A stretch of DNA of 38,245 nt from Candidatus Sulfopaludibacter sp. SbA3 (GTDB lineage: Bacteria; Acidobacteriota; Terriglobia; 20CM-2-55-15), in NCBI GenBank assembly GCA_945865815.1, contig CAMBFR010000027.1, positions 1 through 38,245 of the forward strand, read 5' to 3'. Position 1 is the stretch's first letter. Each line of letters starts with the position of its first letter. A program made the translations under genes and the position numbers. Under the pieces are notes generated by a model. It saw nothing but the letters and a program-made list of their open reading frames with translations, was not told the origin of the DNA and did not search any database. Shown piece by piece: positions 1 through 38,245 of this stretch.

Positions 1-27
1 TGATCGGGGCGGTTCGCGGATTTTTCT

Positions 28-257
28 AGTGCGCAAAAACTCCCCTCCTGGATTAGGAGGGGTGCCGTTCGCGCGTTTTTTAGCGAACGGCGGGGTGGTG
101 TACACGATGCGAAGCCACCTTATCGATATTCGCGCAGCGTACCAATTGAAGTGGAGCGCTGCGCGAGCATCTATAACGTGGCTTCGCGCCGTTCCGTACC
201 ACCCCGTCTGCGCCTTCGGCGCAGACACCCCTCCTAACACAGGAGGGGAATTCGGAC
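28..257. repeat. Long palindromic intergenic element, copy 1
   Basis: A ~230 bp element present again at 6229-6457, roughly 90% identical by eye. It is built from nested inverted repeats. Each end carries a small hairpin with arms CCCCTCCT/AGGAGGGG. Inside are a hairpin with arms GCCGTTCGC/GCGAACGGC and one with GTCTGCGCC/GGCGCAGAC. The outer arms GGGGTGGT/ACCACCCC enclose a long near-perfect stem, GCGAAGCCAC pairing with GTGGCTTCGC and continuing inward to GCGCAGCG/CGCTGCGC. It has no coding capacity. Its right end meets the stop codon of the methyltransferase gene (257-259). It resembles a non-autonomous, MITE- or REP-like palindromic repeat; a role as a bidirectional terminator is inferred. 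Confidence 0.85.
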
Positions 258-1003
258 TACTTTTTGGATGCGTAGCAGATTACCGATAGGCCAACCGGCA
301 GCTTCTTTCCGGATTTGAAGATCTTCGCTTCCTGAAGCAGAAGTGTGCGGAATATGGAATCCAGCCACGCGAGGCCGGCCGGCAGCGGCCGGACGTCAGT
401 GCCGCTTCCAATGCCGATGTGCTTGAGCAGACGCCGGAGTACCGCAACGGGAAACAGCAGTGTATTCGCGTAGCTGGACCAGCCTACCCGGAAGCCGGCG
501 TCTTCAAGCCGTCCTGCCAGTTCCTGGCGGGTGAATCGATGAAACGTGTGCAATTCCTCGTCGTGCGAGGAACGCAGCCATTCCATAGCGGGCACGCGGA
601 TGAAAAGAAAACCGCCGGGTTTCAAAACCCGGTGCATTTCGCGAATGGCTTGCTGGGAAGCATCCACGGGAACCTGGCACACCACGTCAAAGGAGAAAAC
701 AAGATCGAAGGAGCCGGACTGAAATGGGATCTCGGTGACGGAGGCCTGCGCCAGCTTTTGAAACCCTCTCTTTCGCACCCCATCCACAGCTTCTGCGGCG
801 ATGTCGAGTCCGTACAGGTCGTGATTTCCGCCGGATTCGTAGTAAGTCAGGTTGAAGCCGGTTCCGCAGCCGGCGTCGAGGGTTCGCAATCGTTCACCAT
901 TGCGGCGTTGCCCAATGACGGCATCGGCGATGGCTCTCATGCCCACGAACCACCAGTAGCTCTCTTCGAGCCCGTACATCAGTTCGTAGTCTTCGGCTCT
1001 CAT
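257..1003 (-). CDS. Class I SAM-dependent methyltransferase
   Basis: A 248-residue methyltransferase of the Methyltransf_11 type. The SAM-binding motif I, LDAGCGTGFN, is near residue 43, an acidic residue after strand 2 reads YGLDIA, and the motif near residue 110 reads FDLVFSFDVVCQVP. The segment VLKPGGFLFIRVP is the usual post-motif III region. It is the last gene of a three-gene minus-strand set, 22 bp after the epimerase/dehydratase and behind a glycosyltransferase, so the substrate is probably a sugar or a glycosylated lipid; this is inferred from context only. The ATG at 1003 has no clear Shine-Dalgarno. The stop codon abuts the palindromic element at 28-257. Confidence 0.85.
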   Translation of the reverse strand: MRAEDYELMYGLEESYWWFVGMRAIADAVIGQRRNGERLRTLDAGCGTGFNLTYYESGGNHDLYGLDIAAEAVDGVRKRGFQKLAQASVTEIPFQSGSFDLVFSFDVVCQVPVDASQQAIREMHRVLKPGGFLFIRVPAMEWLRSSHDEELHTFHRFTRQELAGRLEDAGFRVGWSSYANTLLFPVAVLRRLLKHIGIGSGTDVRPLPAGLAWLDSIFRTLLLQEAKIFKSGKKLPVGLSVICYASKK

Positions 1004-1025
1004 TTATTTGATGACTGCGCCTGTT

Positions 1026-2009
1026 CTACCAGTAGTGCGATTTGTTGCGTTGATAGTACTCGACGGTGTGGGCCAATCCCTCATCCAGCGACACGCGAGG
1101 CGCCCAGTTCGTCAGGAAATTATATTTTGCCCAGGAGGAATACACGCTGCCGATATCGATACTCTTGTTCTCTTCGGGGAACGGGACGATGCGAAACGAG
1201 CCGCGGCCCGTGAGCCGCAACAGGGACTCGACAAAATTCTGGATTGTGAATGGCCTGGGTCCGCCAAGATTGAAGTAGTCACCTTTGGCTTTTTCGTTGA
1301 TTCCCGCAATGAGCAGGGCATCGACGACGTCGTCGACATAGTTGAATCCGCGCAATTGCTGGCCATCGCCGAAGATCTGGATTTCTTCTCCATCGATCGC
1401 CTTCCTGATGAACAATCCGACAAAGCCCTGCCGGGCATCCGTCACCAGTTGACGCGGTCCGAATGTGTTGACCAGCCGAAGCGACACCGTCCACATGCCA
1501 TACGCCCGGTTGTAGACGATGTGATACCACTCTCCGGCCATCTTGTTCACGCCGTTCACGTCGACCGGCCTCAACGGGTGCGTTTCGACGAGGGGCAGTA
1601 CATCCGGCCTTCCATAGGCCTGCCGTGTGCCGGAGTAAATAACGCGAGCCTCCCGGTTTTCGAGTTTGCACGCCTCCAGGGCGGTCAGCGGACCCATACA
1701 GTTCATTCGGACATCGTTGAAAGGGTCTTTCATTGATTCCGTATGGCTGACATGTCCGGCGAGGTTGAATACGTGGCTCTTGCCGCGCACCAGGCGGCGC
1801 ATCAGATCCAGGTCGCAGCAGTCCGCTTCGGTTACCTCGACGTCGTTTCGAACCGGGTTGATGTTGAAAGTGTTGCCGCCGCATGAGGGCGCAAGCGAAT
1901 CGATGATTGATACGGAGGCGCCGGCCTGGACAAGCCGGATTGCGAGATTGCTGCCAATAAATCCGAGGCCGCCCGTAATTAGAACTTTTTGGCCGCGATA
2001 CTCATCCAT
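1026..2009 (-). CDS. NAD-dependent epimerase/dehydratase (extended SDR)
   Basis: A 327-residue extended short-chain dehydrogenase of the nucleotide-sugar epimerase/dehydratase family. The N-terminal Rossmann motif VLITGGLGFIGSNLA is clear, and HVFNLAGHVSHTES corresponds to the conserved region after strand 4. The active-site region is unusual: where most members have Y-x-x-x-K, this one reads D-V-N-G-V-N-K-M-A-G-E, with Asn at the tyrosine position and the lysine kept. The upstream part, YSGTRQAYGRP, is family-like. The ATG at 2009 starts directly before the Rossmann strand and is preferred; a GTG at 2042 with an AGGA upstream would add 11 residues. Either start overlaps the end of the glycosyltransferase gene, so the genes are probably translationally coupled. 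The substrate is unknown. Confidence 0.85.
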   Translation of the reverse strand: MDEYRGQKVLITGGLGFIGSNLAIRLVQAGASVSIIDSLAPSCGGNTFNINPVRNDVEVTEADCCDLDLMRRLVRGKSHVFNLAGHVSHTESMKDPFNDVRMNCMGPLTALEACKLENREARVIYSGTRQAYGRPDVLPLVETHPLRPVDVNGVNKMAGEWYHIVYNRAYGMWTVSLRLVNTFGPRQLVTDARQGFVGLFIRKAIDGEEIQIFGDGQQLRGFNYVDDVVDALLIAGINEKAKGDYFNLGGPRPFTIQNFVESLLRLTGRGSFRIVPFPEENKSIDIGSVYSSWAKYNFLTNWAPRVSLDEGLAHTVEYYQRNKSHYW

Positions 2010-2722
2010 AAAGGCAGGCGAGGCGATACGACCAGGTTCCACCAGATCCTGGCAAGTCCGCGAAACGTGTGAACGAGGTGACGAACCCGGAAAAATTCGC
2101 TGGATCCGTGCAGGCGAGGGTAGTGGTTGACGGGAACTTCCGCCATACGAAAACCGGCGGTTTCAAATTTCTTGGCCATTTCAACACAAATGACACCACT
2201 TCTTGACTCGAGCGAAATTCTTTCAAACACATGACGCCGAAACAGACGAAAGTCGCAGTCGACATCGCGAATCGAAATATGGAAAGCCCATCGCATCACT
2301 CGGCGGTAGATTTCCCCAATCAGAATTCGATACCACGCGTCCGCCCTCTTGACCTTGTATCCATTGACGAGATCGATGTTCGGACCCAGACGGGCAAGAA
2401 GGTTATGCATCTCGCGCACATCGTATTGCCCGTCGCCGTCGGTATAGAAGATCAAATCTTTCCGGACATTCTTGAATCCTGTGATCAGCGCCGCGCCGTA
2501 GCCGAGGTTCCGTTCGTGATGAATGACGCGAAGGTACGGCAGTTCCTTCGAGAGCCCGTCGAGAATCGCGCCGGTGTTGTCACGGCTGCCGTCATTCACG
2601 ACGACTACTTCGAAGTCGTCCGTGACCTTTCGCATCTCTACGGCAACAGTGCGTACGATTCCCTCGATCGTGTGCTGGTCGTTGTATGCCGGAAAGAAGG
2701 CGCTCAGTGAAATCCGTTCCAC
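1979..2722 (-). CDS. Glycosyltransferase family 2 (polyprenyl-phosphate type)
   Basis: A 247-residue GT-A fold glycosyltransferase resembling dolichol/undecaprenyl-phosphate mannosyl- or glucosyltransferases. The first strand reads SAFFPAYNDQHTIE, followed by VVVVNDGSRDNT and the metal-binding region FYTDGDGQYD (the DxD equivalent). GYKVKRAD and DVDCDFRLFRR fit the acceptor side. No long C-terminal membrane pair is present, so it is a short, probably membrane-associated form. It starts with GTG at 2722, about nine bases after AAGGGAGGGG. It is the first gene of the set with the SDR enzyme and the methyltransferase; together they could build and modify a lipid-linked sugar. Confidence 0.88.
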   Translation of the reverse strand: MERISLSAFFPAYNDQHTIEGIVRTVAVEMRKVTDDFEVVVVNDGSRDNTGAILDGLSKELPYLRVIHHERNLGYGAALITGFKNVRKDLIFYTDGDGQYDVREMHNLLARLGPNIDLVNGYKVKRADAWYRILIGEIYRRVMRWAFHISIRDVDCDFRLFRRHVFERISLESRSGVICVEMAKKFETAGFRMAEVPVNHYPRLHGSSEFFRVRHLVHTFRGLARIWWNLVVSPRLPLWMSIAAKKF

Positions 2723-2798
2723 AGCTTGCGGCCCCTCCCTTTGAAGTCGCGATGATAGTAGTTTTCGCGGAATGACGTGTCAACCGAAACTACCGAAA

Positions 2799-4571
2799 CT
2801 ACCGCCTGACGACCGGCATCGACGCCGTGCCATCGAGCATGAACGTATATAACCGCCCCGGCGCCGAGGCTGCCGAGCCGTTGCCGGAAAGGACCGAGAC
2901 GTACTGGCGGCCGTCCAGCTCGTAGGTCATGGGCGTGGCGATGTTTGGATATAACTGGAAGGACCAGAGTTTTTCCCCGGTTTCCGCGTTGAAAGCATAG
3001 AGCAGGCCACGTCCATCGCCGGAGAACACGAGGTTGCCCGCCGTCGAGAGGGTTCCCGCATTCATATTGAACCCGCCACCCGCCGTGGGAACACCCGCGG
3101 CCAGGGAGAACCTCCATCGTTCCTTTTGGGCGACGGGATCCCACGCCAGTACGAATTCCTGGGCCGGCGACATTACTCCTGCGATGTTTCCTCCGCGCCC
3201 CGTGGGGACTCCCCAGTTACTCCGTCCCGGCTGGTACGTGAAGTTCTCGGGACGGGAGTAAAAGAAGCGGCTCAGCCTGCCGGGAATGTAGACCAGGCCT
3301 GTTCCGGGATTCCACGACATCGGATGCCAGTTGTGCGCCCCGGCGGGTCCGGGCGCGAGCATGGCGCCTTCGGGTCCGTAACGGGCCTGGGGTGTCTCGA
3401 CCGGACGTCCGGTTACCGTGTCAATACGCTCGGCCCAGGTCACCTCGACATAGGGCTCGGCTGAAATCAGCTTTCCGGTGATGCGGTCGAGCACATAGAA
3501 AAAACCGTTCTTCGGCGCCTGCATGAGGACGCGGCGCTCCTGTCCATCAATAGTGAGATTGGCCAGGATCATTGGCTGGACTGCTGTGTAATCCCAATCC
3601 TCTCCGGGCGAGGTCTGGTAGTGCCAGACCAGTTCGCCCGAATCAGGACGCATGGCCAGGATTGAAGTCAGGTAGAGGTTGTCGCCGCCGCCGGGGCTGC
3701 GAATATTGCGATTCCAGGGAGAGCCATTTCCCACGCCGATGTACAGAAGGTCGGCTTCGGCATCGTAAGCCATGCCGTCCCAGACTGTCCCGCCGCCTCC
3801 ATACTTCCACCATTCGCCGGTCCAGGTCTCGGCTGCCCGCCGCATGGCTTCATTCTCGAAGCCATCCGCGGGATTTCCAGGCACGGTGTAGAACCGCCAT
3901 GCCCGGACGCCTGTCTCCGCGTCATAGGCGGTGACGTAGCCGCGAACACCGAATTCGGCTCCGGCGTTGCCGATGATGACCTTCCCCTTGACGACACGAG
4001 GCGCGCCCGAAACGCTGTAGTCGCGTCCGGGCGGAGTGGTCTGGACGGCCCAGACGACAGCGCCCGTCTCGGCATTCAGCGCCACCTGCCTGCCGTCGAG
4101 CAGGCCCGCATAAACTTTATCGCCATACAGAGCGACGCCACGGTTGATCGGACCGCAGCATATGCTTGGTCCGCCGGCCGGAGCGCCGCCACGAACGATT
4201 CCGGGGTCCCATTCCCATCGCGTCTCACCCGTCCGCGCGTTTATCGCAAACACCTTGCTCCAGGTAGTAGTCCCGTAAATGATCCCATTGGAGATGAGAG
4301 GAGTGGCTTCCACCAGGCCCTGGGATCCCACTTCGACAGACCAGGCCAGGCCGAGCCTGCTCACATTTGAAGCAGTGATCCGGTCAAGCGGGCTGTGGTG
4401 AGTCTCCGCGTAGTCGTGTCCATAGGTCAGCCACTCCTCGCCGCGCGCGGCGAGCAAGGCCCCATTGTCGACGCGGGATGGCAGATCCTGAGCGAATACT
4501 GCCAGGAGCGCGAAACCCATAACCGAAAAGATCGCAGCCGACCATTTCATGCGACTCGAAATATGCAGCAT
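2799..4571 (-). CDS. Secreted PQQ-type beta-propeller dehydrogenase
   Basis: A ~590-residue quinoprotein of the methanol/alcohol dehydrogenase fold. After a signal peptide (KWSAAIFSVMGFALLAVFAQ) come repeated tryptophan-docking blades such as VFAINARTGETRWEW and VTAYDAETGVRAWRF. The adjacent-cysteine motif SICCGP matches the vicinal disulfide typical of PQQ alcohol dehydrogenases. GGGGTVWD, VGNGSPWNRNIRSPGGGDN and PGEDWDYTAVQP match the cofactor and active-site region, the last carrying the expected aspartate. There is no CxxCH, so it lacks the cytochrome domain of quinohaemoprotein alcohol dehydrogenases and needs a separate acceptor. The ATG at 4571 has GGAGG five bases upstream and is preferred to a GTG at 4574. 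It is divergent from the tannase-family gene across 139 bp. The substrate is not evident. Confidence 0.85.
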   Translation of the reverse strand: MLHISSRMKWSAAIFSVMGFALLAVFAQDLPSRVDNGALLAARGEEWLTYGHDYAETHHSPLDRITASNVSRLGLAWSVEVGSQGLVEATPLISNGIIYGTTTWSKVFAINARTGETRWEWDPGIVRGGAPAGGPSICCGPINRGVALYGDKVYAGLLDGRQVALNAETGAVVWAVQTTPPGRDYSVSGAPRVVKGKVIIGNAGAEFGVRGYVTAYDAETGVRAWRFYTVPGNPADGFENEAMRRAAETWTGEWWKYGGGGTVWDGMAYDAEADLLYIGVGNGSPWNRNIRSPGGGDNLYLTSILAMRPDSGELVWHYQTSPGEDWDYTAVQPMILANLTIDGQERRVLMQAPKNGFFYVLDRITGKLISAEPYVEVTWAERIDTVTGRPVETPQARYGPEGAMLAPGPAGAHNWHPMSWNPGTGLVYIPGRLSRFFYSRPENFTYQPGRSNWGVPTGRGGNIAGVMSPAQEFVLAWDPVAQKERWRFSLAAGVPTAGGGFNMNAGTLSTAGNLVFSGDGRGLLYAFNAETGEKLWSFQLYPNIATPMTYELDGRQYVSVLSGNGSAASAPGRLYTFMLDGTASMPVVRR

Positions 4572-4710
4572 CACCGCCTCCTTATAATTGCCGAGCTGGT
4601 TTGGTATTCAGTATAAGGTCATCGCCGTCGAAAAAGTTCTTCCGGAAACGGAGGATTGCGGATTATATAGACCTCGCGGAAATCCACCGTAATTAACCCA
4701 GGAGAAGACC

Positions 4711-6225
4711 ATGGTGAGCAAGCTTGTGACGACGTCTTCCAGCATCCTTATCGCAGTTGCCATATTCACTCAGCCGGCAGCCGCCGCAGTGCCTTGCGGA
4801 ATGCTGACGTCTCTGTCCCTGCCGAATGTGACGATCACGTCGGCGCAATCCGTGGCGGCAGGCGCCTTCGCGCCCCCGGGCGTGCAGGGCAACCAGGCCG
4901 CGGCGTACAGAACCATGCCGGCCTTCTGCCGGGTGACCGCGACTCTGAAACCGACGAGCGACTCCGACATCAAGATGGAACTCTGGATGCCCGCTGCGGG
5001 ATGGAATGGACTCTTCGAACTCCGAGGAACCGCCGGGATGGGAGGAACCACTCCGCTGCCGGCAATGGCTGCCACCTTAAAAGAAGGTTATGCGACAGCG
5101 GGCAGCGACACCGGCCACGTCGGCGACTCGCGCTATGCCCTCGACCATCCGGAGAAGGTGATCGATTTCTCATATCGCTCGGCCCACGAGGTCACCGTTC
5201 ATTCCAAAGCGATCATCGCCGCCTTCTACGATAACGCTCTCCGTCTGTCGTTCATTGACGGTTGCGGTGGCGGCGCCTTTACGGCACAGAACGCCATGCA
5301 GCGCTATCCCGGCGATTTCAACGGTATCGCGATAACCGGGTTCTCTCATAAGACGCGCCACGCCGTGTGGCAGCAGTGGGTATGGGACGCCACGCACAAG
5401 GACGCGGCCAGCAACCTCCCCAACGACAAGCTGGCGCTTCTCAACAAGGCCGCCCTGGACGCCTGCGATGCGCTTGACGGAGTCCGGAATCGCGAGATTG
5501 AGAATCCGACGGTCTGCAAATTTGATCCGGCAGTGCTTCAGTGCCAGGGCGCCGCGGGAGCATCGTGCCTGACAGCACCGCAGGTGGAAGCCGCGCGCAA
5601 GATCTATGCCGGGCCTACGAACCCGCGCACCGGGCAGGCGATCTACTATCCTCCGATGCCTGGAAGCGAAATCGCCTGGTCGGCCATGACCGGCGCCCAG
5701 CCTTTCAATTTCGCTACCGATTTCATGAAGTACTTCGTGTTCAACGATCCGAACTGGGATGGCAAAACACGGCCATTCAATTACGACAGCGACGTGGCGC
5801 TGGCGGAAAATCCCAAGGCGCTTCTCACCAATGCGAACAATCCCGATATCCGCGCATTCCTGGATCGTGGCGGCAAGCTTTTACTGTACGAGGGCTGGAG
5901 CGACCACTTCACTCTCCCCGGCATCGCCATCGACTATTACAACAAGGTCGTTCAGACAGTCGGGGTCGAACGAGCGCGCGACTCCGTGCGCCTGTTCATG
6001 ATGCCCGGCCTCAACCACTGCGAAGACCGCGGCGAATTCGACATGGTTCGGGAGTTGGAGAAGTGGATTCAGACGAAGACCGCGCCCGACCGGATTGTCG
6101 GGTCCAGGGTGTGGGAGGGCAAGGTAGCGGGTACCCGGCTTCTGTGTGCGTACCCTCAGGTTGCTACATACAGTGGAACCGGTAACACGGACGACGTTGC
6201 AAATTACACGTGCAAGAGGCCGTAA
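4711..6225 (+). CDS. Tannase/feruloyl-esterase family protein, nucleophile Ser replaced by Gly
   Basis: A 504-residue secreted protein of the tannase family (PF07519 type), normally serine esterases that cleave gallate or hydroxycinnamate esters. A signal peptide ends near AAAAVPCG. The fold landmarks are present: PAFCRVTATL, ELWMPAAGWNGLFELRGTAG, YATAGSDTGH, QRYPGDFNGI, and near the C-terminus LLYEGWSDHFTLPG (catalytic Asp) and MMPGLNHCEDR (catalytic His with its paired Cys). The elbow that should read G-C-S-x-G-G reads G-C-G-G-G, near positions 5263-5277, so the nucleophile is absent while the Cys partner remains. It may be non-hydrolytic or use another mechanism. AGGAG lies about seven bases before the ATG. 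The stop is four bases before palindromic element copy 2. Confidence 0.85.
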   Translation: MVSKLVTTSSSILIAVAIFTQPAAAAVPCGMLTSLSLPNVTITSAQSVAAGAFAPPGVQGNQAAAYRTMPAFCRVTATLKPTSDSDIKMELWMPAAGWNGLFELRGTAGMGGTTPLPAMAATLKEGYATAGSDTGHVGDSRYALDHPEKVIDFSYRSAHEVTVHSKAIIAAFYDNALRLSFIDGCGGGAFTAQNAMQRYPGDFNGIAITGFSHKTRHAVWQQWVWDATHKDAASNLPNDKLALLNKAALDACDALDGVRNREIENPTVCKFDPAVLQCQGAAGASCLTAPQVEAARKIYAGPTNPRTGQAIYYPPMPGSEIAWSAMTGAQPFNFATDFMKYFVFNDPNWDGKTRPFNYDSDVALAENPKALLTNANNPDIRAFLDRGGKLLLYEGWSDHFTLPGIAIDYYNKVVQTVGVERARDSVRLFMMPGLNHCEDRGEFDMVRELEKWIQTKTAPDRIVGSRVWEGKVAGTRLLCAYPQVATYSGTGNTDDVANYTCKRP

Positions 6226-6228
6226 AGG

Positions 6229-6457
6229 AGTGCGCAAAAACTCCCCTCCTGGATTAGGAGGGGCGCCGTGCGCGCGTTTTTTAGCGAACGGCGGGGTGGT
6301 GTACATGCTGCGAAGCCACCCTATAGATATTCGCGCAGCGCACCGATTTGCATGAGCGCTACGCGAGCATCCATAACGTGGCTTCGCGTCATTCCGTACC
6401 ACCCCGTCTGCGCCTTCGGCGCAGCCACCCCTCCTAAGACAGGAGGGGAGTTCGGAC
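6229..6457. repeat. Long palindromic intergenic element, copy 2
   Basis: The second copy of the element at 28-257, in the same orientation and with the same boundaries (AGTGCGCAAAAACTCC at the left, GTTCGGAC at the right). The hairpin arms are mostly kept; several substitutions occur on one side only, for example GCCGTGCGC facing GCGAACGGC. It fills the gap between the converging tannase-family gene (stop at 6225) and porin gene (stop at 6489), so it would be transcribed at the 3' end of both messages. No terminal transposase gene or obvious target-site duplication is seen. Confidence 0.85.
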
Positions 6458-6488
6458 GTAATGCGAAGCGTGCCAGCAATTCCCACCC

Positions 6489-7910
6489 TCAGTAATTCAA
6501 CTGCACCTGCACACCGAGCCGGTTCGCACTTCTGGTGGTGTCGTAAGGAAAACTCCCCGTTCTTGTCCGCTGGAAGGTCCGGGTAAAGACCGGAGTGATT
6601 TCCACTTCGGGCCATGGAGCGAATTCAAAACCAAGATCCAATTCGTTGACTTTGGACTTCGGAGCATTGCGGGCGAATTTGCGGCCGCCGTCGAAGTAGT
6701 TCCAGCGGGCGAAAGGGAACCATGAAGGGGAGCCCTGGCGAACGCGGCGGAAGTTGAGCTGGGCATAGCCGCCGTGCAGGAAGTTCGATTCGATCCTCCG
6801 CAAGTCGGCGCTCAGTTCGGGACCCTGTCCGGCGTTCCACTCGACTTCGACACCGAAAGGCTGCGGATACCACACGGCCGTGAGGCCAACGCGCTGGTCT
6901 GTCACGCCTCTGGATGGAAGCGTCGGCGTTATCGATGTTCCCCTGTCGGTGATTGCCTGAGTCGGCGTGACGAAGCGCCCGTGATAGCCCTGCACTCCCA
7001 GTTCAAAAAACTGGCCGTTGGCAAACTTGAACGGGTAGCTTACCCGCGCGAGGGTGTGCGCCATTCCGTTCTGATCCGCGCGGTTCAGTCCCTGGCCGGA
7101 ATATACGCCCAGCGCAACCACGCCATAGTCGCCTGTTCCCTTGAGCGGGCCCAGGTCCCTGAATCGCTGTTTGGCCTCCGTCGATGCCCACATGAAATAG
7201 GCGCCCAGGTCACGTTCGCCCTCGGCGGCGCTGTTGATCCCATCGGGCCGTTCGAATGGACCGCGGTTCTGGCTGGACTGCATGTTCGACCAACCGAAAG
7301 GCACCTTGGATTGGCCGAGCCGGAACCGGAACTGCTTTCCGCTGTCGAGTGAGACGTCGGCGTAGAGATCGCGCATCTGCACGGAGAAGTCCGGCGCTCC
7401 GGTGGAGGCGTTAAAGTCCATTTGCGCGTAGAGAGCAAGGTGATTGGTGGCGTCACCGGACAGGACGAATCGCCCGCGGCGAATCATCAAACTCTCGTTC
7501 TCATTCACAGAACGGTCGGCGGGGACTTCAAGGTCCGGGCCAGTGCGCGAAAAAACGTTGCTGTAACGGAATTGCGTGTAGCCGCGAACCGCGAAGCGTT
7601 CGTACCATTTGCCGGCCAAAGCCTGGGCAACGATGGCTCTCTGCTGCTCCTGGATTTGCTGCGCGGGTGGGGCAGACTGGGGAGCCTGCGGGACCATCGT
7701 AACCAGCGCTGCCTGCTGGACGGTGGGTCTTGAATTCGTGTTGATTGCCAGCGCGCTTTCGATTCGCGCGACCTGCGCCTTCAGTAGCTCGATCTCTTTC
7801 GCCTGCTCGTCCACAATCCGGTTCAACCGCTCGACATCGTTGGTCTGTGCCCAACAGACTCCTGAAAACAGCATCGCCGCCATCGCTGCATTCAACATCC
7901 ACAGTTTCAT
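6489..7910 (-). CDS. OprP/OprO-type outer-membrane porin
   Basis: A 473-residue porin of the phosphate-selective OprO/OprP family, predicted to be an outer-membrane beta-barrel. It starts with a signal peptide (MKLWMLNAAMAAMLFSGVCWAQ), followed by a short coiled coil (VERLNRIVDEQAKEIELLKAQVARIE) typical of trimeric porins of this class. The barrel holds the family pattern RRGRFVLSGDATNHLALYAQMDF and a C-terminal strand ending LGVQVQLNY with a terminal aromatic residue. AAGGAGG lies five to six bases before the ATG. Family members carry phosphate, pyrophosphate or other anions; no specificity can be read here. A membrane pyrophosphatase is encoded nearby, but no link is implied. Confidence 0.85.
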   Translation of the reverse strand: MKLWMLNAAMAAMLFSGVCWAQTNDVERLNRIVDEQAKEIELLKAQVARIESALAINTNSRPTVQQAALVTMVPQAPQSAPPAQQIQEQQRAIVAQALAGKWYERFAVRGYTQFRYSNVFSRTGPDLEVPADRSVNENESLMIRRGRFVLSGDATNHLALYAQMDFNASTGAPDFSVQMRDLYADVSLDSGKQFRFRLGQSKVPFGWSNMQSSQNRGPFERPDGINSAAEGERDLGAYFMWASTEAKQRFRDLGPLKGTGDYGVVALGVYSGQGLNRADQNGMAHTLARVSYPFKFANGQFFELGVQGYHGRFVTPTQAITDRGTSITPTLPSRGVTDQRVGLTAVWYPQPFGVEVEWNAGQGPELSADLRRIESNFLHGGYAQLNFRRVRQGSPSWFPFARWNYFDGGRKFARNAPKSKVNELDLGFEFAPWPEVEITPVFTRTFQRTRTGSFPYDTTRSANRLGVQVQLNY

Positions 7911-8065
7911 TCGGCCTCCTTATTAAGTCGTGCGGGATCAAGATACCCACTTCTTCTGAAAACGAACGGAATCGAGGCAGGAATTCACAAAATATTCACA
8001 ACGTATTGAACTGCCTGTAAGGTTTGCGGCTACGCTGCCGGATATCCTGTTTTTTGTCCAGGAAC

Positions 8066-8082
8066 TTGACGTGATTCGTCAA
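8066..8082. promoter_or_regulatory. TTGACG-CGTCAA dyad, candidate operator
   Basis: TTGACG and CGTCAA form a perfect 6-bp inverted repeat with a five-base spacer, placed between the divergent porin and permease genes. The size and spacing suit a dimeric repressor site, but no cognate regulator is encoded next to it. Confidence 0.3.
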
Positions 8083-8171
8083 CTAATTGGGCTCTGGAGA
8101 CCACCAAACATTCTAAGTTGCTGAAAATACGATGTAGGCGAGTTTGGCATCACCCTTGCACTATTAAAGAC

Positions 8172-8257
8172 AAATCAGTGTTAACTGATTTTCCTTTCAC
8201 AAAACCCCACTAAAGGAGGTTTCGATGTTTGAAACCTCCTTTTCCTCCCAAAACTGA
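8172..8257 (+). promoter_or_regulatory. Tandem hairpins with buried Shine-Dalgarno and mini-ORF
   Basis: Two hairpins lie in the leader of the permease genes. The first has arms AAATCAGT (8172-8179) and ACTGATTT (8184-8191). The second has a perfect 12-bp stem, AAAGGAGGTTTC (8212-8223) with GAAACCTCCTTT (8231-8242), a seven-base loop and then TTCC. Its left arm contains a near-ideal Shine-Dalgarno, AAAGGAGG, five bases before an ATG at 8225 that opens a ten-codon frame, MFETSFSSQN, ending at 8257. The hairpin could be a terminator or attenuator, or could mask translation starts. The same site could also serve a TTG at 8229 that is in frame with the permease. Confidence 0.5.
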
Positions 8258-8294
8258 ACGAAAAAATGATTCCGGGCGATATACTTCGGAACTC

Positions 8295-9215
8295 ATGATT
8301 CCCTTTGTGCTGCGCCGCCTTGCGCTGACGCTCCCCATAGTCTGGATTGTAGTGACGCTGGTATTCAGCCTGATCCATCTGGTTCCTGGCGATCCGGTGG
8401 CGCAGATGCTCGGCGAAGGGACGTCGGTCACTGAAATCGAGCGTATCCGGCATGAACTGGGGCTGGATCGTCCTATTTTTGAGCAGTATCGCGCGTACAT
8501 GATGGGTCTGTTGCGCGGAGATCTCGGCATGTCTTTCCGAAACCAGGAAGCGGTGGCGACGTCGATTCTGAGCCGGTATCCGGCCACAATTGAATTGGCG
8601 CTTGGCGCGACTGTTTTCTCGCTGATGGTGGCCATTCCGTTTGGCGTGATGAGCGCAGTCCGGCGAGGCAAGGCGGCCGATCGCGTTATCGGGTTCCTGA
8701 GTTTGCTGGGTCTCTCGCTTCCGAATTTCGCGCTGGGGCCGATGATGATCCTGTTGTTTTCGATTGCCCTGGGTTTGCTTCCGGTTTCCGGCCGTGGCGG
8801 GCTTTCCAGCCTGATCCTGCCGGCGGTGACGTTGGGCGGCGCACTGGCGGCCATAACGACGCGCATGGTGCGGGCTTCGATGCTGGAAGAGATCCAACGG
8901 GACTACGTCCGGACGGCGAGAGCGAAAGGCCTGAAGGAGTCTGTCGTCGTGTTCAAGCACGCATTGAGAAATGGCCTCATTCCCGTAATCACGATTCTCG
9001 GATTGCAGATGGGAGCGCTTCTGGCCGGCGCGATCATTACAGAGACGATTTTTTCGTGGCCCGGCCTTGGACGCCTGACCATACAGGCGATTTACGCCAG
9101 GGATTATCCGCTCGTGCAGGGCTGCCTTCTTGTCATTGCCCTGAGTTACATTCTTATCAACCTTGTCAGCGACGTTCTGTACTCGGTCGTGGACCCCCGA
9201 ATCCGGTATGACTGA
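8295..9215 (+). CDS. ABC transporter permease, DppB/OppB type
   Basis: A 306-residue inner-membrane permease of the peptide/nickel importer family. The N-terminus RRLALTLPIVWIVVTLVFSLIHLVPGDPV is the DppB/OppB signature, followed by IERIRHELGLDRPIFEQY and RGDLGMSF. The cytoplasmic EAA-like coupling loop reads DYVRTARAKGLKESVVVFKHALRNGLIPV. The end, [11 protein letters not shown], is family-typical. The ATG at 8295 matches the usual family start and has a weak GGAA upstream; a TTG at 8229 would add 22 residues behind a strong but hairpin-buried Shine-Dalgarno. It overlaps the next permease by 8 bp. No substrate-binding protein or ATPase gene lies nearby. Confidence 0.9.
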   Translation: MIPFVLRRLALTLPIVWIVVTLVFSLIHLVPGDPVAQMLGEGTSVTEIERIRHELGLDRPIFEQYRAYMMGLLRGDLGMSFRNQEAVATSILSRYPATIELALGATVFSLMVAIPFGVMSAVRRGKAADRVIGFLSLLGLSLPNFALGPMMILLFSIALGLLPVSGRGGLSSLILPAVTLGGALAAITTRMVRASMLEEIQRDYVRTARAKGLKESVVVFKHALRNGLIPVITILGLQMGALLAGAIITETIFSWPGLGRLTIQAIYARDYPLVQGCLLVIALSYILINLVSDVLYSVVDPRIRYD

Positions 9216-10032
9216 GTTTCTTCGCGCAAATAAACTGGCCGCCGCAGGGCTGATCATTGTCGGCGCGCTCACAATCGCCGCGGTTTTTGCGCCGTGGCTG
9301 GCGCCATATGACCCGGCAGGGCAGGAACTGGCCGACCGCCTGACCGGGCCCTCCTGGAAACATCCCTTTGGCAACGACGAGTTGGGGCGCGATATTCTTT
9401 CCCGCGTTTTGTATGGCTCCCGCGTGAGCATGCTCGTCGCGACCACGGTCGTTTTGCTGTCCGGAGTCATAGGGGTCCTTATAGGCGGCCTTGCCGGTTA
9501 CCTGGGAGGCAAGGTCGACACGTTTATTACGGCGGTCGTTATTAACTCTTTGCTGGCGTTTCCCGGGATACTCCTTGCGATTGCGCTGGTCGCTTTCCTG
9601 GGGCCGGGCCTGGATCGATTGATTTTTGCGTTGGTCATCATTGGATGGGTGGGTTATGCGCGGCTATCGCGAGGGCAGGTACTCCAGATTAAAACGTTGG
9701 AGTTTGTTGAGGCTGCGCGAGCGCTGGGCGCGTCAGGCCTGAGAATTTTCAGTTACCATATTTTGCCGAATATCATTCAGCCGATCCTGGTACAGGCCAG
9801 TATCGGAATGGCTGCGGCGATTCTGGCTGAAGCATCTTTGAGTTTTCTGGGACTTGGTATTCCTCCACCGACGCCGAGCTGGGGAGCCATGCTCAATGAC
9901 GGACGGAGCCACCTGTTCGACGCCCCGCACATGGTTCTCTTTCCCTCGATTGCGTTGGTGATGACAGTGTTGTCATTTAATTTTTTGGGCGACGCCTTAC
10001 GCGATTGGCTTGACCCGAAAACATCAAAGTAA
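9208..10032 (+). CDS. ABC transporter permease, DppC/OppC type
   Basis: A 274-residue second permease of the same importer. [24 protein letters not shown] is the classic DppC/OppC motif, and the coupling loop reads [30 protein letters not shown]. The C-terminus [12 protein letters not shown] is also typical. The ATG at 9208 overlaps the stop of the first permease, so the two are translationally coupled and should form a heterodimeric channel. The gene ends 18 bp from the converging pyrophosphatase gene. ATPases and a periplasmic binding protein would have to be supplied from elsewhere. Confidence 0.9.
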
Positions 10033-10050
10033 TCGCAGGGCTGTTCCCGG

Positions 10051-12120
10051 TTACCGGATAAACCAGGGGGCGAGCACAAGGCTGACTACCGCCATAAGCT
10101 TAATGAGGATATTGAGTGCCGGGCCTGACGTGTCTTTGAACGGATCGCCGACAGTATCGCCGACCACGGCAGCCTTGTGCGGGTTCGAACCCTTGCCGCC
10201 GTGCGCGCCGCCTTCAATGTATTTCTTGGCGTTGTCCCAGGCGCCACCGGCATTCGCCATAAAGAGCGCCATCATTACGCCGGTTACCGTCGCGCCCGCC
10301 AGCAGGCCGCCGAGCGCCTCCACGCCAAGAATCTTCCCGACGATGATGGGTACCGCCACCGCGCTTGCTCCCGGAACAATCATTTCACGCAATGCGGCCC
10401 GCGTTGAAATGTCGACGCAGCGGGCGGAGTCCGGTTTTGCCGTTCCTTCCATCAATCCGGGAATCTCCCGGAACTGACGGCGCACCTCTTCAACCATCCC
10501 CGAGGCGGCCCGGCCGACCGCTGTCATGGTGCTCGCGCCGATGAAGAACGGCATGACGCCGCCGATAAACAGGCCGATCACCACCATAGGATTGACCAGG
10601 TCGAGTCCGGATTCACGAAGGCCCACCGCGGACGCGTATGCGGAGAAGAGCGCCAGTGCCGTCAATGCCGCGCTGCCGATTGCAAATCCCTTGCCGATTG
10701 CAGCGGTCGTGTTTCCCAGCGCATCCAGGCTATCCGTGATCTTGCGAACCTCGGGGCCTAGGTGCGACATTTCCGTGATGCCGCCTGCGTTGTCTGCAAT
10801 CGGGCCATAGGCGTCAACCGACATGGTTACGCCCACTGTTGCCAGCATTCCCACTGCGGCAATGGCTATTCCATAAAGGCCCGCGACGGAAAATGAGGCG
10901 TAAATGGCTGCGCAGATGATCAGGATCGGGATCAGGCAGCTCTGCATGCCCACAGCCAGGCCCGTGATGATGTTGGTTGCAGCGCCCGTTTCAGATGCTT
11001 CGGCGATGCGGCGTACCGGAGCCGAGGACGTGTAATACTCGGTGACGACGCCTATTGCAATACCGGCAAGCGTCCCTGCAAGTACCGCCCAGAAAGGTCC
11101 CAGCACGTTGTACATCTGGCCGCCTTCGGTCATCTGCTGCTCGATCGGAAAGACACTGGTCAGGTAAAACGCGAATGCGAGAAACAGGCCCGCGGCGACG
11201 AAAGTTGTTCCGCGAAGCGCCGCCGCCGGGTCTCCACGCTCGAACACGCGCATGAAGCCTATTCCGATAATCGAGGAAACGAGGCCCGCTATCGTGTAGG
11301 CGATCGGCAGGGAGACAGCATTGAAGTTGTTGGTGATGAGCGGGCTGGTTGCAGCGATGGCGATTGTGGCGATGATCGCTCCCACGTAGGACTCGAAGAT
11401 GTCTGCGCCCATTCCCGCGACGTCCCCTACGTTGTCCCCTACGTTGTCGGCGATTGTTGCCGGATTACGCGGATCATCCTCGGGAATTCCTGCCTCGACT
11501 TTACCAACCAGGTCTGCGCCGACATCCGCCGCCTTGGTATAGATGCCACCGCCAACGCGCGCAAAAAGAGCAATGGAACTGGCCCCCATCGCAAAACCGG
11601 ATATCACTTCAGAGAAGAAACGCCATCCTGCGTTGGAGGCTTCCCCTGCCTCCACCGGTATGCCGGGCACCATGTAACTGTAAATCGCCCCGATGCCGAC
11701 AAGGCCAAGGCTCGCAACGCTCAGGCCCATCACTGCTCCGCCGTTGAAGGCAATGCGCAATGCCAGACCCTGACCATGCGAACGCGCAGCTTCGCTCGTG
11801 CGCACATTGGCACGCGTCGCGGCCTCCATGCCGGTCACTCCTGCCAGTATCGAGCAAACGCCGCCGCCAATATATGCGAGCGCCGTGCCGGCCCCAATCG
11901 CCCAGAAGAGCAGCGCGGCAATCACCGCCAGGAATGGAATTACCACTGAATATTCGCGGCGCAGAAACGCCATCGAGCCGGCGTGTATCTGCTCAGCGAG
12001 ATCTCGCATCGCTGGTGAACCATCCGAATACTTTCGAATGGAGAAATACATCAGAATAGCAAGCGCAAGACCGACAAGGCCGGACCACAGAGCCAAATAA
12101 GCAAGATTAGATAGCAACAA
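10051..12120 (-). CDS. hppA: Membrane-bound proton/sodium-pumping pyrophosphatase
   Basis: A 689-residue integral membrane pyrophosphatase that couples PPi hydrolysis to ion pumping across the inner membrane. Landmarks are the substrate loop [14 protein letters not shown], the acidic motif [23 protein letters not shown], and near the C-terminus [14 protein letters not shown]. The segment [16 protein letters not shown] carries alanine where K+-independent enzymes have lysine, placing it in the K+-dependent class, which includes both H+ and Na+ pumps; the ion cannot be decided here. The start is TTG at 12120 (an in-frame stop lies just upstream), with GAGAGG about eight bases before it. It is transcribed alone, with ~250 bp of noncoding sequence upstream. 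Confidence 0.93.
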
Positions 12121-12311
12121 GACAGTTTCCTCTCACTGAGTTAACCATTCATTGATTAAGAAGACACGGAGATGAGCCGCTCAATACAGTCGCACAAAGG
12201 CAGAAATTATCGTCGATTTACACGGACTTGTCTATCACTCGTTATTACAGGTAGTGGTTCGATAGTGCGGCCACCGGCTTTGCGAATAGAGTTCCCGGCG
12301 GACCTCACGGA

Positions 12312-12339
12312 TTGTGCGCAGGTTTGTGACCGCGCACAA
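12312..12339 (-). terminator. Hairpin downstream of the YHS-like gene
   Basis: TTGTGCGC and GCGCACAA form a perfect 8-bp stem, extended by GGT/ACC inside a short loop. It lies about 33 bp beyond the minus-strand stop at 12373. There is no T-tract, so it could be an RNA-stability hairpin rather than an intrinsic terminator. Confidence 0.35.
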
Positions 12340-12372
12340 CCTTGCAGGATCTATGCCGTAAAAAGCCAAGGG

Positions 12373-12615
12373 TCAGCCGGCGATGAACTTCTGGCGGCAG
12401 TCTTCCGAGCAAAAATAATTCTCACCGGATTGCAGAGCGGTTGACTCTGCGACATAGGTTCCGCAGACGGGATCCTTTATCAGCTTGCCGCCCAGCGCAG
12501 GTGTGCTGCGGGCCTCGCGCCGTTTTGCCGTGGACGGAGTAAAAAGCCCGCGTACGATCGAAAGCAGCGCGCTGATGACGAAGAACACCAGCAGGACGCG
12601 AATCAGTAATCGCAT
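12373..12615 (-). CDS. Small membrane-anchored YHS-like metal-binding protein
   Basis: An 80-residue protein with one N-terminal membrane segment (LLIRVLLVFFVISALLSIV), a basic linker and a C-terminal mini-domain with the pattern DPVCGTYV-(x16)-YFCSEDCRQKF. The cysteine arrangement CG...C...C matches YHS/TRASH-type domains that bind a metal ion, as in the PP0621-like small proteins. It starts five bases after the stop of the TPR gene, so it is probably co-transcribed with the run that starts at queE. Its partner is unknown. Confidence 0.7.
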   Translation of the reverse strand: MRLLIRVLLVFFVISALLSIVRGLFTPSTAKRREARSTPALGGKLIKDPVCGTYVAESTALQSGENYFCSEDCRQKFIAG

Positions 12616-12619
12616 CAGC

Positions 12620-13234
12620 TTACTGCGCGGTTTTGCCGCGTCGCTGCCTTTCCTCGAACTTGACCTGCAGGCCCGGTAACGCGGAGTACTTGGGATCGAG
12701 TTCTTCGATGCGCTTCAACAGAGCTGCGGCCTTTTGCAGGTCGCCGTCTCCATCCATGTGGGCGACGACGAGATTGTGGATCGTTGGTACGTGGTTGGGA
12801 TCGATCTTGATGGCGGCCTCGTACTCGACTGTTGCGCCTTTCGTGTCGCCCATGTTCCACAGCGCTGTGGCCATATCGGTACGGACATTCAAGTTGGCCG
12901 GCTCCAGAGCCAGCACTTTCTTGTACCACTCCGCCGCTTCGGCAAACTTCCGTTGAGTAAAAAGAAAGTCTGCATACTTGGTCATCAATTCGGGCTCGTC
13001 AGGATTTTTTTCGATGGCCTGCTTAAACAACTCGACCATCTGGTCGGGGGTTACGTCCGGATGATTCTGGGGATCGGCTGCCGTACCCGTACCTGACGAT
13101 GCATTTGATGGAGCACCCGATGTGGCCCCGGCCGGAGCGTTTCGCTGAACCTGGTAAAACGCGAAAATGTAACCTGCAGCTGCGCCCAGGATGATACCGA
13201 GGATGGCGAAATGAATATTGCGTGAGGAAAACAT
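12620..13234 (-). CDS. Membrane-anchored TPR protein
   Basis: A ~204-residue protein with an N-terminal membrane anchor (HFAILGIILGAAAGYIFAFYQV), a low-complexity Ala/Ser/Gly/Thr linker and about four tetratricopeptide repeats, for example ELMTKYADFLFTQRKFAEAAEWYKKVLALEP and VRTDMATALWNMGDTKGATVEYEAAIKIDP. This is the layout of the CcmH/NrfG-like TPR part used as a protein-docking scaffold, but no cytochrome biogenesis genes are adjacent. ATG at 13234 is chosen because it directly precedes the anchor; an ATG at 13264 would add ten residues. Neither has a good ribosome site. Confidence 0.75.
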   Translation of the reverse strand: MFSSRNIHFAILGIILGAAAGYIFAFYQVQRNAPAGATSGAPSNASSGTGTAADPQNHPDVTPDQMVELFKQAIEKNPDEPELMTKYADFLFTQRKFAEAAEWYKKVLALEPANLNVRTDMATALWNMGDTKGATVEYEAAIKIDPNHVPTIHNLVVAHMDGDGDLQKAAALLKRIEELDPKYSALPGLQVKFEERQRRGKTAQ

Positions 13235-13311
13235 AAGAGGTGCGAGATACCGGACCCGGGACATCGGATGGGAAGAAGGTCACATCCGATACCCCGGGTT
13301 CAGAATGAATG

Positions 13312-14391
13312 CTATCTCTTCTGCTGCTTCTGCTGCTGCTTTTCTTTCGCAGCCTTCTCTGCCGCGGCCTTGTCTGTCTCGGCCTTGGCTTCCTCTGCAC
13401 GGCGGGCATCGCTGGTGAAGCCGGTCGGGGCGGCAGCCTTGGCGGCTTCAATGAGCTGCTTGGCGGCGTCGGCATCCGGACCAGTCGGCTGCATGACCAG
13501 GAACTTTTCCAGAACGGGAACTGCTTCTGGAATCGTTGCCGGCGAGCCGAAGTACGAAATACCGAGCTGATAGTAAGCCGGCGCCATGTCGGGGCTGAAC
13601 TCGATGGCTTTCTTGAAAGCATCGCCCGCATCCTTGGTGCGGCCGCGGTTGGTCAGCACTGCGCCAAGATTGTAGTAAGCCTGGCCGGCGGTTGTCGGGC
13701 TGACTTCGGCCGCCTTTTGAAGCGCGGCGCTGGCCTCTTCGACTTTTCCTGCGTTTCCGAGCGCGATGCCGAGGTTGTTGTGATACGCGCCCTCGTCCGG
13801 CTTCAGTTCGATGGCCTTCTTGTAAGCCTCGGCCGCTTCGTTGAATTGCCGGGCGCCGGAATGCGCATCTGCAAGGTTCGCGAAGATGACGTGCTGCGTA
13901 GGATCCGTCGTTGCGGCTTCCTGGAAAAGCTTGACCGCTTCCGGATAGTTCTTGGCTGTCAACGCGAGGCGGCCCGCCTCAAATGAGACCTTCATTGCTT
14001 CGGCCGCCGCCTTTTCCTTTTCGATCTGGGCCCGCGCTTCGTCCTGGTTGGCCTGGGCCGAAAGAATTTTGAAGTCGAAATCGGCAGTCGTGGTGCCGCC
14101 GAACGTGACGCGGATGTTTTCCAGCGTCGCGAGTGTTCGGCCTTCTCTTGTCGCGCTCAGTTTGTAGGCGCCTGTCGGAAGTCCGGCGTGAGTGTATTGG
14201 CCGCGGGCATCAATATTTACCTGATATCGGCCTGCAATGCCCTGGCGCTCGATCACGATCGTAATGCCGGACTCAGGCTTGCCTTCCGTGTCGATAACCT
14301 TTCCCGCAATTGAACCAGTCTGCGCGTATGTAGGAACCGCGAAGAGCGTGGCTACAAAGAGGAACAGCAGAATTTTGCTGGCAGCTTTCAT
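13312..14391 (-). CDS. Secreted TPR protein with carboxypeptidase-regulatory-like domain
   Basis: A 359-residue exported protein. A signal peptide (MKAASKILLFLFVATLFAVPTYAQ) leads into a beta-sandwich CarboxypepD_reg-like domain (GSIAGKVIDTEGKPESGITIVIE to about residue 105), then a charged helical linker, then five or six TPR units such as IFANLADAHSGARQFNEAAEAYKKAIELKP, and a Lys/Gln/Ala-rich tail. The start at 14391 has GGAGG six bases upstream; longer in-frame extensions lack one. It lies 25 bp downstream of queC. This architecture is common in Acidobacteriota; a scaffold role at the envelope is inferred. Confidence 0.8.
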   Translation of the reverse strand: MKAASKILLFLFVATLFAVPTYAQTGSIAGKVIDTEGKPESGITIVIERQGIAGRYQVNIDARGQYTHAGLPTGAYKLSATREGRTLATLENIRVTFGGTTTADFDFKILSAQANQDEARAQIEKEKAAAEAMKVSFEAGRLALTAKNYPEAVKLFQEAATTDPTQHVIFANLADAHSGARQFNEAAEAYKKAIELKPDEGAYHNNLGIALGNAGKVEEASAALQKAAEVSPTTAGQAYYNLGAVLTNRGRTKDAGDAFKKAIEFSPDMAPAYYQLGISYFGSPATIPEAVPVLEKFLVMQPTGPDADAAKQLIEAAKAAAPTGFTSDARRAEEAKAETDKAAAEKAAKEKQQQKQQKR

Positions 14392-14416
14392 TGAAATCCT
14401 CCGTATATTTTTAGTA

Positions 14417-15121
14417 CTAAACTCGTGCATACTCCGGTTTCGTCGCATAAGCGATTGGATCCACAACCCCCGCCTCCTGAAATGCCCTAAGCCTCAAGGC
14501 ACAGCTGTCGCAAACGCCACACGCCACATCGGAATCGCGATAACAAGACCACGTCAATTCGAACGGGGCGCCGAGTTCGACACCTTCTTTGACGATGTCG
14601 GGCTTCGATAGATAGATTAATGGCGTTTCGACAGTAATGTCTGCTGATGGCCGCGTTCCGGCGCGTATGACTGCATTCATCGCGTCGTAATACTCCGGCC
14701 TGCAGTCCGGATATCCCGAACTGTCTTCCCAAACTGCGCCAATAAAGATTTTGTGCGCTCCAAGGACCTCCGCCCACGACGCCGCGATGGATAAGAAATG
14801 CGCGTTTCGAAACGGCACGTATGTATTGGGAATGTCGCGGCTTGTGAGGTCTGCATCACGAATGGGAAGAGCGGAATCCGTCAGACTTGAACCACCTATG
14901 GACGAGAAATAATCCAAACGAACCACCAATTTTTCGACGGCATCGAAGTGTCGGGCCAATTGATGAAACGACTGAAGCTCGCGCCGTTCCGTACGCTGTC
15001 CGTAGCTCGCATGCAGCGCCGCAATCTCAAAATCGCGGCCGGCGATGCCGGCGGTCACACAGCTATCCATCCCGCCGCTCATCAGTACGACGGCTTTGGG
15101 TTTGTATCCTTGGGCGTCCAT
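14417..15121 (-). CDS. queC: 7-cyano-7-deazaguanine synthase
   Basis: A 234-residue ATP-dependent enzyme that converts 7-carboxy-7-deazaguanine to the nitrile preQ0, a step towards queuosine in tRNA or 7-deazaguanine DNA modifications. The PP-loop SGGMDS is at the N-terminus, with HASYGQRTERRE and NTYVPFRNAHFLSIA downstream. The C-terminal zinc site shows the spaced cysteines in SCYRDSDVACGVCDSC. ATG at 15121 has AGGA upstream; a GTG at 15136 would add five residues. It is 55 bp after queE, which makes its substrate. No queD, queF or tgt gene is in the window. Confidence 0.93.
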   Translation of the reverse strand: MDAQGYKPKAVVLMSGGMDSCVTAGIAGRDFEIAALHASYGQRTERRELQSFHQLARHFDAVEKLVVRLDYFSSIGGSSLTDSALPIRDADLTSRDIPNTYVPFRNAHFLSIAASWAEVLGAHKIFIGAVWEDSSGYPDCRPEYYDAMNAVIRAGTRPSADITVETPLIYLSKPDIVKEGVELGAPFELTWSCYRDSDVACGVCDSCALRLRAFQEAGVVDPIAYATKPEYARV

Positions 15122-15176
15122 GGTCAAGTCCTGCACTTTACATGGGTTAGCGACAAAAAGTCAAAGAGTAACTGGC

Positions 15177-15812
15177 TCAGGCTCCTCGTACTTCGGGACC
15201 CCAAATATATTTGTGAATTTGAAGCTGCAGGCGAACGGGAAGGCCATCGTCAAGAATCCAACGCGCAAGGTCAGCGGGGGCCAAGTCTTCGTGTGAAGGT
15301 GAAAAAAGGACTGTATTGGGCCGTCCGCTCAGCCTCTCGGACCAGATCCGCTTCGACCACGCGTAATCGCCCGGTGAGGCCACCACGAATTTGAATTCGT
15401 CGTGGGGCGAAGCCAGGTCGATGTTTTCCCAGCAGACCGTGTGGCCTTCGTGGCTGTCCGGGCACTTGATGTCGATTATCTTAATGACCGGGGCCGGAAC
15501 ACGATCGATTCGGACGTGGCCGCCGGTCTCCAGCATGACTGTATATCCGGAATCGAGCAGGGAAGTCATTAGCGGGTACACTTCCTCCTGCTCGAGCGGC
15601 TCCCCGCCTGTGATTTCTACAAGCTTTGCAGGATGCCGGCCAACCTCGCCGAGTACTTCACCGAGCTCCATTTCGCGCCCTCCCGAATACGAATACTTCG
15701 TGTCGCAGTAGACGCATCGCAATGAGCATCCCGTTAGGCGCACGAACACGCACGGTTTACCTGCATGCGAGGACTCTCCCTGAATGGAGAAGAAGATTTC
15801 CGTAATGCGCAT
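15177..15812 (-). CDS. queE: 7-carboxy-7-deazaguanine synthase (radical SAM)
   Basis: A 211-residue radical SAM enzyme that ring-contracts 6-carboxytetrahydropterin to 7-carboxy-7-deazaguanine. The N-terminus ITEIFFSIQGESSHAGKPCVFVRLTGC is characteristic. The [4Fe-4S] site is C-x3-C-x2-C within CSLRCVYCD, and EITGGEPLEQ is the SAM-binding GGE motif. The C-terminal QLQIHKYIWGPEVRG is also typical. It heads a minus-strand run continuing into queC and the TPR/YHS genes. The 212 bp upstream hold its promoter and one copy of the 25-bp repeat at 16019-16043. Confidence 0.93.
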   Translation of the reverse strand: MRITEIFFSIQGESSHAGKPCVFVRLTGCSLRCVYCDTKYSYSGGREMELGEVLGEVGRHPAKLVEITGGEPLEQEEVYPLMTSLLDSGYTVMLETGGHVRIDRVPAPVIKIIDIKCPDSHEGHTVCWENIDLASPHDEFKFVVASPGDYAWSKRIWSERLSGRPNTVLFSPSHEDLAPADLARWILDDGLPVRLQLQIHKYIWGPEVRGA

Positions 15813-16018
15813 CAGGACAAATCTAGCATGGCCCGGGGATGCGCGCGTTACAGAGAGTCAGCCGTCCGCATTGGGACGAATTCGTCGATAGCGGCGGGAG
15901 ACGCACACGCGACAATCGTGACAATTTAATCGCTGTCGAGACGGACTTTTCCAGTCGCGGTCCACGCATGTTGCTCCGGATGCCGGCGTTCTCCTTTAGA
16001 GCTCGTGTCTGGTGCCGA

Positions 16019-16043
16019 CCATGTTCATTGAACGGGCGCCGGG
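16019..16043. repeat. 25-bp dispersed repeat, copy A
   Basis: A 25-base segment starting CCATGTTCATTGAACGGGCG matches the reverse complement of 23387-23411 with one mismatch. It overlaps the last codons and the stop of the fused membrane/spermidine-synthase gene. The matching tract begins and ends sharply, so it may be a recombined fragment of a larger dispersed repeat. Confidence 0.6.
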
Positions 16044-18496
16044 GGCCGAATCCTCTGACGCAATACACCGATCATCGATTCCGAACCCGTAAACAGATTT
16101 TCGGGATACCTGATCCGCGCAGTCATGTTGGCAAAGATCTTCTCGGCCTGAGACAGATTCAGGCCCCATCCCGCCAGATATTGCAGCCGCATGTTTCGAT
16201 CGAGATTGATTTGGGCGTCGCTCATCCACGGAGTGAGATCTTCCCTGTTGCCGCCGTAGGTCGCGAACAACTCCGTCGGCGAGAGCATGCCGATTTCAGC
16301 GAGCGAGCGCGTCACTTGCTGGTACTGAGGGCTGTTCAACTTCCGGCTCATCTCGTCAAGATCGATCACGGTGGGTTCCACCTGGCCGAGCAACACCAGA
16401 TCGTAACCCTGGCCGTTGATGGTGTTCGCCCACACGGTGGCATGCGGAAAGACTTCGAAAAAGGTCGCGATCTCGCTCTTCACCGCTTCTTCATTGCTCT
16501 CGTACAACTGGACGAATTGAGTGACGACGCCACCTGGGTTCAAGCGGCTCCTGGCGAGCTCGAAGAATTCCTTCGTGTAAAGGGCGGCCGCGCCTTTTAC
16601 CCACGGGTCCAGGGGATCGGACGTGATGCCGTCGAACTTTTGATCGGTAGTTTCCAGGAAGTGGCGACCGTCGTCGATCACGACCCGCACTTTGGGATTC
16701 GTGACGACGTTATAGTTGAAGTCGCCGAAGTAGGTCGAAACAACCCGTGGGACAAGCGGTTCGATTTCGGCAATGGTGACTTGCGTGGTTGCCGGACCGA
16801 TGCTGACGGCGCCGGCCGTCACTCCCGCTCCGCATCCGATCACCAGGATCGAGTTCGGGTTTTTCGGAATCAGCGTCGTGAGATGTCCGAGCATGCGTTG
16901 CAGCCGCATGTCTGACGGGTGGCTGGAAGCCTGCACCTTGCCGGCATTGTGGTAATTGAGGGTGCCGTCCGGCTTGCGAGACACTGCGACGGTTGCCGTA
17001 AGTCCCTCCCCGATGTAGACGCTTTGGGTGACATCGCTCCGCGATGGGGAAAACCGGCCGTATTGGACGAACCGCGGCGGCAGGACAGGGACGCTCCACA
17101 CGAGCAGGACGGCAGAAGCAGTGGCCACGCCCAGCATGAGGGGAACGCCGTAGTCCGACCGTGTTTTCGATTTGAGTGGCTCGGCGCCGAAGACCACCGG
17201 CGCCGCGGCGAGTAGAGCCGCGATCGCGGAAAGCGCAATCAACAGTTGTTGCGAGTATTGGCTCCCGATCCATGCGACAAGCAGGAGACTGGCGCTCAAT
17301 GATCCCACGATTGCACCCACGGTATTGGCTGCGTAAACGCCCCCGACCAGCCGTCCCGGATCCTGGCCTCGCGATGCCACGGCAGCAAGAGCCAGCGGGA
17401 AACTTGCTCCCCACAGAACAGCTCCCGGCAAGATGGCGAACAGAATTCGCACAAGATCGATTTGAAGGCTGATCCACGGACTGCTCGCGAGCGAGGGCAT
17501 AATCGGCCAGAACGGGAGCCACGCCATAAGCGCGTATGCCGCCCAGGCCATCGCGGCGCAAAGCAGAATCTGACACAGCGCCAGCGCCAGCCGAGGACGT
17601 TCGAGTCTTCTTGCCTGCGCCGAACCGAGGCTGCTGCCGATCCCAAGTCCAAACAGGAACACGGCGAGAATCAACGAGAACGTATAAGTCGTCGCACCCA
17701 GTAATAGCGACAGCAGCCGGGTCCAAATGACTTCGGATGCAAGGGCGGTCATGCCCGAAATGGCGATGGTCACATACACCGCCCATGTCCCGGGCTTGAG
17801 TTCGACCCTTTCGCTCATTGAGTCTGCCGGAGTGTATGGCGTCAGGCGCGCGATCAAAAGGCTGAGCAACGCGACTGCAACGTTAAGCGCGGCCGCAACA
17901 AGAGTCGTGACGACGATATCGTGGACCCGGAGCAGGTAATAGCCTGCGACCAGGCTTCCGATCACCGCACCACCGATGTTGGAGCCGTAGAAGAATCCCA
18001 GCCACGATACTCCTTGCGGCGTCGTTTCAACCCAGCGGGAAATTGCGGGAAGCGTCGCACCCATGAGGACCGTGGGGGGGATCAGGCAAATCGCGGCAAC
18101 CAGGCCCCGAATCAGCAAACCGGCAAATCCCTCACCCGCCCAGGCCGTGTAGATGCCGCCGACCAAAGGCATCCCGAAAAGGATAATCAGCCCGAAGGCG
18201 CCGGCGCCCAACTCCAAGCAGGCGTATACCCGCAACGGGTGATGCCTGGCGGACACGAAACGAGGCAACAGAAAGCTGCCAAGACACATGCCGCCCATGA
18301 ACGTTCCCAGCAGAATGCCCATCGAAACCGCCGAAGCGCCGATCACGAGTTCCAGCAGTTGAAACCACACAACCTCATAAATCAAGGCGGCGCATCCGCT
18401 CCCAACGAATAACGGCAGGAGAACCGGCAAGTATCGGCTTGAGGTAAACACGCGGGACGTCTGGTCTATGGCCATTTTCTTCATGAATGGAGTCAT
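16025..18496 (-). CDS. Fused MFS-like membrane/spermidine synthase-like protein
   Basis: An ~823-residue two-part protein. The first ~450 residues contain about a dozen hydrophobic segments with transporter-like glycine motifs (SGCAALIYEVVWFQLLELVIG, FMGGMCLGSFLLPRF). The last ~300 residues form a spermidine-synthase-like domain: ILVIGCGAGVTAGAV (SAM site), VTIAEIEPLVPRV, VVIDDGRHFLE, and the active-site-like SDPLDPWVKGAAALYTKEFF. Such fusions are frequent in Acidobacteriota and Deltaproteobacteria. They may aminopropylate polyamines, but the substrate has not been generally established and some may methylate instead. Several in-frame ATGs (18496, 18484, 18475) lack a decisive ribosome site; 18496 is a choice, not a proof. 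Confidence 0.85.
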   Translation of the reverse strand: MTPFMKKMAIDQTSRVFTSSRYLPVLLPLFVGSGCAALIYEVVWFQLLELVIGASAVSMGILLGTFMGGMCLGSFLLPRFVSARHHPLRVYACLELGAGAFGLIILFGMPLVGGIYTAWAGEGFAGLLIRGLVAAICLIPPTVLMGATLPAISRWVETTPQGVSWLGFFYGSNIGGAVIGSLVAGYYLLRVHDIVVTTLVAAALNVAVALLSLLIARLTPYTPADSMSERVELKPGTWAVYVTIAISGMTALASEVIWTRLLSLLLGATTYTFSLILAVFLFGLGIGSSLGSAQARRLERPRLALALCQILLCAAMAWAAYALMAWLPFWPIMPSLASSPWISLQIDLVRILFAILPGAVLWGASFPLALAAVASRGQDPGRLVGGVYAANTVGAIVGSLSASLLLVAWIGSQYSQQLLIALSAIAALLAAAPVVFGAEPLKSKTRSDYGVPLMLGVATASAVLLVWSVPVLPPRFVQYGRFSPSRSDVTQSVYIGEGLTATVAVSRKPDGTLNYHNAGKVQASSHPSDMRLQRMLGHLTTLIPKNPNSILVIGCGAGVTAGAVSIGPATTQVTIAEIEPLVPRVVSTYFGDFNYNVVTNPKVRVVIDDGRHFLETTDQKFDGITSDPLDPWVKGAAALYTKEFFELARSRLNPGGVVTQFVQLYESNEEAVKSEIATFFEVFPHATVWANTINGQGYDLVLLGQVEPTVIDLDEMSRKLNSPQYQQVTRSLAEIGMLSPTELFATYGGNREDLTPWMSDAQINLDRNMRLQYLAGWGLNLSQAEKIFANMTARIRYPENLFTGSESMIGVLRQRIRPPAPVQ

Positions 18497-18678
18497 TCCT
18501 ATGGGGGAATGATACAGGAGAGAAAGCGGCAATCCCCTCTCGCGAAGCGTTTGAGTTTGAGGAGGGGGTGGTGTTTTGGGAATCGCTGAGTCCTTCGATG
18601 CGAACGGACAACCGAATGGCGCCTACTCATCGGCGAAGACGCCGGCTCAGAATCTTTTACTGTCGGGATCCCACTCCT

Positions 18679-19608
18679 CTACTTTCGAAGGTACTTATCC
18701 AAAGTCTTCTTCGTGACAACCGCGGCGTAGATATTGCCCTGGGCGTCCGCGGTAACGCCTTCCGGGTCGGTGTTACCGATAAAAGCGCGGACGGCGCCGT
18801 CCGCGGCGCTGCCGATCCGGATGCCGCGCGCCCAACCGGGATTGCGTTCGGCGTTCGACTCGGAATCGGTGACATAAATCGCGTCGTCTTTGCCGACGAA
18901 GATGTTGCTGGGGCGGCCGAACTGTTTCCACTCCTCGAGGAAATTTCCGTCGGCATCGAAGATCTGAATGCGGTTGTTGTTGCGATCGCCGATAAACACC
19001 CGGCTTCGGGAATCGATCGCAATCGTGTGTGGCAGATTGAATTCACCGGGCCCGGCGCCCCGGTTTCCCCAGGTCTTGAGGAACGTTCCATCCTTTGAAA
19101 ATTTCACCACGCGATGGTTTCCAAAGTGTCCGTCCGCGACGAAGATATCGCCGTTCGGCGCGACAGCCACGTCGGTAGGGCCGTTGAACCGATCGTTGGT
19201 TTCGCCGGCCGCGCCGGCGGTTCCCAGACTCATCAGCAGTTTCCCGTCGGGGCTGAATTTGTAAACCTGTTGTCCGCGTCCGTTCGCTGTGCGGGCGTCG
19301 GTCGCCCAAATGAACCCTTCTCGATCGATATGAAAGCCGTGAGGGTATACGAACACTCCGGCGCCCCAGCTCTGGAGGAAATTTCCGTTGGCATCGAACT
19401 TGAGGATTGGCGGTTCAGTCCGCCCGGCGCACGTGCCGTTTCCGTTTCCGTCGCCGGTGGAACATCGGTGAATGACGTAGATATTCCCCGAGGGATCCGG
19501 TTCTACGCCGATGACTTCTCCCCACTTGAAGCCCGCGGGGATTTCACCCCAATTGGGAATCATCTGGTAGGCGCCCTGGAGCAGGAGCAGTGCGATAAGA
19601 AAAAGCAT
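18679..19608 (-). CDS. Secreted NHL-repeat beta-propeller protein
   Basis: A 309-residue protein with a short signal peptide (MLFLIALLLLQGAYQ) and about six NHL-type repeats, for example GPTDVAVAPNGDIFVADGHFGNHRVVKFSKDG and LPHTIAIDSRSRVFIGDRNNNRIQIFDADG, forming a six-bladed propeller. The last repeat pairs TDPEGVTADAQGNIYAAVV with LDKYLRK. Related folds occur in peptidyl-alpha-hydroxyglycine lyase and in bacterial binding or lyase proteins; nothing here shows catalysis. The calcium-binding-like GDGNGNGTC insert is near residue 53. It lies 70 bp downstream of the TonB-dependent receptor gene, across an inverted-repeat structure. Confidence 0.8.
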   Translation of the reverse strand: MLFLIALLLLQGAYQMIPNWGEIPAGFKWGEVIGVEPDPSGNIYVIHRCSTGDGNGNGTCAGRTEPPILKFDANGNFLQSWGAGVFVYPHGFHIDREGFIWATDARTANGRGQQVYKFSPDGKLLMSLGTAGAAGETNDRFNGPTDVAVAPNGDIFVADGHFGNHRVVKFSKDGTFLKTWGNRGAGPGEFNLPHTIAIDSRSRVFIGDRNNNRIQIFDADGNFLEEWKQFGRPSNIFVGKDDAIYVTDSESNAERNPGWARGIRIGSAADGAVRAFIGNTDPEGVTADAQGNIYAAVVTKKTLDKYLRK

Positions 19609-19622
19609 TCGATTTCTTGTAA

Positions 19623-19675
19623 GGGAGTTAGCCGCCGATTCCGCGTAATCGGCGTAATCCGCGGCTAACTCTCCC
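19623..19675. repeat. Nested palindrome between receptor and NHL genes
   Basis: Outer arms AGTTAGCCGC (19626-19635) and GCGGCTAACT (19661-19670) are exact inverted copies and continue outward as GGGAG/CTCCC with a two-base insertion. Inside, CGCCGATT (19633-19640) and AATCGGCG (19647-19654) form another perfect stem. It sits four bases after the receptor stop. It could act as a terminator or processing hairpin between the two minus-strand genes, or be a REP-like repeat. Confidence 0.6.
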
Positions 19676-19678
19676 TGG

Positions 19679-22600
19679 TCAGAACACGTACTTCAACGCA
19701 AGTTGAATGATGCGTGGGTCGCCAACCGTTGTGATTCTGCCGAACTGTGCGTTGCTTAGAACGGTGCTGATTGGATTGTTCAGATTCACATGGTTCGGAA
19801 TGTTGAACGCTTCGGCTCGGAACTCGACGGTCTGAGTTTCCCGGAGCTTGAACGTTCGCGTCAACCCCATATCGATCCGTATGTTTCCTGGACCGAACAG
19901 GCTGTTGGCGCCCAAATTCCCGAACTGTCCTTCCGCCGGCGTGGCAAAAGCCGCGCGGTTGAACCACTGACCAACGCTCTTCTTTTCGGCATAACCATTC
20001 GGCAGTACTTGATTGGCGCGATCGCCATCGACCGCCGCCGTCAACGAAGTGTCTGTGCCGGTTGAGATAGTCAGCGGACTGCCCGTAGTCATGCGGACAA
20101 TTCCCGACACCTTCCAGCCGCCGGCCAGCGTCTGCAGAACTCGGTTGGCGAAGGTCGGCATCTCATACACGCTCGACATATTCAAATTATGCCGGCGATC
20201 CTGAGCGCAATTGCCGCGGTAATACGACCTCATGTCCTTGTATGGGTAGGAGGTCGGAATTCCAAGCTGGGTTTCTTCCCGGTCACCGAGGCAGTGCGAC
20301 CAGGTGTAGTTTCCCTGCATGGTCAGACCGTTGGTTCGGCGGTGCTGCGCCGAAAGCAGCAGGCCGTTGTAGTTGGCTGTGCCGCCGTCATCCAGCATCG
20401 CCATCCAGCCATACGACAGTCCCTTAGCCGGATCCTTCAAACTGAGGGCGCGCCGCGCGTCGAAATTGGCCCGCGAGGAGCAGGGACCCGGCGCCGTCAG
20501 TCCGTATTGGCCTGCCACACAGTTGCCCGGAATGACGATGACGGGGTTGAATTCGTAGCTGTGCCACAGATGGATGGTGGACGTTCCCAGGTAGTTCGCC
20601 GTGAGCAACCAGTTGTCGCCGAACTGCCTCTGCAGGCTGAGGTTCCACTGGTGGGAGTAGGGATTCTTGACGGTCTTCGGATACAGAGGGTAGCTGCCTC
20701 GAAGCGGGAACGTTGCCCGTTCCGGAGTCGTCGGAAAAGGATTTCCTCCGGGATAATCACGCCACGGATCGTCGAATCCACCTGCCGGGGTGTTGAGCGT
20801 GACGCCACCCGCATAAGGGGGGTTCACCAATACGGGCCCGGACTTCTGGGCGTACGGAAGCTCATAGAAGATTCCGTATGCGCTGCGGATGACCATGCGT
20901 CCGTCACCCTTCGGATCCCATGCCAGACCGAAACGCGGCGCCCACTGGTTCCAGACGTTGTTGCCGATCTTGAAGCCGGGAACTCCCGGGTCGCCCGGAA
21001 ACTGCAGACCCGGAGGCGCCTGAGGATACTTGACGCTCCGGATTCCGGCATCGAATGCGGCCTGATCGAAGAACGTGGTGTAGCCCTTCACGTGCGATGG
21101 CGGTTGATAGGGTTCCCAGCGCAAGCCGGCGTTGATCGTCAGCCGGGATGTCGCCTTCCACGTGTCCTGCAGGTAAAACGCGAAGTACTTCTGCCGCTTG
21201 TAGACGAACCCTGGGGAGGCCTGCGGCATGGACGACATGCGGCCCAGCAGCATGTCCACCAGTCCCTGGCCCGTTGTGGCGCCGTTGAACATCGGCCGGG
21301 GATTGCGGTTGAGGCCCAGCTGCGAGTTTTCGTGCGTGCGAATGAAAGTGCCGCCGAATCCGATCTGGTGCGATCCCTTGATCACACTGATATCGTCGGC
21401 AAACTGATACGTCACCGAATTGTAGGTGGCGGCGATTCCGCCGCCGCCGCTGACATTGAATCCGTTCGTGACAGCGATCAGAACGTACCCTGGGACGCTG
21501 TGGAACACGTTCTTAACGCCGAGATCCGGGAGATCGAAGTATTTCGGTGGCAGAGCGACGTTCTTCACGCGGTTGAACGTTCCACGGAAGGAATTGACCA
21601 TGGTTGGACTGATCGAAAACGACTCGCCCAGCACAAAAGAATAGACTCTGCTTTGAAGGTCCGATGCGCTGAACGTCAGGATGTTCTGTCCGTCGTAGTC
21701 GTCATTGTTGTGGACGCGCGAGTCGAGATAGCGTCCGAATATCGAATGTTGCTGGTTCAAGGTGTAGTCGACTTTTCCAACGCTGGTGTATTCATTGTTG
21801 GCGACTTTTCGGCTGAAGCGAACCGTGCCGCAGTCGTCCTCAGGCGTCGGCAGCTTGCCCGCAAGAGCCAACCCGGCAGGAGACAGCAACGAAGCCGGGA
21901 CTGTATAAATCGTATTTCCGTTGGCGTCGGTTCCACCATTGACAACCGGGGCTCTCAAGACTCTTTGAACTCCCCCGCTGCAGCCTCGTGAGGCGAAGGT
22001 CGTAAAGTTGCCTGCTTTCATTGCCGCCGTCGGGACGAACTGAGGCGTGGGACGGTTCGAGGCGCGCTCAACCGTTGTCTGATGTCCCGCGAAGAAGAAG
22101 AGTTTGTTTTGCCGGATCGGTCCGCCGATGGTTCCGCCAAACTGGTTGCGCTTCAGACTGTCGGGCGCCTGAGTGGCCGCGTTGTTGGCATTGAAGGAAT
22201 TATTCCGGACAAATTCGAAGAGGGAACCGTGAATTTCATTGGTTCCCGACTTCGTGACGGCATTGACCGCGGCCGCGGAATGATGGCCATATTGCGCCGG
22301 CAGGGCATTGGTTTCGAGTTTGAACTCCTGCAGGGCGTCCGGGAACGGCATCGTGACGCCGAGGCCCGTGTACACGTCGTTGTGGACTCCGCCATCGAGG
22401 TTGTACGCGATGCCGGAAGCCTGGCCGCCCGCGACGGAGATCGCCACCTGGTTGTATCCGCGCGCGCCGTACCCGAAAGAAGCGCCGCCCTGAACGGCTC
22501 CGCCCGAAATCAGGATCAGATCGGACACCCGCCTTCCGTTGAGCGGTAATTCCAGCACTCGAATGTTATCCATCACCTGACCGACGCCGGTCGAGCGAGT

Positions 22601-23005
22601 TTCCACCAACTGCGCGTCCGCCTGGACCTCGATCTGTTCGCTGACCTGGCCGACGTCAAGGACGGCATTCACCGTTGGGTTGCTGCCGACCTGCAGAACA
22701 ATGCCGGTCTGCACATACGTGCGGAAACCCGGCAAAGTGGCCTCGAGGCGATACGGGCCGATGGGCAGATTCGTGAATACGTATGTACCGGTTTCATTCG
22801 TCACGGCGTTTCGCGGCAAACCCGTATCGGATTGCGTCACAGTCACTTCCACGCCGGGCAGGACCGCTCCACTCTGGTCTCTGACTGTTCCGTTCATCTG
22901 CGCCGTCGATTGCGACAGGACGACCGTAACGCTGACGATCAAACCTAAAACAACGCCGAGCAGGTTGATCTTTCTTTGGAATCGTTTCCTTCTGCGCTCT
23001 TTCAA
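19679..23005 (-). CDS. TonB-dependent receptor with carboxypeptidase-regulatory-like domain (Oar-like)
   Basis: An 1108-residue outer-membrane receptor. After a basic n-region (KERRRKRFQRK) and hydrophobic stretch (INLLGVVLGLIVSVTVVLSQ) comes a CarboxypepD_reg-like domain (MNGTVRDQSGAVLPGVEVTV to about residue 105). It is followed by the plug region (VLELPLNGRRVSDLILISGG; NAVTKSGTNEIHGSLFEFVRN) and a long barrel ending LALKYVF with a terminal Phe. This is the receptor type expanded in Acidobacteriota, thought to import large glycans or other ligands. The start is placed at TTG 23005 because AGGAGGT (23011-23017) lies exactly five bases upstream and the product then begins with a normal signal peptide. 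The upstream ATG at 23062 would add 19 residues with no ribosome site. Confidence 0.88.
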   Translation of the reverse strand: MKERRRKRFQRKINLLGVVLGLIVSVTVVLSQSTAQMNGTVRDQSGAVLPGVEVTVTQSDTGLPRNAVTNETGTYVFTNLPIGPYRLEATLPGFRTYVQTGIVLQVGSNPTVNAVLDVGQVSEQIEVQADAQLVETRSTGVGQVMDNIRVLELPLNGRRVSDLILISGGAVQGGASFGYGARGYNQVAISVAGGQASGIAYNLDGGVHNDVYTGLGVTMPFPDALQEFKLETNALPAQYGHHSAAAVNAVTKSGTNEIHGSLFEFVRNNSFNANNAATQAPDSLKRNQFGGTIGGPIRQNKLFFFAGHQTTVERASNRPTPQFVPTAAMKAGNFTTFASRGCSGGVQRVLRAPVVNGGTDANGNTIYTVPASLLSPAGLALAGKLPTPEDDCGTVRFSRKVANNEYTSVGKVDYTLNQQHSIFGRYLDSRVHNNDDYDGQNILTFSASDLQSRVYSFVLGESFSISPTMVNSFRGTFNRVKNVALPPKYFDLPDLGVKNVFHSVPGYVLIAVTNGFNVSGGGGIAATYNSVTYQFADDISVIKGSHQIGFGGTFIRTHENSQLGLNRNPRPMFNGATTGQGLVDMLLGRMSSMPQASPGFVYKRQKYFAFYLQDTWKATSRLTINAGLRWEPYQPPSHVKGYTTFFDQAAFDAGIRSVKYPQAPPGLQFPGDPGVPGFKIGNNVWNQWAPRFGLAWDPKGDGRMVIRSAYGIFYELPYAQKSGPVLVNPPYAGGVTLNTPAGGFDDPWRDYPGGNPFPTTPERATFPLRGSYPLYPKTVKNPYSHQWNLSLQRQFGDNWLLTANYLGTSTIHLWHSYEFNPVIVIPGNCVAGQYGLTAPGPCSSRANFDARRALSLKDPAKGLSYGWMAMLDDGGTANYNGLLLSAQHRRTNGLTMQGNYTWSHCLGDREETQLGIPTSYPYKDMRSYYRGNCAQDRRHNLNMSSVYEMPTFANRVLQTLAGGWKVSGIVRMTTGSPLTISTGTDTSLTAAVDGDRANQVLPNGYAEKKSVGQWFNRAAFATPAEGQFGNLGANSLFGPGNIRIDMGLTRTFKLRETQTVEFRAEAFNIPNHVNLNNPISTVLSNAQFGRITTVGDPRIIQLALKYVF

Positions 23006-23017
23006 CTTCCACCTCCT
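23003..23017 (-). promoter_or_regulatory. Ribosome binding site deciding a TTG start
   Basis: AGGAGGT on the minus strand (23011-23017) is a full-strength Shine-Dalgarno, five bases before TTG (23003-23005). It decides the start of the TonB-dependent receptor gene against the longer ATG frame. Confidence 0.65.
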
Positions 23018-23386
23018 GAGCCCATTGTGCTCAACAACACCTGCTTCATCTTCCGCAGTCATTGTCCCAACCTAAGTTGTTAACACCGAACGATTAAATT
23101 TGCGCGGAGTATGACGCAGTCCGCAACTAAGAGTCCAACAAAACCTTCGGTGCACAGTGCAGTGTTCTCACCCATCAGCGAGGATGATGAAGCAATTGGA
23201 AACCTGGCGGAAACGGCGATTTTCTTACAGCTGTTTCTCCGGTTCAATGGATGGATTGGTCCCGAATTCTATGCCTGCCCGGATCGCTGAACACCGTACC
23301 TGAAGGGCATACCGGTTTCGCCGGCCAAGGAGACGCTACAACCGTAAAAATGGAGATTCTCGAAGCACGGATTCAAAAGACTCTTG

Positions 23387-23411
23387 CCCGGCGCCCGTTC
23401 AATGAGCATGG
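23387..23411. repeat. 25-bp dispersed repeat, copy B
   Basis: CCCGGCGCCCGTTCAATGAG followed by CATGG; the inverted partner of 16019-16043 with a single mismatch. It lies just beyond the stop codon of the NhaC-type antiporter gene and next to the hairpin at 23414-23431. Confidence 0.6.
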
Positions 23412-23413
23412 CC

Positions 23414-23431
23414 GCGCCGCTCGGGCGGCGC
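23414..23431 (-). terminator. GC hairpin after the antiporter gene
   Basis: GCGCCGC and GCGGCGC form a perfect 7-bp stem around a TCGG loop, seven bases past the antiporter stop at 23439. No T-tract follows on the minus strand, so intrinsic termination is only possible, not shown. Confidence 0.4.
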
Positions 23432-23438
23432 AAACCTC

Positions 23439-24812
23439 TTATTCTTTTCCATCCCTTCGTCCGTATCCCGTAGCCACAGCGACTACCACTGCGACTACCA
23501 GCGACCACGAGTACGTATTCGCCATTCCGGCTTCGAGAGGGCTTACACGCCGCATGCCAAACTCGAGCGCGTCCGCGCTCGCACTCGACGCCAGGATTGT
23601 CGGCAGGAAGTAGGGCAACAGGAACGGATAGGTGCACACTGTCATGTCGAGGAGGTTCGCACGGCGATAAGCATGAATTCCCGCCTTCTTTCCAATCTCC
23701 GCCGCCAGAGGCCCGACCGTCAGTATCGCGACGACGCTGTGCGTCGTGAGCAGCACCGCCGCCGAGACGGTTCCCACGATCCAGCCCTCGGTCGCCCGCA
23801 CCGATCTTGCGCGGTCCCGCAATCCCGCGGTCATCCTCTCCAGGATTCCGGATGCCCTCAGAGTTCCAACCAATCCCATCAGCAGTAACGTGAATACCGA
23901 CAAGCCCACGGCTCGTCCCATCCCGTCGATGATCAATCCTCTTGCCCCGAACGCCGCGCGATCGATGTAGAAGAGCTGGTCGAGGCTCAACAATCCCAGC
24001 GCCAGACCCAACCCCGCTGACAACGCAATACCCGTGAACAGTCCCTCCAATAGATGTCTCTTCCGAATCAGCAGGGCGACGACGACCGCCGGCGCCACAA
24101 GCATCGGCAACGCGCGCGCTGAACCGGCCACGAGCAGTTCGCCCTCACCCGGCGCCACCCTCCACATGATCCCGAAGAACACGCTCGCTACCAGCGCCGC
24201 CGCTCCCGCCGGGATCACATACTTCAGCCGGCTGCGCACGGTTCCACTTATGTCGGTCCCCTGACTTCCCGCGCTCGCGATCGTCGTATCCGACACCGGC
24301 GATATCGAATCCCCGAACGTGGCGCCCGCCAGGATTGCGCCCATCAACAACACCGGGTGCGCCCCCAACGGCCCCCCGGCCGGGTACAGCAGTGGTCCCG
24401 CCAGCAGAATAGTACCGAACGACGTTCCGGTCGCCGTCGAAACGGTGACGCAAACCATGTACGCCGCTCCGATGTACAGCCCACCGGATAACCCCGCGCT
24501 GCGCGCCAGCCAGACGAGCGATTGCACCATGCCGGATTCGTTCAAGATCGCCCCGAGCACTCCGGCCAGCATCCACGCCATGATCATCAGTGCAACGATG
24601 GGTTCGCTCATCGATTCAAGCACCGCGTCGGAATACCGCCCGCGGTCATGGGCCAGCGCGAGGCCGAGCCCAAGCGCGGCGAGAAGGATGGGCCAGAATC
24701 CGCGTTCGTCGGGTGCGCCTGACAGCGCCAGCGCGGCGACGCCCGCGATGAACAGGGCAAACGGGGCGAGCGCTCCTGCGACCCCGCCCCTGAAGTTCAA
24801 GTCCGATCTCAT
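23439..24812 (-). CDS. Na+/H+ antiporter, NhaC family
   Basis: A 457-residue inner-membrane antiporter with about eleven hydrophobic segments. The family signature is GATFGDSISPVSDTTIASAGSQG near residue 165, preceded by CVTVSTATGTSFGTILLAGPLLYPAGGPLG. Both match the conserved ion-path segments of NhaC-type proteins, which exchange Na+ for H+ or related ions or amines; the exact substrate is open. The ATG at 24812 has no good ribosome site and the message would be nearly leaderless, since the divergent neighbour starts at 24848. Confidence 0.88.
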   Translation of the reverse strand: MRSDLNFRGGVAGALAPFALFIAGVAALALSGAPDERGFWPILLAALGLGLALAHDRGRYSDAVLESMSEPIVALMIMAWMLAGVLGAILNESGMVQSLVWLARSAGLSGGLYIGAAYMVCVTVSTATGTSFGTILLAGPLLYPAGGPLGAHPVLLMGAILAGATFGDSISPVSDTTIASAGSQGTDISGTVRSRLKYVIPAGAAALVASVFFGIMWRVAPGEGELLVAGSARALPMLVAPAVVVALLIRKRHLLEGLFTGIALSAGLGLALGLLSLDQLFYIDRAAFGARGLIIDGMGRAVGLSVFTLLLMGLVGTLRASGILERMTAGLRDRARSVRATEGWIVGTVSAAVLLTTHSVVAILTVGPLAAEIGKKAGIHAYRRANLLDMTVCTYPFLLPYFLPTILASSASADALEFGMRRVSPLEAGMANTYSWSLVVAVVVAVATGYGRRDGKE

Positions 24813-24847
24813 GCCGCGGTATGATACACGCCATCATTGGAGTGAAC

Positions 24848-25180
24848 ATGACTGACGACACTTTTGCGCTCTACGACCTCCGCGTGGAGGTTATCGCTAC
24901 CGATCGTCCGATGGTATGCAATCACAAGGCAGGGGACTGGCTGGAATTGTCGGGAGAGAATCTGCGGTTCCCTGACGGGCAAACGTTTCCGATCTACCCG
25001 CTGGCGGCGCTGCTGCCGATTCTGCCCGCGAAACAGCGCATGACCCATGCGGCGGACTGGATGACCACGGACACCGACATTGCCTGCCCTGATCCCCATT
25101 GCGGCGGGCTGTTCCGCATTACGCGGACGGGCGTCCGTACATTTCAACATTCGGAAGTGACGCGTGTTCCCAATCATTAA
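24848..25180 (+). CDS. TIGR04076-like small protein
   Basis: A ~110-residue protein resembling the TIGR04076 family of unknown function: an N-terminal strand pair (LYDLRVEVIATDRPMVCNHKAGDWLEL), a central FPIYPLAALLPILPAKQR helix, and a C-terminal CPDPHCGGLFRITR. The cysteines at VCNHK and CPDPHC could bind a metal. The ATG at 24848 follows GGAG with five-base spacing and fits the family better than an ATG at 24821. Its end overlaps the start of the aldo/keto reductase gene by 17 bp, so the two are coupled. Confidence 0.7.
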   Translation: MTDDTFALYDLRVEVIATDRPMVCNHKAGDWLELSGENLRFPDGQTFPIYPLAALLPILPAKQRMTHAADWMTTDTDIACPDPHCGGLFRITRTGVRTFQHSEVTRVPNH

Positions 25181-26162
25181 CGGAGGATGGCAGCTCGCCG
25201 GCGGCCACGGACCCGTTGATCGTGACCGGGCGATCGAGGATATGGCCGCCTTCGTTGAGGCCGGAATCACGACGTTCGATTGCGCCGACATCTACAACGG
25301 CGTGGAGCAGCTCATCGGCGACTTTCGACGTGCGCGCCCGGATCTTGCGCCAGGCGTGCGCGTCCATACCAAGTTCGTTCCTGACCTCGATCGCCTCGCC
25401 ACAATGACCGGCAGCGATGTGGAACGTATCATCGACCGTTCACGCCAGCGGCTCGGAGTTGAAGCGTTGGACCTTGTGCAATTCCACTGGTGGGATTACA
25501 GGACGCCGCGCTACATCGAGTTCGGAAGGGAACTCGTTCGCCTTGCGGACTGCGGCAAGATCAGGCAGATTGGTCTCACGAACTTCGACTCCGTGCGGGT
25601 TAAGGAATTCCTCGGTACCGGGATACCGATTGCGGCCCACCAGGTTCAGTACTCGCTTTTCGACCGGCGGCCCGCCCGCGCCATGGCCGCGCTGGGCATC
25701 CCACTCCTGTGTTATGGGAGCCTCGCCGGCGGCTTCATTTCTGAACGCTGGCTCGGCGCCAAAGAACCGGAGGAGCCCCTCGAAAACCGGTCGCTGACGA
25801 AATATAAACTGATCATCGACGAATTCGGCGGCTGGTCTCTCTTTCAAGACCTCCTGAAAACTCTTTCTTCCATCGGCGTCCGGCACTCGGTTCCGATGGG
25901 CGCCGTGGCCATCCGCTGGGTTCTGGACCAACCCGGAGTCACCGCGGTCATCGTCGGCGCCCGGTCGCGCACCCATCTGGCCAGCACCCTTGCCGCGCTT
26001 CCGTTGGGCCTGACTCGTTCCGACCTTAGTGATATTGGCGAGATCTTGTCCCGCAGCACCGGCCCTCCTGGAGACGTCTACGCGCTTGAGCGCGACCGCC
26101 AAGGCGCCCACGGACGAATCATGCGCTACAACTCGAACGCCTCAACGCCCAAACGGACCTGA
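25164..26162 (+). CDS. Aldo/keto reductase
   Basis: A 332-residue NAD(P)H-dependent aldo/keto reductase of the bacterial AKR type. The catalytic tetrad is visible: Asp and Tyr in FDCADIYNGVE, Lys in VHTKFVP and His in LVQFHWWDY. The cofactor side shows IGLTNFD, QVQYSLFDRRP and near the C-terminus GVTAVIVGARSRTHLAS. The GTG at 25164 has GGAAG six bases upstream and overlaps the TIGR04076-like gene. The substrate is unknown. Confidence 0.88.
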   Translation: MFPIINGGWQLAGGHGPVDRDRAIEDMAAFVEAGITTFDCADIYNGVEQLIGDFRRARPDLAPGVRVHTKFVPDLDRLATMTGSDVERIIDRSRQRLGVEALDLVQFHWWDYRTPRYIEFGRELVRLADCGKIRQIGLTNFDSVRVKEFLGTGIPIAAHQVQYSLFDRRPARAMAALGIPLLCYGSLAGGFISERWLGAKEPEEPLENRSLTKYKLIIDEFGGWSLFQDLLKTLSSIGVRHSVPMGAVAIRWVLDQPGVTAVIVGARSRTHLASTLAALPLGLTRSDLSDIGEILSRSTGPPGDVYALERDRQGAHGRIMRYNSNASTPKRT

Positions 26163-26179
26163 TCGTCATGCGCAAGGGG

Positions 26180-26530
26180 TCAACGCGTCGGCAGCAAAAG
26201 GATGCTCGAACCGGAGGGTACGCCGTGGAGTTTTGTTTTGGCAGGAAGCGTTATCGGCTTTCGGAAATGAAATGCGTGTTGAAACTCAGGCTGATACTCA
26301 TAGAGCCATAGCAGCGGAATCACGGCGCCATCGGGAACCTCTGCAATTACCTGGAACGACGCTCCCTTCGAAACGTTCTGGGGAATGATGCCGTCCAGCC
26401 TGAACTGTCTCGGCAAGACGAAGTCCGCCCCCGCCGGGATGGCGCCTTTCGGCGTTCTTTGGAAACCTGCAGGAACCCAAAATCGGGGCGCACTTCTTCT
26501 CGGCGGATAGATCCTAAGGGTAGTGGTCAT
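26180..26530 (-). CDS. Hypothetical protein, signal peptide apparently frameshifted off
   Basis: A 116-residue unrecognised protein, rich in Pro and aromatic residues (VPAGFQRTPKGAIPAGADFVLP; PLLWLYEYQPEFQHAFHF; LHGVPSGSSILLLP). Codon use looks coding. No ribosome site precedes the ATG at 26530. In the same frame upstream the DNA continues as LCALALASSPPAAGHDA, and a second frame supplies an ATG at 26618 followed by MTRQVFGLAVIL. Joining the two frames by removing one surplus base around 26571-26584 gives a clean signal peptide. The real gene is therefore probably 26180-26618, exported, and either frameshifted or mis-sequenced. It converges with the aldo/keto reductase gene. Confidence 0.55.
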   Translation of the reverse strand: MTTTLRIYPPRRSAPRFWVPAGFQRTPKGAIPAGADFVLPRQFRLDGIIPQNVSKGASFQVIAEVPDGAVIPLLWLYEYQPEFQHAFHFRKPITLPAKTKLHGVPSGSSILLLPTR

Positions 26531-26743
26531 GGCGTCATGCCCCGCGGCAGGAGGGCTAGAAGCCAGCGCAAGGGCGCAAAGTAAGGATGACGGCGAGGCC
26601 GAAGACTTGGCGTGTCATGACGTGCGTAATATATACCTTGAACGTAGATGCCTACATAGGTATAAGAACTCGGTGACTTGCCTGAAACGGCTCGAAACTT
26701 CGCGATCCACACGCGAGTCAACTTCTGAGCAGGAGAACAGACA

Positions 26744-28678
26744 ATGGCAAAGCCTAAGAAGAACTCATCCACCCGCCGCGGTTTTCTAAAGGGCGCGGCA
26801 GCAGGTGTTGCAGCGGGAGCAGCAGCCCTGGTTACCGATATTTCAATCGCTGAAGCCCAGCAAGGGGCGGCACGCACTGAGGCCGCTCCCATTGTCGTTC
26901 CCCCGCCGATGCAGGCGCAGATCGACCGGGACGCGGGCAATGTCCGGCCGCCAGCTGCAGCCCGGGCGGTTAAGAATCCCGGCTCCGATCTCATGGTGCA
27001 AGTGCTGCGTGATCTCGGAGTGGAATTCGTCGCTTCGAACCCTGGATCGAGTTTCGAAGGGGTGCAGGAGTCGATCATCAACTATGGCAACCCGCCGAAC
27101 GTCAATCCGGAATTCATTACGGCCCTGCACGAAATGTCCGCCGTCGACATGGCTCACGGGTACGGCAAGGCTGAAGGCAAACCCATGGTCGCGATGCTGC
27201 ACGGAACTCTCGGCATTCAGAATGCGGCAATGGCCATCTATCAGGCTTACTACGACCGCACGCCAATGGTCCTGCTTGTTGGACGCGACGAAGGCTTCAT
27301 CCAGGCCCACACCGCACACGACATGGCGGCCATGTGCCGCAGCTTTACAAAGTGGGACGCCACGGGAAAGACTCTCGTTGAATCCCTGGCTGCGATTCAA
27401 CGCGCGTACGCCGAAGCGATGGCGCCGCCACAGGGCCCGACGCTCGTGGTGCTGGACATGGAGCATCAAAAGGAAGAAGTACAGGGAGTGAGAGTGCCGG
27501 CCTATCGGCCCCCTCAGATTACGGGTCTGGATGCGACACGGGTGCGTGCCATAGCGAAAGGGTTAATCGACGCCCAGAACCCGAGGATTGCGGTGGGCCG
27601 TTTGCGAACGCACCAGGGTGTCAAGCTCGCCGTGGAATTGGCGGAATCGGTGGGCGCCACAACGACCACGGCGGCAACCAACGGCCCCATGAGCTTCCCG
27701 CAACGGCACCCCCTCTGCGGGCCGGGAGCAAGCACCACGTACGACTTTGTTCTCGGACTGGAGGCGCCCGGCGCGCAATATTCTCTGACCGGCCCGGGAT
27801 TGGCCACGCTGCTGAGCCGTGACACGATGCAAGTTGGATTCGGAGGCATTGCGCCGCCCCCTCCGGGAGCTACCGGCCGGGCCGCTGCAGGCCGCGGCAA
27901 CGCGGGAGCGAACGATATTGAGATCGATGCCGAAGCCAGCCTGAAGGGCATCATTGAAGAAGTCGCACTTCAGCTAACCGCCGACAAACGGCGAGTGATC
28001 GGGGAACGCGCGGCGAAGCACGCCGCCGCAAATCAGGAAGCCCGCATGAAGGCGCTCAACGATGCGGTTCAAGTCCGAAGAAACGGCTGGAATGGCAGTC
28101 CGATCGCCACGGCTCGGATTTACGCCGAACTATGGCCGCTGATCATGAACGAAGACTGGTGTCTCGCCTCACCCACAGGTTTTTCAGGCGGCCACAATGC
28201 CGCGCTGTGGGACCACAACAAGCCTTACAGCTACCTCGGCAGCCAGGGCGCAGCAGGCATGGGTTACGGCCTCGGGGCATCCGTTGGCGCAGCGCTGGCA
28301 GCGAAGGTGCGGGGCCGAATCGTCATCAATATCCAGTGCGACGGCGATTTCAACTATTCTCCGGGCGCGATCTGGACGGCCGCGCATCACCGGCTCCCGA
28401 TGCTCACCATCATGCACAACAACCGCGCCTGGCATCAGGAATTCATGTTTGTTGAATACATGACCGGAGTCCGCGGCCGGGGTACAGACCGCGGGCATAT
28501 AGGTACGACGCTGAGAGATCCCGACATCGATTACGCGAAACTGGCGCAAGGTTACGGAATGGCCGCAGAAGGCCCCATTACGGATCCGTCGAAACTGCTG
28601 GCAGCACTGAAACGCGGAGTGGATTCCGTGAAACGCGGTGCACCATATCTCATCGACGTGATTACGCAGCCACGCTAA
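26744..28678 (+). CDS. Tat-exported thiamine-diphosphate-dependent enzyme
   Basis: A 644-residue member of the acetolactate synthase/benzoylformate decarboxylase/pyruvate oxidase superfamily. The N-terminus carries a textbook twin-arginine signal, STRRGFLKG (Arg 11-12), a hydrophobic stretch and AEA-QQ cleavage near residue 38. The Pyr domain (about 80-255) has the catalytic-Glu motif ALHEMSAVDMAHGYGKAEGKP. A weakly conserved middle domain (about 265-390) ends in a Gly/Pro/Ala-rich loop. The PP domain has the ThDP/Mg motif CDGDFNYSPGAIWTAAHHRLPMLTIMHNN with the double Asn. Superfamily members are cytoplasmic as a rule; Tat export would carry the folded, cofactor-loaded enzyme out. AGGAG precedes the ATG by about eight bases. 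A cytochrome c gene follows 26 bp downstream. Confidence 0.88.
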   Translation: MAKPKKNSSTRRGFLKGAAAGVAAGAAALVTDISIAEAQQGAARTEAAPIVVPPPMQAQIDRDAGNVRPPAAARAVKNPGSDLMVQVLRDLGVEFVASNPGSSFEGVQESIINYGNPPNVNPEFITALHEMSAVDMAHGYGKAEGKPMVAMLHGTLGIQNAAMAIYQAYYDRTPMVLLVGRDEGFIQAHTAHDMAAMCRSFTKWDATGKTLVESLAAIQRAYAEAMAPPQGPTLVVLDMEHQKEEVQGVRVPAYRPPQITGLDATRVRAIAKGLIDAQNPRIAVGRLRTHQGVKLAVELAESVGATTTTAATNGPMSFPQRHPLCGPGASTTYDFVLGLEAPGAQYSLTGPGLATLLSRDTMQVGFGGIAPPPPGATGRAAAGRGNAGANDIEIDAEASLKGIIEEVALQLTADKRRVIGERAAKHAAANQEARMKALNDAVQVRRNGWNGSPIATARIYAELWPLIMNEDWCLASPTGFSGGHNAALWDHNKPYSYLGSQGAAGMGYGLGASVGAALAAKVRGRIVINIQCDGDFNYSPGAIWTAAHHRLPMLTIMHNNRAWHQEFMFVEYMTGVRGRGTDRGHIGTTLRDPDIDYAKLAQGYGMAAEGPITDPSKLLAALKRGVDSVKRGAPYLIDVITQPR

Positions 28679-28704
28679 CTCGGACAAGGAGTATCAACGA
28701 GCAT

Positions 28705-29172
28705 ATGAATGTGAAGAATCTGCGGACAACCGTTCTGCTTGCCGCCGTGGCGCTTCTGATTCCCGTCATCGCCGGCTTCGGTGAGGCCGTAGCAGCCGGT
28801 CAAACGGCTGCCCAGCAGCCGCCTGGCCCGGCGACTGGAAACGCCGCGAGCGGAAAAAACCTGTACTATGCTCAGGGCTGCTATGGATGCCACGGCTTTA
28901 ATGGAGAAACCGGGACTCGCCTGATCGGCAGTCCGAGCCGGAATCTCACAAGTGAACCGGGTTTTATTGCATTTCTTCGGCTCCGGGCGGACCAGGCGCC
29001 GTTGCTGCCTGCGACGCGAATGCCAAACTACCCGGAGAACTCCTTGAGTGACCGGCAGGCCAGGGACATCTACGCCTACATCCGATCTTTCAAGAGCACC
29101 ACACCGGAACTGAAGGACATTCCTGCGCTGAACCTGATCATCGAGGCGGCTAAGAAACCGTACACCCCATAG
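28705..29172 (+). CDS. Periplasmic mono-haem cytochrome c
   Basis: A 155-residue exported c-type cytochrome. A signal peptide (LLAAVALLIPVIAGFGEAVAAG) precedes a Pro/Gly/Ala linker and the haem-attachment motif CYGCH (residues 59-63). RMPNYPENSLSD probably supplies the Met ligand, and DIYAYIRSFKS is the usual final helix. It lies 26 bp after the Tat-exported ThDP enzyme gene and is the natural candidate electron acceptor for it. AAGGAG lies ~13 bases before the ATG, somewhat far. Confidence 0.88.
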   Translation: MNVKNLRTTVLLAAVALLIPVIAGFGEAVAAGQTAAQQPPGPATGNAASGKNLYYAQGCYGCHGFNGETGTRLIGSPSRNLTSEPGFIAFLRLRADQAPLLPATRMPNYPENSLSDRQARDIYAYIRSFKSTTPELKDIPALNLIIEAAKKPYTP

Positions 29173-29214
29173 GCATGAACAACCCGGAATCGTAAGGAGA
29201 GGTCGGAGGCGCCC

Positions 29215-29470
29215 ATGAACGTGTTTCTTGATGCTCCTTCAAGGATCCGGTTTATTTCTGTCCGATGACAGCGGACTGCGATATTCGTTCGAGCGCACCG
29301 GGGTTTTGTCCGCGCTGCGGCATGAAGCTGGTTGCGGGAGTTCCCGAACCGGCAGGTTACCACCTGACCTGAGGATCAACCCGCCTGTCCCAAAACAAGG
29401 AAGCCAGGCGCGTCTCACCTTCGTCGTGTGTGCCGGTCCGGCCGTTGTAAGGTTTCACGTCCCCGAAACG
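29215..29470 (+). pseudogene. Frameshifted relic of a CPxCGM metal-binding-domain protein
   Basis: An ATG at 29215 with GGAGG five bases upstream opens MNVFLDAPS and soon hits a stop. The frame then shifts to KDPVYFCPM followed by DIRSSAPGFCPRCGMKLVAG and PEPAGYHLT, ending at TGA 29370-29372. A third frame continues as LRINPPVPKQGSQARLTFVV and ends near 29465. The pieces together match the N-terminal third of secreted proteins with a heavy-metal-binding CP-x-CGMKL domain followed by a beta-sandwich. Two single-base losses and a 3' truncation against the neighbouring gene are needed to explain it. It was probably the third gene of the ThDP enzyme/cytochrome operon. Confidence 0.7.
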
Positions 29471-29471
29471 A

Positions 29472-30731
29472 CTATCTCCCCGCTGGTGTCCGCTGTACGG
29501 CGGGAATCTGTACCGGCGTCGTATCGTCCTTGTTCTTGTCGTTAATCGTGACCCAGGTCATGTAAAGGACGTGCATCTCTTCCCAGACCTGCTGTCCGTA
29601 TTTTACGGGCGTTGTGGGGTCCGGATTCAGTGCGTTGGCCGGAGAGTTGTCGTAAGTGCCCGTGTACTCCACGAAGGCTCCTTTAGGCACGCTGGCCGGC
29701 TCCGACAGCACGTAGTAGTTCTGCCAGGAATCGTCCCATCGCGGGATGTGGAGCATGACGCGGCGCTGGCCATCCGGAAGAATCAGCGAAGCCGTTGCGG
29801 TCTTTCCGCGGACGTGCATGTGCGGCCGGAAGGCCTGAATGCGGGCGTCGGCTGGAAACTGAAATGCCGCCATGGCCTCGTAGGTGTCCTCCATCGGCGG
29901 AACCAGCAGGGCGTTATTACTGATCACCAGCGTGTTGACTTGCGTGTGAACCGGCGTCCGGGCGAATTTGAAACCGACTCTGGTCTGATCGGTCTGCTCT
30001 TTGCCGATCGCGTTGTAGTGCATGCCAAACACAATGCGGGTTCCCTTCGCGAGCAACTTCCCATATCCCTCTTTCCAGACGATGGCCTCCAGCCCAGGCG
30101 AGTACAGGTGCAGATTTCCGGATGTCGCGTTTGGACGATCGGCAGGCGGTTCGGCGTCGGCAATGGCATGATGCACGACAGCACGATTTCCGGGACGGAT
30201 CTCGATCGCCTGCACCCACGTATCTTCCGGGAAAACGTACTCGTTCGAGGGCAGGTCGACCCATGGAATCGTGCCGCGGGCCGGAACGGTATATGGTGCG
30301 GCCATCGTGAGCACAAGGTCGGGAGTTCCGATCGACCAACCTTCCGCAAACTGCGGCGTGGGAGGTAAATCCGCCGGGTTGCCTTCCCTGGACCCGCCGT
30401 CGACCCACGCGACAATCGTGTCGAGATCCTTCCGGCTCAGCATCCGGTCACCCTGAAAGCTGCCGTGTTGGGAATCTGCCTGCCAGGGCGGCATACGACG
30501 GTTCAGCACGGCCTGCCGAATGGATTTCGCCCACGGCCGGGCTTCCTTGTAGTTCATCAGCGAAAACGGGGCGACTTCACCCGGGCGGTGGCAGTACACG
30601 CAATTGGAATTGAATAGCGGCGCTACATCCCTGGAATACGTCACGTCGGCGGCCGCCGTGTTTTGTCCATGAGTGGTGGAGTCGGGAATCAGAATCAGCA
30701 CCGTAAGTGCGAGCAAGAGCCAGTAACGCAT
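29472..30731 (-). CDS. Cytochrome c/copper type II monooxygenase-like fusion
   Basis: A 419-residue exported protein with two modules. After the signal peptide comes a cytochrome-c-like N-terminus with CVYCH (residues 44-48) in DVAPLFNSNCVYCHRPGEVAPFS. The rest resembles copper type II ascorbate-dependent monooxygenases of the peptidylglycine hydroxylating family: VVHHAIADAE supplies the paired His, FGMHYNAIGK another His, and FRPHMHVRGKTA a third set. Fusions of this type are common in Acidobacteriota and Planctomycetota; the substrate is unknown. GAGGAAA precedes the ATG. It follows a small secreted-protein gene 14 bp upstream and converges on the relic of 29215-29470. Confidence 0.82.
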   Translation of the reverse strand: MRYWLLLALTVLILIPDSTTHGQNTAAADVTYSRDVAPLFNSNCVYCHRPGEVAPFSLMNYKEARPWAKSIRQAVLNRRMPPWQADSQHGSFQGDRMLSRKDLDTIVAWVDGGSREGNPADLPPTPQFAEGWSIGTPDLVLTMAAPYTVPARGTIPWVDLPSNEYVFPEDTWVQAIEIRPGNRAVVHHAIADAEPPADRPNATSGNLHLYSPGLEAIVWKEGYGKLLAKGTRIVFGMHYNAIGKEQTDQTRVGFKFARTPVHTQVNTLVISNNALLVPPMEDTYEAMAAFQFPADARIQAFRPHMHVRGKTATASLILPDGQRRVMLHIPRWDDSWQNYYVLSEPASVPKGAFVEYTGTYDNSPANALNPDPTTPVKYGQQVWEEMHVLYMTWVTINDKNKDDTTPVQIPAVQRTPAGR

Positions 30732-30745
30732 ATGGATTTCCTCGT

Positions 30746-31237
30746 CTAGTATCGAGATCGTTTCCTGCTAAGGTCGTACGCGAACTTTGCCCACGGAATT
30801 TCGCCCAGCAGCACGTCTGCCGTTCCGGTGAGTCTGTTGCCGTCGTTCTGGAAAGTAAACTTCACCTGCGCGTTGGCCTTCCACCCGGTCAGCCGGCGCG
30901 GCTGCGCTTGCGCGCCAGCGGCCGAGGCCGGCGGGCTCGGAGGAGTCACTCTGGCAGCCGCCTGGACCCGATCTCCATCGACAGTGGCGTCGACGAAACG
31001 GACCCCGTCGGATCCGCCGAAAAACGGCGTCATCGTGCCAACGAGCTTGCCATCGATCAGTTCGACGGTCAGCGTCACGGTCTGGGGTTCCCGGGCGCCT
31101 GGCGGCGGGTTCTCGATCGCCCAACTCTGAGTGCCCACCCATGTGCCCGTAAAGGGGGAGAGCGGGGCGTCCTGCGCCCGGGCAAAGGTCCACAATGTGA
31201 AGACGAAAATGGCGCAAAGGATTGCGATCCGATTCAT
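30746..31237 (-). CDS. Small secreted protein, lipocalin-like
   Basis: A 163-residue exported protein with a signal peptide (MNRIAILCAIFVFTLWTFARAQ) and beta-rich sequence beginning SPFTGTWVGTQSW and ending FTFQNDGNRLTGTADVL, the pattern of bacterial lipocalin/DUF-type beta-barrels that begin GxWxG. A Pro/Ala insert is seen mid-protein. AGGAG lies upstream of the ATG. It is 14 bp ahead of the cytochrome/copper monooxygenase gene and probably co-transcribed with it. No function can be assigned. Confidence 0.7.
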   Translation of the reverse strand: MNRIAILCAIFVFTLWTFARAQDAPLSPFTGTWVGTQSWAIENPPPGAREPQTVTLTVELIDGKLVGTMTPFFGGSDGVRFVDATVDGDRVQAAARVTPPSPPASAAGAQAQPRRLTGWKANAQVKFTFQNDGNRLTGTADVLLGEIPWAKFAYDLSRKRSRY

Positions 31238-31368
31238 TCATTCCGCTCCTGATAACGAATAACTTCGTGAAGGTTAAAATTCTTCACCTGGCTAGTCAAA
31301 CTCAAAGTGTGTTCACCTCAATTTTCGCCGGGCTCCCGCACTCACAATGCAGAGCGTTTTTAGCGTAG

Positions 31369-31620
31369 CGCCGCGGCTGTCGACATTACGGGTTGGCGGG
31401 GAATGCTCAGAAGCTCCAGGCTTTCCGGGACTTCACCCGGAAAGAGTGGAAACACTCTCTATCGAAGCGGAGCCAGACGGGCAGGCTGACTTGGGAGGAT
31501 CTCAAGGCCCTCTTGGAGACGCATCCGCTGGTGCCGCCGCGAATCCGGATCAGCTATTTCCAGTTGGCGTCGTACGCACAGCTGTAATCAGATTCTGTCC
31601 GAAGAGCCGTATGCGATATG
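31369..31620 (+). mobile_element. Group II intron reverse transcriptase/maturase relic
   Basis: In one frame, right after an in-frame TAG (31366-31368), the DNA reads RHYGLAGNAQKLQAFRDFTR, then KEWKHSLSKRSQTGRLTW and THPLVPPRIRISYFQL, ending at 31587. This matches the extreme C-terminus of bacterial group II intron-encoded reverse transcriptases (HYYG..GN, RRSQ.G.L.W, HPL..PRI). Shortly after the stop, GAAGAGCCGTATGCGAT (31601-31617) resembles the sequence that follows the reverse-transcriptase stop in such introns, before it breaks off. Everything 5' of this is lost, so it is a dead fragment. Confidence 0.65.
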
Positions 31621-31723
31621 TGGCCTCCCCTAAAATGCGGCGTCCCAACTTGGCAGGTTATTGCCTTGATGGAACTCACAGTCGGAGATAAGCTGCCCAC
31701 GCCATGCGAGGAGACTAAAAATT

Positions 31724-32863
31724 ATGACTTCGCCTTCGATCTCTACCGGACACGACGTTCAGCACTACATTCCCGTCATTGGTGATATCCATGCCAAGAG
31801 TTCCCTGGCTTACCGGGCAACTCGTGGGGCCGTTGCTGTGGCTAATGCGGTGCAGATGGGGCTTGCGGAGGCTTACATCCATGGAATGGAGCTTCCCGAC
31901 CCGGTGCTGCGAGGTTGTTTCAATGCGTGCATGCCGATCATCTTCAAGCACTTTCCCGCGCTCCTGACCCCTTACGAATGGGTGTTGAAGGAAACGGACG
32001 AAATCGCCGCAGGCTCCAAAGACTTGATGAAGATCCAGTACGACCTGCCGCAGGGCATGCTGAATCGGATGCTGGGTGACGGGAAACTGATCTATCCGAA
32101 ATACAGTATGGGATTGTGGGAGAAAGGCGCCACCAATCTGGAGCAATCCCAGATGCACATGATCGACGACATAATTGAAAAGCTCGGTATTCAGGATGGC
32201 GACAATATCCTGGATTTTGGCTGTGGTTGGGGCTGCGTGCCGAACTACATTCTGTCCCGGTTTCCCAATTGCCGATTCACGGGCCTGAACCTGAGCGCTG
32301 AGCAATGCGAATACATGCGCCACAAGATGAAGGATCCGGAAAGTTATCTGAGTTCAGGGCGATTTACGCTTGTGGAGGGAGATCTCAACGCGACGCACTT
32401 TGATGAAAAGTTCGACAAGATCCTTTCTGTGGGTGTGTTTTGCCATATTGGAAATTTGACCCAATCTTTCAGAAAACTGGCTTCGTTCCTGAAGCCCGGT
32501 GGCAAGTTTTTCCTTCACATCATCACCGTTCGCACTCCGAATAACATCTCCAGCATGTTTACGCACAAATACATTTTCCCGCACGGCCGCTACTGGAGTT
32601 TTGATTCGATTCCGGCCCATAACAAGGATCTCCGAACAGTTCAACGCTGGTATCTCAACGGCATGAACTATTCCAGGACCCTCACTCAATGGCTGGAAAA
32701 TTTTGACGCCAGTTATCCCGAGGTCAAAGATCTCGAATACGGAATGGATTTCATCAAGTTCCGCCGCATCTGGAGGCTCTACCTGATCTGGTTCGTGGCC
32801 AACTTCGCAAGTTGTGACGGCGAGACCAACGGGAATGCGCAGTACCTTATGGTTCACTCCTGA
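31724..32863 (+). CDS. Cyclopropane-fatty-acid-synthase-like methyltransferase
   Basis: A 379-residue class I SAM methyltransferase of the CFA-synthase/coclaurine-N-methyltransferase group. After an ~120-residue helical N-terminus comes the family hallmark YPKYSMGLWEKGATNLEQSQMHMIDDI, then motif I ILDFGCGWGCVPNYI, FTGLNLSAEQCEYMR, and C-terminal RYWSFDSIPAHNKDLRTVQRWYLNGMNYSRTLTQW. CFA synthases add a methylene bridge to unsaturated phospholipid acyl chains. A desaturase gene begins ten bases downstream, which fits a lipid role, but other acceptors are possible. GAGGAG precedes the ATG by about ten bases. Confidence 0.85.
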   Translation: MTSPSISTGHDVQHYIPVIGDIHAKSSLAYRATRGAVAVANAVQMGLAEAYIHGMELPDPVLRGCFNACMPIIFKHFPALLTPYEWVLKETDEIAAGSKDLMKIQYDLPQGMLNRMLGDGKLIYPKYSMGLWEKGATNLEQSQMHMIDDIIEKLGIQDGDNILDFGCGWGCVPNYILSRFPNCRFTGLNLSAEQCEYMRHKMKDPESYLSSGRFTLVEGDLNATHFDEKFDKILSVGVFCHIGNLTQSFRKLASFLKPGGKFFLHIITVRTPNNISSMFTHKYIFPHGRYWSFDSIPAHNKDLRTVQRWYLNGMNYSRTLTQWLENFDASYPEVKDLEYGMDFIKFRRIWRLYLIWFVANFASCDGETNGNAQYLMVHS

Positions 32864-32872
32864 TCATCGAAA

Positions 32873-33745
32873 ATGACCCGAAGCGGACGATTTAATTTCG
32901 AAACAATTGTTGCCTTTGCCCCGTTGCATGCAGCATGCGTGCTGCTGCTATGGACGCCTTTCGAGTGGTCGTGCCTGGTCTGGCTTGTAGCCACTTACGC
33001 TGTTCGAATGTTCGGGATCACGGCCGGCTATCACCGATACTTCGCCCATCGGTCGTTCAAACTCGATCGCGTTTCTCAATTTGTCCTGGCCTTTCTCGCC
33101 CAGACCAGCGCGCAAATGGGAGTGCTGTGGTGGGCGGCGCATCATCGCACGCACCATCGGTACTCGGACATCGAGGGAGACATGCATTCTCCGGTGCTCA
33201 GGAGCCTGTGGTGGTCGCATATGGGATGGCTCCTGTCGAGTGAGTCCCGTCATTATGAGAGTCGGGTCATTCAGGACTTTGCGAAGTTTCCGGAACTGCG
33301 GCTCCTGAACAAATATCACCGGGTGCCGGCGATCCTTTTCGGCGCGGCGTTGTTTGCGGTGGGTGGCTTTCCCGTCTTCATGTGGGGATTCGTCGTTTCG
33401 ACGGTTGTCCTGTGGCACGGCACTTTTTCAATTAATTCTCTTGCCCACGTCTGGGGATCCAGACCATTTGAGACCGGTGACCAGAGCCGGAACAATTTTT
33501 TCCTCGCCCTGATCACACTGGGAGAGGGCTGGCACAACAATCACCACCAGTTCATGTATAGCGCCCGGCAGGGTTTGCATTGGTGGGAGATTGACATGTC
33601 GTATTACGCATTGAAGGTCCTGAGCCTGTTTGGGATCGTTCGGGAGTTGCGAACGCAGAATCTTTCCGACACTTTCAAAGTTCAGACGGTAATCAATTCC
33701 CGCTCCTCTAATGTGGAGCCGTTGCGGATCGGCAAGTCGACATAA
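32873..33745 (+). CDS. Delta-9-type acyl-CoA/acyl-lipid desaturase
   Basis: A 290-residue membrane di-iron desaturase of the stearoyl-CoA desaturase family. All three histidine boxes are present: HRYFAH (54-59), HRTHH (91-95) and HNNHH in GEGWHNNHHQF near residue 222. Four membrane segments can be seen around them. The short cytochrome-b5 domain found in fungal forms is absent, so electrons come from outside. It lies ten bases after the CFA-synthase-like gene and could make the double bond that enzyme acts on. Confidence 0.92.
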   Translation: MTRSGRFNFETIVAFAPLHAACVLLLWTPFEWSCLVWLVATYAVRMFGITAGYHRYFAHRSFKLDRVSQFVLAFLAQTSAQMGVLWWAAHHRTHHRYSDIEGDMHSPVLRSLWWSHMGWLLSSESRHYESRVIQDFAKFPELRLLNKYHRVPAILFGAALFAVGGFPVFMWGFVVSTVVLWHGTFSINSLAHVWGSRPFETGDQSRNNFFLALITLGEGWHNNHHQFMYSARQGLHWWEIDMSYYALKVLSLFGIVRELRTQNLSDTFKVQTVINSRSSNVEPLRIGKST

Positions 33746-33756
33746 CATCCCCCACT

Positions 33757-33780
33757 GGGACGCTCCCGGCCACGCGTCCC
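33757..33780 (+). terminator. Hairpin after the desaturase gene
   Basis: GGGACGC and GCGTCCC form a perfect 7-bp stem with a ten-base loop, 12 bp past the desaturase stop. There is no T-tract, so this is a weak terminator call. Confidence 0.35.
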
Positions 33781-33816
33781 GGCAACCTTCAACACGACGA
33801 CCCCCGCTTGTTTTAC

Positions 33817-33978
33817 TTATCGGCCCTGATCGAACATCGGCCGGATCAGAAATTTCAAACTGATGAAGCCGTTTCGGATTCCGGCATCGCGGACGAACTC
33901 GGTCACGTCCGGAGTGATGTCGATCATTTCCTGTTTACGGGACGAACGGATTACGAAGGTGTCCAGTTGTGTCTTCAT
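33817..33978 (-). pseudogene. Truncated YjbQ-family gene
   Basis: A 53-codon reading frame starting five bases after the stop of the winged-helix regulator gene. Its first ~38 residues (MKTQLDTFVIRSSRKQEMID, then ITPDVTEFVRDAGIRNGF) match the N-terminus of YjbQ/UPF0047 proteins, some of which have thiamine-phosphate synthase activity. The expected HTTA and NE-D catalytic regions are missing; the frame continues with ISLKFLIRPMFDQGR and stops. The gene has lost its last two thirds, probably by a deletion that joined it to the region behind the desaturase. Confidence 0.6.
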
Positions 33979-33983
33979 GAAGT

Positions 33984-34349
33984 CTATTTCTCGCGTGCAG
34001 CCTGAATCAGGGCTTCCATGTGTTGAAGATAGGCTTCGAGCGCCCGGCGGCCTGATGCTGTCAGCTGGTATTCGGTCTTCGGCACACGTCCTTCGAAATA
34101 TTTCCTGCAGGAAATGTACCGGCCTTCCTCGAGCTTCCGGGCGTGGATGCTGAGGTTCCCGTCCGTTGTCTTCAGGAGCTCTTTCAACTCATTGAAACTC
34201 GACGTCTCGTTGACCGCGAGCGCGCTGACAATTCCCAGGCGCATGGGCTCATGGATCAACCGGTCAATCGATGCAGCCCGGCTTTGCGCCGGCTTGGTCC
34301 GCGCGGGATGTGGCTTTGAAGGCGCCGAGGCTTTGTTTGGTTTAGCCAC
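33984..34349 (-). CDS. Winged-helix transcriptional regulator
   Basis: A 121-residue DNA-binding protein. A basic N-terminal tail ([18 protein letters not shown]) precedes a winged helix of the HTH_34/MarR-ArsR-like class: [47 protein letters not shown], wing [25 protein letters not shown]. The GTG at 34349 has AGGAG five bases upstream and overlaps the stop of the membrane-protein gene (GTGGCTAA), so it is translationally coupled. It is the natural candidate to bind the dyad at 36176-36200 upstream of the same operon. Confidence 0.8.
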
Positions 34350-34932
34350 CGTATCTCCTCGCAATGACGACTCCAAAAACAATTTGGAGAATTCCGAATC
34401 CCAGGGCCATAAACACGTTTGCCAGCGAGAACGGCGCGAAGAGCGCGAATACTCCGATCGCCATGAAGCAACCGCCCATGATCGGAACCACTCGAACCGA
34501 GAATGCTCCGCCGGTCACCACGGCGGCTCCATACAGGAGCAGCCACATTCCCGGCATCAACTGAAAGAGGTCATTCGCGTAGAAAACAACGCTCAATACG
34601 GCCCCGGCGATCATCGCCGGGCAGAGACTCAAAGCAAACTTTCGGCCCGGACCATACAGAAGCGGAGCCTTCACCGCCTTAGCCTTCTGAATCATCGCCC
34701 AGGCGCCAATGGTGAAGGCGAGCATCGCTTCGCCGAGCCACGCAGCGAACCAGAGGTCTCTCGACGGCAGCTGACTTGAAATGAACGCTGTCAGCAGCGC
34801 GCTCACTCCCATCAGGATTCCGCCCCACCCCGGAACCGCAGTAAACGAGCCCGCGCGTTCCATGGTCTCGCGAATGTATTTGAGGTTGTCGTAGGCTCTT
34901 TCGTTGATCGATACGACTTTGTCCGATTTCAT
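34342..34932 (-). CDS. Integral membrane protein of unknown function
   Basis: A 196-residue protein. A charged N-terminus ([26 protein letters not shown]) precedes about five hydrophobic helices. No catalytic motif is seen. It overlaps the CreD-like gene upstream by 4 bp (ATGA) and the regulator gene downstream by 8 bp, so the three are coupled. It may be a membrane sensor or anti-regulator for the winged-helix protein, but this is inferred from position only. Confidence 0.75.
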
Positions 34933-36158
34933 GTTCTGAATTTTTCTCCCCAGTTGACCCTGCCCGTCGCCTGCATCACGACGAACAGTGTGATGATCGC
35001 ACCAATTGTTATTGCCAGCCCGGTAAAACCCTGAAAGAAGAAAGCGTAGGAAAACAGGACCAGGAACACGAATTGCGTGCCGGCGGCTTCGATGAGCGCA
35101 AATCGCATATTAACGGCGAGCCTGAGATAACTCACGACGAGAAATATTGAGACGAGAGAACAGATCACGAAGCTCGTGTGAACAGAGACATGGTCCACCA
35201 GATAGGCGAGCAGCAGATGGAAGGCGAAGAAAGCCGATGCCAGGAAAAAGTAGTTCATCGGATGCAGATTGACGTTTCGCACAGTGGTAATGATGAACAT
35301 CAGGAAGAAGAAAAAGAACAGGGAGACGGGCGCGAAATAGCTGATCTGTCCCGCAAGCGGTCCGGGTTGCAGCCTGCGAGGCATCTCCATGGCAATCGCG
35401 TAGGAAGTTGTCACGCTCGAATAATTCCAGTTCAGCTTCCAGCCATTAGAAGTTTCCTCCCGCTTGAGAGGAGACAGGGTGTTCTCCGGGAAATCGATCG
35501 CCGCAAAATTGGTGGTCATATTCAGATCGAAGTCCCGGATGTGCGCCGGCTGTCCCTGAAAGCTGTACGTCCAACGATCGAGACCCTGCGAACGATAGCC
35601 AACGGCAATCTCGACCGTTTCGCCGGGAGCCATTAATTTCGAGCCGCCCACGGATCCTTCGGCGTTGGCGGCATTGGCGTCCGGCGCCGGAACTCCATTG
35701 ATCGTTAAAACAAGGTCATCGTAAGTGCCCTGGTTTGCCGGATATGGAAAACTGAAGTCTACGGATCTGGCCTGCCCTGTCGTGTTGCGGAAGCGGTATA
35801 CCCCTCGGAACGCGACCCTGTATGTGCTGAACCAGAGGAGGCCTTTCTGACGATGTTCCAGCTGTAGATCGACGTCAATCTTTGAGCTTTCCAACGGCAG
35901 AGGGATTGATTCGTCCGCTTGTGTTAGCCGCTCCACAGATTTTCCGTCCTCGATTGTCTTCTCGATGCGTTCCACACGCTCGCTATAGGACGCCGTCGGA
36001 GGCTTCTGCTCCTGCGGTACTCCCCAGGTACTGCTGACACTGTCGCGAAGAGTTTCTGCGGGCAGGGAAGAGCGGTAGTAAATGGTGGAGCCCAGAACGG
36101 CCCAGGCCACCGAAGTACAGACAAAAATGAATGTGATGGCTGCGATTCGTTTCAGCAT
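34929..36158 (-). CDS. CreD-like inner-membrane protein
   Basis: A 409-residue protein resembling the C-terminal part of CreD. An N-terminal membrane segment and an extracytoplasmic beta-rich domain (about residues 30-270, with YRVAFRGVYRFRNTTGQA and DLNMTTNFAAIDFPENTLSPL) are followed by five or six helices carrying the CreD-family signature NVNLHPMNYFFLASAFFAFHLLLAYLVDHV. CreD is tied to envelope stress and beta-lactam response in Gammaproteobacteria; here no CreBC two-component pair is present. It is the first gene of the operon with the membrane protein and regulator, and the dyad at 36176-36200 lies 17 bp upstream of its ATG. Confidence 0.8.
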   Translation of the reverse strand: MLKRIAAITFIFVCTSVAWAVLGSTIYYRSSLPAETLRDSVSSTWGVPQEQKPPTASYSERVERIEKTIEDGKSVERLTQADESIPLPLESSKIDVDLQLEHRQKGLLWFSTYRVAFRGVYRFRNTTGQARSVDFSFPYPANQGTYDDLVLTINGVPAPDANAANAEGSVGGSKLMAPGETVEIAVGYRSQGLDRWTYSFQGQPAHIRDFDLNMTTNFAAIDFPENTLSPLKREETSNGWKLNWNYSSVTTSYAIAMEMPRRLQPGPLAGQISYFAPVSLFFFFFLMFIITTVRNVNLHPMNYFFLASAFFAFHLLLAYLVDHVSVHTSFVICSLVSIFLVVSYLRLAVNMRFALIEAAGTQFVFLVLFSYAFFFQGFTGLAITIGAIITLFVVMQATGRVNWGEKFRT

Positions 36159-36175
36159 GCCGCCCAGAGTATGCG

Positions 36176-36200
36176 AAGTACTTTATAATGTAAAGTACTT
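36176..36200 (-). promoter_or_regulatory. Perfect 10-bp dyad, candidate autoregulatory operator
   Basis: AAGTACTTTA (36176-36185) and TAAAGTACTT (36191-36200) are perfect inverted repeats around a five-base spacer. The minus strand contains -10-like TATAAA inside the dyad, 20-30 bp before the CreD-like start, so a protein bound here would block the promoter. The last gene of that operon is a winged-helix regulator. The dyad also abuts the stop codon of the helicase gene (36201-36203). Confidence 0.6.
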
Positions 36201-38090
36201 TTATTTTCTATGGGTCGGGGCGCGATTCATGAACTCGGCGAGATCTTCGATATCGTTCGTAACCTTGTAGTCCGGCATGCTGGCAAGGAAGACTCGGCCA
36301 TAGGGCTTCGTGGTCAGGCGGTTGTCCAGGATTGCGAGAATTCCGCGATCGGATTTTGAGCGAATCAGCCGGCCAAAGCCCTGCTTCAGCCGCAGTATTG
36401 CGTTCGGCACCTGGTATTCCGAGAACGCATTGCCGCCGTCGCGCTCGATGTCATTCGACCGGGCCGCGACAAGCGGGTCGGTTGGAACCTGGAACGGCAG
36501 TTTGTCGATGATCACGGCGCTGAGGGCCTCTCCCTTCACATCCACGCCCTGCCAGAAGCTTGATGTCGCAAAGAGCACGGCATTCGGCGTCAGTTTGAAT
36601 TCCTCCAGCAACCGGCCCTTCCCGCCGCCCCGGCCCTGGATCAGGCAGGGAAACGGCAGGTCGTCGGACAGAAGCTCGAACGCTTTTTCCATCTGCTGAT
36701 AGCTGGTGAAGAGGACGAACGCCCGGCCTTGCGATGCACGCAAAATGGAGCCAATCTCTTCGACGGCCCGATTGAGGTACGAAGGGTGCCTGTAGTCGGG
36801 CATGGATCTGGGCAGATAGAGCAGCGTCTGGTTCCGTATATTGAATTCCGTGTGGAGTTGCAGTTCGTTGCCCTGGTCAAATCCGATGCGTTTGCGGATG
36901 TATTCAAATGATTCGCCCACCGTCAGCGTTGCCGATGTGAGAACGCACGATGGCAGGTGTCCGAAAAGACGCTCGCGCAACATTCCGGAGACGTCGATCG
37001 GGCATGCCTCAAGAAACACTCCGCGCCCCCGGCGTTCGATCCACGAAACGAAATTTTCAAGCGTACCCGCGCGGAAAACCTCCAACTCGTCGGCTATTTC
37101 GCCGGCTCGGGCCGCCATCCGCTCCCATTCACCGGAGAAGTCTTTTTGACGCTTGAGGCTGCGGCGAGCGTCCTGAAGAGCCCCGATGAGGCCGTCGATG
37201 CCTTCGAGAGAGCCCAGCGGATGCTTTCCTTCGCGAAGCAGCCCAAGGGAATTGAAGAACCGGTCGGACGCGCGCGAGATCGTTTCGATCTCGCCATCGA
37301 GCGTTGTTTCCGAGCCCTCGGCGAGCTTTCGCGCATCGTGGACGAACTCGTGAAGGCGGTAGTTGCTGACGTGAAAGCCGAAATATTCGGTGGCGATGTC
37401 CTCGAGTTCATGAGCTTCATCAAAGATCACGGCGGTGTAGTCCGGAAGGATCGCCGCGACATCCTCCTTGCGAATGGCGAGATCCGCGAAGAACAGGTGG
37501 TGGTTCACAACCACGATGTCGGACTCCATCGCCTTCTGCCTCATCTGCGTGAGGAAACACCGGTCAAAATCCTTGCACTTCGAGCCGAGGCATTTGTCGC
37601 GGCGCGCATCGATTTTGGACCACAGGTCGAGATCGTCGCCGATGTTTCCGAGTTCCGCGCGGTCACCCGTCTCGGTCTGCCCGGCCCATTCGACAATTTC
37701 GCGAAACGCCGGAAGCTCCCTGGGCGTGAAGAGTCCTTCAGCAAACTGCGCGTTGAGCTTCAGCCGGCAGAGGTAGTTGTTGCGGCCCTTCAGGTAAGCG
37801 GCCCGGATCGGCCGGCCGATGGCGCTTTCCAACAGGGGAATGTCCTTGTAGAAGATCTGGTCCTGAAGTGTCTTTGTGCCCGTGGATACCAGCAGCCGCC
37901 GGCCATAGAGAAGCGCCGGCAACAGGTACGCCATCGTTTTTCCGGTTCCCGTACCCGCCTCGATGATCACGTGATTCTGGTCTTCGAGGGCCTGATGAAC
38001 AGCCTCGGCCATCCGGATCTGCGATGGCCGGAACTCATAGTCTTCCAGCCGCCGATCGAGTACTCCTCCGGGTCCGAAAAACTCATCCAT
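36201..38090 (-). CDS. DinG-type Fe-S superfamily 2 DNA helicase
   Basis: A 629-residue XPD/DinG-family 5'-3' helicase. Walker A is EAGTGTGKT (44-52), followed by motif Ia LLVSTGTKTLQDQI. Four cysteines for a [4Fe-4S] cluster appear in NNYLCRLK and DKCLGSKCKDFDRCF. VVVNHHLFFADL and the DEAH box VIFDEAHELED come next. The C-terminal RecA domain has CVLTSATL, FVLFTSYQQMEKAF, FATSSFWQGVDVKGEAL and QGFGRLIRSKSDRG (motif VI). No exonuclease domain is fused. Such helicases unwind R-loops and stalled replication structures. The ATG at 38090 lacks a clear ribosome site. Confidence 0.9.
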   Translation of the reverse strand: MDEFFGPGGVLDRRLEDYEFRPSQIRMAEAVHQALEDQNHVIIEAGTGTGKTMAYLLPALLYGRRLLVSTGTKTLQDQIFYKDIPLLESAIGRPIRAAYLKGRNNYLCRLKLNAQFAEGLFTPRELPAFREIVEWAGQTETGDRAELGNIGDDLDLWSKIDARRDKCLGSKCKDFDRCFLTQMRQKAMESDIVVVNHHLFFADLAIRKEDVAAILPDYTAVIFDEAHELEDIATEYFGFHVSNYRLHEFVHDARKLAEGSETTLDGEIETISRASDRFFNSLGLLREGKHPLGSLEGIDGLIGALQDARRSLKRQKDFSGEWERMAARAGEIADELEVFRAGTLENFVSWIERRGRGVFLEACPIDVSGMLRERLFGHLPSCVLTSATLTVGESFEYIRKRIGFDQGNELQLHTEFNIRNQTLLYLPRSMPDYRHPSYLNRAVEEIGSILRASQGRAFVLFTSYQQMEKAFELLSDDLPFPCLIQGRGGGKGRLLEEFKLTPNAVLFATSSFWQGVDVKGEALSAVIIDKLPFQVPTDPLVAARSNDIERDGGNAFSEYQVPNAILRLKQGFGRLIRSKSDRGILAILDNRLTTKPYGRVFLASMPDYKVTNDIEDLAEFMNRAPTHRK

Positions 38091-38151
38091 AGGGAAAACA
38101 GACTACATTTCCGGCCTGCCGTTTGAGGTCCAGAGTAAGTCCGCAGTCTAC

Positions 38152-38238
38152 CTGTGGGCGCGGGGCTTCAGAGCCGTGCCAGGATCAAACAGGAATTTTT
38201 TTGGAGCTTTGCACGGGGCTGAAGCTCCGCGCCCACAG
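38152..38238. repeat. 28-bp inverted repeat at the right edge
   Basis: Arms at 38152-38179 and 38211-38238 (starting CTGTGGGCGCGG and ending CCGCGCCCACAG) are inverted copies with three mismatches in 28, separated by a 31-base spacer holding a T7 run. A nested stem, GGAGCTT (38203-38209) with AAGCTCC (38222-38228), competes with it. It lies upstream of the helicase gene and no reading frame covers it; a REP-like dispersed repeat is likely. Confidence 0.6.
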
Positions 38239-38245
38239 TCAAGGG

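Follow-up and report, generated by a model that had tools for sequence, protein, structure and literature searches.

A gene pair in a 38,245-nucleotide stretch of Candidatus Sulfopaludibacter sp. SbA3 DNA (the whole stretch analysed, here called the window) encodes a thiamine-diphosphate (ThDP) enzyme with a predicted Tat export signal and, directly behind it, a mono-haem cytochrome c. We consider it very probable that the two form an exported redox pair. The best reading of their function, which we regard as fairly probable, is a periplasmic oxidative decarboxylase unit in which the cytochrome c takes up the enzyme's electrons.

The enzyme and cytochrome genes

The source genome is a 4.34 Mb draft, 98% complete, whose nearest named relatives are Acidobacteriota. 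The features of the locus are listed below in window coordinates; BFDC is benzoylformate decarboxylase.

26744..28678, + strand: ThDP-dependent enzyme, predicted to be Tat-exported, benzoylformate-decarboxylase fold, 644 aa (open reading frame, Pfam, and fold Z 31 to 2fn3/1bfd over 481–485 residues)
26744..26863, + strand: Tat signal peptide with n-region, RR motif, hydrophobic region and AEA cleavage-like site (from sequence)
26768..26794, + strand: twin-arginine motif STRRGFLKG, residues 9–17 (from sequence)
27131..27133, + strand: catalytic Glu130, aligning with BFDC Glu47 (74/74 members)
27200..27202, + strand: His153, aligning with the BFDC active-site His70 (73/74 members)
28340..28348, + strand: Mg/ThDP motif D533-G534-D535 (74/74 members)
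28418..28423, + strand: Mg/ThDP motif N559-N560 (74/74 members)
28439..28441, + strand: Glu566, which follows the NN motif, an acidic residue specific to the clade (Glu in 74/74 members, Asp in 11/11 of the sister clade)
28705..29172, + strand: mono-haem class I cytochrome c, 155 aa, signal peptide 28705 to about 28797 (open reading frame, Pfam)
28879..28893, + strand: haem-binding CYGCH, C59–H63 (CxxCH in 62/62 paired cytochromes)
29020..29022, + strand: Met106 of an MP motif, presumed distal haem ligand (invariant in the cytochrome alignment, 62/62)
29241..29430, + strand: frameshifted third-gene remnant of a heavy-metal-binding-type CPMxxDxxxxxPGFCPRCGM protein (intact in two relatives, L017 and L018)

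The enzyme frame begins with ATG and has AGGAG upstream, and the cytochrome gene, which follows after 26 bp, has an AGGAG of its own. Pfam TPP_enzyme_N matches residues 80–182 of the enzyme (E 1e-19, 70.8 bits vs a cut-off of 26.8) and TPP_enzyme_C matches residues 486–639 (E 6e-23, 81.7 bits vs 21.9). An earlier, sequence-only reading had called a full-length ThDP enzyme, a 26-bp gap and a mono-haem cytochrome; its coordinates are exact, and Pfam matches the domains. The cytochrome has the marks of a class I c-type cytochrome: a Sec-type signal peptide, a single CxxCH (CYGCH), a distal Met and a Cytochrom_C profile match (E 2e-10, 42.6 vs 21.3 bits). Foldseek with the cytochrome model returned no confident match (all E > 0.07), and the sequence profile is the better evidence. 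Repeat and promoter scans of the enzyme/cytochrome locus found nothing.

Predicted export by the Tat pathway

The 644-residue protein begins with a textbook Tat signal, MAKPKKNSSTRRGFLKGAAAGVAAGAAALVTDISIAEAQQ. Its N-terminus, MAKPKKNSSTRRGFLKG, is followed by a hydrophobic stretch and then by a cleavage-like site between AEA and QQ; the (S/T)RRxFLK motif, hydrophobic region and cleavage-like site that characterise Tat substrates are all present (STRRGFLKG...AEAQQ). An RRxF(L/I/M) motif is found in all 71 family members with an intact N-terminus, and we therefore reject a misread motif. Pfam TAT_signal matches 13 of 27 aligned members, and TatC is encoded in the source genome. Judged from these sequences, Tat export of the window enzyme is well supported. 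The enzyme would fold and load ThDP and Mg in the cytoplasm and then cross the membrane via Tat, ThDP loading presumably preceding export.

A distant ThDP group of Acidobacteriota (L025 in genome G029 and L027 in G003; ~30% identity) also has Tat-like N-termini, RRSF(V/I), and no cytochrome; L026, a close relative of these two, is without the motif. Their N-termini perhaps reflect a second, independent export.

Conserved pairing of enzyme and cytochrome

A scan of GTDB genomes yielded 24 contigs from Bryobacteraceae, Terriglobia, 'gp5/gp6' Acidobacteria and marine Gammaproteobacteria, all with the same cytochrome downstream and with the RR motif on every intact N-terminus. Widening the sample by genomes of relatives, of the phylum and those behind nine loci gave 75 members above 600 bits, all from Acidobacteriota and Gammaproteobacteria. 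The 71 whose 3' flank extends for 450 bp or more enter the pairing count. The cytochrome lies directly downstream of the enzyme in 61 of the 71 readable flanks, and in two further members it lies upstream, within a four-gene tandem ThDP1-cyt1-cyt2-ThDP2. About ten family members have no adjoining cytochrome, and the distant ThDP enzymes retrieved alongside have no such cytochrome either. The source genome encodes ~50 cytochrome c domains, from which we estimate that a random downstream cytochrome would occur at ~1%, compared with the 61/71 seen; chance adjacency is therefore rejected.

The family is patchily spread (14 of 396 Acidobacteriota genomes and 1 of 369 in a gammaproteobacterial class sample), with up to 5–7 copies in Bryobacteraceae-type genomes. 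The source genome itself holds two more exported-type paralogues, 44% identical: G000:C111 (L061) has its own cytochrome, and G000:C79 (L060), one of the members counted above as unpaired, has none nearby. A plasmid search added two cultured members with both Tat motif and cytochrome. In Caballeronia zhejiangensis, TARRTFLKE is followed by a dihaem cytochrome annotated as 'c-type cytochrome' (WP_244808613.1/WP_244808614.1), and in Novosphingobium sp. KACC 22771, TTRRNFL is followed by two cytochromes. With two cultured hosts, the exported ThDP/cytochrome pair is directly testable.

Gene fusion (Rosetta stone) between the two partners was not noticed among the long open frames in the family searches. 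These frames, L084 (779 aa) and L085 (780 aa) among them, run to the end of the ThDP profile, and a separate cytochrome follows each.

Active site and fold of the enzyme

Residues were mapped by alignment on BFDC, and conservation was counted over 74 family members. The catalytic Glu130 and the Mg ligands D533 and N560 are each invariant, and a degenerate ThDP site is thereby rejected. S102, which aligns with BFDC Ser26, is kept in 71 of 74 members and the clade-specific H564 in 72 of 74; the central region that carries BFDC His281 is unaligned with the window enzyme at sequence level.

An AlphaFold2 model built from 27 sequences is of moderate quality (pLDDT 70, pTM 0.72), and its best structural match is BFDC (Z 31.0, rmsd 4.2 Å, 481 residues), with which model residues 78–643 align. 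Domains PF02776 and PF02775 of the ThDP-dependent decarboxylase superfamily are present in 27 of 27 aligned members. The window enzyme misses the NCBIfam cut-offs for PRK07092, benzoylformate decarboxylase (169 vs 493 bits), and for PRK08327, thiamine pyrophosphate-requiring protein (180 vs 456 bits). The pyruvate oxidase model is absent from the best 25 models matching the window protein, and its cut-off is missed by the relative L041 (88 vs 742 bits). Because no curated subfamily cut-off is reached, we place the enzyme in the superfamily, yet in no named family.

A single clade of predicted exported enzymes and its sister clade

In a quick tree of 99 sequences, with the signal region left out and a midpoint root used for drawing only, the exported proteins form one clade of 74 (SH-aLRT 99) drawn from Acidobacteriota and from Gamma-, Beta- and Alphaproteobacteria. 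The sister clade of 11 (SH-aLRT 92) has neither Tat signal nor cytochrome. An aldehyde dehydrogenase gene adjoins five of its nine members on annotated plasmids, and others have genes for a tricarboxylate transporter or for phthalate metabolism next to them. Most simply, export and cytochrome would have been acquired together in one lineage, the cytochrome taking the place of the cytosolic relatives' dehydrogenase.

Proposed reaction and its alternatives

The sequence-only reading had proposed a periplasmic 2-oxo-acid oxidase or decarboxylase that passes electrons to the cytochrome, and had tied this to a Tat motif, a cytochrome neighbour and ThDP-binding residues that homologues retain. All three are retained (71/71, 61/71 and 74/74), so export and a functional pair are well supported; the reaction is the part of that proposal that we still infer. 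The sequences show the features on which the proposal builds: the export signal, the intact ThDP site, the fold, the haem and Met ligand of the cytochrome, the conserved pairing and the co-variation described below.

We propose that the enzyme would attack a 2-oxo acid, possibly an aromatic, benzoylformate-like one, or an aldehyde. The enamine/carbanion on ThDP would be oxidised by the cytochrome c of the next gene, most likely in two one-electron steps, with a carboxylic acid as product, and the cytochrome would relay the electrons to a haem-copper oxidase. The source genome encodes two COX1 (haem-copper oxidase) genes and Cytochrom_C_asm (cytochrome c assembly) genes. We regard it as reasonably probable that the cytochrome receives its electrons from the enzyme. 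Direct, flavin-free transfer is a more tentative suggestion, with slightly less than even prospects, and the same caution attaches to the full description of the pair: a periplasmic oxidoreductase, free of flavin, with a 2-oxo acid (or aldehyde) as donor and a dedicated cytochrome c as acceptor that would oxidise the ThDP carbanion directly. Such chemistry has a precedent in DXP synthase, a flavin-free ThDP enzyme in which pyruvate undergoes oxidative decarboxylation through single-electron steps, O2 or dyes being the acceptor (PMC11908136).

The substrate would be a 2-oxo acid or an aldehyde. Aromatic 2-oxo acids are weakly favoured by the BFDC fold, by the aromatic-acid context in Caballeronia and on the sister-clade plasmids, and by AAHS-type transporters, which adjoin the acidobacterial members L066 and L068; we hold an aromatic substrate to be possible, if somewhat doubtful. 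The AAHS aromatic-acid transporter and a formate-THF ligase are confined to a few related loci (L064, L066 and L068), and a Rieske/meta-cleavage cluster near the pair occurs in Caballeronia only.

Against the favoured oxidative reading stand the unpaired members, among them the C79 paralogue, the moderate quality of the ThDP enzyme model, and the non-oxidative reactions of relatives whose function is known. The enzyme could instead be an exported non-oxidative ThDP decarboxylase or carboligase that makes a periplasmic aldehyde or acyloin, the cytochrome serving an aldehyde dehydrogenase encoded elsewhere. Its nearest solved relatives, BFDC and benzaldehyde lyase, are of this kind, aldehyde dehydrogenase genes pair with the sister clade, and Glu566, six residues beyond N560, stands at what we take to be the spacing of the essential proton-donor Glu of pyruvate decarboxylase. 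However, no other redox enzyme, aldehyde dehydrogenase included, is common to the neighbourhoods of the exported clade, where the cytochrome alone is kept, and we judge this alternative unlikely.

Oxidative decarboxylation by a route like that of pyruvate oxidase, through a flavin that sits in the central domain and reduces the cytochrome, is less likely again. Related ThDP oxidases use FAD, and D395 is invariant in the exported clade, whose central domain (the FAD-binding region of those oxidases) is poorly conserved and so diverged that TPP_enzyme_M is detected by sequence in just 1 of 27 aligned members; but the fold search with the model ranks the flavin-free BFDC above the FAD-containing acetohydroxyacid synthases.

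A cytochrome that is a general electron carrier, co-transcribed by happenstance and with no direct link to the enzyme, would fit the members that lack one, but it is very unlikely given adjacency in 61 of 71 flanks across two phyla and the partners' co-variation. The distance matrices of enzyme and cytochrome, compared for 62 pairs, have a correlation of r = 0.91, a value reached in 0 of 2000 permutations and explained in part by shared descent; most paralogues keep their own cytochrome, and the nearest enzyme goes with the nearest cytochrome in seven of eight tests between paralogues of two genomes. That the RR motif goes unused and the enzyme acts in the cytoplasm, as other ThDP-superfamily enzymes of known function do, is the least credible reading, since motif and hydrophobic region are kept in 71/71 and missing from the sister clade, and the partner cytochrome is a periplasmic-type protein.

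Comparison with known systems

Benzoylformate decarboxylase (MdlC; 1bfd, 4q9d) and 4-hydroxybenzoylformate decarboxylase (6qsi, 7orx) resemble the window enzyme in fold (Z 30–31, 20–25% identity) and share with it the catalytic Glu, the Ser26 and His70 positions, the DG...NN motif and an NYSxxA(I/L)WTAA stretch. Unlike them, the window enzyme has an RGRG loop, Glu566 and an extended N-terminus. Benzoylformate decarboxylases are cytoplasmic and are not known to have a cytochrome partner. The PRK08327-like cytosolic sister clade (e.g. on pCAR3 of Novosphingobium KA1) is closer, at ~29–38% identity, with the same catalytic residues and KWD and NNR motifs, but lacks Tat signal and cytochrome and often lies near aldehyde dehydrogenase or tricarboxylate transporters.

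Under the proposed scheme, the window enzyme would feed respiration by ThDP-dependent oxidative decarboxylation, as pyruvate oxidase (PoxB) does, but PoxB is cytoplasmic, FAD-dependent and quinone-reducing, whereas the window enzyme is predicted to be exported and is paired with cytochrome c. With the side reaction of DXP synthase the window enzyme would share the flavin-free one-electron oxidation of the ThDP intermediate; DXP synthase is cytoplasmic, has O2 or dyes as acceptor and has no known cytochrome. Periplasmic dehydrogenase/cytochrome pairs, such as methanol dehydrogenase and its XoxG or cytochrome cL, are built as proposed for the window pair, one operon encoding the exported dehydrogenase and the small cytochrome c that serves it, with PQQ as cofactor in place of ThDP.

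ThDP enzymes are generally viewed as cytoplasmic. The open-access full-text literature holds no description of an exported ThDP enzyme/cytochrome pair that we could find; the author of the sequence-only reading knew of no such reaction type. A flavin-free ThDP:cytochrome c oxidoreductase, which we rate as a little short of probable, would be an enzyme class undescribed in the open-access literature searched. If the proposal is true, ThDP joins PQQ, Mo and flavin as a cofactor of periplasmic dehydrogenases feeding cytochrome c, in a family that is conserved, monophyletic and multi-copy, and uncultured soil Acidobacteria and marine Gammaproteobacteria might not need to take up (aromatic) oxo acids in order to oxidise them.

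Other genes near the pair

The remnant just after the window cytochrome reads CPMTADCDIRSSAPGFCPRCGM; its frameshift is possibly an assembly error, and the intact heavy-metal-binding-type gene sits behind the cytochrome in L017 and L018. As a conserved third gene, this CPM/CPRC protein (3 loci) and DUF6152-type genes (12 loci) are both too scattered for a core. The DUF6152 (PF19649) genes recur near exported ThDP genes, for example at L044 4153–5373 and L039 4594–5877. The tandem ThDP1-cyt1-cyt2-ThDP2 loci (L066 1–8886 and L068 1–8095) have an aromatic-acid MFS transporter and a formate-tetrahydrofolate ligase nearby, and L066 also a cobalamin-independent methionine-synthase-like protein; for L064, L066 and L068 a link to C1 metabolism or aromatic O-demethylation is possible.

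Elsewhere in the window, 29472–30731 (−) encodes what we take to be a copper type II monooxygenase-like protein with a cytochrome-c-like N-terminus, and a short separate frame on the far side of the enzyme/cytochrome pair, 26180–26530 (−), presumably resembles the end of such a protein. A large TonB-receptor-like protein with a carboxypeptidase-regulatory-like N-terminus, judged by eye, lies at 19679–23062 (−) and is, we assume, of the kind expanded in Acidobacteriota.
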